From: an uncultured Rikenellaceae bacterium
GTDB taxonomy: Bacteria > Bacteroidota > Bacteroidia > Bacteroidales > Rikenellaceae
NCBI GenBank assembly: GCA_949287525.1
Contig: CASEGL010000003.1
Location: 1-64,000, forward strand
Reading direction: 5' to 3'
Length of the DNA: 64,000 nt
Below are positions 1 to 64,000 of this stretch, piece by piece. Both the position numbers and the translations under genes were made by a program. The number at the start of each line of letters is the position of its first letter. The first letter of the stretch is position 1. Under the pieces are notes generated by a model. The model had not been told where the DNA came from. It did not search any database and saw only the letters and a program-made list of their open reading frames with translations.

Positions 1-661
1 TGGCACGGTCGATGCAGGTGTTGGCGCCGATCTCCACGTTGTCTTCGATGACCACGTTGCCGATCTGCGGAATCTTGGAGTATTCGCCGGCCTCGTTGGG
101 GGCGAATCCGAAGCCGTCCGCGCCGATTACGGCACCGGCGTGGATGATGACGTTCGAGCCGATCCGGCACCCTTCGTACACCTTTACGCCCGCATAGAGC
201 GTCGTGTTGTCGCCGATGCGCACGCCGTCGCCCACATAGGTGTGCGGGTAGATGCAGACGTTGTCGCCGATCACGGCGCCTGCCTCGATGACGGCAAAGG
301 CGCCCACGTAGCAGTTGTGGCCGAGGGTGGCTTCGGAGCTGATCTCCGCCCGCTGGCTGATGCCCGTCTTGCGGGGTTTGTGGGCGGCGTAGAGTTCCAG
401 CAGTTTGGCGAACGAACCGTAGGCATCCTCCACCTTGATGAGCGTGGCATGCACGGGGTGCTGCGGCTCGAAGGAGGCATTGACGATGACGATGGACGAC
501 TGCGTGTCGTAGATGTAGTGTTCGTATTTGGGATTGGCAAGGAACGAGAGTGCGCCGGCGTGTCCCTCTTCGATCTTGGCGAAGGTGGAGACGGTGGCCT
601 GCGGGTCTCCGACGACCGTACCTCCAAGGTAGGAGGCAATCATTTCTGCGGTAAATTCCAT
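1..661 (-). CDS. lpxD: UDP-3-O-acylglucosamine N-acyltransferase LpxD (partial, C-terminus off window)
   Basis: This enzyme adds the second, N-linked 3-hydroxyacyl chain to UDP-3-O-acylglucosamine in lipid A synthesis, in the cytoplasm. Reading leftwards from the ATG at 661, the protein opens with [14 protein letters not shown], followed by the LpxD uridine-binding domain (about residues 1-105). Hexapeptide repeats of a left-handed beta helix follow ([17 protein letters not shown] and similar), then [16 protein letters not shown], which carries the acyl-transfer region typical of LpxD. About 220 of roughly 345 expected residues are present, and the frame is open to base 1. It lies 16 bases beyond the coaD stop on the same strand, so it may be the last visible gene of a glyS-coaD-lpxD transcript. 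Confidence 0.95.
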
Positions 662-677
662 AACGTTTTGGGGGCGT

Positions 678-1145
678 TTACAGATAGTTTTTAATGTCGA
701 TGTTGTCCGGCATCAGGTCGGTCGGATCGCCGCCGAACTGAAGCAGTTCCCGGATGATGCTCGACGAGATGGCCACGTAGCGCGGGGGCGTGAAGAGCAG
801 GACGGTCGTGATCTCCGGAAAGAGCATCTGATTGACGACCATCATGTTCCGTTCGTACTCGTAGTCTACCGTGTTGCGCATGCCGCGCAGCAGGAAGCTG
901 GCGCCGATCTGGCGGCAGAATTCACCGGTCAGCTCCGAGTAGACGGCCACGCTGACGCGCGGGTCGTCGCCGTACAGGTCTTCGATCAGCCGCTTGCGGT
1001 TGGCCACGGTGAGCAGTCCGTTCTTCTCCGAATTGGAGCCGATGCCGATCACGATGCGGTCGAAGATTTTGAGGCCGTCCTCCACGATGGCCTGATGACC
1101 CAGCGTGAACGGGTCGAACGATCCGGGAAAGAGCGCGGTTCTCAT
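678..1145 (-). CDS. coaD: Phosphopantetheine adenylyltransferase
   Basis: CoaD catalyses the fourth step of coenzyme A synthesis, joining 4'-phosphopantetheine and ATP to give dephospho-CoA. The 155-residue length is normal for the family. The nucleotidyltransferase signature [10 protein letters not shown] lies at residues 8-17, the LRGMR phosphate-contact segment at about 86-90, and the ISSSIIREL motif at 126-134. Its ATG overlaps the stop of the upstream glycyl-tRNA synthetase gene by three bases, which suggests translational coupling. Nothing unusual is seen. Confidence 0.97.
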
Positions 1146-2692
1146 CGGGTGATGCTTTGTTTGTCGAGCAGGGCGCGCATGCCGGCCTGGCTTTTTACCA
1201 GAGCGGGCAGTTCGTCGATGGCGATGCGGTGCTGTTCCATCGTGTCGCGCTCACGCACGGTGACGGTGTTGTCCTCCAGGGTCTGGTGGTCCACCGTGAT
1301 GCAGAACGGGGTGCCGATGGCATCCTGGCGGCGGTAGCGTTTGCCGATGCTGTCCTTCTCGTCATACTGGACGTTGAAGTCGTATTTGAGCATGTCCTTG
1401 ATGCGGTGTGCCACTTCGGGCAGTCCGTCTTTCTTAACCAGCGGCAGAATGGCGGCCTTCACCGGAGCCAGCGGCGCGGGAATGGCCAGCACGACGCGCT
1501 CCTCGCCGTTTTCGAGCTTCTCCTCCTTGTAGCCGGCCGAGAGCACCTGCAGCACCATGCGGTCCACGCCGATCGAGGTCTCGATGACATAGGGGATGTA
1601 GCTTTCATTCGTTTCGGGATCGAAATAGCGGATCTTCTTGCCGGAGAACTCTTCGTGGCGGCTGAGGTCGAAGTTCGTGCGGGAGTGGATGCCCTCCACC
1701 TCCTTGAAGCCGAACGGGAAACGGTATTCGATGTCGGTGGCCGCGTTGGCGTAGTGAGCCAGTTTCTCGTGGTCGTGGAAACGGTAGCTGTCGTCACCGA
1801 AGCCGAGGGCGCGGTGCCAGTTCATGCGGGTCTCTTTCCATTTGGCGAACCAGCCCAACTCCTCGCCCGGACGGACAAAGAACTGCATCTCCATCTGCTC
1901 GAATTCGCGCATGCGGAAGATGAACTGGCGGGCGACGATCTCGTTGCGGAACGCCTTGCCGATCTGGGCGATGCCGAAGGGCAGTTTCATGCGGCCGGTC
2001 TTCTGTACGTTCAGGAAGTTCACGAAGATGCCCTGAGCCGTTTCGGGACGCAGGTAGATCGTGTTGGCGCCTTCGGCCACCGAACCGATCTTGGTGTCGA
2101 ACATCAGGTTGAACTGGCGCACCTCCGTCCAGTTGCGGGTGCCGGAGATGGGGCAGACGATCTCGGCGTCGATGATGATCTGGCGCAGCCCTTCGAGGTC
2201 GTTCTCGTTGAGCGCCTTGACCATGCGGGCGTCGATCTCGTCGCGGCGAGCCTGCAGCTCCAGCACGCGCGGATTGGTGGCGCGGAACTGGGCCTCGTCG
2301 AAGTTTTCCTTGAAACGTTTGCGGCCTTTTTCGATCTCCTTCTCGATCTTTTCGTCCTGTTTGGCGAGCCAGTCTTCGAGCAGCACGTCGGCGCGGTAGC
2401 GTTTCTTGGAGTCCTTGTTGTCGATCAGCGGGTCATTGAATGCGCCGACGTGACCCGAAGCCTCCCATACGCGCGGGTGCATGAAGATGGCGGCGTCGAT
2501 GCCCACGATGTTGTCGTGGAGTTTGGTCATCGAGTCCCACCAGTAGCGCTTGATGTTGTTTTTCAGTTCGACGCCCATCTGGCCGTAGTCGTACACGGCG
2601 CTCAGGCCATCGTATATCTCGCTCGACGGAAAGATGAATCCGTACTCCTTGCAGTGGGCGATCAGTTTCTTGAAGAGTTCTTCCTGTGTCAT
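1142..2692 (-). CDS. glyS: Glycyl-tRNA synthetase (single-chain, alpha2 type)
   Basis: This class II aminoacyl-tRNA synthetase charges tRNA-Gly. The 516-residue product starts MTQEELFKKL and belongs to the eukaryote/archaea-like dimeric GlyRS type used by Bacteroidota, not the alpha2beta2 enzyme of Proteobacteria. RPETAQGIF at 215-223 and the FRNEI...FRMREFEQME block at about 248-268 are its active-site motifs. The frame is open for another 260 codons upstream, but that extension does not resemble GlyRS and would run past the -7 promoter element at 2737-2744. ATG 2692 is therefore chosen as the start. It ends overlapping coaD. Confidence 0.96.
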   Translation of the reverse strand: MTQEELFKKLIAHCKEYGFIFPSSEIYDGLSAVYDYGQMGVELKNNIKRYWWDSMTKLHDNIVGIDAAIFMHPRVWEASGHVGAFNDPLIDNKDSKKRYRADVLLEDWLAKQDEKIEKEIEKGRKRFKENFDEAQFRATNPRVLELQARRDEIDARMVKALNENDLEGLRQIIIDAEIVCPISGTRNWTEVRQFNLMFDTKIGSVAEGANTIYLRPETAQGIFVNFLNVQKTGRMKLPFGIAQIGKAFRNEIVARQFIFRMREFEQMEMQFFVRPGEELGWFAKWKETRMNWHRALGFGDDSYRFHDHEKLAHYANAATDIEYRFPFGFKEVEGIHSRTNFDLSRHEEFSGKKIRYFDPETNESYIPYVIETSIGVDRMVLQVLSAGYKEEKLENGEERVVLAIPAPLAPVKAAILPLVKKDGLPEVAHRIKDMLKYDFNVQYDEKDSIGKRYRRQDAIGTPFCITVDHQTLEDNTVTVRERDTMEQHRIAIDELPALVKSQAGMRALLDKQSITR

Positions 2693-2736
2693 GGGTATGG
2701 TGTTGTATTGTTTTTTCTGTCGTCTTTGTAAACGTA

Positions 2737-2744
2737 CAAAGATA
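2737..2744 (-). promoter_or_regulatory. -7 promoter element for glyS-coaD-lpxD
   Basis: On the minus strand this reads TATCTTTG, a perfect match to the Bacteroidota -7 consensus TAnnTTTG. It lies 44 bases before the glyS ATG. A TTG lies 23 bases further upstream (rc of 2768-2770), slightly beyond the usual spacing. Confidence 0.7.
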
Positions 2745-3015
2745 GTAAAAGAATCGATAGATATATACAACTTGGGTGGGTGCGTTCCGGGGGTGTCCGC
2801 AAAGGGTAACAGTATTGGCGGATAAGTCGGCTTGGAACCATGCAACCCGAAAAGGATGTATTGGTTTTGAATGGGCAAATGCCGGTTGCGCGTTTTCTCG
2901 ATCGGAGGCGGATATGAGAGCCTGACGGGCGGCATTTTGGGGTTGAGGAGGCATGCCGTTGTCGGGAAAAAGAGCGGCGGGCGGCTGCGGGCATACGAAA
3001 TGTCGCCGAAAAGCG
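2745..3015. other. Intergenic region between divergent glyS and ruvX
   Basis: Apart from the two flanking promoter elements I see no convincing gene, hairpin or repeat here. Open frames that cross it on the minus strand have no recognisable protein features. Confidence 0.5.
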
Positions 3016-3023
3016 TACCTTTG
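3016..3023 (+). promoter_or_regulatory. -7 promoter element for ruvX-def
   Basis: TACCTTTG matches TAnnTTTG. Its last base is only nine bases from the ruvX ATG at 3032. With transcription normally starting about seven bases after the element, the mRNA would begin at or within a few bases of the start codon. Confidence 0.65.
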
Positions 3024-3031
3024 TGGCGCTT

Positions 3032-3478
3032 ATGGGAAGGATCATAGCCATAGATTACGGTACCAAACGGACGGGAGTTGCCGTGAGCGATCCGCTGCGG
3101 ATGATTGCCGGCGGTCTGGATACCGTACCCACCGCACAGTTGACCGACTGGCTGGCGCGCTACATGGCGGCCGAGCCGGTGGATATCATCGTGGTGGGGC
3201 GCCCTACGCGGACGGACGGCTCGCCGAGCGACACGCTGGCGGCGGCCGAGGCATTGGTCGGCAAACTGCAAAAGAGCTACCCCGACAAGGTGGTGACCAT
3301 GTTCGACGAGCGGTTTACCTCCGTGTTGGCTCACCGGGCCATGCTCGACGGCGGCATGAAGAAGATGCAGCGGCGTGACAAGGCGGTGGTGGACAAGATC
3401 AGTGCCACGATCCTGCTGCAGGACTTCATGGAAAGTCGGGCCTATGCCATGTTGAACGATCAAAAACAACAGTCATGA
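3032..3478 (+). CDS. ruvX: Putative pre-16S rRNA nuclease / Holliday junction resolvase-like YqgF
   Basis: YqgF/RuvX is an RNase H-fold nuclease that matures the 5' end of 16S rRNA in bacteria. The 148-residue protein shows the family core: AIDYGTKRTGVAVSDP near the N-terminus (first catalytic Asp), VGRPTRTDGS in the middle, and FDERFTSVLAHRAM followed by a late Asp. A GTG at 3023 is in frame three codons upstream, but it lies inside the promoter element, so ATG 3032 is preferred. The stop overlaps the def ATG (ATGA), indicating an operon with peptide deformylase. Confidence 0.93.
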   Translation: MGRIIAIDYGTKRTGVAVSDPLRMIAGGLDTVPTAQLTDWLARYMAAEPVDIIVVGRPTRTDGSPSDTLAAAEALVGKLQKSYPDKVVTMFDERFTSVLAHRAMLDGGMKKMQRRDKAVVDKISATILLQDFMESRAYAMLNDQKQQS

Positions 3479-4032
3479 TATATCCTATTTATATATACGG
3501 TTCGCCCGTATTGCGCAATGAATGCGAAGAGATCGGCCGTGATTTTCCCGATCTGAAGAAGCTGATCGAGGACATGTTCGAGACGATGTACGCCTCCGAC
3601 GGCGTGGGTCTGGCAGCGCCTCAGATCGGCAAGAACCTGCGCCTGTTCGTGGTGGATACGGAGCCTTTCGCATCGCAGGATCCTACGGCGGCCGGCTACA
3701 AACGGGCCTTCATCAATCCTGAAATCGTTGAGGAGTCCGAGATGGAGGTGCTGATGGGTGAGGGGTGCCTGTCGCTGCCTGGCCTGCACGAGGAGGTGTA
3801 CCGTCCGGAGAAGATCAAGATCCGCTATTTCGACGAAAACTTCGTCGAACACGAGGACGAACTGGAAGGGTGGCCGGCTCGTGCCGTGCAGCACGAATAC
3901 GACCACATCGACGGCATCGTGTTCACCGACCGGCTGGCTCCGTTGCGCAAGACGCTGATCCGCAACAAGCTCAATGCAATGGCCAAGGGCAAGTACGAGG
4001 CGTCGTACCGTACCAGGCAGACGAAGAAGTGA
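3475..4032 (+). CDS. def: Peptide deformylase
   Basis: Deformylase removes the N-formyl group from nascent peptides and is a metalloenzyme. All three family motifs are present in the 185-residue product: GVGLAAPQ (43-50), EGCLS (96-100, metal ligand Cys98) and QHEYDH (139-144, metal ligands His140 and His144, catalytic Glu141). It is coupled to ruvX by an ATGA overlap and followed by a strong hairpin terminator. Confidence 0.98.
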   Translation: MIYPIYIYGSPVLRNECEEIGRDFPDLKKLIEDMFETMYASDGVGLAAPQIGKNLRLFVVDTEPFASQDPTAAGYKRAFINPEIVEESEMEVLMGEGCLSLPGLHEEVYRPEKIKIRYFDENFVEHEDELEGWPARAVQHEYDHIDGIVFTDRLAPLRKTLIRNKLNAMAKGKYEASYRTRQTKK

Positions 4033-4073
4033 TGCACGGAACCCCGTCGGAGGGGCAGGGAGTTGAATCGGTG

Positions 4074-4116
4074 AAAAAAACGGAGCGACAGGATTTTTTC
4101 TGTCGCTCCGTTTTTT
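4074..4116. terminator. Bidirectional intrinsic terminator between def and the GntR gene
   Basis: A perfect 11-bp stem (4081-4091 with 4100-4110) encloses an 8-base loop. It is flanked by seven A on the left and six T on the right, so it can stop def transcription on the plus strand and the convergent regulator gene on the minus strand. Confidence 0.9.
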
Positions 4117-4131
4117 GAAGGAAACACTCCT

Positions 4132-4851
4132 CTAAGCTTCGGTTTTTGCCGGTTCGAGGTAGGCCTGATAAACGTTGAAGTGGCGGATGATAGCGCGGCG
4201 GTAACCCTCCTCGTCGCCTGCCTTGATCAGATTGAGCAGCGTACTGTGTGTTACCAGTTCGCCGGTTTTGGCCAGTTGCTTCATGGTTGCCTCGAATGCC
4301 TCCTGGTGCTGTGCGACAATGTAGTCGATTGCCGGCGAGATCAACTCTTGAAATTCGCTCAGGATCTTGTTGCCGACGCTTTCATAGAGTTTCTTGTGGA
4401 ATTCCGTGCGGCGGGCTACGACGAAGTCGTTGCCGAGGCGCTCTTCATCGGTGACGATTTTTTCCAGTTCGGCAATCAGCTGCGGCGTAATGTTGCGGAA
4501 GAGTGCATGCGACATGCCCAGGTCAAGGGTGATGCGCATTTCGAACAGATCGTACAGCGTGGACTCGCTCATCAGGAGCGGGTTGATGCTTCTGCGCATG
4601 CTGGCCAGCAGCGAAGGTTCGGCGAGCGTCATGCCGCGTTTGGTGCGCGACTGGATCATGCCGGTCATTTTGAAGCGGCTGAGCGCTTCGCGGAGTACCG
4701 TGCGTCCCGTGCCGAGCGATGCCGATAATTCGTTTTCGTTCGGAATGCTGCTCCCCGGGCGGAGACCCTGTTCTTTGAAGTACTGGATCAGTTTCTCTTC
4801 AACCTGATCGACGAGCGTATACCCGTTTCTGTCTATACGAAGGCTATCCAT
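4132..4851 (-). CDS. GntR-family transcriptional regulator, FadR/FCD subfamily
   Basis: This 239-residue protein has an N-terminal winged helix-turn-helix (about 12-77, with PNENELSASLGTGRTVLREAL as the recognition region, typical of GntR). A C-terminal all-helical FCD ligand-binding domain follows (about 95-230, metal-type HxxxxH region around the FHKKLYE and HSTLL segments). FCD regulators usually bind organic acids and repress a neighbouring catabolic operon. It is divergent from an aminotransferase and an ADP-forming acyl-CoA synthetase, which are its probable targets (inference). A palindrome over its own -7 element suggests autoregulation. Confidence 0.88.
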   Translation of the reverse strand: MDSLRIDRNGYTLVDQVEEKLIQYFKEQGLRPGSSIPNENELSASLGTGRTVLREALSRFKMTGMIQSRTKRGMTLAEPSLLASMRRSINPLLMSESTLYDLFEMRITLDLGMSHALFRNITPQLIAELEKIVTDEERLGNDFVVARRTEFHKKLYESVGNKILSEFQELISPAIDYIVAQHQEAFEATMKQLAKTGELVTHSTLLNLIKAGDEEGYRRAIIRHFNVYQAYLEPAKTEA

Positions 4852-4892
4852 ACAATAAAATAAATTAAAAGGGTGTTGTCTAACGCAGGAGG

Positions 4893-4917
4893 AAATGCAT
4901 CACAAATATATGCATTT
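4893..4917. promoter_or_regulatory. Palindrome over the -7 element of the GntR gene (candidate operator)
   Basis: AAATGCAT at 4893-4900 is repeated in inverted orientation as ATGCATTT at 4910-4917. Between and partly within the arms is the minus-strand -7 element TATATTTG (rc of 4903-4910). A protein bound here would block transcription of the regulator gene. This arrangement is seen directly; the role is inferred. Confidence 0.55.
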
Positions 4918-5064
4918 TTGCAACGCTGCCGTGTATAGAAAACGTTTTTTACGATCAATTATTTTATGAGATACTTAGTGTTTTCGGGGAGCCTGGACAT
5001 GGGGCTGCGGGCGGCAAATATGCGGAGGGACGGCGGTGGGTGTTGTCGCTTCGGAATAATTTGC

Positions 5065-5072
5065 TATCTTTG
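5065..5072 (+). promoter_or_regulatory. -7 promoter element for the aminotransferase operon
   Basis: TATCTTTG is a perfect -7 match. A TTG at 5042-5044 lies 20 bases upstream, matching the usual -33 spacing. The predicted start point is near 5079, within the tandem repeats that follow. Confidence 0.7.
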
Positions 5073-5117
5073 AAAGATTCAAAAAAACTACTACGAAAGA
5101 TCCAAAAAACTACTACG
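5073..5117 (+). repeat. Tandem imperfect 22-23-base repeat in the aminotransferase leader
   Basis: Two adjacent copies, 5073-5095 and 5096-5117, share the pattern AAAGATyC, an A-run and then CTACTACG. They differ by one substitution and one A. They sit between the promoter and the ATG at 5123, where either an operator for the divergent GntR protein or a leader-RNA element could lie. Confidence 0.6.
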
Positions 5118-5122
5118 CAATC

Positions 5123-6439
5123 ATGAAGAATACGCTTATCGATCCGAATGTGGTGGAAGAAGCCATGCGGCAGCTCGACGTTACGGATCTCAATACGGCC
5201 GCGATCCGTCAGATCTGCGGCATTGTGAAATATATCGAGAACAAGACGGGCGAAGAGTTCGTCCATTTCGAAATGGGCGTACCCGGCCTGCCGCCTTCGC
5301 GTGTCGGCATCGAGGCCGAACATCGGGCGCTCGATGCCGGCGTGCCGGCCATTTATCCGGAGATGCCGGGTATTGCCGATCTCAAGCGGGAGGCTTCGCG
5401 TTTTCTGAAGGCCTTTGTCAATACCGACGTTTCGCCGGAGGGATGCATCCCGACGGTCGGCTCCATGCAGGGCGCCTATGCCATTCTGACGCTGTGTTCT
5501 CAGATCGATTCCAAAAAGGATACGATTCTGTATATCGATCCGGGTTTTTCCGTGCAGAAGACCCAGGCCGACGTGATCGGCGTCAAACGCGAGTCGTTCG
5601 ATGTCTATGATTATCGGGCGGAGAAGCTGGGGCCGAAACTGGAGAGCTACCTCAAGAAGGGCAATATTGCCGCCATCCTGTTCTCCAACCCCAACAACCC
5701 GACCTGGATGTGTCTGTCGGACAGCGAGCTGAAGACGATCGGCGAGCTGGCCACCAAGTACGATACGATCGTGATCGAGGACCTGGCCTATCTGGGCATG
5801 GACTTCCGCCGTGATCTGGGCAAGCCGTTCCAGCCGCCCTATCAGGTCAGCGTGTCGCATTATACGGACAACTACATCATCATGATGAGTGCGTCCAAGA
5901 TCTTCAGCTATGCCGGCCAGCGGATTGCCGTAATGGCTATTTCCGACAAACAGTTCCATCGCTATTACGAGAACCTGATGCAGCGCTACGGACTGGGACG
6001 TTTCGGACCGGTCATGATCCAGCGCATCCTCTACTGCATCTCGTCGGGTACGTCGCATTCGGCGCAGTATGCCCTGGCGGCCATGCTGAAGGCGGCCAGC
6101 GACGGTACGCTCGATTTCGTGGAGGAGGTGAAGGAGTACGGCCGCCGTACCGAGAAGCTCAAGGCGATCTTCCGGCGCAACGGCTTCCACATCGTGTACG
6201 ACCACGATCTGGACGAACCGCTCAGCGACGGCTTCTTCTTTACGGTTGGCTACAAGGATGTCGAGGGCGGCGAACTGCTGCGTCTGCTGCTCCACTACGG
6301 CATCAGTGCGATTGTCCTTTCGACGACGGGCAGCGACCAGCAGGGACTGCGCATCTGTGCCTCGACGGTCAAGCCCCATCATTATGACATGCTCGACCAG
6401 CGGCTGCGTCAGTTCAACGAAAGTTACGGAAACAAGTGA
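5123..6439 (+). CDS. PLP-dependent aminotransferase, class I/II
   Basis: This fold-type I aminotransferase probably converts an amino acid to its 2-oxo acid; the substrate cannot be read from the sequence. The 438-residue protein has SNPNNPT at 188-194, DLAY at 220-223, and the pyridoxal-binding lysine at about 259 in SASKIFSYAGQR, whose Arg contacts the cofactor phosphate. It is followed immediately by an ADP-forming acyl-CoA synthetase (stop overlaps the next frame). The pair suggests amino acid breakdown by transamination, with the acyl-CoA product later used to make ATP (inference). Confidence 0.9.
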   Translation: MKNTLIDPNVVEEAMRQLDVTDLNTAAIRQICGIVKYIENKTGEEFVHFEMGVPGLPPSRVGIEAEHRALDAGVPAIYPEMPGIADLKREASRFLKAFVNTDVSPEGCIPTVGSMQGAYAILTLCSQIDSKKDTILYIDPGFSVQKTQADVIGVKRESFDVYDYRAEKLGPKLESYLKKGNIAAILFSNPNNPTWMCLSDSELKTIGELATKYDTIVIEDLAYLGMDFRRDLGKPFQPPYQVSVSHYTDNYIIMMSASKIFSYAGQRIAVMAISDKQFHRYYENLMQRYGLGRFGPVMIQRILYCISSGTSHSAQYALAAMLKAASDGTLDFVEEVKEYGRRTEKLKAIFRRNGFHIVYDHDLDEPLSDGFFFTVGYKDVEGGELLRLLLHYGISAIVLSTTGSDQQGLRICASTVKPHHYDMLDQRLRQFNESYGNK

Positions 6440-6486
6440 TGCCCGGCCATGTTCCTGTCGGTCGAAACAAAATAGAGAAACGAAAC

Positions 6487-8544
6487 ATGATCAACGAAAA
6501 ACTTTTCAATCCGTCCAGCGTCGTTGTCGTCGGCGGTTCGGACGATGTCAATAAACCGGGCGGCGCCGTGCTGCGCAATCTGATCCAGAGTCCGTTCCGG
6601 GGAGCCAAGTATGTCGTCAATCCCAAGGCGGACAGCGTGCAGGGCATCAAGGCATGCCATACGGTCGAGGAACTGCCGCAGGTGGACTGCGCCATCCTGG
6701 CCATCGCCGCCAAGTTCTGCCTCCACACGGTTGAGGTGCTGGCGCGCGAGAAGGGAACGCGGGCCTTCGTGATCCTTTCGGCCGGCTTCGGCGAGGAGAG
6801 CCGGGAGGGTGCCGAACTGGAGCATCGCATCGTGGAGATCATCGACTCGGTGGGCGGTGCGCTGATCGGCCCCAACTGCACGGGCTTCCTGACGACCAAC
6901 TACAACGGTTCGTTCACCTCGCCGGTGCCGCAGCTCGACCCGCAGGGCATCGACTTCATTTCCGGATCGGGTGCTACGGCCATTTTCATTGTCGATAACG
7001 GCATGCGCAAGGGACTTAAGTTCAACAGCGTGTGGTCGGTGGGCAACTCCGCCCAGATCGGCGTGGAGGAGGCGCTGGAGTATCTGGACGAATCGTTCGA
7101 CCCGCAGCACAGCTCGCGGATCAAACTGCTGTATATCGAGAGCATCAACAAACCGGAGAAGTTCCTGCGCCATGCGGCTTCGCTGACGCGCAAGGGCTGC
7201 CGCATCGCGGCGGTCAAGTCGGGCAGCTCCGAGGCGGGCGGCCGTGCCGCATCGTCCCATACGGGCGCGCTGGCCAGTCCCGACATCGCGGTGGATGCCC
7301 TGTTCCGCAAGGCGGGCATCGTGCGCTGCTACGGACGCGACGAGCTGACTACGGTGGCGGGCATCTTCATGTATCCCGAACTGCGCGGCAAGCGGATCGC
7401 CATCGTCACCCATGCGGGCGGTCCGGCCGTCATGCTGACCGACGCCCTCTCGAACGGCGGGCTGGAGATTCCCCACATCGAGGGAGAGAAGGCGCAGGAG
7501 CTGCTGGCCAAACTCTTCCCCGGATCGTCGGTGGGCAACCCGATCGACTTCCTGGCTACCGGCACCGCCGAGCAGCTCGGCGCGATCATCGACGCCTGCA
7601 ACAATGATTTCGACATGATCGACGGCATGGCGGTCATCTTCGGCAGCCCGGGTCTGTTCCCCGTGTACGACGTCTATCGTCTGCTGGCCGAGAAGATCCG
7701 TACGTCCAAAAAGCCGATTTTCCCCATCTTCCCCTCCTACGGCTGGGTGAAGGACGAGGTCGATGAGTTCGTGCGCAACGGCGGCGTCTATTTCCCCGAC
7801 GAGGTGCTGTTCGGCAATGCGCTGACGAAGGTGTACAATACCCCCCGCGTGCTGCCGGAGGATACGCTCTTCCCGTGCGTGGATGTGGAGCGCATCCGCA
7901 GCGTGGTGAACCATGCCGAGAACGGTTATCTGAATCCCGACCAGATCCACGATCTGCTCGATGCCGCTGGCATTGCGCGAGCCAAGGAGGGTACGGCCGA
8001 CAACGAGGCCGACTGTCTGGCGCTGGCGCGCGAGATCGGATTTCCGCTGGTAATGAAGGTGGTCGGCCCCGTGCATAAGTCCGACGTGGGTGGCGTGGTG
8101 CTGAATGTCCGCGACGAGGAGACCGTCGTGCGCGAGTTCCGCCGCATGATGCAGATCAAGGATACCTATGCGATCATGCTGGCGCAGCAGCTGCACGGCA
8201 CCGAGGTGTTCATCGGAGCCAAGCGTGAGGGCGGTTTCGGCCATGTCGTCATGTGCGGTCTGGGCGGCATCTTCATCGAGGTGCTGAAGGACGTGCGGGC
8301 CGGTCTGGCTCCCATTGCGCCGCAAGAGGCTACGGACATGATCCGCAGCCTGCGTTCCTATAAGATCATCCAGGGCGTGCGTGGTCAGGAGCCGGTCAAT
8401 GAGGAGCTGTTCGCCGAAGCGGTCGTACGGGTGTCGCTGCTGGTGAAAACCGCCCCCGAAATCTTCGAGATGGACCTGAATCCGCTGCTCGGCAACAAGG
8501 ATCAGGTCGTGGCGGTGGATGCCCGCATCCGGATCGAGAAATAG
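6487..8544 (+). CDS. ADP-forming acyl-CoA synthetase (acetate-CoA ligase, fused alpha-beta)
   Basis: This enzyme converts acyl-CoA, ADP and phosphate to the free acid, CoA and ATP, a substrate-level phosphorylation used by fermenters. The 685-residue chain has the CoA-binding domain first (VVVVGGSDDVNKPGG near residue 15), then succinyl-CoA-ligase-like domains with the phosphohistidine region ASSHTGALASPD, and a C-terminal ATP-grasp domain (about 460-685, with FPLVMKVVGPVHKSDVGGV). In archaea these parts are often separate subunits; here they are fused. The frame extends upstream to 6436, but ATG 6487 matches the family start. A strong terminator follows. Confidence 0.92.
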   Translation: MINEKLFNPSSVVVVGGSDDVNKPGGAVLRNLIQSPFRGAKYVVNPKADSVQGIKACHTVEELPQVDCAILAIAAKFCLHTVEVLAREKGTRAFVILSAGFGEESREGAELEHRIVEIIDSVGGALIGPNCTGFLTTNYNGSFTSPVPQLDPQGIDFISGSGATAIFIVDNGMRKGLKFNSVWSVGNSAQIGVEEALEYLDESFDPQHSSRIKLLYIESINKPEKFLRHAASLTRKGCRIAAVKSGSSEAGGRAASSHTGALASPDIAVDALFRKAGIVRCYGRDELTTVAGIFMYPELRGKRIAIVTHAGGPAVMLTDALSNGGLEIPHIEGEKAQELLAKLFPGSSVGNPIDFLATGTAEQLGAIIDACNNDFDMIDGMAVIFGSPGLFPVYDVYRLLAEKIRTSKKPIFPIFPSYGWVKDEVDEFVRNGGVYFPDEVLFGNALTKVYNTPRVLPEDTLFPCVDVERIRSVVNHAENGYLNPDQIHDLLDAAGIARAKEGTADNEADCLALAREIGFPLVMKVVGPVHKSDVGGVVLNVRDEETVVREFRRMMQIKDTYAIMLAQQLHGTEVFIGAKREGGFGHVVMCGLGGIFIEVLKDVRAGLAPIAPQEATDMIRSLRSYKIIQGVRGQEPVNEELFAEAVVRVSLLVKTAPEIFEMDLNPLLGNKDQVVAVDARIRIEK

Positions 8545-8566
8545 ACCTTCCGGAACAGCGTATTAT

Positions 8567-8605
8567 GACAGGCAGGGTGCCAATGCACCCTGCCTGTCTT
8601 TTGTT
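8567..8605 (+). terminator. Intrinsic terminator after the acyl-CoA synthetase gene
   Basis: A perfect 14-bp stem (8567-8580 with 8585-8598) closes a four-base loop and is followed by TTTTGTT. Confidence 0.9.
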
Positions 8606-8630
8606 CCTGCGGGTGCGTGCCGGCGGCCAT

Positions 8631-8675
8631 AACAATAGCTGCGGCCTGTGGGGTGTTTCCCCATAGACCGCAGCT
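8631..8675 (-). terminator. Hairpin after gltX
   Basis: A 17-bp imperfect stem (8637-8653 with 8659-8675) lies just past the gltX stop on the minus strand. The T-tract after it (ATTGTT) is weak, so termination efficiency is uncertain. Confidence 0.55.
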
Positions 8676-8700
8676 GTTCGGTTATTTTCGGGCTGCGAAA

Positions 8701-10233
8701 TCAGGCCTCGCGGGGCTGCAGGGTGGCCAGTGCGTAGTCGAGACGGCGGAGCGTCTCTTCTTTGCCCAGCACCTCGCACATTTCATACATCGAGAAGCCT
8801 TTGCTTTCGCCGACGATGGCCAGACGGAAGGCATTCATGATCTGCCCCATTTTGTAACCGTGTTCCTCGATCCAGGCATGGCAGATGGATTCGGTGTTCT
8901 GGTTGGCGAAGTCGTCGATGCCGGCCAGTACGTCGCGCAGTCCGGCGATATGGGCGGGGTTGTCGCCTTTCCAGTATTTGTCGGCCACCTTCAGGTCGAA
9001 GGTCGTGGGCGCGTTGAACAGGAAGTAGGAGAGTTCCCAGAAGTCGCTGACGAACGTGGCGCGGCTCTTGATATAGCCGGCAATGCGTGCGGCCTGCTCG
9101 TGGGTGATCTCCACGCCGTGTTCGCGCAGCAGGGGCAGGTAGGCGTCGGCCAGTTCGTCGTTGTTGCGTTCGTGCATGTAGTGGGCGTTGAACCAGCGTG
9201 CCTTGTCGGGGTTGAAGCGTGCGCCCGATTTGCTGACGCGGTCGAGCGAGAACTGCTCGATCAGCTCATCCATCGAGAAGATCTCCTGTTCGGTGCCGGG
9301 ATTCCAGCCCAGCAGGGCGAGCATGTTGATGAAGGCTTCGGGGAAGTAGCCGTCCTCGCGGTAGCCGCGCGACACCTCGCCGGTGGGCGATGTCCACTGC
9401 AGCGGGAACACGGGGAAGCCCATCTTGTCGCCGTCGCGCTTGCTCAGCTTGCCCTGTCCGGTGGGTTTGAGCAGCAGGGGCAGGTGGGCGAATTCGGGCT
9501 GCGTGTCGCTCCATCCGAAGGCGCGGTAGAGCAGGTAGTGGAGCGGCAGCGAGGGGAGCCACTCTTCGCCGCGGATGACGTGCGAGATCTCCATCAGGTG
9601 GTCGTCCACGATGTTGGCCAGGTGGTAGGTCGGCAGTTTGTCGGCCGATTTGTAGAGTACCTTGTCGTCGAGCGTGGAGGTGTTCACCGTCACGTCGCCG
9701 CGGATCAGGTCGTGCATGTGGACCTGATCGTTCTCGGGCATTTTGAAACGGATAACCCACTGGTCTCCACGGTCGATGCGCCGCTTGACCTCATCGGCCG
9801 GAAGAGCCAGCGAGGTGGCCAGCTGGCCGCGTACCTTGTAGTTGTAGGCAAAGGCGTCGCCGCGGCTTTCGGCCTCCGAACGCAGCCGGTCGAGCTTCTC
9901 GGCCGTGTCGAACGCATAGTAGGCGTTGCCCGACTCGACGAGTTGCAGGGCATACTGGAGGTAGATTTCGCGCCGTTCGCTCTGGCGGTAGGGACCGTGG
10001 GGGCCGCCTTCGCGCACACCCTCGTCGGCTCGGATGCCGCACCATTCCAGCGCGTCGAAAATGTAGGCCTCGGCTCCGGGGACATACCGGTTGGAGTCGG
10101 TGTCCTCGATGCGGATGATGAAGTCGCCGCCGGCACGGCGTGCGAACAGGTAGTTGTATAAAGCCGTTCGGACGCCGCCCATGTGAAGCGGTCCCGTAGG
10201 ACTCGGTGCGAAACGAACTCGTACTCTTCTCAT
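8701..10233 (-). CDS. gltX: Glutamyl-tRNA synthetase
   Basis: This class I synthetase charges tRNA-Glu. The 510-residue product starts with [14 protein letters not shown] (7-20), the HIGH motif variant. PTYHLA at 201-206 and the KMSKS-equivalent KLSKR at 262-266 follow. The C-terminal part is the helical anticodon-binding domain. It lies 37 bases after the SIMPL-domain gene with no obvious promoter of its own, so it is probably co-transcribed with that gene and ychF. Confidence 0.97.
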
Positions 10234-10270
10234 TGTATTGTTTGAATTCTTGTTGTTTTTTTATTCCGGT

Positions 10271-10996
10271 TTAGCGGACGATGTATTCCAGTCGGATGGT
10301 GATGCGCGCCTTCTTGTTCTTGCTGGAGGTGTTGAAGTTGCCGCCGGCCGAGAACTCCTCGTTCGTGTTGGCTCCGGTGATCTGGAAGACGCCCATGCGG
10401 CCGCTCTTCACTTTCCGGAGTTTGGCACCCGATTCCGATGCGATCTCCTCGGCGCGCGCCCGGGCGTCAGCCGTTGCGCGTCCGATCAACTCCAGTTTCA
10501 GCCCGTCCAGTCCGCTGTAATAGTAGTCGGGCTGGGTCGATTCGATCTGGATGCCCTGGGCGAGCAGCGCCGAAATCTCGCGCGAGATGTTCTCGATCGC
10601 CTCGACGTCGGTGCTTTCGATCGTGAAGGGCTGGCGGAGCGTGTAGCCCGTGAAGCGCTGTCCGACATAGTTGCCGTTCTGGTAGAGGGGTTCCGTGTTC
10701 TTGTAATTATCGACGAACTGGAATACCACCTCTTCTGGTTTTACTCCGTTTGATTCGATGAATTTCAATACTTTATCCTTGTCTGCCTCAAGTTGCGCAT
10801 AACCTTGGGCAACCGACGGGTTGTCTACCACGATCCAACCGCGCCACACGATCATGTCGGACGTGAACTCCTGTTCGCCGAGACCGGTGACCGTGATGGT
10901 CTGCTGCTCGCGGTACTTGTATTTGTAGGCGTCGCCCAGAATCATGCAGCCGACGATTATGGCAAAGAACAAGATGGCGTATGCGGTGTTTTTCAT
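10271..10996 (-). CDS. SIMPL (DUF541) domain protein, membrane-anchored
   Basis: The 241-residue protein has one N-terminal hydrophobic helix (about 3-20, ILFFAIIVGCMILGDAY), probably an uncleaved anchor or signal, and then a SIMPL domain, a periplasmic fold of unknown biochemical role. The sequence ADARARAEEIASESGAKLRKVKSG is the conserved SIMPL core. It lies between ychF and gltX on the same strand. Family members have been linked to oxidative or envelope stress in other bacteria, but nothing here allows a precise function. Confidence 0.82.
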   Translation of the reverse strand: MKNTAYAILFFAIIVGCMILGDAYKYKYREQQTITVTGLGEQEFTSDMIVWRGWIVVDNPSVAQGYAQLEADKDKVLKFIESNGVKPEEVVFQFVDNYKNTEPLYQNGNYVGQRFTGYTLRQPFTIESTDVEAIENISREISALLAQGIQIESTQPDYYYSGLDGLKLELIGRATADARARAEEIASESGAKLRKVKSGRMGVFQITGANTNEEFSAGGNFNTSSKNKKARITIRLEYIVR

Positions 10997-11036
10997 GATT
11001 TTATGTCGTGTTATGTGTTACTCCGGTAGAGCTGGG

Positions 11037-12137
11037 TCAGACGTTGAACAGGAAGTGCATGATGTCGCCGTCCTGCACGACGTAGTCCTTGCCTTCGATG
11101 GCGATCTTGCCGTTTTCGCGACAGGCCTTCTCGGAGCCGAGCGTCACGTAGTCGTCGTATTTGATGACCTCGGCACGGATGAAGCCGCGCTCAAAGTCGG
11201 TATGGATAATTCCCGCAGCCTGAGGCGCTTTTGTGCCTCGTGTAAATGTCCATGCACGCGACTCGTCGGGGCCGGTGGTGAAGTAGGTCTGCAGGTCGAG
11301 CAGCCGGTAGGCGGCCTTGATGAGGCGGCTGACGCCCGACTCGCTCAGCCCGATGTCGGAGAGGAAGGCCTGGCGTTCCTCGTAGCTTTCCAGTTCGGCG
11401 ATGTCGGCCTCGGTGGCGGCGGCCACGATCAGCAGCTCGGCATTCTCCTCCTTGATGGCCTCGCGCACGGCGTCCACATATTTGTTGCCGTTCACGGCGC
11501 TCGCTTCATCCACGTTGCAGACATAGAGGACGGGTTTGTCGGTGAGCAGGTTGAAGTCGCTCATGAACTTGCGGTCGTCCTTGTCGATCTTCACCGTGCG
11601 GGCGGCCTTGCCGGCTTCGAGCGCCTCCTTGTAGCGGAGCAGCACTTCGTACTGGCGTTTGGCGTTCTTGTCGCCGCCGGTCTGAGCCTGTTTCTGCACC
11701 TTGCCCAGCCGGTTGTCCACCGTTTCGAGGTCCTTGATGAGCAGCTCGGTGTCGATGATCTCCTTGTCGCGAACGGGGTCGATGGAACCGTCCACGTGGG
11801 TGATGTTGTTGTCCTCGAAGCAGCGCAGTACGTGGATGATGGCGTCCGTGTTACGGATGTTGGCCAGGAACTTGTTGCCCAGGCCTTCGCCCTTGGAGGC
11901 GCCTTTGACCAGACCGGCGATGTCTACGATCTCGATGGTGGTCGGGATGACTTTCTTCGGGTTGTCGAGACGGGCGAGTTCGACGAGCCGCTCGTCCGGT
12001 ACGGTAATCACGCCCACGTTGGGTTCTATTGTACAGAAAGGAAAGTTGGCGGCCTGCGCCTTGGCGTTCGAGAGGCAGTTGAAAAGCGTCGATTTGCCCA
12101 CGTTGGGCAGGCCCACTATTCCGCATTGGAGTGCCAT
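11037..12137 (-). CDS. ychF: Redox-regulated ATPase YchF (OBG-family)
   Basis: YchF is a universally conserved OBG-family P-loop protein that prefers ATP and associates with ribosomes. The 366-residue product begins [17 protein letters not shown] with the P-loop at 9-17. A coiled insertion and a C-terminal TGS domain follow (about 280-366, ending with the family-typical [11 protein letters not shown]). An in-frame ATG lies 11 codons upstream, but ATG 12137 matches family starts. A -7 element lies 31 bases upstream. Confidence 0.96.
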
Positions 12138-12167
12138 GATGTGTTGTGTTGTTGATGAATTGGACTG

Positions 12168-12175
12168 CAAATATA
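12168..12175 (-). promoter_or_regulatory. -7 promoter element for ychF
   Basis: The minus strand reads TATATTTG, 31 bases before the ychF ATG. It is divergent from the promoter at 12219-12250. Confidence 0.65.
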
Positions 12176-12218
12176 AGCAATTCTTGTCGGTAGATCATGC
12201 TAAAATCATCCTTTGCTA

Positions 12219-12250
12219 TTTGTATTATCGGAGCAGTCGGCGTATCTTTG
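12219..12250 (+). promoter_or_regulatory. Full -33/-7 promoter for the 12.3-17.2 kb operon
   Basis: TTTG at 12219-12222 and TATCTTTG at 12243-12250 are separated by exactly 20 bases, the Bacteroidota optimum. The predicted start is near 12257, about 50 bases before the first gene. Confidence 0.8.
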
Positions 12251-12305
12251 AAAGTTAAATCGGCGCTCCGGCCGCGTGTCGGGCGTCAAAGCGGAAAATG
12301 GGACT

Positions 12306-13139
12306 ATGAATCACAGTAAAGCCGAAGAGGATTTGCGGGTCATTACGGGACTGTTGCGCGATTGGTCGCACAGCCGTCGGATCAGCGGGTTGGAGTATGA
12401 CCTGCTGCTGGACAAGCTCAAGGAGTTGTATGAAATCGTGCGGTTTGCCGACATCGCCGACGGTGGGGCGGGGAGCGAGGCAGCTACCGGACCGGAACCT
12501 GTTGCGGCGGCTGAACCGAAGCCGGCGCCCGTTGCGGAAGAGGAGCGGCAGCCGGCCTGTCCGTCCGAACCGGAGCAGCCGGCAGCCTGCAGGGAGCCGG
12601 AGCCGGCCATCAGGGAGAATCCAGTGCATCGCAAGACGGTACGTGCGCTGTATGACGACGAGCGGCCCTTCTCGGAGGACGATGCCGCCGATGCGCTCCG
12701 CATGATGAGCGATGCCGTCGGCGCCGTGTGCTGTGCGTCGGAGCAGCGGCGTGCCGTGGCCGAACAGTCGCAGTACGGCGCGGATGCGGCCGAGTCGGGC
12801 GAGAGCATGGTGCGCTCGGCGATTCTCGGCGAAACGATCGGACACGCCGGACCTACGGTGGCCGACCGTTTGCAGGCGTCGGGACGGCGGACAACGGCGG
12901 ATGTGTGTCGGGGACATGCCGCATCGCTGCGGGAAATGATCGGACTGAACGACCGCTACCTGCTGATGAACGAACTGTTCGGCGGCGACCGGTCGGCCTA
13001 TGAGGAGGCGATCGGCCGGTTGGACGAGATGACAACGATCGAGGATGCGCTCATCTGGCTCCACGACCGTTACCGTTGGAACGGGGAGAGCGAGGCGGCG
13101 CAGCTGCTGTCCGAGCTGCTGACCCGCAAACTGATGTAA
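12306..13139 (+). CDS. Conserved hypothetical protein (acidic, Pro/Glu/Ala-rich linker)
   Basis: I recognise no named domain in this 277-residue protein. The N-terminus (1-50) is helical and charged. Residues about 55-105 are a Pro/Glu/Ala-rich, probably disordered linker. The C-terminal 65 residues (IGLNDRYLLMNELFGGD...) look folded and, from memory, recur in Bacteroidota hypothetical proteins. There is no signal peptide or membrane segment, so it is probably cytoplasmic. ATG 12306 is chosen over an upstream GTG at 12276. It is first in a five-gene run with rsmI six bases later. Confidence 0.75.
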   Translation: MNHSKAEEDLRVITGLLRDWSHSRRISGLEYDLLLDKLKELYEIVRFADIADGGAGSEAATGPEPVAAAEPKPAPVAEEERQPACPSEPEQPAACREPEPAIRENPVHRKTVRALYDDERPFSEDDAADALRMMSDAVGAVCCASEQRRAVAEQSQYGADAAESGESMVRSAILGETIGHAGPTVADRLQASGRRTTADVCRGHAASLREMIGLNDRYLLMNELFGGDRSAYEEAIGRLDEMTTIEDALIWLHDRYRWNGESEAAQLLSELLTRKLM

Positions 13140-13145
13140 CGGGGC

Positions 13146-13859
13146 ATGGGCAAACTCTATATTGTGCCGACTCCGATCGGCAATCTGGAGGATATCACGC
13201 TGCGGGCGGTGCGGATACTGCGCGAGGCGGACGTGGTGCTGGCCGAAGATACCCGCACCACGTCGGTGCTGCTGAAGCATCTGGGACTGGAGAAGCGGAT
13301 GTTCCCGCACCACAAATTCAATGAACACGCGGCCGTGGAGGCGGTGGCCGAACGGATTGCTGCGGGCGAGACGGTGGCGCTGGTGTCGGATGCCGGTACG
13401 CCGGGCATTTCGGATCCGGGCTTTCTGCTGGCGCGCACCTGCATCGAACACGGGCTGGAGATCGAGACGCTGCCGGGGCCGACTGCTTTCGTGCCGGCGC
13501 TGATCCAGAGCGGCTTTCCGGCCGACCGCTTCTGCTTCGAGGGCTTCCTGCCGCAGAAGAAGGGGCGCAACAAACGTCTGGAGCAGCTGAGGGGGGAGAG
13601 CCGAACGATGATCTTCTATGAGTCGCCTTTCCGGGTGGTCAAGACATTGGAGCAGTTTGCGGAAGTGTTCGGGGCGGAGCGTCCCGTATCGGTTTCGCGC
13701 GAGCTGACCAAAAAATTCGAGGAGACCGTGCGCGGTTCGCTGGCCGAGGTGATCGACCATTTCCGGGCAAAGGAACCCAAGGGCGAGTTCGTGATCGTCG
13801 TGAACGGAATACAGGGCAAACATAAATCGAATATCCAACAAGAGGAGGAAGAAGAATGA
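13146..13859 (+). CDS. rsmI: 16S rRNA (cytidine1402-2'-O)-methyltransferase
   Basis: RsmI 2'-O-methylates C1402 in the decoding centre of 16S rRNA. The 237-residue protein shows the tetrapyrrole-methylase-fold signatures VPTPIGNLEDITLRA near the start, EDTRTTSVLLKHL at about 36-48, and VSDAGTPGISDPG at about 80-92. It overlaps the next gene by an ATGA junction. Confidence 0.96.
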   Translation: MGKLYIVPTPIGNLEDITLRAVRILREADVVLAEDTRTTSVLLKHLGLEKRMFPHHKFNEHAAVEAVAERIAAGETVALVSDAGTPGISDPGFLLARTCIEHGLEIETLPGPTAFVPALIQSGFPADRFCFEGFLPQKKGRNKRLEQLRGESRTMIFYESPFRVVKTLEQFAEVFGAERPVSVSRELTKKFEETVRGSLAEVIDHFRAKEPKGEFVIVVNGIQGKHKSNIQQEEEEE

Positions 13860-15253
13860 AAGATGAAAATCAGCAGAAAATAAACCGGCGCCGATTGTAT
13901 CGGACGGCGCTGGGACGTTTCTTCGGCAGCATTCGGGAACGTTTCGATTTGGGCGAGGACAGCGCCACGCAGACGGAAGTCGTGGCCAGCATCACCAAAA
14001 GCGTAGAGTTTAAGGGGACCAACCTGTGGGTGTTGATCTGTGCGACCTTCATCGCGTCGCTGGGTCTGAATGTCAATTCCACGGCGGTCATCATCGGCGC
14101 CATGCTCGTGTCGCCGCTGATGGGTCCGATCATGGGTATCGGCCTGTCGCTGGGCATCAACGATTTCCAGCTGCTCAAGAAATCGCTCCGCAACTTCCTG
14201 TGGATGTTTGTCGTGAGCATCGTGACCTCATCCGTTTTCTTCATGTTTTCGCCGTACAGCAGCGCCCAGAGCGAGTTGCTGGCGCGCACCAGTCCGACAA
14301 CCTACGATGTGCTGATCGCCTTCTTCGGCGGTCTGGCCGGCATGCTGGCGCAGACGCGCCGCGACCGCACGGGTACGGTGATCTCCGGTGTGGCCATCGC
14401 CACCGCCCTGATGCCGCCGTTGTGTACGGCCGGTTTCGGCATTGCTTCCGGATCGCCGCGCTTCATCTTCGGAGCGTTGTATCTGTTTCTGATTAACGCC
14501 GTCTTCATTGCGGTAGCCTCCTATCTGGTGGTGGCGTTCCTGAAATACGAGAAAACCGTCTCGATGGATGTCGCGGCCAGCAAACGGATGAACCGCTATG
14601 TGCTGTGTGCCGTGATTATCGTGTTGGTACCCAGTATCGTGATGACATTCAATATCTTCCGCAAGACGCAGTTTGAATCCAATGTGGATCGGTTCGTGAC
14701 CAGCGTCTTCCAGTTCAACAAGACCATGCTGGTGGACTATTCGAGCCGCTATCGGTATGACGGCGTGCATTCGGCCGTGGAGGTCAGCCTGGTCGGCGAA
14801 CCGCTGTCGCAGAACGTGATCGAAAGCGTACAGGCTCAGATGGCCGTGTATGGATTGGAAAATACGGAATTGTCGGTTCGGCAGGCGGATGAAGCGGCAC
14901 AGGTCGATCTGACGAAGATTCAGAAAAGCTATTCGGAGATCATCGACGAGAAGAACCGCACGATCCGGAGTCTGGAGTCGCGGCTGGCGGCCGTGCGGGT
15001 GGTGGATACCATCGCTGTGGCCGACATCTCGCGCGAGATGCCGCATATTGCGGCAGGTGTTGGCTCGGTGTCGATGGCCAAACACATCGCTTACGATGCC
15101 AACGGCGTTGCCTGCGACACGACGGTGCTGGTGACGGTGACGCCTGCTGCGGCCAATGGAACGATCGATACCGGTCGGATCCGGAACTGGCTGCGCACCC
15201 GACTGAAAAACGATAATATTGTCGTCTATGTCGCAGAGCCGCAGAGAAAATAG
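13856..15253 (+). CDS. DUF389 (TIGR00341-type) integral membrane protein
   Basis: The 465-residue protein has a short N-terminal cytoplasmic part, then hydrophobic segments between about residues 55 and 270. These include VNSTAVIIGAMLVSPLMGPIMG, the conserved core of DUF389. A soluble C-terminal part (about 280-465) is predicted to be outside the membrane or cytoplasmic. The function of the family is unknown. It sits in an overlapping operon with rsmI upstream and an LpxL-like acyltransferase downstream (26-base overlap). Confidence 0.88.
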   Translation: MKDENQQKINRRRLYRTALGRFFGSIRERFDLGEDSATQTEVVASITKSVEFKGTNLWVLICATFIASLGLNVNSTAVIIGAMLVSPLMGPIMGIGLSLGINDFQLLKKSLRNFLWMFVVSIVTSSVFFMFSPYSSAQSELLARTSPTTYDVLIAFFGGLAGMLAQTRRDRTGTVISGVAIATALMPPLCTAGFGIASGSPRFIFGALYLFLINAVFIAVASYLVVAFLKYEKTVSMDVAASKRMNRYVLCAVIIVLVPSIVMTFNIFRKTQFESNVDRFVTSVFQFNKTMLVDYSSRYRYDGVHSAVEVSLVGEPLSQNVIESVQAQMAVYGLENTELSVRQADEAAQVDLTKIQKSYSEIIDEKNRTIRSLESRLAAVRVVDTIAVADISREMPHIAAGVGSVSMAKHIAYDANGVACDTTVLVTVTPAAANGTIDTGRIRNWLRTRLKNDNIVVYVAEPQRK

Positions 15254-16208
15254 TAAGGCCGAGAAGGGGGCTGGCCGGTGGCTGATGTTCCGATTCTGGC
15301 TGTTGTACGGCTTCTTCGGACTGATCGGGCTGCTGCCGTGGTGGATACTCTATTACCCGTTGGCGGAACTGATCTATTTTCTGCTTTATTATGTCGTGCG
15401 GTATCGGGTTGCGGTGACGCGCAACAACCTCACGCAGGCTTTCCCCGAAAAAAGCACCGAGGAGCTGCGCCTGCTGGAACGCAAATATTATCGCCAGCTG
15501 GCCGAGGTGTTTGTCGATACGATCGACCTGACGAGCATCTCGCCGCGTGCGCTGCGTCGGCGCATGGTGTTCCGTGACGAGGAGGCGCACCGCAAACTGA
15601 CCGAGGGGAAAGACTGGATCTCGGCTATGGCCCACTACGGATCGTGGGAGTATGTGATGTCTTATGCCCTCGGCGACACGCCGGATCGCTCGACGGTTGG
15701 TGTGTATAAGCCGCTGACCGACAAGGTGATGGATATGGTCTATCGCCGCATGCGGTCGCGGGTGGGCATGACGCCCGTGCCGAAGGCGGTGTTCCTGCGC
15801 CACATCATCGAGTCGCGCCGCAAGGGCATCCACATGACCATCGGCATGATTGCCGACCAGGCGCCGCCCCGTATGCAGACCGATTACTGGATCGACTTTC
15901 TGGGCAGGCCGACCGCTTTCTATGACGGCATGGAGACGATTGCCGTGCGGTTCGGTATCCCGATCTATTTCATGTATGTCGCCAAGACGCGGCGTGCGCA
16001 CTACGAGGCGTGGTTCGAGTGCATCTATGACGGCAGCGAGCCGGTGGCGCCCCACGAGATTACCCGCCGGTATGCGGCCCGTCTGGAGCGGATGATCCGT
16101 CAGCGGCCGGAACTGTGGGTGTGGTCGCACAAGCGGTGGAAATACCTGCCCACGCAGGAGCAGCTGGAGCGACAAAATCAGGCGGAGTCATGTCCCGAAC
16201 ACTTGTAG
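15228..16208 (+). CDS. LpxL/HtrB-family lysophospholipid (lipid A) acyltransferase
   Basis: Enzymes of this family transfer an acyl chain from acyl-ACP to a lipid A precursor or related lipid at the inner membrane. The 326-residue product has an N-terminal membrane segment (about 20-55), the catalytic H-x4-E motif HYGSWE near residue 136, and later IGMIADQAPP and FLGRPTAFYDG, typical of HtrB proteins. The ATG at 15228 lies inside the end of the DUF389 gene; a TTG at 15219 is also possible. It overlaps the following glycosyltransferase by 19 bases. Confidence 0.9.
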   Translation: MSQSRRENSKAEKGAGRWLMFRFWLLYGFFGLIGLLPWWILYYPLAELIYFLLYYVVRYRVAVTRNNLTQAFPEKSTEELRLLERKYYRQLAEVFVDTIDLTSISPRALRRRMVFRDEEAHRKLTEGKDWISAMAHYGSWEYVMSYALGDTPDRSTVGVYKPLTDKVMDMVYRRMRSRVGMTPVPKAVFLRHIIESRRKGIHMTIGMIADQAPPRMQTDYWIDFLGRPTAFYDGMETIAVRFGIPIYFMYVAKTRRAHYEAWFECIYDGSEPVAPHEITRRYAARLERMIRQRPELWVWSHKRWKYLPTQEQLERQNQAESCPEHL

Positions 16209-17200
16209 TCATTCTCAACTGGAACGGCCGGGAGCATCTGCGGACCTTCCTGTCTTCGGTCGTGCGCCACACGCCGGCCGGGGTGGGGATTGTCGTGGCC
16301 GACAACGGGTCGGACGACGATTCGGTGGCGATGCTGCAGCGCGACTTCCCGACGGTCGGCATCGTCCGGCTGGATCGGAACTACGGGTTTGCCGAAGGGT
16401 ACGACCGGGCGATCGCGCAGTTGGATGCCGATTACTATGTGCTGCTCAACTCCGATGTGGAGACGCCGCAGGGGTGGTGCGAACCGTTGGTTGCGGCACT
16501 CGATGCCGATCCGCGGCTGGGCGCCGTGCAGCCGAAGATGCGGTCGTGGCTCAGGCCGGACTACTTCGAGTACGCCGGAGCGTGCGGCGGCTTTCTGGAT
16601 CGGCTGGGCTACCCGTTCTGCCGGGGGCGCATGCTCTCCGAAGTCGAGCGCGACGAGGGGCAGTACGACACGTTCCGCCATTGTCTGTGGGCGTCGGGCG
16701 CCTGCATGGCCTGCCGGCGCGAACTGTTCACGGAACTGGGCGGCTTCGACGGTTCATTTTTCGCCCACATGGAGGAGATAGACCTTTGCTGGCGCGCTCA
16801 GCTGGCCGGTTTCCGGATCGCCGTCGAACCGGCATCGGTGGTCTATCATCTGGGCGGAGGCACCTTGCCGGTCGGCTCGCCGCGCAAGACCTATCTCAAT
16901 TACCGGAACAATCTGGCCATGCTCTACAAAAACCTGCCTGCGGGACAGCTGTGGTGGATATTGCCGCTGCGCATGGCGCTCGACGGACTTTCGGCGCTGG
17001 CCTATCTGATTACAGGCAGGGAGAAACTGTTCGGCAGCGTATGGCGCGCCCATGTCGATTTTTACCGGCAACTGCCGGAGCTGCGGCGCAAACGGGCAGC
17101 CGTCCGGAGCATGACGGTCGGTACGCCGGAGGGAATCTACCGCGGCCTGATGCTGTGGCGCTTCCTTACGGGACGACGGACATTCGGCCGGCTGATGTGA
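16190..17200 (+). CDS. Glycosyltransferase family 2 (rhamnosyltransferase-like)
   Basis: The 336-residue protein has a GT-A fold. VVILNWNGREHL opens it, VVADNGSDDDS forms the nucleotide-sugar site near residue 36, LNSDVETP carries the metal-binding DxD-like acidic pair, and HMEEIDLCWRAQLAG is the late acceptor-site block shared with WbbL-type transferases. The C-terminus has a hydrophobic stretch (about 255-280), suggesting membrane association. It is the last gene of the operon starting at 12306. It may act on a surface glycan or lipid A (inference). Confidence 0.88.
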   Translation: MSRTLVVILNWNGREHLRTFLSSVVRHTPAGVGIVVADNGSDDDSVAMLQRDFPTVGIVRLDRNYGFAEGYDRAIAQLDADYYVLLNSDVETPQGWCEPLVAALDADPRLGAVQPKMRSWLRPDYFEYAGACGGFLDRLGYPFCRGRMLSEVERDEGQYDTFRHCLWASGACMACRRELFTELGGFDGSFFAHMEEIDLCWRAQLAGFRIAVEPASVVYHLGGGTLPVGSPRKTYLNYRNNLAMLYKNLPAGQLWWILPLRMALDGLSALAYLITGREKLFGSVWRAHVDFYRQLPELRRKRAAVRSMTVGTPEGIYRGLMLWRFLTGRRTFGRLM

Positions 17201-17234
17201 CGGCCTCCGTCCGGCCGAAACAGGTGAAAACAAC

Positions 17235-17266
17235 ATCGCCCTGCAGGAAGGTTCCTGCGGGGCGAT
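17235..17266. terminator. Bidirectional hairpin between the GT2 gene and the DHOD-like gene
   Basis: Arms ATCGCCCtGCAGGAA and its near complement form a roughly 15-bp stem with one mismatch. T-rich sequence follows on both strands (TTCGTTTGT on plus, GTTGTTTT on minus). Confidence 0.7.
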
Positions 17267-17297
17267 TCGTTTGTGTGGCGGAGTCGTTCCGGGAAGG

Positions 17298-18275
17298 TCA
17301 GATTTCGGCCGGAAAGGTTTTCATGTACTGCACACGCTCGAGCAGCGGGTCGCCCGGACGCACCTTGCGGTTCATCAGGCCGCGGAAGTCGTCGATGCGG
17401 TCGAAGCAGTTGCGCTCCATCCAGTCGCTGATGAAGGAGTTGATCTCCTTCATGACCTGCATGCCGTGGATCAGAATCGTGCTGCACAGCTGGACGGCAT
17501 TGGCTCCGGCCAGAATGGATTTGACCGCATCCGCACCGCTGTGGACGCCGGTGGAGACCGAGTAGGCCATATGGGGTACTTCGGCCGAGGCGATGGCGAC
17601 ATAGCGCAGCGAGCGGTGGAGTTCGGCAGGCGAACTCAGGTCGCCCGCCGGTATGTAGGTCATGTTGTCGATGTCGATGTCCGGCTCAAAGAAACGGTTG
17701 TAGAGGACTGCTCCTTTGGCTCCGCGGTTGCAGGCCTCCTGGATCATGTGGAAGATGTTCGTGAACCGCATGCTGAACTTGATCGATACGGGGATCGACA
17801 CCTGGCGGACAACCCCCTCGATGATCTCCAGATAGCGTGCTTCGATATCGGAGGAGGAGAGGGTGCGGTCGGGCGACAGGAAGAAGATGTTCAGTTCGAG
17901 GGCGTCGGCGCCGGCTTCGGCCATCTTGACGGCATAGTCGATCCATTTGCCGCGGCTGGAACAGTTGATGCTGGCAATGACGGGAATGTCGCTGCACCGT
18001 TTGGCGTCGGCGATGAGGTTCGTGTAGCGGTTGAGGTTGTCCTCGTGGACATAGGCGCGCAGGTAGTCGGCCGCTTCGGGATAGTCGTGGTAGCGGTCGA
18101 GCATGGCCGTTTCGCCGGTGATCTGCTCCTCGAAGATGGATTTCAGCACGACGGCACCGGCGCCGTGGGCGGCCAGCTCGCCGATCTGGGCGGCCGAAGC
18201 GGTGAGGGGTGAGCTGCTGACAATCAGCGGGGTCCGCAGTTTCAGACCCATGTATTCGGTGGAAAGGTCTTTCAT
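17298..18275 (-). CDS. Dihydroorotate dehydrogenase-like flavoprotein
   Basis: This 325-residue TIM-barrel flavoprotein belongs to the class 1 DHOD superfamily. LRTPLIVSSSPLT (13-25) and GAGAVVLKS (38-46) are the FMN-site segments. In true class 1A DHOD the ELNLSCPN motif supplies the catalytic base; here the equivalent is ELNIFFLSPD (127-136), with no Cys or Ser at that position. It is therefore unlikely to be an ordinary pyrimidine-pathway DHOD. The substrate is unknown. It follows yggS by 16 bases on the same strand. Confidence 0.85.
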   Translation of the reverse strand: MKDLSTEYMGLKLRTPLIVSSSPLTASAAQIGELAAHGAGAVVLKSIFEEQITGETAMLDRYHDYPEAADYLRAYVHEDNLNRYTNLIADAKRCSDIPVIASINCSSRGKWIDYAVKMAEAGADALELNIFFLSPDRTLSSSDIEARYLEIIEGVVRQVSIPVSIKFSMRFTNIFHMIQEACNRGAKGAVLYNRFFEPDIDIDNMTYIPAGDLSSPAELHRSLRYVAIASAEVPHMAYSVSTGVHSGADAVKSILAGANAVQLCSTILIHGMQVMKEINSFISDWMERNCFDRIDDFRGLMNRKVRPGDPLLERVQYMKTFPAEI

Positions 18276-18291
18276 AACGGTTCTCTGTGTT

Positions 18292-18969
18292 TTATCGGGC
18301 CGTCTGGCCGTAGTCGCGGGCGCCGAAAATTTTGCTGCCGATGCGCACCATCGTCGCGCCGCATTCGATGGCGATCGGGTAGTCGTGGGTCATGCCCATC
18401 GACAGCGTGTCGAACGTCGCGTCGAAATAGCGGTCGCGCAACTCGGCCAGCAGGTCGCGCACCGTCGTGAACTCGCGGCGGATCTGAGCCTCGTCGTCGG
18501 TCTGGGTGGCCACGGTCATCACGCCCCGATAGCGGATGTGGGTGTAGCTGCGCCAGGCGCCGCTGTCGAGGTAGGCGCGCAGTTCGTCGGGTTCCCAGCC
18601 GCTCTTGGTCTCCTCGTCGGCCACGTGGATCTCGAACAGGACGTCGATCATGCGATCGTTTTTGGCGGCCTCCTTCTCGATGACGGCCAGCAGCCGGTCG
18701 GAATCGACCGAATGGATCATTTCGACGAACGGGGCGATGTATTTGACCTTGTTGGTCTGCAGATGGCCGATCATATGCCAGCGGATGTCGTGGGGAAGCA
18801 GGTCGTATTTTTCCTTGAGTTCCTGCGGGCGGTTTTCGCCGAAGATGCGCTGTCCCGCGTCGTAGAGTTCACGGATCATCTCGGCCGGATGGGTTTTGGA
18901 AACGGCGACCAGCGTCACGCCTTCCGGCAGGGAACGCTTTACGGCCTCGTATTGAGCTGTGATTGACAT
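18292..18969 (-). CDS. YggS-family pyridoxal phosphate homeostasis protein
   Basis: YggS/PLPBP proteins bind PLP and affect vitamin B6 and amino/keto acid balance without known catalysis. The 225-residue product shows LVAVSKTHP with the PLP lysine at about 25, IFGENRPQELKEK, WHMIGHLQTNKVK, and LSMGMTHDYPIAIECGATMVRIGSKIFG. The frame is open further upstream, but ATG 18969 fits the family start and lies 24 bases from a -7 element. Confidence 0.94.
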   Translation of the reverse strand: MSITAQYEAVKRSLPEGVTLVAVSKTHPAEMIRELYDAGQRIFGENRPQELKEKYDLLPHDIRWHMIGHLQTNKVKYIAPFVEMIHSVDSDRLLAVIEKEAAKNDRMIDVLFEIHVADEETKSGWEPDELRAYLDSGAWRSYTHIRYRGVMTVATQTDDEAQIRREFTTVRDLLAELRDRYFDATFDTLSMGMTHDYPIAIECGATMVRIGSKIFGARDYGQTAR

Positions 18970-18992
18970 GATGAATATCTTTGTCGTTTCAA

Positions 18993-19000
18993 CAAAAATA
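18993..19000 (-). promoter_or_regulatory. -7 promoter element for yggS and the DHOD-like gene
   Basis: The minus strand reads TATTTTTG, matching TAnnTTTG, 24 bases before the yggS ATG. Confidence 0.6.
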
Positions 19001-19128
19001 CGCATATTTTTTATACGGCGAGTCGGAAAAGGAGGGTTTCGGCGCAGTTCCGCCGTTTGGCGGGGCGGTTTTCGATAACGTGTTGAAAACCTCTCCGGCC
19101 GGCGGGGCGCAGAAGCCGGAAATTTCCG

Positions 19129-19136
19129 TATATTTG
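19129..19136 (+). promoter_or_regulatory. -7 promoter element for the C69 dipeptidase
   Basis: TATATTTG ends 30 bases before the ATG at 19166. No clear -33 element is seen. Confidence 0.6.
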
Positions 19137-19165
19137 TTCGATATGCCGAAAACCTGCAACATAAT

Positions 19166-20854
19166 ATGAACCTTAGCATGAGAAGATTTCTGTTATCGAC
19201 CGTACTGTTTGCGACGCTCGGGATCGGGGCGGCGCAGGCATGTACCAATTTCATCATTACCAGAGGCGCCTCGACCGACGGTTCGGCCATGGTGTCCTAT
19301 GCGGCCGACTCGCATGTGCTGTACGGAGCGTTGTACAAATACAATGCGCCGAAGAAGGATTACAAACCCGGCGAGCTGGTGCCGATCTACGAGTGGGATT
19401 CGGGGCGCTATCTGGGCAAGATACTCCAGGTGCCGCACACCTATTCGACGGTCGGCAACATGAATGACCGGCAGCTGGTCATTGGCGAGACGACTTTCGG
19501 CGGACGTCCCGAGCTGGTCGATCCCGAAGGCGGCATCGACTACGGCTCGCTGATCTACATCACGCTCCAGCGTGCGGCCACTGCACGCGAGGCGATTGCG
19601 ACGATTGTCGATCTGGCCAATACCTACGGCTATGCCTCCAGCGGCGAATCGTTTTCGATCGTCGATAAGAACGAGGCGTGGATCTTCGAGATGATCGGCA
19701 AGGGCAGCCGCATCGTCGATGGCGAGAACGTGAACAAGGGCATCGTATGGGTGGCCCGCCGCATCCCCGACGGCTACATATCGGCGCATGCCAACCATGC
19801 CCGCATCACGCAGTTCCCGCTGGATGATCCGGAGAACTGCCTCTACGCTCCCGACGTCATCTCCTTTGCGCGCGAGATGGGGTACTACGATGGGACGGAC
19901 GAGGACTTCTCCTTCAGCGATACCTATGCACCGCTCTATTTCGGCGCCATGCGCGGCTGCGAGTCGCGCGTGTGGGCGTTCTTCAACACGTTTGCTTCGG
20001 GTATGGACGCCTATCTCGACTATGCGCTGGGACAGAATCCCGATAACCGGATGCCGCTGTGGGTGAAACCCGACCGGAAGATCTCCCCGAAGGAGGTGTT
20101 CGATGCCATGCGCGACCATTACGAAGGGACGCCGATGGACATGACTACCGACATCGGTGCCGGAGGCAATATGACGCCGTATCGTTGGCGCCCGATGGAG
20201 TTTGAATGGGACGGGGAGACCTATTTCAACGAGCGGGCTACGGCGACGCAGCAGACCGCATTCTGGTTTGTGGCGCAGACGCGGGCCGATCTGCCCGATC
20301 CGATTGGCGGCGTGCTGTGGTTCGGCGTGGACGATGCGGGAACTTCGGCTTTGACGCCCATCTATTGCGGAACGACCGAAGTACCCTGGTGCCTGGATGA
20401 GCGCAACGGCGACTTGCTGCACTATTCGGACGAGTCGGCCTTCTGGATCTTCAACCGGATCGCCCAGTTTGCCTACCTGCGTTACGATCTGGTCGGCGCT
20501 GCCGTGCGGAAGGTGGTCGATGCATGGGAGAATGACATGCTGCTGGCCGTGCAGCAGTTCGACGAGCGGGTCATGCACAACAACTTCCCGGAGCGGAAAA
20601 TAATCCGCGAGGCGACGGAATTTTCGGTGGCTCATGCCGACGAGCTGTTCCGTAAATGGGTGGAACTCGACAGGTACCTGCTGGTGAAGTATATGGACGG
20701 CAATGTCAAGGTTGAGGATGCCGATGGCTTCAAGGACAACGGCCACGACGAGCGTATTCCCGTCATGCCGGAGTTCCCGGGCTATTCCGAAAAATGGAAA
20801 GAGGCGGTGGCAAAGGACCACGGCGATGTGGTGCGGATGCCGAAAGCCGAGTAG
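19166..20854 (+). CDS. C69-family dipeptidase, secreted
   Basis: This is a 562-residue Ntn-hydrolase of the PepD type, which cleaves dipeptides. A signal peptide (about 1-25, LLSTVLFATLGIGAAQA) is followed directly by Cys26 in ACTNFIITRGAS. Cleavage there would expose the Cys as the N-terminal nucleophile. Further family blocks are GNMNDRQLVIGETTFGG and ANTYGYASSGESFSIVDKNEAWIFEM. The next in-frame ATG at 19178 is an alternative start with the same signal peptide core. A periplasmic location would supply amino acids from peptides (inference). Confidence 0.92.
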   Translation: MNLSMRRFLLSTVLFATLGIGAAQACTNFIITRGASTDGSAMVSYAADSHVLYGALYKYNAPKKDYKPGELVPIYEWDSGRYLGKILQVPHTYSTVGNMNDRQLVIGETTFGGRPELVDPEGGIDYGSLIYITLQRAATAREAIATIVDLANTYGYASSGESFSIVDKNEAWIFEMIGKGSRIVDGENVNKGIVWVARRIPDGYISAHANHARITQFPLDDPENCLYAPDVISFAREMGYYDGTDEDFSFSDTYAPLYFGAMRGCESRVWAFFNTFASGMDAYLDYALGQNPDNRMPLWVKPDRKISPKEVFDAMRDHYEGTPMDMTTDIGAGGNMTPYRWRPMEFEWDGETYFNERATATQQTAFWFVAQTRADLPDPIGGVLWFGVDDAGTSALTPIYCGTTEVPWCLDERNGDLLHYSDESAFWIFNRIAQFAYLRYDLVGAAVRKVVDAWENDMLLAVQQFDERVMHNNFPERKIIREATEFSVAHADELFRKWVELDRYLLVKYMDGNVKVEDADGFKDNGHDERIPVMPEFPGYSEKWKEAVAKDHGDVVRMPKAE

Positions 20855-20883
20855 GGAGGGCTTCGATATACGGCTATGCCATG

Positions 20884-20920
20884 CGGGCGGCAGGATCTGT
20901 TTCCTGCCGCCCGTTTTGTT
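20884..20920 (+). terminator. Intrinsic terminator after the dipeptidase gene
   Basis: A perfect 12-bp stem (20884-20895 with 20902-20913) is followed by TTTTGTTT. Confidence 0.88.
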
Positions 20921-21265
20921 TGGCGGGCGGACTTTATTGCGGACAGGGGCGGATCGTTGATCGCGGGACTGCGTCGGGGGTGCGGGCGTGCAGCAGCCGG
21001 TGCGGGCGTACGGATGGGGAGCGGTTGCTGTTGGGGAGGCGCCGGAGTTCCGTTTGTGTGCGGTTTTTGTGCGGAGAGGTGCGGGGCGCCGGCTGCAGGC
21101 TGTGGAGGCTGTGGTCGTGCAGCAGCCGGTGCGGACATTCGGACGAGGGGGTCCGGTATTTTCCCGCCCCGCTGTCCGTGCTGTTTCGTTGATGCCATGC
21201 CGGAGTTCTTCCGGCATGCGGTCGGGGCGGGAGGCTGGCGCATGACCATCGACCGGAGGTATAAT
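20921..21265. other. G-rich intergenic region with repeat and hairpin
   Basis: This 345-base stretch between two terminators holds the 19-base direct repeat and a perfect 9-bp hairpin (21196-21204 with 21210-21218). I find no supported gene, promoter or known RNA family. Confidence 0.5.
20987..21134 (+). repeat. Dispersed direct repeat in the dipeptidase-gyrB gap
   Basis: The 19-base word CGTGCAGCAGCCGGTGCGG occurs at 20987-21005 and again at 21116-21134, 129 bases apart. Similarity continues for about 14 more bases with scattered substitutions. The stretch is very G-rich on the plus strand and has no believable coding sequence. Confidence 0.6.
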
Positions 21266-21298
21266 AAAAATCCCCGACGTCTCGCGTCGGGGATTTTT
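21266..21298. terminator. Bidirectional terminator downstream of gyrB
   Basis: A perfect 14-bp stem (21266-21279 with 21285-21298) includes A5 and T5 at its base. It lies 23 bases past the gyrB stop. Confidence 0.9.
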
Positions 21299-21320
21299 GT
21301 GTGAAGGGCAGTTGGACGCG

Positions 21321-23309
<1,989 letters not shown>

Positions 23310-24038
23310 TTAGGCTCCGAGTACGGAGGCGATGTCGATCTCCTCGATCTTGCCCTTGCTGAACCGGATCGTGCGGGAGGGGTACTGTTCGATGTTGGCC
23401 ACGTTGTGGGTGGACATCACGATGGAGCAGCCTCCCTCGACGATGCGGCGGAAGACCTCCATGATCTCCTCGGCCGCCCAGGGGTCGAGGTTGCCTGTCG
23501 GCTCGTCCGCAAGGATGACCTTCGGGCTGTTGACCAGCGCGCGGGCGATGGCCAGACGCTGCTGCTGGCCTCCGGAGAGTTCAAACGGCATCTTGAAGGC
23601 CTTGTTTTCCAGCCCTACTACAGCGAGTACCTCGGCGATGCGTTTGCGCATGGCCGTTTCGTCTTTCCAGCCGGTGGCCTTCATGACATAGTGCAGGTTG
23701 CCGAACACGTCGTGGTCGGTGAGCAGCTGGTAGTCCTGGAAGACGATGCCGATGCTGCGCCGCAGGCGGGAGATGTCGCGGCGTTTCATGTGCCGGAGGT
23801 CGAATCCGACGATGCGGCCTTCGCCTTCGAACAGGGGCAGTTCGGCGTATAGTGTTTTGATGAGCGAACTCTTGCCGCTGCCGACCTTGCCGATGAAATA
23901 GACCATTTCACCTTCGTAGACGGTCAGATTGACGTCCGATACGACCATCTCGCCCCGCCGTTTCGGGCTTGTGCTGCCCGGTTTGGACGAGTGGAAAACG
24001 GCGGCGTTCCGCAGTTCGATAACAGGATTTTTCTCCAT
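23310..24038 (-). CDS. FtsE-like ABC transporter ATP-binding protein
   Basis: The 242-residue ATPase has Walker [10 protein letters not shown] at 50-58, signature LSGGQQQR, Walker [14 protein letters not shown] and a switch His in STHN, in the order and length of FtsE/LolD proteins. FtsE works with FtsX in cell division and control of peptidoglycan hydrolases, but no ftsX lies in the window. The frame is open far upstream; ATG 24038 matches family starts and lies 25 bases from a -7 element. Confidence 0.85.
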
Positions 24039-24062
24039 GACAGGTGCGTTGCAAAAATCAAA

Positions 24063-24070
24063 CAAAGATA
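24063..24070 (-). promoter_or_regulatory. -7 promoter element for the FtsE-like gene and gyrB
   Basis: The minus strand reads TATCTTTG, a perfect match, 25 bases before the ATG. Confidence 0.68.
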
Positions 24071-24226
24071 CGAAATCCGCCGAAGAAAACCTAATCCGCA
24101 GCGGGTTTGTGGCGTGAAAAAACACCTTTCGCCACGCTGCCTTGACCGGAGGAAAGCTGGACGGCGCTGCCGCACGGTGTGCCTCGCCGCACACGGCCCG
24201 TATGGCGGGCGAACGGCAGAACTTCG

Positions 24227-24234
24227 TATATTTG
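24227..24234 (+). promoter_or_regulatory. -7 promoter element for the metallophosphoesterase operon
   Basis: TATATTTG lies 33 bases before ATG 24267. An AGGAGAGG purine tract just before the ATG is an unusually good Shine-Dalgarno for this window. Confidence 0.65.
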
Positions 24235-24266
24235 CCGTGTTTTGAAACCCACAGGGAAGGAGAGGC

Positions 24267-25454
24267 ATGGTATTGATTGGACTGATCGTATTTCTGGTGA
24301 TTTCTGCCTGTGCCGAATATGCGTTGTGGCGCTGCGCGATTGCTTCGGCGCGCCCTCGAACGAAAACGGTATATGTGGTGGCGTCCGCGCTGGTCTGGGC
24401 CGCTTTCTGGAGCCTGGCGGTTGCCATGTGGTGCGGGGGGCTCGGCACGGAGGCCATGCGGGTGTTCGGCCTGGTGCTGGTCGTGTTCCTGTTTAACGGC
24501 ATCGCCAAGATCCTTGCGGCCGTTTGCCGGATCATCTGCCGGCGGACGAGGCACGAGGTCGCCGGCCGCGTGACGGGTGCGGTGCTGGTCGTGGCGCTGG
24601 CGGCGGTGATGCTGTACGGCATGACGGCGGGGCGGACCCGTTTCCGGCTGGAGTATGCGGCGGTGGCTTCGGAGCGCGTGCCGGCGGCATTTGACGGCTA
24701 CCGGATCGCCTTTTTTTCGGATGTCCATGCCGGTTTCCTGGCCGGCGGCGAACGGCAGCTGGAGCGGCTGGTCGCCCTGTTGAACGGCGTACAGGCCGAT
24801 CTGGTGGTCTGCGGCGGCGATCTGGTGAACAACGACTGGCGTGAACTGGATCCGGCGACTGTGACGATCCTCTCCCGCATCGAGGCGCGCGACGGTGTGG
24901 TCTCCGTGCTGGGCAATCACGATTTGGGTATCTACATGCGCGATACGGTGACCGTGTCGCGTGAGGAAAATATCGACCGCATCGTGGCGGCCGAACGGGC
25001 CATGGGATGGTGCGTGCTGCGCGACAGCTCGCTGTTTGTCGTGCGCGGCACGGATACCCTGTCGGTCACGGGAGTGAACTATCCCGACGAACTGCACCAC
25101 TGGAGCCATGAACGGGTGAACGGGGATTTTGCCCCCTCGGCGGCCTATTGGGGCGTGTCGCCGCAGACATACAACATCACCGTGTCGCATGCCCCGCAGG
25201 TATGGGATCGGATTCGGGCTGCGGGACGCGGCGATCTGACTCTTTCGGGGCATGTCCACAGCATGCAGATGAAGGTGCGCGTGGGGCGGTGGCGGTGGTC
25301 GCCCGCGGCATGGATGTACGACCGCTGGAGCGGCCGCTACGATGAAGAGGGGCGTACGCTCTACATTACCGACGGCATCGGCTGCGCCCTGCTGCCGATG
25401 CGGATCGGTGCGCGTCCCGAAATAACGGTATTGGAATTGAAAAGGAACTTATGA
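24267..25454 (+). CDS. Membrane-anchored calcineurin-like metallophosphoesterase
   Basis: The 395-residue protein has three or four hydrophobic segments in the first 130 residues, then a soluble phosphoesterase domain. All metal-binding blocks are present: FFSDVHAGF, CGGDLVNNDW, VLGNHDLG and LSGHVHSMQ. This resembles the YaeI/YkuE type, which may act on lipid or envelope phosphodiesters; the substrate is unknown. Its stop overlaps the start of the RibD-like gene (ATGA), and three further genes follow with almost no gaps. Confidence 0.9.
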   Translation: MVLIGLIVFLVISACAEYALWRCAIASARPRTKTVYVVASALVWAAFWSLAVAMWCGGLGTEAMRVFGLVLVVFLFNGIAKILAAVCRIICRRTRHEVAGRVTGAVLVVALAAVMLYGMTAGRTRFRLEYAAVASERVPAAFDGYRIAFFSDVHAGFLAGGERQLERLVALLNGVQADLVVCGGDLVNNDWRELDPATVTILSRIEARDGVVSVLGNHDLGIYMRDTVTVSREENIDRIVAAERAMGWCVLRDSSLFVVRGTDTLSVTGVNYPDELHHWSHERVNGDFAPSAAYWGVSPQTYNITVSHAPQVWDRIRAAGRGDLTLSGHVHSMQMKVRVGRWRWSPAAWMYDRWSGRYDEEGRTLYITDGIGCALLPMRIGARPEITVLELKRNL

Positions 25455-26560
25455 AAGTGATAGCTTCGGTGGCCGTCTCGCGGGACGGCTGTATGGATGA
25501 CTGCACGCCGCAGCGGCTGGTGCTGTCGTGCGAGGAGGACTGGCAGGCGGTGCATGAACTGCGTGCCGCGTGCGATGCGATTCTGGTCGGCGCCGAGACG
25601 GTGCGGCGCGACAACCCCGCCCTGATGATCCGCGATGAGCGCCTGCGTGCGCAACGGCGTGCTGCGGGCATGTCGCCCGATCTGGTCAAGGTGGTCGTCA
25701 CGCGGAGCGGGCGGCTCGATGCGGGGCTGCGTTTCTTCACGGAGGGCGAGGGCGTGCGCAAGGTGGTCATCGCCTCCGCGGAGGCCGATCCGGAGGCGCT
25801 CCGGCGGCTGGTGCGGGTGGCCCGCGTCATGGTGCTGCCCTGGGTGACGGCTCGCGGTATCCTCGATGCGCTGGAGACCGAGGGGATCCGTTCGGTGCTG
25901 GTCGAGGGCGGTGCGCAGATCATGCGGATGTTTATCGAACAGGATGCCGTCGACCGGTTGCGGATGGCCGTTGCGCCGATTGTGGTCGGCGACGGGGCGG
26001 CACCCCGCATGCCCTGGTTCGGCGAACGGTTTCCGTTTGCCGGCCGTGCGGAGGAGCGGGTCGAGACGGTGGGCAACATGGAGGTGCATCACTATGCGAT
26101 CCGCCATACGCTGACCGGAGGGGAGCGCCGCCACATCGAACGGGCCGTGGCATTGGGCTGGCGGAGCGAACCCTGTCCGACGGCCTATCGGGTCGGGTGT
26201 GTGCTGGAGACGGCGGACGGCCGGCTGTTCGAGGGCTATACCCACGAGACCGATCCGCGTAACCATGCCGAGGAGGAGGCGATCGCCAAGGCCGAACGGG
26301 CCGGAGCGGTGCTTGCCGGTGCGACGATCTACACCTCGATGGAACCCTGCTCGACGCGCGCCTCGAAACCGGTCAGCTGCAGCGAGCTGATTATCCGCCA
26401 CCGGATGGCTCGTGTGGTGTACGCCTATGCCGAACCGGACTGCTTCGTGCGGTGTGAAGGAACGCAGTGCCTGCGCCAGGCGGGCATCGAGGTCGTCGTG
26501 GCGCCTGAGTATGCGGCTCGCGTGATCGAGACCAACGCCCATATCATCGGCCGGGCATGA
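25451..26560 (+). CDS. RibD-like reductase-deaminase fusion in reversed domain order
   Basis: The 369-residue protein joins two domains known from riboflavin synthesis. Residues 1-215 form a RibD-C/DHFR-like NADPH reductase (AILVGAETVRRDNPAL at 43-58, SVLVEGGAQIMRMFI at 148-162). Residues about 225-369 form a CDA-fold zinc deaminase (NHAEEEAI at 271-278, EPC at 298-300, Cys310). The zinc ligands His272, Cys300, Cys310 and the catalytic Glu274 are all present. Classical RibD has the deaminase first, so this order is reversed. The PCSTRASKPVSC spacing also differs from the usual RibD PCxHxGRTPPC. It could be a RibD replacement or act on another pyrimidine or pterin. Confidence 0.85.
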   Translation: MKVIASVAVSRDGCMDDCTPQRLVLSCEEDWQAVHELRAACDAILVGAETVRRDNPALMIRDERLRAQRRAAGMSPDLVKVVVTRSGRLDAGLRFFTEGEGVRKVVIASAEADPEALRRLVRVARVMVLPWVTARGILDALETEGIRSVLVEGGAQIMRMFIEQDAVDRLRMAVAPIVVGDGAAPRMPWFGERFPFAGRAEERVETVGNMEVHHYAIRHTLTGGERRHIERAVALGWRSEPCPTAYRVGCVLETADGRLFEGYTHETDPRNHAEEEAIAKAERAGAVLAGATIYTSMEPCSTRASKPVSCSELIIRHRMARVVYAYAEPDCFVRCEGTQCLRQAGIEVVVAPEYAARVIETNAHIIGRA

Positions 26561-26799
26561 AAACGGAAACAACGGCTCTGTGGGGTGGCGGCATACTGAT
26601 CGTGTGCGGTCTGGTATGGCTGGTCGGTGCCGTGTGCGGCTGGCGGTGGCTGCTGGAGGGGAGCCGTAATGTGTTCGGCATCGCCTGGATTGCCGAAACT
26701 TTCGGTTCCGGTCTGGCGCGCTGGCTGGTCGGCATTGTTGGCCTGGTGGTGGCTGCGGTCGGCATCGTGTGGATCGCGACCTCGGCCGGAATGGATTGA
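26557..26799 (+). CDS. Small two-helix membrane protein (possibly Imm17-like)
   Basis: This 80-residue protein has two predicted transmembrane helices (about 8-31 and 55-77) joined by a loop containing WRWLLEGSRN and ARWLVG. From memory, the layout resembles the Imm17 family of short membrane proteins annotated as immunity proteins in Bacteroidota; this is a weak match. It overlaps the RibD-like gene by ATGA, and its stop abuts the next ATG. No toxin gene is visible nearby. Confidence 0.7.
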   Translation: MKTETTALWGGGILIVCGLVWLVGAVCGWRWLLEGSRNVFGIAWIAETFGSGLARWLVGIVGLVVAAVGIVWIATSAGMD

Positions 26800-27885
26800 A
26801 TGAAATGTAAAAACAACAGCTTTATGAAATATACGGAGTGCAGCGGCGGCATGTGGAACCGTTCGCACGAGGCGACGGTCGCACGGTTCGGCGCGCTGGG
26901 TGACCGGCTGGCCGGATTCGGCACTACGGAGGCGACGCGGGAAGTGATCGCCGGAGCCGTGTCGGCCAATCCGTGGTTTACCGGGACGGATGTCGTGTCG
27001 GCCGTAGCGGCCATACGGGAGCAGATGCTCGACCGCGACCGGCTGCGGGCGTGGCTGGCGGCATACGGCGAACCGGAGGGCGAGCCGCTGCGGGTGGCGG
27101 TCATCATGGCCGGCAACATCCCGCTGGTGGGCTTTGCCGACCTGCTCTATGTGCTGGCTGCGGGTCATGTGCCGTATGTGAAGCCCTCCTCGAAGGACAG
27201 CGTGCTGATGGCGTATGTGATCGGGCTACTGCGCGGGGCGGAACCTTCGCTGCCGGTCGGCGTGTACGGCGAAGGGGAGGAATACGATGCCGTCATCGCC
27301 ACCGGAAGCGACAATACGGGGCGCTATTTCCGCTCCCGCTTTGCGGAGATCCCCGCCATCATACGGGGCAGCCGCGGTTCGGCGGCCGTGCTGACGGGCG
27401 ACGAGACGGAGCGGGAGCTGGTCTTGCTGCGTCAGGATATGCTGCGCTACGGCGGATTGGGATGCCGCAACGTGAGCCTGCTCTTCGTGCCGGAGGCATG
27501 CAGCCTCGAACGACTCGTCGGCATGCTGCGGGTGCAGCGCGCCGACGTGCATCCCAAATACTACAACAATTACCGCAGCCTGAAGGGTAAGCTGGCCGTG
27601 TCGGGCGAGCGGTTTGTCGATTGCGGCAGCTTTGTGCTGACCGACGGAGAGGAGTTTCCGACCGAGTTGAGCCGCATCGTCGTGTGCCGTTACCGTACTC
27701 CGGAGGAGGTGTGTCAATGGTTGGCGGCTCACGATGACAAAGTGCAGTGCGTGGTCAGCCGCGATGGCGGGTATGTGCGCGGCGTGCGGTTCGGCGAGGC
27801 GCAGTCGCCTGCGCTGGCCGACTATCCCGACGGCGTGGATGTGCCGGCTTTCCTGGCCGGTGTGAGCCGCCTCAGAAACGCTTGA
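26800..27885 (+). CDS. LuxC-like acyl-CoA reductase family protein
   Basis: The 361-residue product resembles the aldehyde-dehydrogenase-fold acyl-CoA reductase family (LuxC). VAVIMAGNIPLVGFADLL at 99-116 and KPSSKD at 128-133 match the cofactor region. Cys222 in GGLGCRNVS is the likely catalytic thiol, and IIRGSRGSAAVLTGDE precedes it. LuxC reduces activated fatty acids in luminous bacteria; homologues in Bacteroidota have no established role. Its 3' end overlaps the convergent msrBA gene by 14 bases. Alternative ATG starts lie at 26824 and 26851. Confidence 0.82.
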   Translation: MKCKNNSFMKYTECSGGMWNRSHEATVARFGALGDRLAGFGTTEATREVIAGAVSANPWFTGTDVVSAVAAIREQMLDRDRLRAWLAAYGEPEGEPLRVAVIMAGNIPLVGFADLLYVLAAGHVPYVKPSSKDSVLMAYVIGLLRGAEPSLPVGVYGEGEEYDAVIATGSDNTGRYFRSRFAEIPAIIRGSRGSAAVLTGDETERELVLLRQDMLRYGGLGCRNVSLLFVPEACSLERLVGMLRVQRADVHPKYYNNYRSLKGKLAVSGERFVDCGSFVLTDGEEFPTELSRIVVCRYRTPEEVCQWLAAHDDKVQCVVSRDGGYVRGVRFGEAQSPALADYPDGVDVPAFLAGVSRLRNA

Positions 27886-28756
27886 CGCGCAGGTGGCAGT
27901 ACGGGACGGTACCCCGCAGGTCGTAGTGGTTCTGGTGGTACGCTTCGGCCGGCCAGAAGACACCGGCCGGGGTCAGCCGCGTGGCCACGTCGTAGCCCCT
28001 GGCCGTCAGCCGGTCGGTCAGTGCATCGGCCGTGAGGCGCTGGTCCTCGGATGTGTAGAAAATTTCGGAACGATACTGTTCGCCGATGTCGGGCCCCTGG
28101 CGGTTCACCTGGGTGGGGTCGTGAATCTCGAAGAAAAGACGGGCCAGTTCCTCGAAGGAGACGATCGCCGGATCGAAAACGACGCGCACCGTTTCGGCGT
28201 GGCCGGTCGAGCCGCTGCACACCTCCGGATAGGACGGCGCGTCGGTGCGGCCGCCCATGTAGCCCGACGTGGCCGACACGACACCTTCGCGATGGCGGAA
28301 ATGGTACTCTACGCCCCAGAAGCAGCCGCCCGCGAAATAGGCCGTCTCGTAGCACTTGCCGTGAGCCGCGCGGTCGGCGCCGGCAGGCAGAAACTCCATC
28401 GACAGGGAATTGACACAGTGGCGGGTCTGTTTTGGGGTGAAGCCTTCGCCGGTGAAGACGTGACCCAGATGGCCTCCGCAGCGGGCGCAGAGAATCTCCG
28501 TGCGGCGGCCGTCGGCATCGGACTGGCGGCGGACGGCTCCGGGAATCTCGTCGTCGAAACTCGGCCAGCCGCACCCCGCGTCGAACTTGTCGTCCGAACG
28601 GTAGAGCGGGGCGCCGCATCGGCGGCAGAGGTAGGTGCCTGTGCGGCGTTCGTTGAGGAGAGCGCCGCTGAAGGGCGGCTCGGTGGCCTTGTCGCAGATG
28701 ACGCGGCGTTCGGCGTCGGTCAGCGGGCGGTATTCCATAAGCATATCCGGTTGCAT
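27872..28756 (-). CDS. Bifunctional methionine sulfoxide reductase MsrB-MsrA
   Basis: This protein repairs oxidised methionine. The 294-residue fusion has MsrB first (zinc cysteines 44, 47, 90 and 93; catalytic Cys114 in RHCVNS) and then MsrA (GGCFWG with catalytic Cys145, and later QYRSEIF and AEAYHQNHYD). Many bacteria carry the order MsrA-MsrB, but B-A fusions are also known. There is no signal peptide, so it is cytoplasmic. The start at 28756 is chosen from the MsrB alignment; two in-frame ATGs downstream are possible. It converges on the LuxC-like gene. Confidence 0.93.
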   Translation of the reverse strand: MQPDMLMEYRPLTDAERRVICDKATEPPFSGALLNERRTGTYLCRRCGAPLYRSDDKFDAGCGWPSFDDEIPGAVRRQSDADGRRTEILCARCGGHLGHVFTGEGFTPKQTRHCVNSLSMEFLPAGADRAAHGKCYETAYFAGGCFWGVEYHFRHREGVVSATSGYMGGRTDAPSYPEVCSGSTGHAETVRVVFDPAIVSFEELARLFFEIHDPTQVNRQGPDIGEQYRSEIFYTSEDQRLTADALTDRLTARGYDVATRLTPAGVFWPAEAYHQNHYDLRGTVPYCHLRVKRF

Positions 28757-28830
28757 GTTATGCGAAAGTAACGGTTTTGTCGGGCGGGTTCGCATGCGGC
28801 TGCGGATTTTTGCGTAAATTTCGAACCGTT

Positions 28831-30063
28831 ATGAAAAGCGGACATGCCGATCTTCCCCTGCATTACGGGACCGTTCCCGCATGGCTGGCTCAGCGCATGA
28901 GCCTGCTGGGCGGAGCCATCGTCGAGGCCATCGTCATGGAGTATGGCCGATCGGAACTGCTGCGCCGGCTGGGCGATCCGTTCTGGTTCCAGTCGCTGGG
29001 ATGCGTGCTGGGCATGGACTGGCACTCGTCGGGCATCACCACCTCCGTCATGCACGCCCTGAAGAAGGCGGTCAATGTCCGGTCGCAGGAGCTGGGCATC
29101 TACATCTGCGGCGGACGCGGCCGTTCGTCCCGCCAGACGCCGGACGAACTGCTGCAGGTGGCCGAGCGGACGGGACTGGACGGGCAGGCGCTCGTCCGGA
29201 GCAGCCGGCTGGCCGCCAAGGTGGACAATACGGCCGTGCAGGACGGCTTCCAGCTCTATCTGCACAATTTTGTCGTGACCTCCGAGGGCGAATGGGCGGT
29301 CGTGCAGCAGGGCATGAACCCCTCGACGCGCATGGCGCGCCGCTACCACTGGCTGTCGTCGTCGCTGCACTCCTTTACCGAGGAACCCCATACGGCGGTG
29401 TGCGGCCGCAATCAGGGGCTGATTCTGAACCTAACCCACCACGATGCGGCGCCTACCAAGGAGAGCCTGCTGGCGCTGACCCGCCAGCAGCCCGACAGGA
29501 TGCTGCGGGAGGCGGCGCTCGTCATGCCCGCCCACCACGAGGTTCGGGCTGCGGATGTCGATCTGAAGCGTCTCGGCGCGGCGCTCCGGCTGGCGCACGA
29601 GACCGATGTGCGCAATATGGAGGAACTGCTGCTGTTGCAGGGGGTCGGACCGCGCACGCTGCAGTCGCTGACGCTGGTGAGCGAGGTGATTTACGGTACG
29701 CCCTCCCGTTTTGCCGATCCGGCGCGTTTTTCGTTTGCCCACGGCGGCAAGGACGGCCATCCGTTTCCCGTGCCGACGCAGGTTTACGACGAGACGATCG
29801 CCCTGTTCGACGACGCCATCCATCGTGCGCGGCTGGGCGATCGGGACAAGGCCGACGCCCTGCGCAACCTGTCGCAGATAGCTGCCCGCATGGAGGAGAA
29901 CTATACTCCCTCGCCGTTTCTGGACGACTGGATCGCCCGCGAGCGTGCCAATGCGTGGCGTTGGGGCGGGCGTACCGTTGCCGGAAAGGCGCAGCCGCCG
30001 AAAAAATCGGAAACGGAGGAGCAGGCGGCAACAAGACCCTGTCAGTTATCGTTATGGGAATAG
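28831..30063 (+). CDS. DUF763 protein with helix-hairpin-helix and clamp-like C-terminus
   Basis: The 410-residue protein matches DUF763 (COG1415): GHADLPLHYGTVPAWLAQRM at 4-23, DPFWFQSLGCVLGMDWHSSGITTS at about 49-72, and DNTAVQDGFQLYLHNF at about 132-147. Residues about 262-285 (LLLLQGVGPRTLQSLTLV) look like a DNA-binding helix-hairpin-helix. The last residues, QLSLWE, resemble the beta sliding clamp-binding consensus QLSLF. The function of the family is unknown; the features suggest DNA metabolism (inference). The ATG at 28831 is chosen because family conservation begins there; the frame is open to 28777. Confidence 0.88.
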   Translation: MKSGHADLPLHYGTVPAWLAQRMSLLGGAIVEAIVMEYGRSELLRRLGDPFWFQSLGCVLGMDWHSSGITTSVMHALKKAVNVRSQELGIYICGGRGRSSRQTPDELLQVAERTGLDGQALVRSSRLAAKVDNTAVQDGFQLYLHNFVVTSEGEWAVVQQGMNPSTRMARRYHWLSSSLHSFTEEPHTAVCGRNQGLILNLTHHDAAPTKESLLALTRQQPDRMLREAALVMPAHHEVRAADVDLKRLGAALRLAHETDVRNMEELLLLQGVGPRTLQSLTLVSEVIYGTPSRFADPARFSFAHGGKDGHPFPVPTQVYDETIALFDDAIHRARLGDRDKADALRNLSQIAARMEENYTPSPFLDDWIARERANAWRWGGRTVAGKAQPPKKSETEEQAATRPCQLSLWE

Positions 30064-30118
30064 TGAAATAAACGGGAAAGTGGATATTTTCGCGGTGGCG
30101 AAAAAACAGGAATTTTTT

Positions 30119-31327
30119 ATGGAATCGATCAGAGAATTATTCAGAATATGCAATGGCCCCTCGAGCAGCCATACCGTAGGTCCCAAGAAGGCGGCGGAAC
30201 AGTTTCTGGCCCGTCATGCCGATGCCGACCGTTTTCGGGTGACCCTCTACGGATCGCTGGCCGCCACGGGCAAGGGCCACTTGACCGATGCGGCGATCCT
30301 CTCGGTGCTGGAGCCGGTGGCGCCGACCGAAATCGTGTGGAAAGCCGAGATCGTGCTGCCCTTCCATCCGAACGGCATGCGGTTCGAGGCCTTCCGGAAT
30401 GACCGGTTGCTGGAGGAGTGGACGATCTACAGCATCGGCGGCGGTGCGCTGGCCAACGAGACGACCCGGCAGGCCAAACCGGCCGACATCTATCCCCTGA
30501 CCACGATCGAGGAGATCCTGCGGTGGTGTCAGGATGAGGGCAAGGCCTTCTGGGAGTATGTCGAGGACTACGAGGGAAAAGGCCTGTGGGAATATCTGGC
30601 CGAAGTGTGGGAGACGATGTGCGACACCATCGAACGCGGACTGAACCACGAGGGCGTGCTGCCAGGCGGGCTGAAGGTGCGGCGCAAGGCCAGCACCTAC
30701 ATGGTGAAAGCCAAAAGCTACAACGATACGCTCGGCAGCCGGGCGCGGCTGTATGCCTATGCGCTGGCCACCTCGGAGGAGAACGCTTCGGGCGGCGTGG
30801 TGGTGACGGCTCCCACGTGCGGGTCGAGCGGCGTCGTGCCGGCCGTGCTGTATCATATCTACACTTCGCGCAACGTGCAGCCCGTGCGGATCCTGCATGC
30901 GCTGGCCACGGCCGGCCTGTTCGGCAACATCGCCAAGACGAACGCCTCCATTTCGGGTGCCGAGGTGGGGTGCCAGGGCGAGGTGGGCGTAGCCTGTGCC
31001 ATGGCGGCTGCGGCAGCCTGCCAGCTCTTCGGCGGCACGCCTTCGCAGATCGAATATGCGGCCGAGATGGCGCTCGAGCATTTCCTCGGACTGACGTGCG
31101 ATCCGGTGTGCGGACTGGTGCAGATCCCCTGCATCGAACGCAATGCGGTGGCGGCAGCGCGTGCGCTGGATGCCAACCTGTATGCCACCATGTCCGACGG
31201 CAACCATATGGTCAATTACGACAAGGTGGTCAAGGTGATGAACGAAACGGGACTCGATATGCCGAGCCTCTATCGCGAGACGGCCGGCGGCGGTTTGGCA
31301 AAAAATTACGCCCATAAGCGCTCTTAA
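30119..31327 (+). CDS. sdaA: L-serine ammonia-lyase, iron-sulfur type
   Basis: This enzyme deaminates L-serine to pyruvate with a [4Fe-4S] cluster. The 402-residue single chain opens with CNGPSSSHTVGP at 11-22, the serine-binding motif of the beta domain, and continues through the alpha domain. VTAPTCGSSGVVPAVL, GCQGEVGVACAMAAAA and LTCDPVCGLVQIPCIERN carry the cluster cysteines. The frame is open upstream, but the motif must lie near the N-terminus, so ATG 30119 is chosen. It lies 55 bases after the DUF763 gene. Confidence 0.95.
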   Translation: MESIRELFRICNGPSSSHTVGPKKAAEQFLARHADADRFRVTLYGSLAATGKGHLTDAAILSVLEPVAPTEIVWKAEIVLPFHPNGMRFEAFRNDRLLEEWTIYSIGGGALANETTRQAKPADIYPLTTIEEILRWCQDEGKAFWEYVEDYEGKGLWEYLAEVWETMCDTIERGLNHEGVLPGGLKVRRKASTYMVKAKSYNDTLGSRARLYAYALATSEENASGGVVVTAPTCGSSGVVPAVLYHIYTSRNVQPVRILHALATAGLFGNIAKTNASISGAEVGCQGEVGVACAMAAAAACQLFGGTPSQIEYAAEMALEHFLGLTCDPVCGLVQIPCIERNAVAAARALDANLYATMSDGNHMVNYDKVVKVMNETGLDMPSLYRETAGGGLAKNYAHKRS

Positions 31328-31350
31328 TGGCTCGGGGCGGGGTGCAGGAC

Positions 31351-31381
31351 TTGGCAGTATCTTCGTTTTTGCGTACTTTTG
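31351..31381 (+). promoter_or_regulatory. Promoter (-33 TTG, -7 TACTTTTG) for the parvulin-OstA operon
   Basis: TTG at 31351-31353 and TACTTTTG at 31374-31381 are 20 bases apart. The first gene starts at 31490, giving a leader of about 100 bases. Confidence 0.68.
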
Positions 31382-31489
31382 ACAACGGGTCGTGCAGGAT
31401 ACGAAAGGAGAGGAAACCTTTTTCCGTCGCGGAGATGTACGGAAATCGGTTTCTTTTCGTTAGCGTATCGGATAAACGACAAACGGAAT

Positions 31490-32365
31490 ATGCGAAGAAT
31501 TGAAACATATATAGCTGCGGCCGTGTGTCTGCTGGCAGGGGTTGCGTCGGGATGCCATCGCGACTTCCGGCGTTCCGAGATAGCGGCCACGGCAGGCGAC
31601 AAGGTGCTGACAATCGAGGAGGTGACAGCCTCCGTTCCGGCCGGACTCGCTCCGGAGGACAGCCTGAAGGCCTGCTCGGCCTATGTGGAGGCATGGGTGC
31701 GCAAACAGGCCAAGCTGCAGGAGGCGGAGCGGATTCTGGTCGCCCAGCAGGCGGACATCGACGCCATGGTGGAGGAGTACCGCAATTCGTTGCTTACTTA
31801 TCGGTTGGACCGCTACTATATCGACCGCATGGTCGATACGGTGATGAGCGATTCGCTGGTGAGCCGTTACTACGACGCCCACCGCCAGGAGTTCAAGCTC
31901 AACCGTGACATCGTACAGGGAATGATCCTGAAGGTGCCGGCCTCGTTCCGTCAGCGTACCCGCATTCGGGAGCTGATGGCGTCGGACGGAGAGGAACGGC
32001 AGCAGGACTTCCGTGACATGGCTGCCAAAAACCACCTGCCGCTGACCACCTTCGATGCGTGGACGTCCTACGACGAGTTCTGGAAAAAACTGCCTGCCGC
32101 GACCGATACCGAGGAGAACAGGAAACGGCTGCTGGAGACGAACAAGGTCGTCGAACTGAAGGACGGCACCGACCTGTACTATGTGCGCATCCTGCACTAT
32201 CTGCCCAAGGGCAGTACGGCGCCGCTGGAGTGGACGGCCGACGTCATTCGGAACATTCTGTACAACCAGCGCAGCGGGGATCTCCTGCGGGAAAAGGAAG
32301 ACAGCCTGTTTCGCACGGCGTTGGAAAGCGAACAGGCAACAATCTATTGGGATAAACAAAAATAA
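31490..32365 (+). CDS. Periplasmic/lipoprotein parvulin-like peptidyl-prolyl isomerase homologue
   Basis: The 291-residue protein has a signal sequence ending VASGCHRD, so it is probably a lipoprotein, although the lipobox is not ideal. The mature part is largely helical, with SurA-N-like features (VLTIEEVTASVP, LTYRLDRYYIDRM) and only weak traces of a rotamase domain. It is four bases upstream of a clear SurA-like gene and two genes from an OstA-like protein. A chaperone role in outer membrane protein assembly is the likely job (inference from context). Confidence 0.72.
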   Translation: MRRIETYIAAAVCLLAGVASGCHRDFRRSEIAATAGDKVLTIEEVTASVPAGLAPEDSLKACSAYVEAWVRKQAKLQEAERILVAQQADIDAMVEEYRNSLLTYRLDRYYIDRMVDTVMSDSLVSRYYDAHRQEFKLNRDIVQGMILKVPASFRQRTRIRELMASDGEERQQDFRDMAAKNHLPLTTFDAWTSYDEFWKKLPAATDTEENRKRLLETNKVVELKDGTDLYYVRILHYLPKGSTAPLEWTADVIRNILYNQRSGDLLREKEDSLFRTALESEQATIYWDKQK

Positions 32366-32368
32366 CAT

Positions 32369-33751
32369 ATGGGGAGAGGTAAAACGATAACGGCGGCGTG
32401 CCTGCTGACGCTGGCAGCCATCGGCGGCCGCGCACAGGAACGTTACATGGTGGACAAGGTGGCCGCCGTGGCAGGCAACTCGGCCATTCTCTACTCGGAG
32501 CTGTACGAGGCGGCCGAGTATCTGCGGCAGGAGCAGCTGGCTCAGGGCTATACGCCGGAGAAGGATCCGATGGTGCAGTCGCTGGAGTTTCTGCTGACGC
32601 AGAAGGTACTCTACAACCAGGCACTCGTCGATTCGGTGCAGATCAGCATGGAGAGCGTGCTGGCGCGTACCGATCAGTACATGGAGATGTTGGAGGAGCA
32701 GGCAGGTTCCGTCACCGCGCTGGAGGAGCAGATGGGGAAGCCTTCCTATGAGATCCGCCAGCGGATGAAGGAACGGTTCGAGGAGCAGGAATATGCCCGT
32801 GCCATGCGTCAGGAGATCGACTCCAAGGTGACGGTGACCCCCGGCGAGGTCGAGCGATTCTACCGCACGATCGACAAAAACGACTTGCCGCTCGTCCCCC
32901 AGCAGTATGTCTATGCGCAGATCGTCCGGTTCCCGACCTCTTCGACGGCGGCCAAGCAGCGGGTGCGCGAGCAGTTGCTGGATATGCGCGAGCGTATCAT
33001 CAACGGCACCCGTTTCGACCTGTTGGCGCGGATGTACTCGATCGACGCAACGGCCATGCGCGGAGGCGATCTGGGCTGGATGCCGCTGCAGGCGTGGGTG
33101 CAGCCTTTTGCCGATGCGGTGGAGAAACTGCAGCCCGGTCAGATTTCCGAGGTGGTGGAGACCGAATTCGGCTTCCACATCATCGAACTGCTCGAAAAGA
33201 AGGGCGACAAGTACCATGCACGCCACATCGTGCTGCGTCCGGTCTATACGCCTGAGGAGCTGGCGGCCGACGGCCGTTTTCTGGACAGCCTGGCGCAGGA
33301 GATCCGTAACGGGAAGATCACATTCGAGGCCGCGGCGCTGCAATATTCCGATGACCGGTATTCGCGTCAGAACGGCGGTGTAGTGACCAACAGCGAGCAG
33401 CTGGAGCAGCAGGGCGCCGGCGAGTTGCCCAAAAGCAAATTCATGCGCGAAGAGCTGCAGAACGACTATCCGGCGCTGAGTACCCTGAAGGCGGGGGAGA
33501 TCTCCTCTTCCTTCCAGTCCTACGACGGTTACGGCAACGTGCTGAACAAGATCGTCAAGCTGGTCGAGATCATACCGGCCCACACGGCCAATCTGAGCGA
33601 CGACTATGCGACGATCGAGGCGCTGGCGTTGCAGACCAAACGCGAGGAGGAGTTCCAGAAATGGCTCAGCAGCAAGATCGACGGCCTTTATGTCCGCATC
33701 GAGCCGGAATTCCGGAATGCCGATTTCGACAATAAGGACTGGGTTAAATAG
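32369..33751 (+). CDS. SurA-like periplasmic chaperone/peptidyl-prolyl isomerase
   Basis: The 460-residue protein has a signal peptide (about 1-22), a SurA N-terminal helical domain (VDKVAAVAGNSAILYSEL) and two parvulin repeats. One repeat covers about 175-275, ending VETEFGFHIIELLEKKGD; the other starts at YHARHIVLRP. SurA-type proteins chaperone unfolded outer membrane proteins such as LptD and BamA clients. It is sandwiched between a second parvulin-like lipoprotein and an OstA/LptA-like gene, echoing the surA-lptD neighbourhood of Proteobacteria. Confidence 0.9.
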   Translation: MGRGKTITAACLLTLAAIGGRAQERYMVDKVAAVAGNSAILYSELYEAAEYLRQEQLAQGYTPEKDPMVQSLEFLLTQKVLYNQALVDSVQISMESVLARTDQYMEMLEEQAGSVTALEEQMGKPSYEIRQRMKERFEEQEYARAMRQEIDSKVTVTPGEVERFYRTIDKNDLPLVPQQYVYAQIVRFPTSSTAAKQRVREQLLDMRERIINGTRFDLLARMYSIDATAMRGGDLGWMPLQAWVQPFADAVEKLQPGQISEVVETEFGFHIIELLEKKGDKYHARHIVLRPVYTPEELAADGRFLDSLAQEIRNGKITFEAAALQYSDDRYSRQNGGVVTNSEQLEQQGAGELPKSKFMREELQNDYPALSTLKAGEISSSFQSYDGYGNVLNKIVKLVEIIPAHTANLSDDYATIEALALQTKREEEFQKWLSSKIDGLYVRIEPEFRNADFDNKDWVK

Positions 33752-33762
33752 TAGTTGGGGTG

Positions 33763-36135
33763 ATGAGAGTTCGCAATGCGATCGTTACGATGGCCGTAGC
33801 CGGTCTGTTTCTGGGCGCCCTGGCGCAGGAACCGCAGCGGCCGGCAGCCCGCACCGGACAGCGTCCGGCCGCGCAGGAGGATGACAAGGCGATCGTCAAT
33901 ATCAAGTCCAAACGCATGTTCCCGATCAAGGTCGCCGATTCGACGGTCTATGCCTTCGTGGGCGACGTGGTGGCCTATCACAACGGTGCCGTGCTGCTGT
34001 GCGACAGTGCGGTGCGGTACGGGGAGAACCGGATCGAATGTTTCGACAACGTGCTGATCAACAAGGACAGCACCTATGTGTACGGCGATCGGGTGGAGTA
34101 TGACGGCACGACGAATACGGCGCAGGTCTTTTCGCCGCTTATCAAGATGATCGACGGACAGGCCGTCCTCTATACCTATCATTTCAAATACAACACGCTG
34201 AACAATATCGGCGAGTTCTACGGCGGCGGCACCATGTCGCAGGGACAGATGCTGCTGGAGTCCAAGCGGGGCTATTACTATGGCGAGACCCGCGATGCCG
34301 TGTGCGTGGGCGATGTCGAACTGCGCGACTCGACCTACCGGATCGCCTCCGACTCGCTCGGCTTCAACATGGATACCGAGATCGCCACGTTCTACAAGCG
34401 CACCTACATCTGGAACGACAAGAACGAGATTCTGAGTGCCAACAGGGGGTGGTACGACACGCGTACCGAACATTACCACTTCATGTCGGATGCCTATGTG
34501 CTGACCGAAGATCAGGAGGTCTGGGCCGATGACATGGACTACTATTCCACGACCAACGACGTGGAGATGCGGCGGAACATCCAGATCCTCGACCAGGAGC
34601 AGGCCGTGCTGGCCTTCGGCGATTATGGCCGCTACTGGGGGGAGTCGGGCAATGCCATGCTGACGGAGCAGCCTTCCGTTATCAGTTTCTATGATACGCA
34701 GGCCGATTCGCTCTACATGCGTGCCGACTCGATTTTCATGTATGTGATCGACAGCACCAGCATCTACAGCGCCGATTACATCGGCAACCGGAAACCGGCC
34801 GTTCAGGAGGATGCGGAGGAGAAACTGTTGGTTGAGGAGCCGCTGCCGAGCCAGACACCGGCATCCGAACCCACGGAATCCACGGAATCCGCCGAGCCTT
34901 CCGCGTCTGTGGAGACGCCCGCGGTGGACGGAGCAGACAGTGACGCAACTGCTCCGGCGGCCGATGCACCGGCTGCAGAGACGGTTGCGGCATCCGATGA
35001 GCGGACTTCCCCCGGGGAGGAAGCGGGGTCGGAGACGGTCGGTGTGGCGGACGCAGCGGGGGCGGCGCTTGACGTGGCCGACCTGTCGCCGCGCGAGTTG
35101 CGGAAGATGCAGCGCGAGGAACGCCGCAAGGAGCGCCAGGCGCAGCGTGAGGCCCGCCGTCAGGCGCGCGAAGAGGCCATCGCCCGGCGTGAGGCCGAAC
35201 TTGCGCCGGTTCAGGATACGACGGCCGTGACCGATTCGCTGCCTGCCGCCGACTCGCTGCTGACCGAACTGCCCGTGCAGGACACGCTGACGACGGCTCC
35301 GCCGGCCGAAGAGGAGCCGGAACGGGTGATTCTCGGTTACCGCAACGTGAAGATCTATCGCAGCGACATGCAGGCCGTGTGCGACTCGCTGATCGGCTTC
35401 TCGCGCGATACGACGATCCACCTCTACCGCGAACCGGTGATGTGGAACGGAAACAACCAGATCAAGTCGGACACCGTGGTGGTCTATGCCAAAGGCGATG
35501 CCATCGACCGTGCCGTCTTTACCGGCGGCGAGGCGCACGGCAACCCGATCATGAGTGCCGAACTGGACCGCTCGCATTACAACCAGATCACCGGCAAGGA
35601 GATCGTCGCCCTGTTCCGCGACAGCGAGATCTACCGGACGGATGTGAAGGGCAATGCACAGACATACTATTACATGCAGGACGAGGCGACCGGCGCCTAC
35701 CAGGGATTCCTGGTGATGGAGTGTTCGGATATAACGTTCCTGATCCACGATCGGGACATCGAATCCATTACCTTCCGGGGCAATCCGGTCTATTCTATCT
35801 TCCCGATGGATAAGATTCCCGAATCGCAGGAGCAGCGGTTCCAGAACTTCGTATGGGAAGGGGAGCGGCGTCCCGCAAAGCGGGATGTGTTCCGGCGGCG
35901 GATACGTCCCTCGCAGCGGCGCGACTACGAAGGCTTCGTTCCGCCGCGGTTTCCGCTGACGCAGGCGATCGAGGCCTACCGGCAGCGTATCCTGAAGGAT
36001 GGCATCTGGCGTGACCGTTCGGATGAAATTACGCCTGACGCCCGCGAATATATCCGTCGTGTGGAGGCTTCCCAGCCGGTTCAGCTGAATCAATCCACGC
36101 AACCTGCGCAACCGGTTCAGCCCGCTCAACAGTAA
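33763..36135 (+). CDS. OstA/LptA-like lipopolysaccharide transport protein with a long low-complexity insert
   Basis: The 790-residue protein has a signal peptide (about 1-20) and OstA-like beta-jellyroll repeats in two blocks (about 40-345 and 520-720, e.g. VYGDRVEYDGTTNTAQVFS and EIVALFRDSEIYRTDV). Such domains bind lipid A or LPS and bridge the periplasm. Residues about 348-520 are a Pro/Glu/Ala/Ser-rich insert with a strongly basic, coiled-coil-like segment rich in RE and AR repeats. The C-terminus is Gln/Pro-rich. A GTG at 33760 precedes the chosen ATG. It follows the SurA-like gene. Confidence 0.86.
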   Translation: MRVRNAIVTMAVAGLFLGALAQEPQRPAARTGQRPAAQEDDKAIVNIKSKRMFPIKVADSTVYAFVGDVVAYHNGAVLLCDSAVRYGENRIECFDNVLINKDSTYVYGDRVEYDGTTNTAQVFSPLIKMIDGQAVLYTYHFKYNTLNNIGEFYGGGTMSQGQMLLESKRGYYYGETRDAVCVGDVELRDSTYRIASDSLGFNMDTEIATFYKRTYIWNDKNEILSANRGWYDTRTEHYHFMSDAYVLTEDQEVWADDMDYYSTTNDVEMRRNIQILDQEQAVLAFGDYGRYWGESGNAMLTEQPSVISFYDTQADSLYMRADSIFMYVIDSTSIYSADYIGNRKPAVQEDAEEKLLVEEPLPSQTPASEPTESTESAEPSASVETPAVDGADSDATAPAADAPAAETVAASDERTSPGEEAGSETVGVADAAGAALDVADLSPRELRKMQREERRKERQAQREARRQAREEAIARREAELAPVQDTTAVTDSLPAADSLLTELPVQDTLTTAPPAEEEPERVILGYRNVKIYRSDMQAVCDSLIGFSRDTTIHLYREPVMWNGNNQIKSDTVVVYAKGDAIDRAVFTGGEAHGNPIMSAELDRSHYNQITGKEIVALFRDSEIYRTDVKGNAQTYYYMQDEATGAYQGFLVMECSDITFLIHDRDIESITFRGNPVYSIFPMDKIPESQEQRFQNFVWEGERRPAKRDVFRRRIRPSQRRDYEGFVPPRFPLTQAIEAYRQRILKDGIWRDRSDEITPDAREYIRRVEASQPVQLNQSTQPAQPVQPAQQ

Positions 36136-36157
36136 AACCGGTTGGCTCTCCGATACG

Positions 36158-36193
36158 GAGGAGAAGCACAAACCCGTGCTTCCCCTCTTTTTT
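36158..36193 (+). terminator. Intrinsic terminator after the OstA-like gene
   Basis: A 12-bp stem (36158-36169 with 36176-36187, one mismatch) is followed by six T. Confidence 0.88.
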
Positions 36194-36286
36194 GTTTGTC
36201 TGTGTGTCCGGTCGGTTCCCACGGGCAGGCGGAGGAAGAACGGATGGATCGGTGCGGCGGCTGCCGGCAGGAGGGAAATGGAAACG

Positions 36287-36322
36287 TAAAAGAGGGCGGA
36301 ACGAATGTCTCGTTCCGCCCTC
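36287..36322 (-). terminator. Intrinsic terminator after the CorC-like gene
   Basis: On the minus strand GAGGGCGGAACGA pairs with its complement across a six-base loop and is followed by TTTTACGTTT. Confidence 0.88.
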
Positions 36323-36350
36323 AGGGATGGTTTGCCGTGCTGCCGGCCGT

Positions 36351-37637
36351 TTATTCGGCAGAGGCGATCTGCGGGTGGTAGGTGGCCAGAATCTTGTCGA
36401 TCCGCGCGCCGTCCATGTCCACGACCTCGAAATCGAAGTCGTGCCAGTGCAGTTTCTCACCCGTGGAGGGGATGTGTTCCAACTCGTCGAGCAGCAGTCC
36501 GCTCAGCGTGTTGTAGTCGTGTTCGCGGTAGAGGTCCTCCAGATCGAAATGTTCGAGGAAATTGTAGAACGAGCATTGTCCGTCCACCAGCCAACTGCCG
36601 TCGTCGCGGCGCACCATATCCGCCTCTTCGCCCTCCTCGGGTACTTCGCCTACCAGGGCTTCCATGATGTCCTTCAGCGTGACGATGCCTTGCATCTCGC
36701 CGAATTCGTTGATGATGAGGCCGTATTTCGAGTTGGTCTGCTTGAATTCCTCCAGTGCGGAATAGACGCTTTGGTTCTCGGGCAGGAAGTTGGGCTGCCG
36801 TACCAGATCCTCCAGCCGGAAACCCTCTTCGTAGATGCGGCCGAACAGATCCTTCATGTAGACCACGCCGATCGGCTCGTCGGGCTTGCCGGCCGAGACG
36901 GGATAGACGTCGTGCATGTCGCCGCAGACCTTCTCCATGATGGCGGCCGGAGAATCCTGCACGTCCAGCCATACCAGTTCGCTGCGGTGGGTCATGATCG
37001 ACTCGACGGCGCGGTCGCCCAGGTTGAACACCCGCTCGACGATTTCGTGTTCGACTTCCTGCACTTCGCCCGTGTCGCAGCCCTCCTTGACGATGGCCTT
37101 GATTTCATCTTCCGTGATATGGTTGTTATCGTTGTGGTTTAGGCCGATCAGTTTGACGACGACGGCCGTGCTTTTGGACAGCAGCCATACGAACGGGGCT
37201 GCGATCCACGACAGCAGGCGCATGGGGCGGGCTACCGATTTGGAGACCGCTTCGGCGCGTCCCAGACCGATCCGCTTCGGCACGAGTTCGCCGAATATGA
37301 GGGTAAGGTAGGTGACGACGATGACGATGATGCCCTTGGCAATGCCCAGCGCATACGGTGCCAGCACATCGATCCTGGCGATGACGACGGCAAAGTCGGC
37401 GGCCAGCGTCTCTCCGGAATAGAGACCTGTCAGAATGCCGATCAGCGTGATCCCGATCTGCACCGTAGAGAGGAACCGGTCGGGGGCGGTAGAAAGCGAC
37501 AGAGCCGCTTTCGCTGTTTTGCTACCTGCTTTGGCTTCCGATTCCAGCCGTGTCTTGCGGGCCGACACCAATGCCATTTCCGACATGGACAGGATGCCGT
37601 TGAGCAGAATCAGAAGCAGAATAATGACAATTTCCAT
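36351..37637 (-). CDS. CNNM/CorC-HlyC transporter-like protein (GldE-like)
   Basis: The 428-residue protein has a DUF21/CNNM membrane domain of about four helices (1-190, including NGILSMSEMALVSARKTRLE and IGITLIGILTGLYSGETLA). A pair of CBS domains (about 205-330, with VMYMKDL-like and FNKYGLIINEFGEMQGIVTLKDIMEALVGEV segments) and a CorC_HlyC C-terminal domain follow. CNNM proteins are magnesium-related transporters; in gliding Bacteroidota a close homologue is GldE. The frame is open 12 codons upstream of ATG 37637; the membrane helix start supports the ATG chosen. Confidence 0.88.
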   Translation of the reverse strand: MEIVIILLLILLNGILSMSEMALVSARKTRLESEAKAGSKTAKAALSLSTAPDRFLSTVQIGITLIGILTGLYSGETLAADFAVVIARIDVLAPYALGIAKGIIVIVVTYLTLIFGELVPKRIGLGRAEAVSKSVARPMRLLSWIAAPFVWLLSKSTAVVVKLIGLNHNDNNHITEDEIKAIVKEGCDTGEVQEVEHEIVERVFNLGDRAVESIMTHRSELVWLDVQDSPAAIMEKVCGDMHDVYPVSAGKPDEPIGVVYMKDLFGRIYEEGFRLEDLVRQPNFLPENQSVYSALEEFKQTNSKYGLIINEFGEMQGIVTLKDIMEALVGEVPEEGEEADMVRRDDGSWLVDGQCSFYNFLEHFDLEDLYREHDYNTLSGLLLDELEHIPSTGEKLHWHDFDFEVVDMDGARIDKILATYHPQIASAE

Positions 37638-37782
37638 TTTTTTGTTAAACGTGATTGAATGGGTATATAACAATACGGGGCATGGCGACCCTGTCGAGGT
37701 CAGCCGTGCCCTGCATTGATTTCATGGCGAAAAGTATGTTGTCTCGCGGTTTTGCGGTCGTAGAGGTTTGGTCAGAACTTTA

Positions 37783-37790
37783 CAAAGATA
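37783..37790 (-). promoter_or_regulatory. -7 promoter element, probable start of a long corC-like leader
   Basis: The minus strand reads TATCTTTG. The CorC-like ATG is 146 bases downstream, which is long for this window. A 26-codon reading frame lies in the leader (37645-37725, minus strand). Confidence 0.5.
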
Positions 37791-37851
37791 AGCCTAATTT
37801 CGGAAAAGTGCGTATGCTTCGGCCGTTTTTTCCGGTCGGAGGAGGGCGGAA

Positions 37852-38772
37852 TCAGCGTTTGCGGGCGCGTTTGCCGAGCGGGTGGAACTCGTTTACGGCG
37901 GAGTGGAGGTGTCCCGTATCGAGGTGGGTGTAGATCTCGGTCGTCGTGATCGATTCGTGGCCGAGCAGCGCCTGCACCTGCCGGATGTTGGCGCCGCCCT
38001 GCAGCAGGTGGGTGGCGAAACTGTGGCGGAAGGTGTGGGGGCTGACCTCCTTGGCGATGCCGGCCGCCGCAACGGCAGCCTTGATGATGTTGAAGACCAT
38101 GATCCGTGAGAGGGGGCGTCCGCGCCGGTTGAGAAACACGGTGTCGGCCGATGCCGCGTCGGCGGGCTGCCGGCGCTCGTAGCGGAGGTAGTTGTCGATC
38201 TGTCTGCGGCAGGCCTCCCCGACGGGGATCAGCCGCTGTTTGCTGCCCTTGCCGCGCACCCGCAGGTAGCCCTCGTCGAGAAAGAGGTCGGAGATGCGCA
38301 GCGAGGTGAGTTCCGAGACGCGCAGCCCGCAGCTGTACAGCGTCTCGATGATGGCCCGGTTGCGGTAGCCCTGGGGTGCCGAGAGGTCGATGGCCTCCAG
38401 AATGGTGTCGATCTCGTCGATCGTGAGCGTATCGGGGAGGTATTGGCCGGTCTTGGGATGTTCGATGAGTGCCGTGGGCGACTGGGCGATCGCCTCGGTA
38501 CGCACCAGGAAATCGAAGAAGCTGTTCAGTCCGCTCAGCATGCGGCTCTGTGACCGTTTCTCCATGCCCTCCTCGAAGAGTTCGGTGAGGTAGGCCTCGA
38601 TCGTGTCGGGCGTGATGTCGGCGGGTGCGGTATCCGGCGCATGGGAGGCGACAAACGATGCGAACCGTTCGACGTCGTGGCGGTAGGCCTCGACCGTATT
38701 GTCCGACAGGCCGCGTTCGAGCTTGAGGTAGATGGCGTATTGCCGGATATGTTCCTGCCAGATGTGTTCCAT
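37852..38772 (-). CDS. xerD: Tyrosine recombinase XerD-like
   Basis: Xer recombinases resolve chromosome dimers at dif. The 306-residue protein has the SAM-like core-binding domain (about 1-90) and the catalytic domain with every active-site residue in place: Arg151, Lys175, His246, Arg249, His272 and Tyr281 (HTFRHSFATHLL and LGHESITTTEIYTHLD). There is no adjacent mobile-element gene, so it is most likely the housekeeping enzyme. XerC versus XerD cannot be settled from one sequence; the motifs lean to XerD. Confidence 0.93.
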   Translation of the reverse strand: MEHIWQEHIRQYAIYLKLERGLSDNTVEAYRHDVERFASFVASHAPDTAPADITPDTIEAYLTELFEEGMEKRSQSRMLSGLNSFFDFLVRTEAIAQSPTALIEHPKTGQYLPDTLTIDEIDTILEAIDLSAPQGYRNRAIIETLYSCGLRVSELTSLRISDLFLDEGYLRVRGKGSKQRLIPVGEACRRQIDNYLRYERRQPADAASADTVFLNRRGRPLSRIMVFNIIKAAVAAAGIAKEVSPHTFRHSFATHLLQGGANIRQVQALLGHESITTTEIYTHLDTGHLHSAVNEFHPLGKRARKR

Positions 38773-38818
38773 GCCGATCGGTTGCCGGCCGCTTCCGGTT
38801 CGTCCGGAAACCGCCTCT

Positions 38819-38849
38819 CAAAATTACGTCGCTTCAGCCGATTTTGCAA
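38819..38849 (-). promoter_or_regulatory. Full promoter for xerD
   Basis: On the minus strand TTG (rc of 38847-38849) and TAATTTTG (rc of 38819-38826) are separated by exactly 20 bases. The -7 element is 47 bases before the ATG. Confidence 0.72.
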
Positions 38850-38904
38850 CGGTGCCGTTTGCCTTGCCGGACGGTTTTTCGGATCGGTTGTCGGGAAAAT
38901 GTCG

Positions 38905-38912
38905 TAAATTTG
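38905..38912 (+). promoter_or_regulatory. -7 promoter element for xseA-xseB
   Basis: TAAATTTG ends 22 bases before the xseA ATG at 38934. It is divergent from the xerD promoter. Confidence 0.65.
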
Positions 38913-38933
38913 TCCGTTTCCGCAACGAACCTC

Positions 38934-40247
38934 ATGGCAGTCTCTTTTATCACATTGTCCCAGCTGCAGCAGGCCATCCGCCAGACGCTGTGCGGCGCCT
39001 TCACGTCGCCCGTGTGGATTACGGCCGAGATCGGGGAGATGAAGGTAAACGCCCGTTCGGGGCATTGCTACCTGCAACTGGTCGAGAAGGGCGGCCGCAA
39101 CGGTGTGCCGCAGGCGCAGGCTTCGGCCGTCATCTGGGCAGGGCAGTACGGCATGCTGTCGTCGTTCTTCCGGGGCGCCACGGGGCGCGAACTGGAGGCG
39201 GGCATGCAGGTGCTGCTGCAGGTGCAGGTGTCGTACCACGAGTTGTATGGCCTCTCGCTGCGGGTGACGGACATCGATCCGCTCTATACGCTGGGCGATC
39301 TGGAGCGTCAGCGCCAGGAGACCATCGCACGGCTTCGGGAGGACGGCGTCTTCGACCTGAACGGTTCGCTCGAACTGGCGCTCGTGCCGCAGCGGATTGC
39401 CGTCGTGTCATCGCCCCAGGCGGCCGGCTACCGTGATTTCATGAAGGAACTCGGCGGCAGTCCGTACCGTTTCGACACGGAGCTGTTCGATGCCGTCATG
39501 CAGGGTCACGGAGCCGAGGCCTCCATCATCGACGCCTTGGGGTGCATTGCGGCGCGCGCCGACGAGTTCGATGCGGTTGTCATCATCCGCGGCGGCGGTT
39601 CGCAGAGCGACCTCAGCTTCCTCAATTCGTATCTGATCAGTTTCCATATCGCCCAGTTTCCGCTGCCGGTGATCGCCGGCCTGGGGCATGACAAGGATCA
39701 GAGCGTCGTGGATATGGTGGCGGCCTTCTCGCTCAAGACCCCGACGGCGGCCGCGGCTTTTCTGGTCGATCGGGCTGCTGCATTCGATGCGTCGCTGGAA
39801 TCCATGGGGCAGGCGGTAACGTCCAGGGCGGTGCAGGTGCTGGAGCAGCGGCGCAAGGAGGTGACCATGGTAGGCACCCTGCTGCGCGAGCGCATTGCCG
39901 GTGTACGCATGCGGGTCGGCTGGCGGCTGCAGGCGGCTGCCGACACGATGACGGCGCAGGTCCGGCGGCTGATGCGGGAACAGGCAGCGCGGCTCGATGT
40001 GGCCTCCGTACAGCTGCACGAACGGACGGAGCGGATCTTTGCCGCGCAGCGGCTGCGGCTGGAGCAGGCCGGGCGGCTGGCGGACATTGCCGATCCGCAA
40101 CGGATTCTGGCGCGCGGTTTTGCGGTCGTGCGCCGAGGGGGGCATGCGCTGACCGATGCGGCATCGGTGCAGGTGGGCGAACGGTTGGAGGTGACCCTCC
40201 GGAAAGGAAAGCTAACAGTAGAAGTAGTCGATCATGAAAAAGAGTGA
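38934..40247 (+). CDS. xseA: Exodeoxyribonuclease VII large subunit
   Basis: XseA with XseB forms exonuclease VII, which degrades single-stranded DNA from both ends. The 437-residue product has the N-terminal OB fold (about 1-100), the catalytic domain (VVSSPQAAGYRDFM, VIIRGGGSQSDLSFLN, IAGLGHDKDQSVVDMVA) and a C-terminal coiled coil. It overlaps xseB by 14 bases. ATG 38934 is chosen; the upstream open frame includes promoter sequence. Confidence 0.96.
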   Translation: MAVSFITLSQLQQAIRQTLCGAFTSPVWITAEIGEMKVNARSGHCYLQLVEKGGRNGVPQAQASAVIWAGQYGMLSSFFRGATGRELEAGMQVLLQVQVSYHELYGLSLRVTDIDPLYTLGDLERQRQETIARLREDGVFDLNGSLELALVPQRIAVVSSPQAAGYRDFMKELGGSPYRFDTELFDAVMQGHGAEASIIDALGCIAARADEFDAVVIIRGGGSQSDLSFLNSYLISFHIAQFPLPVIAGLGHDKDQSVVDMVAAFSLKTPTAAAAFLVDRAAAFDASLESMGQAVTSRAVQVLEQRRKEVTMVGTLLRERIAGVRMRVGWRLQAAADTMTAQVRRLMREQAARLDVASVQLHERTERIFAAQRLRLEQAGRLADIADPQRILARGFAVVRRGGHALTDAASVQVGERLEVTLRKGKLTVEVVDHEKE

Positions 40248-40458
40248 ACAACAGATGACCTATGCGGCGGCCATGGCCGAGCTGGAAGCGATTTTGACGA
40301 AAATGAACGAACCCGATCCGGACATCGATTCCCTGGCACAGCAGGTGAAGCGTGCCGGTGAATTGATCCGCTACTGTCGGGAGCGGCTGCACAAGGCCGA
40401 GGAGGAGGTCGCCGATGCCATGAAAGGCGATGACGGGAAGGCAGAGAAGGCAGAATAG
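40234..40458 (+). CDS. xseB: Exodeoxyribonuclease VII small subunit
   Basis: The 74-residue helical XseB subunit wraps the XseA stalk. MTYAAAMAELEAILTKMNEP and SLAQQVKRAGELIRYCRERL are the family's two conserved helices. The start lies within the end of xseA. A strong terminator follows. Confidence 0.94.
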   Translation: MKKSEQQMTYAAAMAELEAILTKMNEPDPDIDSLAQQVKRAGELIRYCRERLHKAEEEVADAMKGDDGKAEKAE

Positions 40459-40515
40459 CGGCCGTGCTGCGCCGCATCGCCGGTGTTGTCCGGCACGGTC
40501 TTCGGTGCAGAGTAT

Positions 40516-40562
40516 AAAAAAGCCATCGTAGTCGAAAGAGCAGGACTACGATGGCTTTTTTT
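40516..40562. terminator. Bidirectional terminator between xseB and the H1-like gene
   Basis: A 12-bp stem (GCCATCGTAGTC at 40522-40533 with 40544-40555) has six A on its left and seven T on its right, so it serves both convergent genes. Confidence 0.92.
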
Positions 40563-40583
40563 GTGGGGTTGTCTCGCGTATGG

Positions 40584-40757
40584 TTATTTCGAGGCTTCGA
40601 TGGATACCTTGCGGAATTCCTTGAGCATCTTTTCCAGTTCGAGCGATGCTTTGCGGGCGCGCATGCCGGCAGCTTTGTTGCCTTTCTCGGCCTGCAGGTC
40701 AGCGTCCTTGATGAATTCCTCTACTTTAGCTTTGATGTCGTTGAGCAGTTTTTCCAT
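40584..40757 (-). CDS. Histone H1-like DNA-binding protein
   Basis: This 57-residue, lysine-rich helical protein begins MEKLLNDIKAKVEEFIKDAD and continues with QAEKGNKAAGMRARKAS, then LKEFRKVSIEASK. The pattern matches the short Hc1/H1-like proteins found across Bacteroidota, which are thought to bind DNA and shape the nucleoid. It is a separate single-gene unit with its own -7 element and a shared terminator. It is easy to miss because of its size. Confidence 0.88.
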   Translation of the reverse strand: MEKLLNDIKAKVEEFIKDADLQAEKGNKAAGMRARKASLELEKMLKEFRKVSIEASK

Positions 40758-40784
40758 GTCTTACGTTGTTTATGTGATTCTTTA

Positions 40785-40792
40785 CAAATGTA
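40785..40792 (-). promoter_or_regulatory. -7 promoter element for the H1-like gene
   Basis: The minus strand reads TACATTTG, 27 bases before the ATG, in an A/T-rich stretch. Confidence 0.68.
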
Positions 40793-40947
40793 GTAAAAAA
40801 ATTTTTGATTGGAACAATATCTTTCGCCGATAACTTCATGTCACCCTGCGATTTTCCCCGTTCCGGCATCGCGGCATGTGCGGCGGACGGCCGTGGACTG
40901 CCCGCGAGGGCGGTGTCGGCGCTCCGATCGGCTGGAGCCAATGGCTG

Positions 40948-41289
40948 TCAGCGCGAAACGGCCAGCAGGTTGGCTCTTGCTTCGGGAGCGTGGCGCAGCA
41001 CGGCGTCGAGCGTCGGGCATCCCTCCATCTCCGGACAGGAGCCGCACGTTGCATGACCCCGTTCCGAGGCACATTGCCGGATGGCGCACAGGGTGCAATA
41101 GGCGAATTTCGCCCCCTCCGTCCGGCAGCCCGTGCAATGGATGGTGGCGGCCGTGATCTCCGGCGCGTGGTTCATCGCGCTCCAGCGGCGGGCGGTCTCC
41201 TCGCGCAGGGCGTCGTTGCCGGTCATGGTGGCGATGCGGGCGTCGCACCGTTCGCAATCCAGTCCGCAGCAGGCTATCAGGCTTGTCAT
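40948..41289 (-). CDS. DUF3795 cysteine-rich protein
   Basis: The 113-residue protein starts MTSLIACCGLDCERCDARIATMTG, the DUF3795 signature. Further Cys pairs follow (HCTGC, YCTLCAIRQC, TCGSCPEMEGC), with about 11 cysteines in all. A metal or iron-sulfur site is likely. The family has no known function. It appears to be a single-gene unit. Confidence 0.88.
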   Translation of the reverse strand: MTSLIACCGLDCERCDARIATMTGNDALREETARRWSAMNHAPEITAATIHCTGCRTEGAKFAYCTLCAIRQCASERGHATCGSCPEMEGCPTLDAVLRHAPEARANLLAVSR

Positions 41290-41387
41290 TGGTCTTTATT
41301 TTGCCGGTTAAGTTTACTTTAAATATACGCAAAACATCCGGTTGTCGGATCGCCTGCCGATCGAAAAAACAGGGGACGGGGCAAAGG

Positions 41388-41417
41388 AAAAGCGGCCGCA
41401 AGGCTGCGGCCGCTTTT
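41388..41417 (-). terminator. Intrinsic terminator after glyA
   Basis: A perfect 13-bp stem (41388-41400 with 41405-41417) includes four A/T at its base and lies 23 bases past the glyA stop. Confidence 0.85.
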
Positions 41418-41439
41418 GTCGTGGATGCTGTCCGGCGGA

Positions 41440-42720
41440 CTACCAGGCGAAGAGCGGGTAGTTGGCCATCAGTTTGTGTACCTCCTCGCGAACGGCGGCA
41501 ATCGTGTCGGGATTGTCGATGTCGGAGAGGACGCGGTCGATCAGGCTGACGATGTAGTCCATCTTGTCCTCTTTCAGGCCACGCGTGGTGATGGCCGGCG
41601 TACCGATGCGGATACCGGAGGTGAGGAACGGCGAACGGGTGTCGAACGGCACCATGTTCTTGTTCGTCGTGATGTCGGCCTCGACGAGCGTACGCTCGGC
41701 CTTCTTACCCGACAGTTCCGGGAATTTGGTGCGCAGGTCGATCAGCATCAGGTGGTTGTCCGTACCGTCCGATACGAGTTTGTAACCGCGTTTCATGAAG
41801 GCTTCGGCCATGGCGGCGGCGTTCTTCTTCACCTGAGTCTGATACTCCTTGTATTCGGGCTGGAGAGCCTCGCCGAAGGCAACGGCTTTGGCTGCGATGA
41901 CATGCTCCAGCGGACCGCCCTGGACGCCGGGGAATACCGACGAGTTCAGCACGGCGGACATCTTCTTGATCTCGCCCTTCGGCGTCTTGATGCCCCAGGG
42001 GTTGTCGAAGTCCTTGCCCATCAGGATGATACCGCCACGCGGGCCGCGCAGGGTCTTGTGGGTCGTGGAGGTGACGATGTGGGCGTATTTTACCGGGTTC
42101 TTCAGCAGGCCGGCAGCGATCAGACCGGCTGTGTGAGCCATGTCGATCATCAGCAGGGCGCCCACCTTGTCGGCGATGGCGCGCATGCGCTCGTAATCCC
42201 ACTCGCGGCAGTAGGCCGATGCACCGCCGACGATCAGTTTCGGTTTGTGTTCCATGGCCAGTGCCTCCATGGCGTCATAGTCGATCGTACCGGTTTCGGG
42301 GCTGACCTGATAGCCTACCGCTTTGTAGAGGATACCCGACATGTTCACGGGCGAACCGTGCGACAGGTGACCGCCGTGTGCCAGATCGAGACCCATGAAG
42401 GTGTCGCCCGGTTTGAGAACGGCCATGAAGACGGCCATGTTGGCCTGAGCGCCGGAGTGGGGCTGTACGTTGGCGTATTCAGCGCCGTAGAGTTCGCACA
42501 GACGGTCGATGGCGAGCTGCTCGACCTTGTCCACTACCTGGCAGCCGCCGTAGTAGCGGGCATTCGGATAACCCTCTGCGTACTTGTTGGTCAGTACCGA
42601 ACCCATGGCCTGCATGACTTCGTCGCTGACAAAGTTTTCGGAAGCGATCAGTTCGATGCCGTGGAGCTGACGCTGTTTTTCCTGTTCGATGAGATCGAAC
42701 ACCTGAGTGTCTCTTTTCAT
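41440..42720 (-). CDS. glyA: Serine hydroxymethyltransferase
   Basis: GlyA interconverts serine and glycine and supplies one-carbon units to tetrahydrofolate. The 426-residue product has [11 protein letters not shown] at 22-32, the [15 protein letters not shown] block at 45-59, and the PLP lysine Lys222 in [15 protein letters not shown] -7 element lies 73 bases upstream. Confidence 0.98.
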
Positions 42721-42792
42721 GGAGATGTGTTATTGTTTTTATGTGTACGTCCGATTGTCGGCTGTGCATCCCGAATGGATGTCGTATCTATG

Positions 42793-42800
42793 CAAAGTTA
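42793..42800 (-). promoter_or_regulatory. -7 promoter element for glyA
   Basis: The minus strand reads TAACTTTG, 73 bases before the ATG. Confidence 0.6.
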
Positions 42801-42894
42801 AGATTTTTTCCGAGAATGTTGCTTGCAGGGGCGGTTTTTTTACCCCGTTCTCGCTCTTTCGCTGCGGGTTTTGGAGGTTACCGGCCGGTGGGCG

Positions 42895-43641
42895 TCAGAA
42901 ACGGATCTCCAGACCGAGCGACAGGAAATGGTACAGGGCGAACGTATAGACACTCTTCACGTCGCTGCCGCCTTCGATGAGCCGGTAGCCGGCCAGGACG
43001 CCGATATTGGGATGCACGTCGTATTTCACACCGGCGAAGATGTCCTCCGCACGGCCGTATTTGGAGACCAGACCGTCACCGTAACTGTACACGGAGAGGG
43101 CGGGCAGGGGATACCAGCCGATGTAATAGGAGATCAGCGGCACCACGCCCAGATTGGTGAAGGCGCTGCTGGCGCCGCCGCCCGTCATGGCCACCATAGC
43201 GTCGCGGAGCAGTACCGTCGCGCCCAGTTCGAATCTGAATTTGGGACGATCGACCAGTCCGTAGCGGTAGGAGAGGCGGTAGGTGTCGAACCGGTACAGG
43301 GCGTCGATCGTACTGCCCGTATCGAAGAGGGTGTTGTTGAACCGGACCGGTTCGGAGGCGCGGCCGGTGAAGTTCTCCCGTACGAATACGGCCGCGAACA
43401 TGACGTGGTGCCGTTTGTAGGCGAATTCCAGTTCGGCGCGCGGAGCGAAGACGGCGGTGCTGGTGCGGTTCAGGTCGTTGGGGAGCGAGAGACGCGTCCC
43501 CTCCTCGTTGTTGGGGCAGCGGATGTCGTTGTAGGCGCCGAAGGCGATCTGCGGGTAGAGGCGTAGACTGAAGCGGGATTGGGCCGGAAGCTGGAGCGCC
43601 AGGGCGAACAGAACGGCGCCCGTAAGAAGAAATTTTTTCAT
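42895..43641 (-). CDS. Outer membrane beta-barrel-like protein, unknown function
   Basis: The 248-residue protein has a signal peptide (about 1-20, ending LPAQS). The mature part is made of alternating polar and aromatic residues, with repeated strand-like segments, and ends in Phe (LGLEIRF), typical of outer membrane barrels. About ten or more strands are plausible. I cannot assign a named family or a cargo. No neighbouring gene on the same strand clarifies its role. Confidence 0.75.
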   Translation of the reverse strand: MKKFLLTGAVLFALALQLPAQSRFSLRLYPQIAFGAYNDIRCPNNEEGTRLSLPNDLNRTSTAVFAPRAELEFAYKRHHVMFAAVFVRENFTGRASEPVRFNNTLFDTGSTIDALYRFDTYRLSYRYGLVDRPKFRFELGATVLLRDAMVAMTGGGASSAFTNLGVVPLISYYIGWYPLPALSVYSYGDGLVSKYGRAEDIFAGVKYDVHPNIGVLAGYRLIEGGSDVKSVYTFALYHFLSLGLEIRF

Positions 43642-43779
43642 AATCAGCAGGTTATGTTGGGTTAAATGGCCGACACGCAGGCGGCGTGCGGTTGTATGAT
43701 TAAAATAACAAATTTCGCGCCATACGTGTGGCCGGGCAGGCTGCGGTGCGGCTTTTGTGTGCGATTATCCAAAAAAGTG

Positions 43780-43787
43780 TATCTTTG
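43780..43787 (+). promoter_or_regulatory. -7 promoter element for fabG
   Basis: TATCTTTG ends 33 bases before the fabG ATG. A TTTG at 43754-43757 lies 22 bases upstream. Confidence 0.68.
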
Positions 43788-43819
43788 TCTTATAGTAATT
43801 ACCTAAACTTTCGATTATC

Positions 43820-44566
43820 ATGAAATTACTTGAAGGAAAAGTTGCCGTGGTTACCGGTGCTGCACGCGGTATCGGCCGTGCGGTCGCTCTCTGTTTCGCA
43901 CAGAACGGCGCCGACATCGCATTTACGGATCTGGCCATCGACGACAATGCCAAGAATACCGAAAATGAGATACTTGCGTTGGGTGTCCGTTGCAAGGCTT
44001 ACGCATCCAATGCCGCCGATTTCCAGCAGACCCACGAGGTGGTCGATCAGATCATGAAGGACTTCGGCCGCATCGACGTGCTGGTGAACAATGCGGGTAT
44101 CACGCGCGACGGCCTGATGCTCAAGATGGACGAGAAGCAGTGGGACATGGTCATCAACATCAACCTCAAGTCGGCCTACAACTTCATCCACGCCGTGACG
44201 CCGATCATGATGCGTCAGCGCGGCGGCAGCATCATCAACATGTCGTCCGTAGTGGGCGTACACGGTAACGCCAGCCAGGCCAACTACTCGGCCTCGAAAG
44301 CCGGCATGATCGGTCTGGCCAAGTCGATCGCCCTCGAGCTCGGTTCGCGCGGCGTGCGTGCCAATGCCATCGCTCCGGGTTTCATCATGACCGAGATGAC
44401 CGACAAACTGCCCGACGCCGTCAAGGAAGAGTGGAACAAGAAGATTCCGCTCCGTCGCGGCGGCACGCCCGAGGAGATCGCCAAGGTGGCGCTGTTCCTC
44501 GCCAGCGACCTCTCCAGCTATGTCAGCGGTCAGGTAATCCAGGTGGACGGCGCAATGAATTCGTAG
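43820..44566 (+). CDS. fabG: 3-oxoacyl-[acyl-carrier-protein] reductase
   Basis: FabG is the NADPH-dependent reductase of fatty acid elongation. The 248-residue short-chain dehydrogenase has the Rossmann motif TGAARGIG at 12-19, NNAG at 90-93, and the catalytic triad Ser143, Tyr156, Lys160 (NMSSVVGVHGN and YSASK). It is a single-gene unit here, distant from plsX-fabH in the same window. Confidence 0.94.
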   Translation: MKLLEGKVAVVTGAARGIGRAVALCFAQNGADIAFTDLAIDDNAKNTENEILALGVRCKAYASNAADFQQTHEVVDQIMKDFGRIDVLVNNAGITRDGLMLKMDEKQWDMVININLKSAYNFIHAVTPIMMRQRGGSIINMSSVVGVHGNASQANYSASKAGMIGLAKSIALELGSRGVRANAIAPGFIMTEMTDKLPDAVKEEWNKKIPLRRGGTPEEIAKVALFLASDLSSYVSGQVIQVDGAMNS

Positions 44567-44595
44567 CCTCCGCACACGATTTCGGAAACAAAGCA

Positions 44596-44626
44596 GAAAG
44601 GGTTCGGCCATTGGCCGGACCCTTTC
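44596..44626. terminator. Hairpin between fabG and the S41 protease gene
   Basis: A 14-bp stem with one G-T pair (AAAGGGTTCGGCCA and its complement) follows fabG. The T-runs are short on both sides (CCTTTC), so efficiency is uncertain. Confidence 0.65.
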
Positions 44627-44648
44627 ATGTTATACGGTTCCGCGGAAA

Positions 44649-46244
44649 CTATTCGGCGGCAGGCGGAGCCAGCAGCCGGTCGTAGGCGGCGGGGTCGTCC
44701 AGCAGGGCGATGGCCAGATCATATACCGCGTCGTCGGAGGTATTGAGAATGCGGAAGTAGGCGGGCGTACCCCATATCTTGCGGGCGATGAGTGCCTTGA
44801 GCGATGTTTGCGCATCGGGCAGCTGGTCGAGCGTGTCGCCGGTCTGGTAGACGATGCCGCGCCGCTCGCCGAGGGCGGTCAGTTCGTCGAGCATGGCGGG
44901 CGTGACGGTAAAGCCGTCAGCGAACTGTTCGGCGGTCGGGAACGAATCCAGCAGCTTCTTCCGGTTGTCATTCAGGTAGGCGTTGGTGTATTCATTTAGT
45001 ACACCGTTGCGGATCAGTTCGTTCCAGTAGGCATAGTTGCGCGTGGTGTCCACCGGTACGGTGCGGTCGGGGCGGATGCCTCCTCCGCCGAATACGGTGC
45101 GGCCGGTGCGGAGCGTCCGGTACAACGGGGCGTTGGCATTGAGCGAGTCGGCATAGCGGTCGTCGTAGGAGCGGCGCAGGTGGTCGATGTAGTATCCTTC
45201 GGCGTCACCGGCCGTAAAGGGGCGTTGGATGACGCGCCCCGAGGGGGTGTGGTAACGGGCCACCGTAATGCGGACGGCCGATCCGTCCAGCAGCGGCAGC
45301 TGACGCTGCACGAGCCCTTTGCCGTAGCTCGGCTGGCCGATGATGACGCCGCGGTCCCAGTCCTGGATGGCGCCGGCCACGATTTCGCTGCCTGAGGCGG
45401 ACGAGGAGTCGATCAGCACGGCGAGGCGGTCGTCAAAGCCCTCGGTACGGTGCGACCGGTAGCTGGTGGGGCGGACGTTGCGTCCTTCCGTGGAGACGAT
45501 CTCCATGCCGGCGGGCAGGAAGAATTCGCTCAGCGCAATGGCCTGGTCGAGCAGGCCGCCGGCATTGCCGCGCAGGTCGAGGATCAGCCCGCTCATCGGC
45601 GGCAGCGAGCGGAAAGCCTCTCTGAATTCCTGCATGGTGGTGTGGGCAAACCGGTTGATGCGGATGTAGCCGATGCCCGGAGCGGCCATGTAGGCCGCAT
45701 CGACCGTGTGGATCGGAATATCGTTCCGTTTGACGCGGTAGAGCAGGATGTCGCGTTCGCCCCAACGGACAATGCCCAGCGTGACGACCGAACCCTTGTC
45801 GCCCCGCAGCAGTTTCGGTACGTCGCTGCGGTCGATGCCGATGCAGGATTTGCCGTCCGTGGAGACGATCCGGTCGCCGGGCAGGATGCCGGCGTTTTCG
45901 GACGGGCCGTTCGGAATGGTATTGACCACGAAGATCGTGTCGGCGATCACATCGAATTCCACGCCGATGCCGCTGAAGCTTCCCTCGAACGATTCGGTGA
46001 TGGACTTCATCTCCTCGGCCGAGGAGTAGGTGGAGTGGGGGTCCAGATCGGCCAGCATGCTGACGATGGCCTTCTCGATCAGTTGTTCGTTGTTCAGCGT
46101 ATCGACGTAGAGCGTGTTGAGGGCGTCGTAGAACTGCTCGAACTTGACTTTTTGGTAATTGACGTCGTAAGAGAGCCGCTGCTGGGCGGTGCAGATGCCG
46201 GCCGAGGCCAGTGCGACGAACAGTAAAACGGAAATCTTTTTCAT
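44649..46244 (-). CDS. S41-family C-terminal processing peptidase
   Basis: The 531-residue protein has a signal peptide (about 1-20), an N-terminal helical domain, a PDZ domain (about 90-170, GIGVEFDVIADTIFVVNTIPNGPSENAGI), and the S41 catalytic core. The core has LRGNAGGLLDQAI, the nucleophile Ser in DSSSASGSEIVAGA and the Lys base in QPSYGKGLVQ. CtpA-type enzymes trim periplasmic or envelope proteins. It lies about 90 bases after hisS, separated by a terminator. Confidence 0.92.
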   Translation of the reverse strand: MKKISVLLFVALASAGICTAQQRLSYDVNYQKVKFEQFYDALNTLYVDTLNNEQLIEKAIVSMLADLDPHSTYSSAEEMKSITESFEGSFSGIGVEFDVIADTIFVVNTIPNGPSENAGILPGDRIVSTDGKSCIGIDRSDVPKLLRGDKGSVVTLGIVRWGERDILLYRVKRNDIPIHTVDAAYMAAPGIGYIRINRFAHTTMQEFREAFRSLPPMSGLILDLRGNAGGLLDQAIALSEFFLPAGMEIVSTEGRNVRPTSYRSHRTEGFDDRLAVLIDSSSASGSEIVAGAIQDWDRGVIIGQPSYGKGLVQRQLPLLDGSAVRITVARYHTPSGRVIQRPFTAGDAEGYYIDHLRRSYDDRYADSLNANAPLYRTLRTGRTVFGGGGIRPDRTVPVDTTRNYAYWNELIRNGVLNEYTNAYLNDNRKKLLDSFPTAEQFADGFTVTPAMLDELTALGERRGIVYQTGDTLDQLPDAQTSLKALIARKIWGTPAYFRILNTSDDAVYDLAIALLDDPAAYDRLLAPPAAE

Positions 46245-46267
46245 ATCGGGTTGTAGAGACAGTCGGG

Positions 46268-46319
46268 GGAAAATGACCGGCGGCGGGAGATGGCGCGGAT
46301 GACGCCTCTCCCGCCGCCG
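46268..46319 (-). terminator. Intrinsic terminator after hisS
   Basis: A perfect 13-bp GC-rich stem (46278-46290 with 46307-46319) encloses a 16-base loop. On the minus strand it is followed by GTCATTTTCC, a modest T-tract. Confidence 0.7.
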
Positions 46320-46336
46320 ACAGCGTGCAGTTCCGG

Positions 46337-47728
46337 TTATTGGCTCAGCCGGGACGTCAGCCGGTCGAACGGCACGGCCTCCTGTTCGCCGCTGCGCATG
46401 TCCTTGACCGTAGCGGTGCGCGAAGCCAGTTCGTTCTCGCCGATGAGTACCACGTAGGGAATGTCGCGGCGATTGGCGTAGTCCAGCTGTTTTTTCATCT
46501 TGGCTGCTTCGGGATAGATCTCCGACGGGATGTTCGCATCGCGCAGCTGCTGCAGCAGGGGCAGGGCGGCGCGCTCCTCGGCTTCGCCGAAGTTGGTGAA
46601 CAGCACCTGGGTCGTCCGGTTGGCCTCCTCGGGGAAGAGGTTGAGCGCCAGCATGACGTCGTAGATGCGGTCGGCGCCGAACGAGATGCCCACACCCGAC
46701 AGGCCGGGCGTGCCGAAGATGCCCGTCAGGTCGTCATAGCGGCCTCCGCCGCAGATGCTGCCGATGGCGTGGTCTTTGGCCTTGACCTCGAAGATGGCCC
46801 CCGTGTAGTAGTTCAGGCCGCGCGCCAGCGACAGGTCGAGTTCGATGTCGAGCTGCGAACCGGCCGCGCCGACGAGCAAGAGGATCGTTTCCGTCTCGTC
46901 GATGCCGCGCAGGCCCGTCTCCGAGCCGGCCAGCAGGTTGCGCATGACGGCGAGTTTCTCGGCATTCGTGCCGCTCAGCTGCAGGATCGGGCGCAGGCGG
47001 GCGATGGCTTCGGCGTCGATGCCCTTGGCGGCCAGCTCCTCCTCGACCTTTTCGAGTCCGATCTTGTCGATCTTGTCGATGGCCACGGTGATGTCGATCA
47101 TCTTGTCGGCATGGCCGATCGTCTCGGCAATGCCGAAGAGGATCTTGCGGTTGTTGATCTTGAGGGTCACGGCAATGCCCAGATCGCCGAAGACGCGCTC
47201 CACGATCTTCACCAGCTCGAATTCGCACAGCAGGCTCCGCGTGCCGATCACGTCCACGTCACATTGGTAGAATTCGCGGTAGCGTCCCTTCTGCGGCCGG
47301 TCGGCGCGCCACACGGGCTGCACCTGGTAGCGGCGGAAGGGGAAGACGATCTCGGCCTGGTGCTGCACCACATAGCGGGCCAGCGGCACGGTGAGGTCGT
47401 AGCGGAGGCCCTTTTCGCAGATGCGGGCGGCCATGCCGTTCACGGAGCCTTCGGCCGTTTCGGCGGCCGAGGCGATGCGGCGCCGGTCCTCGTCCGAGAA
47501 GCCGCGCGTGAAGTCGCCCGAGTTGAGAATCTTGAAGAGCAGTTTGTCGCCCTCTTCGCCGTATTTGCCCGTCAGCGTGGAGAGGTTCTCCATGGCGGGG
47601 GTTTCGAGCGGAGCGTAGCCGTAGGCGCGGAACGCCCGCTTGATGGTGTCGAACATGTAGGTGCGGCGCGTCATCTCCAGCGGGGAGAAGTCGCGCGTGC
47701 CTTTCGGTATGGACGGTTTCTGTGCCAT
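46337..47728 (-). CDS. hisS: Histidyl-tRNA synthetase
   Basis: This class II synthetase charges tRNA-His. The 463-residue protein opens [15 protein letters not shown], contains motif 2 ([29 protein letters not shown] region), the HisS-specific [14 protein letters not shown] block, motif 3 GISFGADRI, and the C-terminal anticodon-binding domain. It starts 15 bases after the ettA stop on the same strand, indicating co-transcription. Confidence 0.97.
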
Positions 47729-47742
47729 GATCCTGTATGTCG

Positions 47743-49416
<1,674 letters not shown>

Positions 49417-49470
49417 GTGATGTTGTTTGGTTTTCGTTCGTAGTGCGCGCACCCGTGCGGATGCGGTCTG

Positions 49471-49478
49471 CAAAGATA
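49471..49478 (-). promoter_or_regulatory. -7 promoter element for ettA-hisS
   Basis: The minus strand reads TATCTTTG, 54 bases before the ettA ATG. Confidence 0.68.
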
Positions 49479-49580
49479 CTCAAATCGCACCGATTATCCG
49501 TATAGTTTCCTCGAATGGCCGAATAAAAAGATATGATGCAACTTGTCTTCCGAAAATTAGGCCGCGCCGATCGGAATGTT

Positions 49581-49588
49581 TATCTTTG
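49581..49588 (+). promoter_or_regulatory. -7 promoter element for rubrerythrin
   Basis: TATCTTTG lies 30 bases before the ATG at 49619. Confidence 0.68.
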
Positions 49589-49618
49589 TCCCGTCGAATT
49601 AACACAGAAATGGCTATT

Positions 49619-50194
49619 ATGAAATCGATCAAAGGAACCAAAACCGAGCAGAACCTGCTCAAATCGTTCGCCGGCGAATCACAGGCACGTTCTCGTTATA
49701 CATTCTTCGCAAGCGTTGCCAAGAAAGAGGGCTTCGAGCAGATCTCCGCTATCTTCATGGAGACCGCCGAACAGGAGAAGGAGCACGCCAAGAAATTCTT
49801 CAAATACCTTGAGGGTGGCATGGTGGAGATTACGGCCTCTTATCCGGCCGGTGTGATCGGCACCACGCTGGAGAACCTGAAGGCTGCCGCCGATGGCGAG
49901 CTGGAGGAGTGGAGCGAACTCTATCCCGAGTTTGCCAAGGTTGCCGAGGAGGAGGGTTTCCCGGCCGTAGCCCAGACGTTCCGTGCGGTTGCCAAAGTGG
50001 AGGCCGAGCATGAGGATCGTTACCGCCGCCTGCTCAAACGTGTTGAGGAGGGTTCGGTATTCGAGCGCGAGGAGGAAATCGAGTGGCAGTGCCGCAACTG
50101 CGGTTACGTTCACAAAGGCAAGAGCGCTCCCGCTGCCTGCCCCGCTTGCCAGCACCCGCAGGCTTACTTCGAGGAGAAGAAGAACAACTATTAG
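49619..50194 (+). CDS. rbr: Rubrerythrin
   Basis: Rubrerythrin is an anaerobe's peroxide reductase. The 191-residue product has the ferritin-like diiron domain ([11 protein letters not shown] near 20, [11 protein letters not shown] near 53-63, then later Glu/His ligands) and a C-terminal rubredoxin-like domain with [10 protein letters not shown] and CPACQHP cysteine pairs. ATG 49619 ([14 protein letters not shown]) is the usual family start; ATG 49610 three codons upstream is possible. Confidence 0.96.
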
Positions 50195-50225
50195 AGTCCG
50201 TCTCCGATCGGAGAACAGCATGTAC

Positions 50226-50259
50226 AGAGGCGATCCGCGGCGCGGGTCGCCTCTTGTTG
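50226..50259 (+). terminator. Intrinsic terminator after rubrerythrin
   Basis: Arms AGAGGCGATCC and GGGTCGCCTCT form a stem of 11 or more bp with one G-T pair, followed by TGTTGT. Confidence 0.75.
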
Positions 50260-50378
50260 TCGGATGGGATGCCCGCCCTGCCGGGGCTGGACGGCGGCGG
50301 GGGCGCGATCTGGCCTGCAACATGCGGCGCAAGGGTCGTTTTTGGACGCTCCGTGTGACGGGGCTTACGGTTTTTCGC

Positions 50379-50386
50379 TATCTTTG
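50379..50386 (+). promoter_or_regulatory. -7 promoter element for the CyuA-like gene
   Basis: TATCTTTG lies 21 bases before ATG 50408. Confidence 0.7.
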
Positions 50387-50407
50387 TGACTGCTAAAAAT
50401 CTAATGT

Positions 50408-51709
50408 ATGGCTTGCAATATTTCTCCTACCGAGCGTCAGGCAATTATTGCGCTGATTCACCGCGAGGTCGTTCCCGCCATCGGTTGTACCGAACCGATC
50501 GCCGTGTCGCTGTGCGTGGCTCGTGCTGCGGAAACGCTGGGGCGTCGTCCCGAACATATCAATGTTTCGCTGAGTGCGAATATTCTCAAAAACGCCATGG
50601 GCGTCGGCATCCCCGGAACAGGCGGCATGATCGGTCTGCCCATCGCCGTCGCTTTGGGCGCGCTGTTCGGCAAATCGGAGTACGGACTGGAGGTGTTGCG
50701 TGACGTGACGCCGGCCGACGTGGAGGAGGGTTGCCGCTATATGGACTCCGGCGCTCTGCACATCGGACTGAAGCAGGGTCCCTGCGACATTCTGTATATC
50801 GAGGTGGAGGCTACGGCAGGCAACGATCGCGCCCTGACCGTAATCGAAGGCAGCCATACCCACTTCTCCCGCATCGAACGCAACGGCGAGGTGCTGCTCG
50901 ATGCCCGCAAGGGCAGTGCCGCCGCACACGGTGAGGACGATGTCGTGCTGACGCTGAAAAAGGTCTATGAATTTGCCGACACCGCTCCGCTGGAGGAGAT
51001 CGAGTTTATTCTCGAGGCGGCCGAAATGAATAAGAAAGCGGCCGAGAAGTCGTTTACCGGCCCTTACGGCCACTCGCTCGGCCGTCTGCTGCGCAAGGAC
51101 GAGGAGCGCCGCATTTTCGGCAACGGCATCCTTTCCGAGATCCTGTCCTATACCTCGGGTGCCTGCGACGCCCGCATGAGCGGCGCGATGATTCCCGTGA
51201 TGAGCAACTCGGGCAGCGGCAACCAGGGCGTGTCGGCAACCCTGCCGGTATGGGTCTATGCCGAGCAGACGCATGCCTCGCGCGAGCAGATGATCCGCGC
51301 GCTGATGCTGAGCGCCCTGACGGTGATCTACATCAAGCAGAGCCTCGGCCGTCTGTCGGCTTTGTGCGGCTGCGTGGTGGCTTCGACCGGATCGAGCTGC
51401 GGCATCACCTACCTGATGGGCGGCAAATATACGGAGGTCTCCTACGCCGTGAAGAACATGGTGGCCAACCTGGCCGGCATGTTGTGCGACGGTGCCAAAC
51501 CGAGCTGCGCGCTGAAGGTGGCTACGAGTACCTCGACGGCGGTCATGTCGGCCATGCTGGCCATGGAACACCAGTGCGTGACGGCCAACGAAGGCATCGT
51601 GGACGAGGATGTGGATCAGTCGATCCGCAACCTGACGCGCATCGGCCGCGAAGGCATGCAGCAGACCGACAAGCTGATTCTGGAAATCATGACGACCAAG
51701 AAACATTAG
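50408..51709 (+). CDS. CyuA-like L-cysteine desulfidase (UPF0597 family)
   Basis: Members with known function break down L-cysteine to pyruvate, ammonia and sulfide using a [4Fe-4S] cluster. The 433-residue protein shows VPAIGCTEPIAVSL near residue 27, GTGGMIGLPIAVALGALFG and SNSGSGNQGVSATLPV. The cluster-region cysteines lie in LCGCVVASTGSSCGITYL. The family shares a fold with the serine dehydratase alpha domain, so activity on serine cannot be excluded. It is a single-gene unit. Confidence 0.87.
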   Translation: MACNISPTERQAIIALIHREVVPAIGCTEPIAVSLCVARAAETLGRRPEHINVSLSANILKNAMGVGIPGTGGMIGLPIAVALGALFGKSEYGLEVLRDVTPADVEEGCRYMDSGALHIGLKQGPCDILYIEVEATAGNDRALTVIEGSHTHFSRIERNGEVLLDARKGSAAAHGEDDVVLTLKKVYEFADTAPLEEIEFILEAAEMNKKAAEKSFTGPYGHSLGRLLRKDEERRIFGNGILSEILSYTSGACDARMSGAMIPVMSNSGSGNQGVSATLPVWVYAEQTHASREQMIRALMLSALTVIYIKQSLGRLSALCGCVVASTGSSCGITYLMGGKYTEVSYAVKNMVANLAGMLCDGAKPSCALKVATSTSTAVMSAMLAMEHQCVTANEGIVDEDVDQSIRNLTRIGREGMQQTDKLILEIMTTKKH

Positions 51710-51817
51710 GATTCGGGGTCGCAAATCTTTGTCGGGCGGATAGGGTGGCAGCATCGTATCCGCTCGATTGTTTTGACGAGCCTGCGGACGGAGCGTATGG
51801 AACGGCAGGGTGAATGT

Positions 51818-52393
51818 ATGGAGCGGACAGCCGATTTGTGGACCGGGCGGCTGGTGCTGTGCCGCTGGTTGGCCGGCGAAGAGGAGGATCTGGCGCGGCT
51901 GTGCGCCGACCGGCAGGTGATGCGTTATTTTCCGAAACCGCTGTCACCGGCCGAATCGGCGGCTTTTCTGGAGCGGATCATGGCGGAGTTCGAGCGGTGC
52001 GGATATGGATTGTGGCAGGTGCGGCGTCGGTCGGACGATCGTTTCCTGGGATTCGTCGGACTGCACGGTTTCGATTTTCCCTCGCTCGGCCTGCGGGGTA
52101 CGGAGATCGGCTGGAGACTGCTGCCGGAGGCCTGGGGCTGCGGGTATGCCACCGAGGCGGCGTCGGCCGTACTGGCTTATGCCCGTTCGCGGGCGGAGAT
52201 CAGTGAGGTCTATTCCTTTACGGCCGTTGTCAATACCCCTTCCGAACGGGTCATGCAGCGCCTGGGTATGGAGCGGGTGGGCGAGTTCGACCATCCGGCG
52301 CTGCCTGTCGGGGACCGGCTTCGGCGGCATGTATTGTACCGTATCGGTGTCGGGGAATGTGCGTTTGCCGGCATCGGCCGCGCCGTACTGTAG
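51818..52393 (+). CDS. GNAT-family acetyltransferase (RimJ/RimL-like)
   Basis: The 191-residue protein opens LWTGRLVLCRWLAGEEEDLARLC, a RimJ/RimL-type N-terminus. The acetyl-CoA site block is EIGWRLLPEAWGCGYATEA at about residue 90-110, followed by TAVVNTPSERVMQRLGM. Such enzymes often acetylate N-terminal amines of ribosomal proteins or small molecules; the substrate is unknown. ATGs at 51773 and 51797 are in frame, but the family start is near 51818. A terminator follows. Confidence 0.82.
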   Translation: MERTADLWTGRLVLCRWLAGEEEDLARLCADRQVMRYFPKPLSPAESAAFLERIMAEFERCGYGLWQVRRRSDDRFLGFVGLHGFDFPSLGLRGTEIGWRLLPEAWGCGYATEAASAVLAYARSRAEISEVYSFTAVVNTPSERVMQRLGMERVGEFDHPALPVGDRLRRHVLYRIGVGECAFAGIGRAVL

Positions 52394-52417
52394 GAAGCGG
52401 TGGGCAGGGGCGTCATG

Positions 52418-52458
52418 CAACAGAGGCTGGGACTCTGAAATCCCAGCCTTTGTTGTCT
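52418..52458 (+). terminator. Intrinsic terminator after the GNAT gene
   Basis: A 15-bp stem with one mismatch (52418-52432 with 52441-52455) closes an eight-base loop, with T-rich sequence following. Confidence 0.8.
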
Positions 52459-52491
52459 TGTCGTCCGGACGGTAGATGGAAAACCGCACGT

Positions 52492-52995
52492 TTATTCCGT
52501 TGCAATCTTGCTCGCGGGCAGGTATTTGCATTTGCCTGAGCAGCACTCGGCGGTCAGGCGCAGGATGGCGGTGCGGTGGAACGATCCCTGCGCATACTTC
52601 ATGCCCGTCTCACGAAACTGCGGGGCGTATTTGCCGACGATGAGCGACAGGGCGTGCATGCGTTCGTCGTCATCGGTGACACGTTCCAGCCGACCCGTCA
52701 GCAGCACGCTTTCGTATTCCGTCGTGAAACGCTCGGGGCAGGGAGCGGTGTGTCCGACCACGCAGAATGTGACCTGCGGGTTGCGTGCCATCCAGCGCAG
52801 TTTTTCGCCTTCCGGCGCACAGTGGAAATAGCAGCAGCCGTCGTCGCAGTAGACATAATTGACGGGGATGCCGTAGCCTCCCGTTTCGTTGCCGAAGGCA
52901 AGAAAACCGTATTCGCCTTCGCGGAGGATCTCCAGGGCGCGATCTTCGGCAAGCAGGCGGTCCTGCCGCCGGACGGATGAGTTGTCGTATTGCAT
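52492..52995 (-). CDS. Pyridoxamine 5'-phosphate oxidase-like flavoprotein (Nim-like)
   Basis: The 167-residue split-barrel protein has AEDRALEILREGEYGFLAFG, GIPVNYVYCDDGCCYFHCAPEGEKL and VTFCVVGHT, the pattern of the FMN-binding pyridoxamine-oxidase-like/NimA family. Family members reduce various substrates; no specific one can be inferred. The start is at ATG 52995 (MQYDNSSVRRQDRLL); an upstream ATG at 53037 adds residues without family similarity. It appears to be a single gene. Confidence 0.82.
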   Translation of the reverse strand: MQYDNSSVRRQDRLLAEDRALEILREGEYGFLAFGNETGGYGIPVNYVYCDDGCCYFHCAPEGEKLRWMARNPQVTFCVVGHTAPCPERFTTEYESVLLTGRLERVTDDDERMHALSLIVGKYAPQFRETGMKYAQGSFHRTAILRLTAECCSGKCKYLPASKIATE

Positions 52996-53081
52996 GGCTT
53001 TTGAAAATAAACTGTTCGGGACGGCCGGAACTGCCATGGCTTTCCGTGACCTGCGCAGCGGATCGGCCGGATTCGGAGAAA

Positions 53082-53114
53082 CAAAACAGGCACATACTTC
53101 ACGTATGTGCCTGT
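53082..53114 (-). terminator. Intrinsic terminator after the 2-oxoacid oxidoreductase operon
   Basis: On the minus strand a perfect 12-bp stem (arms 53086-53097 and 53103-53114) is followed by TTTGTTT, 26 bases past the stop of the gamma subunit. Confidence 0.88.
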
Positions 53115-53139
53115 CGTTCGTGTTGAAGAAAACCGGAGA

Positions 53140-53685
53140 TTAGCGAACCTCCTTGATGATCTCCATACCGATGCGGATAGCTTCCTCGTTCATCGGGAGC
53201 GATTTCCAAGCACGCTCGGGGAGCGATTTCTTCAGACCCTTGTACACGTTCTCAAGCGTTACGATCGGGCGAACCTTCAGGTAACCGCCGAGGATCAGCG
53301 TGTTGAAGATACGGGAGTTGCCACGTTTTGCAGCCTCTTCCGTAGCGTCGATCGTGTAGATCTTGATGTCGGTACGCTGCGGGTGACGGGTGATACCGTT
53401 CGTGTCGTAGATCAGTACGCCGCCCGGTTTCACCTGACTCTCGAACTTATCCATACTCTGCTGGTTCAGAATGATGGCCGTATCGAACTCGTGAAGGGTA
53501 GGCGAGCTGATGCGTTTGTCGCTGATGATGACCGTTACGTTGGCCGTACCGCCACGCATCTCAGGTCCATAAGACGGCAACCACGAAACTTCGTAGTCCT
53601 GCATCACACCCGAATAGGCCAGAATCTTACCGGTGGAGAGGACACCCTGTCCGCCGAATCCTGCTATAATCAACTCTTCTTTCAT
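53140..53685 (-). CDS. 2-oxoacid:ferredoxin oxidoreductase, gamma subunit
   Basis: The 181-residue gamma subunit is the CoA/acyl-binding part of a 2-oxoacid:ferredoxin oxidoreductase. It starts MKEELIIAGFGGQGVLSTGK (GFGGQG at 9-14) and has PSYGPEMRGGTANVTVIIS, the family signature. It is the last gene of the operon ferredoxin-alpha-beta-gamma. ATG 53685 fits; the frame extends upstream into the beta gene without family similarity. Confidence 0.94.
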   Translation of the reverse strand: MKEELIIAGFGGQGVLSTGKILAYSGVMQDYEVSWLPSYGPEMRGGTANVTVIISDKRISSPTLHEFDTAIILNQQSMDKFESQVKPGGVLIYDTNGITRHPQRTDIKIYTIDATEEAAKRGNSRIFNTLILGGYLKVRPIVTLENVYKGLKKSLPERAWKSLPMNEEAIRIGMEIIKEVR

Positions 53686-53708
53686 TGTTCTTCTGCGAAT
53701 TTTGTGAA

Positions 53709-54470
53709 TTAACCTTTGATGTCGCCGAGCGGATAGAACGGGATACAGTTCTCTTCCATCCATTTGTTAGCGGCAACAGGAGACATCTTCCAACCGCTGT
53801 TGCAGGTGGCTACGATCTCTACGAACGAGAGACCCTTGCCGGCCATGGCGTTCTGGAAAGCTTTCTTGATGGCGTTCTTGGCTTTGCGGACATTTGCGGG
53901 GGTGTGTACCGACTGACGGGTAACATAGCATACGCCGGGCAGCGGAGCGATCATATCGGCGATCTTGTAGGGGAAACCGTTCAGCTTCGGATCACGACCG
54001 TAGGGAGTCGTGGCCGTCTTCATACCGATCAGCGTCGTCGGGGCCATCTGACCGCCGGTCATACCGTAGATGGCGTTGTTGATAAAGATAACGGCGATGT
54101 TCTCACCACGGTTGCAGGCGTGGATCGTCTCGGCCGTACCGATGGCTGCAAGGTCACCGTCGCCCTGGTAGGTGAAGACCATCTTGTCGGGGTTGGTGCG
54201 TTTGATACCCGTTGCTACGGCGCAGGCACGACCGTGAGCGGCCTGCGACCAGTCGATATGCAGGTAGTTGTATGCGAATACCGAGCAACCTACCGGCGAT
54301 ACGCCGATCGTTTTATCCTGAATGCCGAGTTCCTCGATTACTTCTGCTACGAGATTGTGTACGGTACCGTGGCTACATCCCGGGCAGTAGTGCATTACCT
54401 TATCCGTGAGGATAGGGGATTTGCGGAATGCAAGGTTTTCTTCCTTGATTTGTACTTCGAATTCAGCCAT
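53709..54470 (-). CDS. 2-oxoacid:ferredoxin oxidoreductase, beta (TPP) subunit
   Basis: The 253-residue beta subunit binds thiamine diphosphate. HYCPGCSHGTVHNL (cluster/TPP region) is followed by the TPP-binding run with TYQGDGDLAAIG and FINNAIYGMTGGQMAPTT. The subunit layout matches 2-oxoglutarate or branched-chain 2-oxoacid (Vor/Kor) enzymes; pyruvate enzymes are normally one fused chain. The true substrate is not readable from sequence alone. Confidence 0.94.
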   Translation of the reverse strand: MAEFEVQIKEENLAFRKSPILTDKVMHYCPGCSHGTVHNLVAEVIEELGIQDKTIGVSPVGCSVFAYNYLHIDWSQAAHGRACAVATGIKRTNPDKMVFTYQGDGDLAAIGTAETIHACNRGENIAVIFINNAIYGMTGGQMAPTTLIGMKTATTPYGRDPKLNGFPYKIADMIAPLPGVCYVTRQSVHTPANVRKAKNAIKKAFQNAMAGKGLSFVEIVATCNSGWKMSPVAANKWMEENCIPFYPLGDIKG

Positions 54471-54474
54471 ATCT

Positions 54475-55569
54475 TTATTTCCTGTTTATTATTTTCGTTA
54501 ACAATGCCTGATATACTTCATCCGGCGAGAAGACGGCACCACCGCTGCGGCCGAAGTGTTCAACCGGAGCCAGTCCGTTAACAGCCTGACGTACGTCTTC
54601 TACCATCTGACCGTGGTTCAGCTCGGCGGAGAGGAAACCTTTGACGCCGCGCTCTGCCAGTTCGTGGAGAACTTTGGTCGGGAACGGATAAAGCGTTACG
54701 GGACGGATAAGGCCGACTTTGTGACCTGCTGCACGAGCCATGTCCACCGTCATCGAGCAGATACGCGATGCGGAACCGAATGCGACGATGATGTAGTCGG
54801 CATCCTCGGTCATGTACTCCTCGTAACGAACCTCGTTTTCGCGGATACGTGCGTATTTCTCGATCAGTTTGTTGTTGAAACGCTCCTGTGCATACGGATC
54901 CAGTTCGAGCGACGTGATGATATGCTCGTTTCTGTCAGCCGTTTTGCCGGTCAAAGCCCAATCTTTCTCGGCAGCGAGGATTTCGGCCTCGGTGCGACGG
55001 GGACGCTGGTCAGCGAGAACGACTTTCTCCATCATCTGACCGATGACACCGTCGGAAAGAATCATGACAGGGTTGCGATACTTGAAGGCCAGGTCGAATG
55101 CATCGAATACGAAGTCGTGCATGTCCTGTACCGAAGCTGGAGCCAGTACGATGAAGTGGAAGTCACCGTGCGCACCGCCTTTGGTTGCCTGGAAGTAGTC
55201 GCTCTGCGACGGCTGAATCGTACCCAGACCGGGGCCGCCACGGGTAACGTTGATCACGACGCAGGGAAGTTCAGCGCCGGCCATGTAGCTGAAGCATTCG
55301 CTCATGAGGCTGACGCCCGGGCTCGACGAGGAGGTCAGTACCTTCTTGCCGGTTCCGGCAGCACCATACACCATGTTGATGGCTGCAATTTCGCTTTCTG
55401 CCTGAAGAACGACCATTCCGGTAGTTTCCCACGGTTTGAGTTCCATGAGAGTTTCCATTACCTCCGACTGGGGGGTGATAGGATAGCCGAAATAACCGTC
55501 GGCACCGCAACGGATAGCCGCCTCAGCGAGTACCTCGTTGCCTTTCATCAATCTTACCTCTTTCTTCAT
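54475..55569 (-). CDS. 2-oxoacid:ferredoxin oxidoreductase, alpha subunit
   Basis: The 364-residue alpha subunit has EAAIRCGADGYFGYPITPQSEVME near the N-terminus and the binding block SSPGVSLMSECFSYMAGAELPCVVINV, both typical of KorA/VorB. Domain order and length fit the family. It begins four bases after the ferredoxin gene ends, supporting one transcript. Confidence 0.94.
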   Translation of the reverse strand: MKKEVRLMKGNEVLAEAAIRCGADGYFGYPITPQSEVMETLMELKPWETTGMVVLQAESEIAAINMVYGAAGTGKKVLTSSSSPGVSLMSECFSYMAGAELPCVVINVTRGGPGLGTIQPSQSDYFQATKGGAHGDFHFIVLAPASVQDMHDFVFDAFDLAFKYRNPVMILSDGVIGQMMEKVVLADQRPRRTEAEILAAEKDWALTGKTADRNEHIITSLELDPYAQERFNNKLIEKYARIRENEVRYEEYMTEDADYIIVAFGSASRICSMTVDMARAAGHKVGLIRPVTLYPFPTKVLHELAERGVKGFLSAELNHGQMVEDVRQAVNGLAPVEHFGRSGGAVFSPDEVYQALLTKIINRK

Positions 55570-55572
55570 AGC

Positions 55573-55800
55573 TTACTCGAATTTTTGCTTGTAAACTGTT
55601 ATGGCGCTGTCGGGACACATGATCGCACAGCTTGCGCAACCGATGCAGGCGTCGGGGTTAGCCATATAGGAGTAATTGTAACCTTTGCCGTTTACATGGG
55701 GCGAAAGGGCCAGCACATTGCTCGGACATGAAGGCACGCAAACGCCGCATCCTTTGCAACGTTCGATGTCTACAATGATAGTTCCTTTGATTTTAGCCAT
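55573..55800 (-). CDS. Ferredoxin-type delta subunit, 2x[4Fe-4S]
   Basis: The 75-residue protein has two CxxCxxCxxxCP cluster motifs (CKGCGVCVPSCP and CIGCASCAIMCP), typical of the delta subunit that carries electrons from the oxidoreductase. It is the first gene of the four-gene operon and follows a -7 promoter element. Confidence 0.95.
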   Translation of the reverse strand: MAKIKGTIIVDIERCKGCGVCVPSCPSNVLALSPHVNGKGYNYSYMANPDACIGCASCAIMCPDSAITVYKQKFE

Positions 55801-55841
55801 AATAGATTATGATTTATCAAGCCTTCGGCTCTTTATGTTTA

Positions 55842-55849
55842 CAAAAGTA
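55842..55849 (-). promoter_or_regulatory. -7 promoter element for the 2-oxoacid oxidoreductase operon
   Basis: The minus strand reads TACTTTTG, 42 bases before the ferredoxin ATG. Confidence 0.66.
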
Positions 55850-56024
55850 AGCGTTTTTTTTCGTAACTAAAAATAGGTAGCCTTTTTTTTTAACGGGAAA
55901 ACGATCGGAGCTGCAAATCGTCCCGCAGAGGGGGCTGAAAAGGGTTTTGGAGCCTGTCTGGGGTGCGGGCGATCGGTTCCGGAGTCTGCGCTGTCGGCGG
56001 CGGTCGCCGGCAATCGGGTACGCC

Positions 56025-56255
56025 TTATCGAGCGGTTTTGGGCAGACTGTCCGTCAGGCTTAGCGTGTCGGCGGAGGGTGCGGCGGCGTTGCGCAGCGAA
56101 TCGTTGCGTTGTTCCATGATGTCGTCGTAACGGAACCAGATGCCGGCCTTGCTGCGGATGTTGTCCCAGCGGAGGATAACGCCGATGAGCAGCAGGACGA
56201 TCAGCAACAACATGATTTTGCCCTGTCGGGTGAGGGAGCGGAACCATTTTTTCAT
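56025..56255 (-). CDS. Small membrane-anchored hypothetical protein
   Basis: The 76-residue protein has one strong transmembrane helix (about 15-28, IMLLLIVLLLIGVIL), a basic N-terminus, and a polar tail rich in Ser, Asp and Leu. It lies 12 bases after zupT on the same strand and is probably co-transcribed. I recognise no family and propose no function. Confidence 0.62.
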   Translation of the reverse strand: MKKWFRSLTRQGKIMLLLIVLLLIGVILRWDNIRSKAGIWFRYDDIMEQRNDSLRNAAAPSADTLSLTDSLPKTAR

Positions 56256-56267
56256 AACCCGGATGTT

Positions 56268-57077
56268 TTATGCGAGAAGAATGAGGCTGAGTGCCATGAT
56301 GGCCATGCCGGCCACGAGGCCGTAGATCACCAGATGGCTGTGGCCGTATTGGTGGGCGGCGGGTAGCAGTTCGTCGAGCGAGATGTAGATCATGATGCCG
56401 GCGACGATGGCAAAGGTACACTCCATCAGCATCGGACTCAGGAACGGCATCAGCAGCAGGTAGGCGAGCAGGGCGCCGACCGGTTCGGCCAGGCCCGATG
56501 CGAATGAATACCAGAAGGCTTTCTTGCGGTTGCTGGTGGCATAGTAGATCGGCACCGAGACGGCGATGCCTTCGGGAATGTTGTGGATGGCCACGGCAAT
56601 GGCTACGGCGATACCGATTTCGATCGATTCCAGCGCCGAAACGAAAGTGGCGATACCTTCCGGAAAGTTGTGGACGGCAATGGCCAGGGCGGTGATTACC
56701 CCCATGCGTTTGAGGCCGTGGATATGAGCGGCCTCCTGGGAGCCGCCCATCTCTTCGAGGCTGTGGAGTTCGTGCGGGTTTTCGGCGTCGGGGATGAATT
56801 TGTCGATGATGCCGGCGATCAGGATGCCGCCGAAGAAGGCAGCGGCCGTAATAAGGTGGCCTTTCGTGACGTTGCCCGTAATTTCGCCCAATGCGAGGCG
56901 TGCTTCATAGAGCAGTTCCATGAAAGAGATGTAGATCATCACGCCGGCAGAAAGGCCAAGCGAGAAGGAGAGGAACCGCGTATTGGTTTTGCGTGCGAAA
57001 AAGGCGATGGCGCTGCCGATACCGGTTGCGCATCCGGCGAACAGGCTGAGCAGAAGTGCGTATAGGACAGGTGTCAT
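56268..57077 (-). CDS. zupT: ZIP-family metal transporter ZupT
   Basis: ZupT imports zinc and other divalent metals. The 269-residue protein has about eight membrane helices and the conserved HNFPEGIATF and HNIPEGIAVSVPIYYAT motifs in helices 4 and 5, which form the metal site. A -7 promoter element lies 72 bases upstream. A nearly repeated 18-base segment spans its start codon region (57058-57075 and 57085-57102). Confidence 0.94.
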   Translation of the reverse strand: MTPVLYALLLSLFAGCATGIGSAIAFFARKTNTRFLSFSLGLSAGVMIYISFMELLYEARLALGEITGNVTKGHLITAAAFFGGILIAGIIDKFIPDAENPHELHSLEEMGGSQEAAHIHGLKRMGVITALAIAVHNFPEGIATFVSALESIEIGIAVAIAVAIHNIPEGIAVSVPIYYATSNRKKAFWYSFASGLAEPVGALLAYLLLMPFLSPMLMECTFAIVAGIMIYISLDELLPAAHQYGHSHLVIYGLVAGMAIMALSLILLA

Positions 57078-57149
57078 GGCGTAGGCGTATTGGGCAGGTT
57101 TCGGGGTGTGACAAGGCGATCGGCCGGTTGTGTAGTGGCCGCACCTTTA

Positions 57150-57157
57150 CAAAGATA
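57150..57157 (-). promoter_or_regulatory. -7 promoter element for zupT
   Basis: The minus strand reads TATCTTTG, 73 bases before the ATG. Confidence 0.65.
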
Positions 57158-57459
57158 GCCAAAATCGCTTTTCCCAGACGTTTTCTGCTGTGTTTTATGA
57201 CGGAGAGATCGCTTGTGTTGTCGAGAAATGAAAATGCATTTGCGGAACGACATTTTTCGACGGCGTTGCGGTCGGAGGAAACGGTTCAGATAAACGAGGA
57301 GCAGAGAGCGGATAAGGCTCTCTTTGGTCGGTTTTCTGCGTGACGGATTTTTGGGGGGGCGACGGCTTCTGCTGTATTTCCACGAACTCCGCAGTTCTCG
57401 ATTCGTGACAGATTTTCACGGAAAATGGTTCTCCATTCGGTCGCCATTTGCATCTAAGT
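57158..57459. other. Gene-free region between zupT and tRNA-Arg
   Basis: This stretch of about 300 bases looks less GC-rich than its surroundings. It holds no convincing gene, only short inverted repeats such as CACGAA...TTCGTG near 57380-57408. It may be a worn remnant next to a tRNA gene (inference). Confidence 0.4.
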
Positions 57460-57474
57460 CACTGATAATCAGTG
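57460..57474. repeat. Perfect 15-base palindrome beside the 3' end of tRNA-Arg
   Basis: CACTGATAATCAGTG has 7-base arms around a central A and lies seven bases from the tRNA 3' end. tRNA 3' ends are common integration sites, so this could be part of an attachment-site scar, but no duplicated tRNA end or integrase is seen. Confidence 0.5.
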
Positions 57475-57480
57475 CGTATT

Positions 57481-57552
57481 TGTGATTCCACCAGGAATCG
57501 AACCTGGATCTACAGTTTAGGAAACTGTCGTTCTATCCGTTGAACTATGGAA
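57481..57552 (-). tRNA. tRNA-Arg (anticodon CCU)
   Basis: The minus strand folds into a full cloverleaf of 72 bases. The acceptor stem is GGTTCCA with TGGAATC plus discriminator A. The D arm is closed by GTTC/GAAC, the anticodon stem is ACAGT/ACTGT with loop TTCCTAA, and the T stem is CCAGG/CCTGG. The anticodon CCT at positions 34-36 reads the arginine codon AGG. The CCA is not encoded. Confidence 0.95.
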
Positions 57553-57710
57553 CCGCATATTACCGACAACTGCCGAAACGCCTCTGTCTGCAGATACCGC
57601 ATCGGTTGTCGTTGTATGCATTGCCGTTCCCATGCGGCATTTTGTACGGATGCGGCGCTTGAACCAATAGGGCTGGCGCCGACCGTTATAGTTTGATCAG
57701 CAACAGATTC

Positions 57711-58721
57711 CTATTTAGAGAAATCGCCGCCGTTATAGGCCCACTTGAGGTAGATCGAACCCCACGTGAAACCGCCTCCGAAAGAGGCCAGAATCAGGTT
57801 ATCTCCTTTGCTCAGGCGGCTTTCGTAATCCCACAGACACAACGGGATCGTGGCAGCCGTCGTATTGCCGTATTTTTCGATGATGAGCATGCACTTCTCC
57901 TGCGGCAGGCCGATGCGTTTGGCGACGGCATCGATGATACGCAGGTTGGCCTGATGAGGAACCAGATAACGGATATCTTTGGCCTCCAGGTTGTTGCGGC
58001 GCATGATCTCTTCCGTGACATCGGACATGTTGGTTACGGCTGCCTTGAAGACGCTCTGACCGTCCTGATGGGCGTAGTGCCAGCGGTTGCGTACCGTTTC
58101 CTCCGTGGCCGGGCAGGCCGAGCCGCCGGCTTTCATGTAGAGGTGCTTGCCTCCGTTGCCGTCGCTGCGGGTGATGGAATCGATGACACCGTAGCCGGAC
58201 GTGCTGGGTTCCAGCAGAACGGCTGCTGCGCCGTCACCGAAGAGCGGCAGGGTGGTGCGGTCGGTCGGGTCGATGATGGACGACATCTTGTCGGCTCCGA
58301 TGACGATCACCTTTTTGTTGCGTCCGGTCTCGATGTATTGCGAGGCCGTAACCAGCGCGAAGATAAATCCGCTGCAGGCGGCCAGGATGTCGAATCCGAA
58401 AGCGTTTTTCAAGCCGCATTTGGCGGCAGTCAGGTTGGCCGTGGAGGGAAAGAACATGTCGGGCGTCACCGTTGCGCAGATGACCATATCGACATCGAGC
58501 GGATCGGTATTGGTCTTTTCCAACAGGTCATTGACCGCCCGTTCTGCCATGTACGACGTACCGAGTCCTTCTCCTTTCAGGATGCGGCGGGTTTTGATGC
58601 CCACGCGCGTCATGATCCATTCGTCGGACGTATCGACCATCTTACTCAACTCGAAGTTGTCGAGAACGTAATCAGGCAGATATGCTCCGACTCCGGTTAT
58701 TGCTGCTGTAATTTTCTTCAT
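57711..58721 (-). CDS. fabH: 3-oxoacyl-[acyl-carrier-protein] synthase III
   Basis: FabH starts fatty acid synthesis by condensing an acyl-CoA with malonyl-ACP. The 336-residue thiolase-fold enzyme has catalytic Cys116 in [10 protein letters not shown], His in VPHQANLRI and Asn in [10 protein letters not shown]. It is the last gene of yceD-rpmF-plsX-fabH and overlaps the plsX stop by one base. Confidence 0.97.
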
Positions 58722-59671
58722 CAGAAATTACGAAAAGTATCCTGTAATTTGGTAATCAGTCCGCTGCGGATCGTCTTTTCGGTTTGGCGGATCATGTTCT
58801 GAATGGCTAGGGAGGAAGAACGTCCGTGTCCGATAATTACGGTTCCGTTGATGCCCAGCACGGCCGTGCCGCCAACGAATTCGTAATTGAGCTTGTCTAT
58901 ATAGGCGTCGGAAAGGCCGCGCTGGCGGGCGATTTCGTAGAAGCCTTCCGTCTGTTTGAGGATGGTGTTGCCTACGAAGCCGTCGCACACGACGACATCG
59001 GCTTTCCCGCCCGAAAAGATTTCGTTGGCCTCGATGTTGCCCACGAAATTATACTTTCCGTTTTCGGCCATCAGTTCATAAGCGGCCTTGGTCGCGAGAT
59101 TGCCCTTTTCCTTTTCTTCGCCGATATTGAGTAAGGCGATCCGTGGGCGTTGCCGGTTCAGTACGGCCTCGGCATAGGTACTGCCGAGGAGTCCGTATTG
59201 ATCCAGAACGTCGGGTTTACAGTCCACGTTCAGACCGACGTCGAGCAACAGGAAACTGCCCCCGTCGAGCGTAGAAATTTGCGCGGAAATGGCGGGACGG
59301 ATGACGCCCGCTATCGCGCCGACGGAATACATGGCTCCTACGAGCATGGCTCCCGTCGCTCCTGCGCTTGCAAAACCGTCTATTTGCCTCGTTTTGAGAT
59401 GGTCGTATCCTACCCGGATGCTGGAGTCCGTCTTTTGGTTGTAGGCTTTGGCCGGATGGTCGTTCATACCGATTACCTCGGTCGTAGACACAATGTCGAA
59501 CGGGTCGTGCGAAGCGCCGCGAGCATCCAGTTCGTGCCGGATAGCCTGTTCGTCGCCGAACAGCACCAGGCGGCAGTCGTCGCCGATATGTTCGCGGGCA
59601 GCCAATGCGCCTTCTATTACGACTTTGGGGGCATAGTCGCCGCCCATGGCGTCAATACCGATCTTCAGCAT
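58721..59671 (-). CDS. plsX: Phosphate acyltransferase PlsX
   Basis: PlsX makes acyl-phosphate from acyl-ACP for phospholipid synthesis. The 316-residue product starts [22 protein letters not shown], the family N-terminus, and has [16 protein letters not shown] and late [14 protein letters not shown]. It lies between rpmF and fabH in the conserved bacterial cluster. Confidence 0.97.
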
Positions 59672-59703
59672 GAGGGGGTAAGATTAGACCGACTCACGGT
59701 CGA

Positions 59704-59886
59704 TTATTCCGACTTTTTCTCGATAGCGAGTTTTCCGCGGTAGAAGCCGCACTCGGGGCAAACCCTGTGGTACTGTACGGCTGCGCCGCAGTTCGAGCAA
59801 ACGGCAACAGTCGGAGTTGCGGCTTTGTAGTGCGTTCTTCTCTTATCACGTCTCGTCGAGGAGACCTTGTGTTTGGGATGTGCCAT
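59704..59886 (-). CDS. rpmF: 50S ribosomal protein L32
   Basis: The 60-residue L32 begins MAHPKHKVSSTRRDKRRTHY and has a four-cysteine zinc ribbon (Cys30, 33, 43 and 46), so it is the zinc-binding form. It sits between yceD and plsX. Confidence 0.97.
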   Translation of the reverse strand: MAHPKHKVSSTRRDKRRTHYKAATPTVAVCSNCGAAVQYHRVCPECGFYRGKLAIEKKSE

Positions 59887-59914
59887 GGTGTTTTATGTAT
59901 TAATTGGTTATTCG

Positions 59915-60499
59915 TTATTTCGTTTTTTGTTCAGCTTCTTCCAGTTGTTCCTTGAGCTGTTGGAGCAGTTCGTTGCCTTCGGCCTTGGACAGGGTTTTGC
60001 TTTCCGCCTCGATGGCATCGAATTCGGCTTCGCTGACGATCCGGAAACGTTCCAGCATGCCGGCGTCGCACAAGGCGTGTCCCTGTTCGTCTTCACCGTG
60101 AATCCTGCGGTAGGGCAGACTCAGGACGATGCTTTCGTACAGATACTGGGACAGATTCAGCTCGCCGTCCGCCGGATGGATCCACATGATGTCTCCGTCG
60201 TAATCCGTGATTTCATCGGAGAACTTGACGGTCAGTTGGCCGTCGTAGCGGACTGGCAGAGCCAGGTCGGCCAGGCACCTGTCGCATGGAACGGTGACTT
60301 CGCCTTCGAGGTGAACGTCCAGCACCAGCATGGAGGCCGACTTTTGCAGATCGACCATTGCCCGTACCGAGCCTTGCGTGATGTCGGTCTCCTCGAACGC
60401 AGCGAAGAAAGGCGTATCCATCACGAAGTCGAAACGGTGGTTGCCGTTCGACAGACTTTTCCACGGGATGCTGTATGTTTTCAGTATATCCATGTCCAT
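59915..60499 (-). CDS. yceD: YceD/DUF177-family protein
   Basis: YceD is linked with rpmF and 23S rRNA accumulation in other bacteria. The 194-residue protein contains VPCDRCLADLALPV, the DUF177 cysteine pair, followed by acidic stretches. Two possible starts exist (ATG 60499 and 60493). The -7 element ends only 11 bases before the first, so the transcript would be nearly leaderless. It is the first gene of the yceD-rpmF-plsX-fabH operon. Confidence 0.9.
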   Translation of the reverse strand: MDMDILKTYSIPWKSLSNGNHRFDFVMDTPFFAAFEETDITQGSVRAMVDLQKSASMLVLDVHLEGEVTVPCDRCLADLALPVRYDGQLTVKFSDEITDYDGDIMWIHPADGELNLSQYLYESIVLSLPYRRIHGEDEQGHALCDAGMLERFRIVSEAEFDAIEAESKTLSKAEGNELLQQLKEQLEEAEQKTK

Positions 60500-60509
60500 T
60501 ATCAGCCCG

Positions 60510-60517
60510 CAAATTTA
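60510..60517 (-). promoter_or_regulatory. -7 promoter element for yceD-rpmF-plsX-fabH
   Basis: The minus strand reads TAAATTTG. The expected start point is near 60503, only a few bases before the ATG at 60499. Confidence 0.65.
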
Positions 60518-60593
60518 ATAATTTTAATTGAATCGCAAAGGATTCTTCCGATTCTTTCGATCGGGGGCATCTGCAGGAGGGGGTATGGGCGGG

Positions 60594-61577
60594 TTAGCCC
60601 CTTCGGAGCGACAGATCGGCCAGTGCGAGGGCCAGTGCCGCTTCGGCGACGACGGCGCCCCGCAGGGCGATGCAGGCATCGTGCCGCCCCTGTATGACGA
60701 GCGGCGAAGGTTGCCCCGTGCGGGCGTCGAAGGTCTCCTGCGGTAGGGCGATACTGGGGGTGGGCTTGAAGGCGACGCGCAGGATGATGTCGTTGCCGTT
60801 GGCTATGCCGCCGTTGATGCCGCCGTCGTTGTTTGTGAAGGTGTGGCCTGCGGCGTCGGCGATCCGGTCGTTATTGGTGCTTCCCGTACGGCGTGCTGCG
60901 GCGAATCCGGCGCCGAATTCCACGCCCTTGATGCCCGGAATGGCGAACAGCAGGTGGGCGGCCACCGATTCGACCGAGTCGAAGAAAGGTTCGCCCGTGC
61001 CGCGCGTCACGCCCTGTGCGGCCACCTCGACGATGCCTCCGGCGGAGTCGCCCCGCCGGCGCAGGTCGGCGAGCAGTTCGTCGAAGCGGTCAGGGTCGGC
61101 GGTGCCGCCGATTTCGGTCAGGCGGGTGGTAAAGGTGATGCCCGGCAGCAGCTTCTTGGCAATGGCTCCGGCGGCGACCAGAGCGACGGTCATACGTCCG
61201 GAGAACATGCCTCCTCCGCGCGGGTCGTTGTATCCGCCGTATTTCGCCGCCGCAGTCATGTCGGCGTGGGAAGGGCGGCAGTGGTTGCGGAGCGCGTCGT
61301 AATCCTGCGGGCGGAGGTTGCTGTTGGCAAACAGCAGTGTGACGGGGGCGCCGGTGGTGCGGCCGTTCAGCAGGCCGGAGACGATGGCCGGGCGATCCTG
61401 TTCGGTGCGGGGGGTGCTGCCGATCGAGGAGCCGCCCCGTCGGCGGGCCAGGTCGGGCAGCAGATCCTCTTCCGACAGGGGCGTGCCGGCAGGAATACCG
61501 TCGATGACGATCCCTACCTGCGGGCCGTGCGATTCGCCGAACAGGGTCAGACGGAGTGCTGTGCCGAAGGAGTTCAT
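60594..61577 (-). CDS. aroC: Chorismate synthase
   Basis: AroC makes chorismate from EPSP using reduced FMN. The 327-residue protein is on the short side of the family. It has GESHGPQVGIVIDGIPAG at about 14-31, RPSHADMTAAAKYGG, and RGGGMFSGRMT, where Met replaces the Arg or His usually found after the Gly run. It overlaps aroA by ATGA, forming an aroA-aroC pair. Confidence 0.94.
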   Translation of the reverse strand: MNSFGTALRLTLFGESHGPQVGIVIDGIPAGTPLSEEDLLPDLARRRGGSSIGSTPRTEQDRPAIVSGLLNGRTTGAPVTLLFANSNLRPQDYDALRNHCRPSHADMTAAAKYGGYNDPRGGGMFSGRMTVALVAAGAIAKKLLPGITFTTRLTEIGGTADPDRFDELLADLRRRGDSAGGIVEVAAQGVTRGTGEPFFDSVESVAAHLLFAIPGIKGVEFGAGFAAARRTGSTNNDRIADAAGHTFTNNDGGINGGIANGNDIILRVAFKPTPSIALPQETFDARTGQPSPLVIQGRHDACIALRGAVVAEAALALALADLSLRRG

Positions 61578-62821
61578 GCTTGCTGTGCGGTGAGGCGTTC
61601 GAGGTCTTCCCAGAAACGGGGGTAGGATTTGGTGACCGCCTGGGCATTCGTGATTGTCACGGGGTTTTCGGCGGTCAGTGCGGCGACGGCGGCGGCCATG
61701 GCGATGCGGTGGTCGCCGCAGCTGTCGGCCGTGCCGCCGGTCAGCTTGCAGCCGCGCACGGTCATGACGTCGTCGTCGAACGAGACGTCCATGCCCAGTC
61801 GGGTGTATTGCGTGTGGATGGCTTCGGCACGGTTGCTCTCCTTGTAGATCAGCCGGTTGACGCCGCGGATGTGGCTCTCGCCCTCGCAGTTGGCGGCCAG
61901 TACGGCCAGAATCGGGAAAAGGTCGGGCCGCTGGGTCGCATCGAAGTCGAATGCGGAGAGTTCGCGGTGGCGCACCGTGATTTCGTTCGGCGTGGTGATG
62001 ATAACCGCACCGGCCTTGGTCAGTGCCTCGATGATGGCCAGGTCGGCCTGCAGGGACAGGGTGTTCATCGGCTTGGCGGTCACCTCGCCGGCGATCGCTC
62101 CCGCCACGAGCATGAAGGCCGCGCTGCTCCAGTCGCCCTCGATGTGCAGCCTGGTCGGCACGTAGTGCTGGCCGCCGGGAATGAAGAATTCGCGGAAGTT
62201 GTTATGCTCCATCCGGATCTTGAACTTCGAGGCCAGATCGACCGTGACGGCCAGATAGGGCAGGCTGTTGGGCTGTTCGACGTGCAGGATAGTGTCGCCT
62301 TCGGCCAGCGGCAGCGCCATCAGCAGGCCGGTCAGGAACTGCGAGCTGACCTGGGCATCGACATCCGTCTCGCCTCCGCGCAGCGGTCCGCGTACGGCGA
62401 TGGGCAGGTAGCCGTTCGAGACGACCTCCACGCCCAGATTGCGCAGCGGCTCGATCATCATGCCGATCGGGCGCCGCAGCATGGAACCGTGGCCGGTGAT
62501 CGTGATCGAGTGGTCGCACAGGGCGGCGACGGGGGTGAACAGGCGGGTGGCCAGACCCGATTCTCCCGTGTTGAGCAGCGTGGTCCGCGGGGCGAGTCCG
62601 CCCCGGATGACATATTCGGCGGGCCCCGTCTGGCGGAGTTCCGCACCCAGGTGCATGATGACATCCATCGCGTAGCGGGTGTCGTCGCACAGTTCGATGT
62701 TGCTGAGGGTCGTTTCCCCTTCGCTCAGCAGGGCGGCGGCCAGGGCGCGCTGGGCGTAGCTTTTGGAGCAGGGCGGACGGACTTCGCCCGACACGTGCGA
62801 CGGCGATATGGTCTTGTCCAT
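61574..62821 (-). CDS. aroA: 3-phosphoshikimate 1-carboxyvinyltransferase (EPSP synthase)
   Basis: AroA catalyses the sixth shikimate pathway step. The 415-residue product has CSKSYAQRAL at 18-27 (PEP and shikimate-3-phosphate binding), LNTGESGLATRLFTP, and the late RIAMAAAVAAL block. The substrate-site sequence departs from the classic LFLGNAGTAMRPL form. It is translationally coupled to aroC. Confidence 0.94.
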   Translation of the reverse strand: MDKTISPSHVSGEVRPPCSKSYAQRALAAALLSEGETTLSNIELCDDTRYAMDVIMHLGAELRQTGPAEYVIRGGLAPRTTLLNTGESGLATRLFTPVAALCDHSITITGHGSMLRRPIGMMIEPLRNLGVEVVSNGYLPIAVRGPLRGGETDVDAQVSSQFLTGLLMALPLAEGDTILHVEQPNSLPYLAVTVDLASKFKIRMEHNNFREFFIPGGQHYVPTRLHIEGDWSSAAFMLVAGAIAGEVTAKPMNTLSLQADLAIIEALTKAGAVIITTPNEITVRHRELSAFDFDATQRPDLFPILAVLAANCEGESHIRGVNRLIYKESNRAEAIHTQYTRLGMDVSFDDDVMTVRGCKLTGGTADSCGDHRIAMAAAVAALTAENPVTITNAQAVTKSYPRFWEDLERLTAQQA

Positions 62822-62851
62822 GATGACGGAAATTTTTAGACGGGGTGACGG

Positions 62852-63586
62852 TTAGCGGAGTTTGAAGTCCTGTCCCAGATAGACCTTGCGCACCTGTTCG
62901 TCGTTGGCGAGGTCTTCGGCGGAACCGGCTTTCAGCACGCGTCCCTCGAAAAGCAGGTAGGTGCGGTCCGTGATGCTGAGCGTCTCGTGCACGTTGTGGT
63001 CTGTGATGATGACACCGATGTTCTTGTCTTTCAGCGTGCGGACGATGCTCTGGATGTCCTCCACGGCGATGGGGTCCACACCGGCGAACGGTTCGTCGAG
63101 CAGGATGAATTTCGGGTTGATGGAGACGGCGCGGGCAATCTCGGTACGCCGCCGCTCGCCGCCGGAGAGCTGGATGCCCTTGCTTTTGCGGACTTTCTGC
63201 AGGCGGAACTCCTCGATCAGGTTCTCGACGCGTTCGCGCTGGTACTCTTTCGAGTAGTTGGTCATTTCGAGTACGGAGCGGATGTTGTCCTCCACGCTCA
63301 GGTGGCGGAATACGGAGGCCTCCTGCGCCAGGTAGCCGACGCCGAGCTGGGCCCGCTTGTAGACGGGCAGTTTGGTGATGTCCTGAGTCTGGCCGTCCTC
63401 TTCGAGGAAGATCTGCCCTTCGTTGGGCTTGATCAGTCCTACGATCATGTAGAACGTCGTCGTCTTGCCGGCTCCGTTGGGGCCGAGCAGTCCCACGATT
63501 TCGCCCTGATTGACGTCGATGGAAACATGATTGACGACGGTGCGGGCTTTGTATTTTTTAACCAGTCCGGAGGTGTATAGTCTCAT
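62852..63586 (-). CDS. lptB: LPS export ABC transporter ATP-binding protein LptB
   Basis: LptB powers lipopolysaccharide extraction with LptF and LptG. The 244-residue ATPase has Walker A GPNGAGKTT, LSGGERRR, Walker B FILLDEPFAGVDP and HNVHETLSITDRTYLLFEG, all characteristic of LptB. ATG 63586 (MRLYTSGLVKKYK) is the family start; an ATG at 63610 is in frame but lies on the -7 element. Confidence 0.95.
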   Translation of the reverse strand: MRLYTSGLVKKYKARTVVNHVSIDVNQGEIVGLLGPNGAGKTTTFYMIVGLIKPNEGQIFLEEDGQTQDITKLPVYKRAQLGVGYLAQEASVFRHLSVEDNIRSVLEMTNYSKEYQRERVENLIEEFRLQKVRKSKGIQLSGGERRRTEIARAVSINPKFILLDEPFAGVDPIAVEDIQSIVRTLKDKNIGVIITDHNVHETLSITDRTYLLFEGRVLKAGSAEDLANDEQVRKVYLGQDFKLR

Positions 63587-63609
63587 TGGCTTTCCGAAAA
63601 ACTTTTGCA

Positions 63610-63617
63610 CAAAGTTA
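63610..63617 (-). promoter_or_regulatory. -7 promoter element for lptB
   Basis: The minus strand reads TAACTTTG, 24 bases before the chosen lptB ATG. Confidence 0.66.
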
Positions 63618-63718
63618 GGTAAATATTGGAAAAAGGTTATATCTTTATGTTGCGAAAGATTGCTGCCGAAGGCAGTTTTCTTGCCATCGCGGTGTCGTCC
63701 GGCACGCGGTGTGGATGT

Positions 63719-64000
63719 ATGACAAAATCAGGAAGCGAGGCGGAAATGAACGATCTGCATGACATGTTGCATGAAAAGCTGAAGGCCTATTTCGGTTTTT
63801 CGACTTTCAAGGGAAATCAGGAAGCGGTGATCCGCAATGTGTTGGCCGGTAAAGATACGTTCGTACTGATGCCTACGGGCGGAGGCAAGAGCCTCTGCTA
63901 CCAGTTGCCGGCGCTGCTGATGGACGGTGTGGCCATCGTGATCTCGCCGCTGATCGCCCTGATGAAGAATCAGGTCGATGCCATGCGCACGTTCAGCCAG
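63719..64000 (+). CDS. recQ: ATP-dependent DNA helicase RecQ (partial, N-terminus)
   Basis: Only the first 94 residues are in the window; the gene continues to the right. The sequence shows [15 protein letters not shown] (RecQ motif 0) and [17 protein letters not shown] (motif I, Walker A), then [15 protein letters not shown] (motif Ia). RecQ unwinds DNA in recombination repair. Starts at 63719 and 63746 are both possible. A TATCTTTA at 63640-63647 is a weak -7 candidate. Confidence 0.9.

Follow-up and report, generated by a model that had tools for sequence, protein, structure and literature searches.

DUF763 proteins of Bacteroidota end in a conserved peptide predicted to bind the DNA sliding clamp

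The window analyzed here, a stretch of 64,000 nucleotides from an uncultured Rikenellaceae bacterium, carries on its forward strand an open reading frame (positions 28831-30063) that encodes 410 amino acids plus a stop. The sequence-only reading of this DNA had named the product a DUF763 protein, and the profile search bears this out: residues 4-314 match the Pfam family PF05559 (DUF763) with an E-value of 1.1e-136 and a score of 455.7 bits against a cut-off of 35.5, spanning positions 1-319 of the 319-position model. The gene is present in one copy within the 1.68-Mb host genome. We place its start at ATG 28831, which is also where homologues start, their N-termini following the pattern M-K-[RS]-G-x-A-D-L-P; a longer alternative from TTG 28777 has no support from homologue starts. 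Divergent to it, on the reverse strand, lies a gene (27872-28795) for an MsrA/MsrB-like methionine sulfoxide reductase fusion, as judged by eye from the translation. NCBIfam holds no model for the DUF763 protein, and a sequence search for relatives with a solved structure returned none. A phage or viral origin was discarded, as no DUF763 relative was found among IMG/VR contigs or phage records. The family occurs across archaea, many hyperthermophiles and thermophiles included (PMC554113), and of 5.39 million open papers, one mentions DUF763 by name.

The core domain (residues 14-238; 28870-29544, forward strand) was delineated from the alignment and from an AlphaFold2 model, where it is mixed alpha/beta. 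It contains several blocks that are unchanged among members (GxDWxSSGxTT, GGxGxxSxxTP, KVD, QDG, WxVxQQG, and ARRYHW), and in the alignment these core motifs recur in haloarchaea and Bacteroidota alike. Scored across 12 diverse members, one haloarchaeon among them, the invariant residues comprise P16-W18-L19-R22-M23 and P50-W52-F53-Q54 in the N-terminal part; G57-V59-G61-D63-W64-S66-S67-G68-T70-T71, G94-G95-G97-S100-T103-P104, S125-A129-V131-D132, Q137-D138-G139, Y143-H145, W155-V157-Q159-Q160-G161, and A169-R170-R171-Y172-H173-W174 further on; and P233, G271-G273, and D296-P297-A298 in the C-terminal part. Residues 132-161 (29224-29313, forward strand), with D132, Q137, D138, H145, W155, Q159, Q160, and G161 invariant, form a candidate active or DNA-contact site. 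Asp132 and the stretch EGEWAVVQQG had been suggested earlier as possible parts of an active site; of these residues D132, W155, V157, Q159, Q160, and G161 are invariant, and the glutamates vary. Judged by conservation, the polar set D132/Q137/D138/H145/Q159/Q160/RRYHW is the strongest contender for a site of catalysis or DNA contact. A likeness of the KVDN stretch to the KxDG motif of ligases was dropped, because K130 and D132 lie near the end of helix 118-135 in the model.

The other recognizable element is a helix-hairpin-helix with a GVGP loop at about residues 262-288 (29614-29694, forward strand), identified from the alignment and the AlphaFold2 model and in agreement with the GVGP-type hairpin that had been read at about 262-285. 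In the segment LLLLQGVGPRTLQSLTLV, G271 and G273 are invariant from haloarchaea to Bacteroidota, and the loop is flanked by modelled helices 263-267 and 274-288; the protein has the helix, hxGhGxx loop, and second helix of this motif, with its conserved glycines. No Pfam helix-hairpin-helix family matched the DUF763 protein at E <= 1. From the presence of the motif we infer that the folded core binds DNA.

The AlphaFold2 model of the whole protein, built from a shallow 81-sequence alignment of one phylum, has a mean pLDDT of 80.6, with residues 20-220 mostly above 80. A helical part on the N-terminal side is followed by a strand and the GGRG loop, and then by a sheet of three strands (141-150, 155-163, and 168-175). 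Toward the C-terminus come the helix-hairpin-helix, a long helix at 316-356 with a further one at 364-378 (29776-29964, forward strand), and finally the linker and tail, both modelled with low confidence. Residues 14-238 were also modelled on their own, with a mean pLDDT of 81.7. Searches of solved structures with Foldseek and VIA-align gave no convincing fold relative for either model, and no convincing viral fold relative was found for the whole model. The best Foldseek E-values were 0.66 (full model) and 0.22 (residues 14-238) and the best VIA-align Z-scores 5.1 (3.4 A over 63 residues) and 4.0, all at background level and obtained with models from a shallow alignment. Because that alignment is both shallow and restricted to one phylum, a fold relative may have been missed, and the absent match does not by itself make the DUF763 fold new.

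Past the last helix, a variable, low-confidence linker in the model and alignments (about residues 386-404; 29986-30042, forward strand) leads to QLSLW (residues 405-409; 30043-30057, forward strand), which its conservation and the published consensus mark as a predicted sliding-clamp-binding motif. One Glu follows, and the chain terminates PCQLSLWE, confirming the QLSLWE end that had been noticed and likened to clamp-binding peptides. The clamp-binding pentapeptide consensus is QL[S/D]LF or QxxLF, and PolC carries QLSLF at its extreme C-terminus (PMC12309361, PMC3919608). We compared the ends of 109 distinct Bacteroidota proteins, taken from whole genomes and named genome contigs of several classes. 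The pattern Q[LM]x[LIM][FW], with 0-3 further residues behind it, closes 104 of the 109, against a mean of 0.015 tails when the last 25 residues of each protein are shuffled. The other five miss the pattern narrowly (QLRIQF, QLNIRF, QLSFF, QGSLF, and one QLNLW with a longer extension after it). The tail of the Bacteroidota proteins is conserved far above chance. In the 81-sequence alignment the peptide is near-invariant on a variable linker: Q is found in 81 of 81 sequences, the two leucines in 79 and 78, and the last position is F in 68 and W in 11. The third position varies freely among K, S, R, E, and N, in keeping with QxxLF. The Trp form belongs to the window protein and related Bacteroidales, and the others have Phe. 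The linker ahead of the tail runs to about 7-29 residues of free sequence in Bacteroidota homologues, and pLDDT stays below 50 at 392-403 and 405-410, the tail being modelled as unstructured.

The marks of a clamp client are found together here, namely a conserved motif, an accessible unstructured segment, and DnaN in the host, whose genome has one copy (DNA_pol3_beta). We also searched the host gene ends by exact DNA patterns for QLxLF-stop and QLxLW. True gene ends with QLxL[FW] were found in RNase HII (QLSLF), topoisomerase IV/gyrase subunit A (QLNLF), and DUF763 (QLSLW) only, and the remaining matches lie within genes or in another frame. The first two ends map to G000:C6:42770-42787 (L120) and G000:C23:1001-1018 (L121, L136), respectively; given these ends, both proteins probably count among the clamp clients of this lineage. 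At 27 further match sites in other Bacteroidota, a small sample, the ORFs of at least 120 amino acids that truly end in QLxLF were UvrD-type helicases only, with the end RQLELF (L157, L158).

On the strength of its conservation, its position, and the company it keeps, the DUF763 tail of Bacteroidota very likely serves to bind the DnaN sliding clamp. Conservation by itself leaves the partner unnamed, and the tail could instead have been kept for docking on the protein's own core or on a different partner, with no clamp binding. We regard this as very unlikely: the peptide agrees with the clamp consensus at each position and leaves the third residue free, it lies past a disordered linker of very variable length, it tolerates the exchange of F and W, it is absent from other phyla with the same core, and in the host genome no gene ends other than those of RNase HII and topoisomerase IV subunit A were found to share it.

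The relatives beyond Bacteroidota in our comparison are plasmid records from Rhizobiaceae, Rhodopseudomonas, Legionella, Devosia, Shinella, and haloarchaea; members from Sulfolobus, Pyrococcus, and Xanthomonas stand outside the tail comparison. The plasmid-borne relatives of Rhizobiaceae, Rhodopseudomonas, and Legionella lack the QLxL[FW] tail, their chains stopping shortly after GGRSVFG. The PIP box of archaea and eukaryotes is defined as QxxLxx[FY][FY]; four haloarchaeal relatives lack it at the C-terminus, their chains ending earlier. The simple rule once proposed, that the tail should accompany DnaN and give way to a PIP box in archaea, therefore fails on both counts. Since alphaproteobacterial, Legionella, and haloarchaeal relatives do without the tail, clamp docking by this route is dispensable for the core activity. 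Two copies change frame midway and have no annotated CDS, one on a Shinella zoogloeoides plasmid (L134:3001-4108) and one on a Devosia plasmid (L131:4001-5345), and for these reasons both are probably decayed.

The proteobacterial and haloarchaeal proteins share a hypervariable insertion just ahead of the MPxHH core motif that is found in none of the Bacteroidota proteins. In proteobacteria (L032-L034, L036-L038, L134, L137-L146) the insertion closes with Q[LP]x[LI]P[HY]L or a sequence near it (QLTLPHL, QLVLPHL, QLQIPHL, QPLLPHL, QPMLPHL, and QPMLPYL) in all sequences examined except the decayed Devosia copy. These peptides recall clamp peptides of the QLSLPL type (QLxLPL); alternatively, they may be structural. 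In the same loop, four haloarchaeal sequences from three genera, all on plasmids (L035:5983-7128, L130:4001-5158, L132:3001-4146, and L133:3001-4158), keep a PIP-like QRSL[AS]DFG. The likeness is suggestive, and these groups may carry internal clamp-like peptides, which we consider the most interesting, if unproven, lead of the analysis. Taken to its limit, it would make DUF763 a widespread, previously unrecognized class of clamp-tethered repair enzymes with an unseen fold, in which clamp peptides were gained independently in each lineage: QLxL[FW] at the C-terminus in Bacteroidota, Q[LP]x[LI]P[HY]L inside the chain in Alphaproteobacteria and Legionella, and QRSL[AS]DFG, likewise inside the chain, in haloarchaea. 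We hold this broad reading to be unlikely as a whole.

Gene neighborhoods were inspected for functional clues. The neighbors vary and include a DnaE-type polymerase upstream (three loci), Fpg/Nei-type glycosylases (three), DUF72 (three), endonuclease V, and MGMT, and in Rhodopseudomonas an AlkB gene shares one base with the start of DUF763. The majority of neighbors are unrelated to repair, and the counts given here are raw. A conserved operon or universal partner was discarded, as the neighbors are mostly lineage-specific; an example is the block GH130, metallophosphatase, DUF763, oxidoreductase of Pedobacter-like genomes. In three genomes (L074:2841-5840, L078:2714-5719, and L083:2718-5723) the DnaE-type polymerase, about 1000 amino acids long, is encoded directly upstream in the same orientation; it may represent the short form of DnaE2 that has been reported from Bacteroidetes. 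In one haloarchaeon, orc1/cdc6 adjoins DUF763.

The distribution of DUF763 is patchy: it was found in 13 of 80 relatives of the window's genome and in 19 of 296 genomes phylum-wide (own genome counted). Across the 296-genome phylum sample, Ku is encoded in 16 of 18 DUF763-positive genomes (own genome excluded) versus 23 of the 277 others. Within the class the numbers are 16 of 16 versus 15 of 54 (Fisher p 1e-7), and two lifestyle controls gave weaker associations, AlkB with 16 of 16 versus 39 of 54 (p 0.016) and catalase with 13 of 16 versus 22 of 54 (p 0.009), these p-values overstating independence because the genomes are related. Within one genus, Ku accompanies all six DUF763-positive genomes versus one of 11 negative ones. 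Life in soil and genome size may account for part of the Ku link.

Such strong co-occurrence would suit an accessory role for DUF763 in Ku-dependent end joining, as would Ku about 5 kb from DUF763 in one genome (G217) and ligD about 2.6 kb from the frame-shifted gene of the Shinella zoogloeoides plasmid. Against this, the relatives search found Ku in none of the 80 genomes of the window's own family and order, 13 of which carry DUF763, nor in the own genome, and Ku is missing from two further DUF763-positive genomes of the phylum sample. DUF763 is thus not always found with Ku, as a Ku/LigD component would be, and Ku as an obligatory partner is ruled out by its absence from this family and order. 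In addition, flanks of up to 6 kb at 80 named Bacteroidota loci contained no Ku or LigD, and end joining is not known to depend on the clamp in the systems described. A role in end joining is therefore, in our estimate, rather improbable.

Taken together, neighbors and co-occurrence point toward DNA repair. In the reading that we consider likely, DUF763 binds DNA and probably processes or repairs it; in Bacteroidota its tail is predicted to dock it on DnaN, and the protein is accessory and patchily inherited. The folded core would grip DNA through its helix-hairpin-helix, and in Bacteroidota the disordered C-terminal linker ending in QLxL[FW] would dock the protein on the sliding clamp; it would then be an accessory genome-maintenance factor and not a core part of the replisome. 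An alternative that we find possible, although distinctly less probable, keeps the clamp binding and makes DUF763 a structural or regulatory DNA-binding factor in replication or chromosome handling, and no repair enzyme. It would fit the other clamp-tailed host proteins, a nuclease of RNA-DNA hybrids and a topoisomerase, as well as the proximity to orc1/cdc6 and the absence of a recognized enzymatic fold. It sits poorly with the invariant D132, Q137, D138, H145, Q159, Q160, R170, R171, and H173, which resemble an active site, with an accessory spread unlike that of core replication proteins, and with the repair genes among the neighbors.

Returning to the clamp-docked repair protein, the sequence-only reading had already proposed a clamp-recruited repair or processing enzyme. 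The recruitment and repair parts gain from the Bacteroidota tail, the repair-type neighbors, and the co-occurrence; the enzyme part found no relative of enzyme fold in its favor. We infer both the repair role and the enzymatic activity, and judging from sequence comparison, DUF763 of Bacteroidota is probably a DNA repair protein that the clamp recruits and that has been overlooked. Docking on the clamp, as predicted, would put it to work on DNA at the replication fork, behind the fork, or during repair synthesis. For a family of archaea and bacteria with no assigned function, the predicted clamp peptide is a first concrete handle.

Compared with the archaeal and eukaryotic PIP box, the haloarchaeal QRSL[AS]DFG has one aromatic residue only, is internal, and is represented by four related sequences, and the window protein has no such box. 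The match to Pfam DUF763 covers the whole model, which ends before the tail, so that among the sequences compared here the tail is a trait of Bacteroidota. The likeness to helix-hairpin-helix proteins lies in the two helices about a GVGP loop with invariant glycines, whereas the rest of the DUF763 protein has no recognized fold. A further parallel is the QL[S/D]LF clamp motif as found in PolC. The window protein and other Bacteroidales DUF763 proteins differ from it in having Trp for Phe at position 5, and their binding is predicted; the conservation of positions 1, 2, 4, and 5, the location at the extreme C-terminus, the flexible linker, and the occurrence of the motif in two other proteins of the same genome, RNase HII and topoisomerase IV subunit A, are shared.
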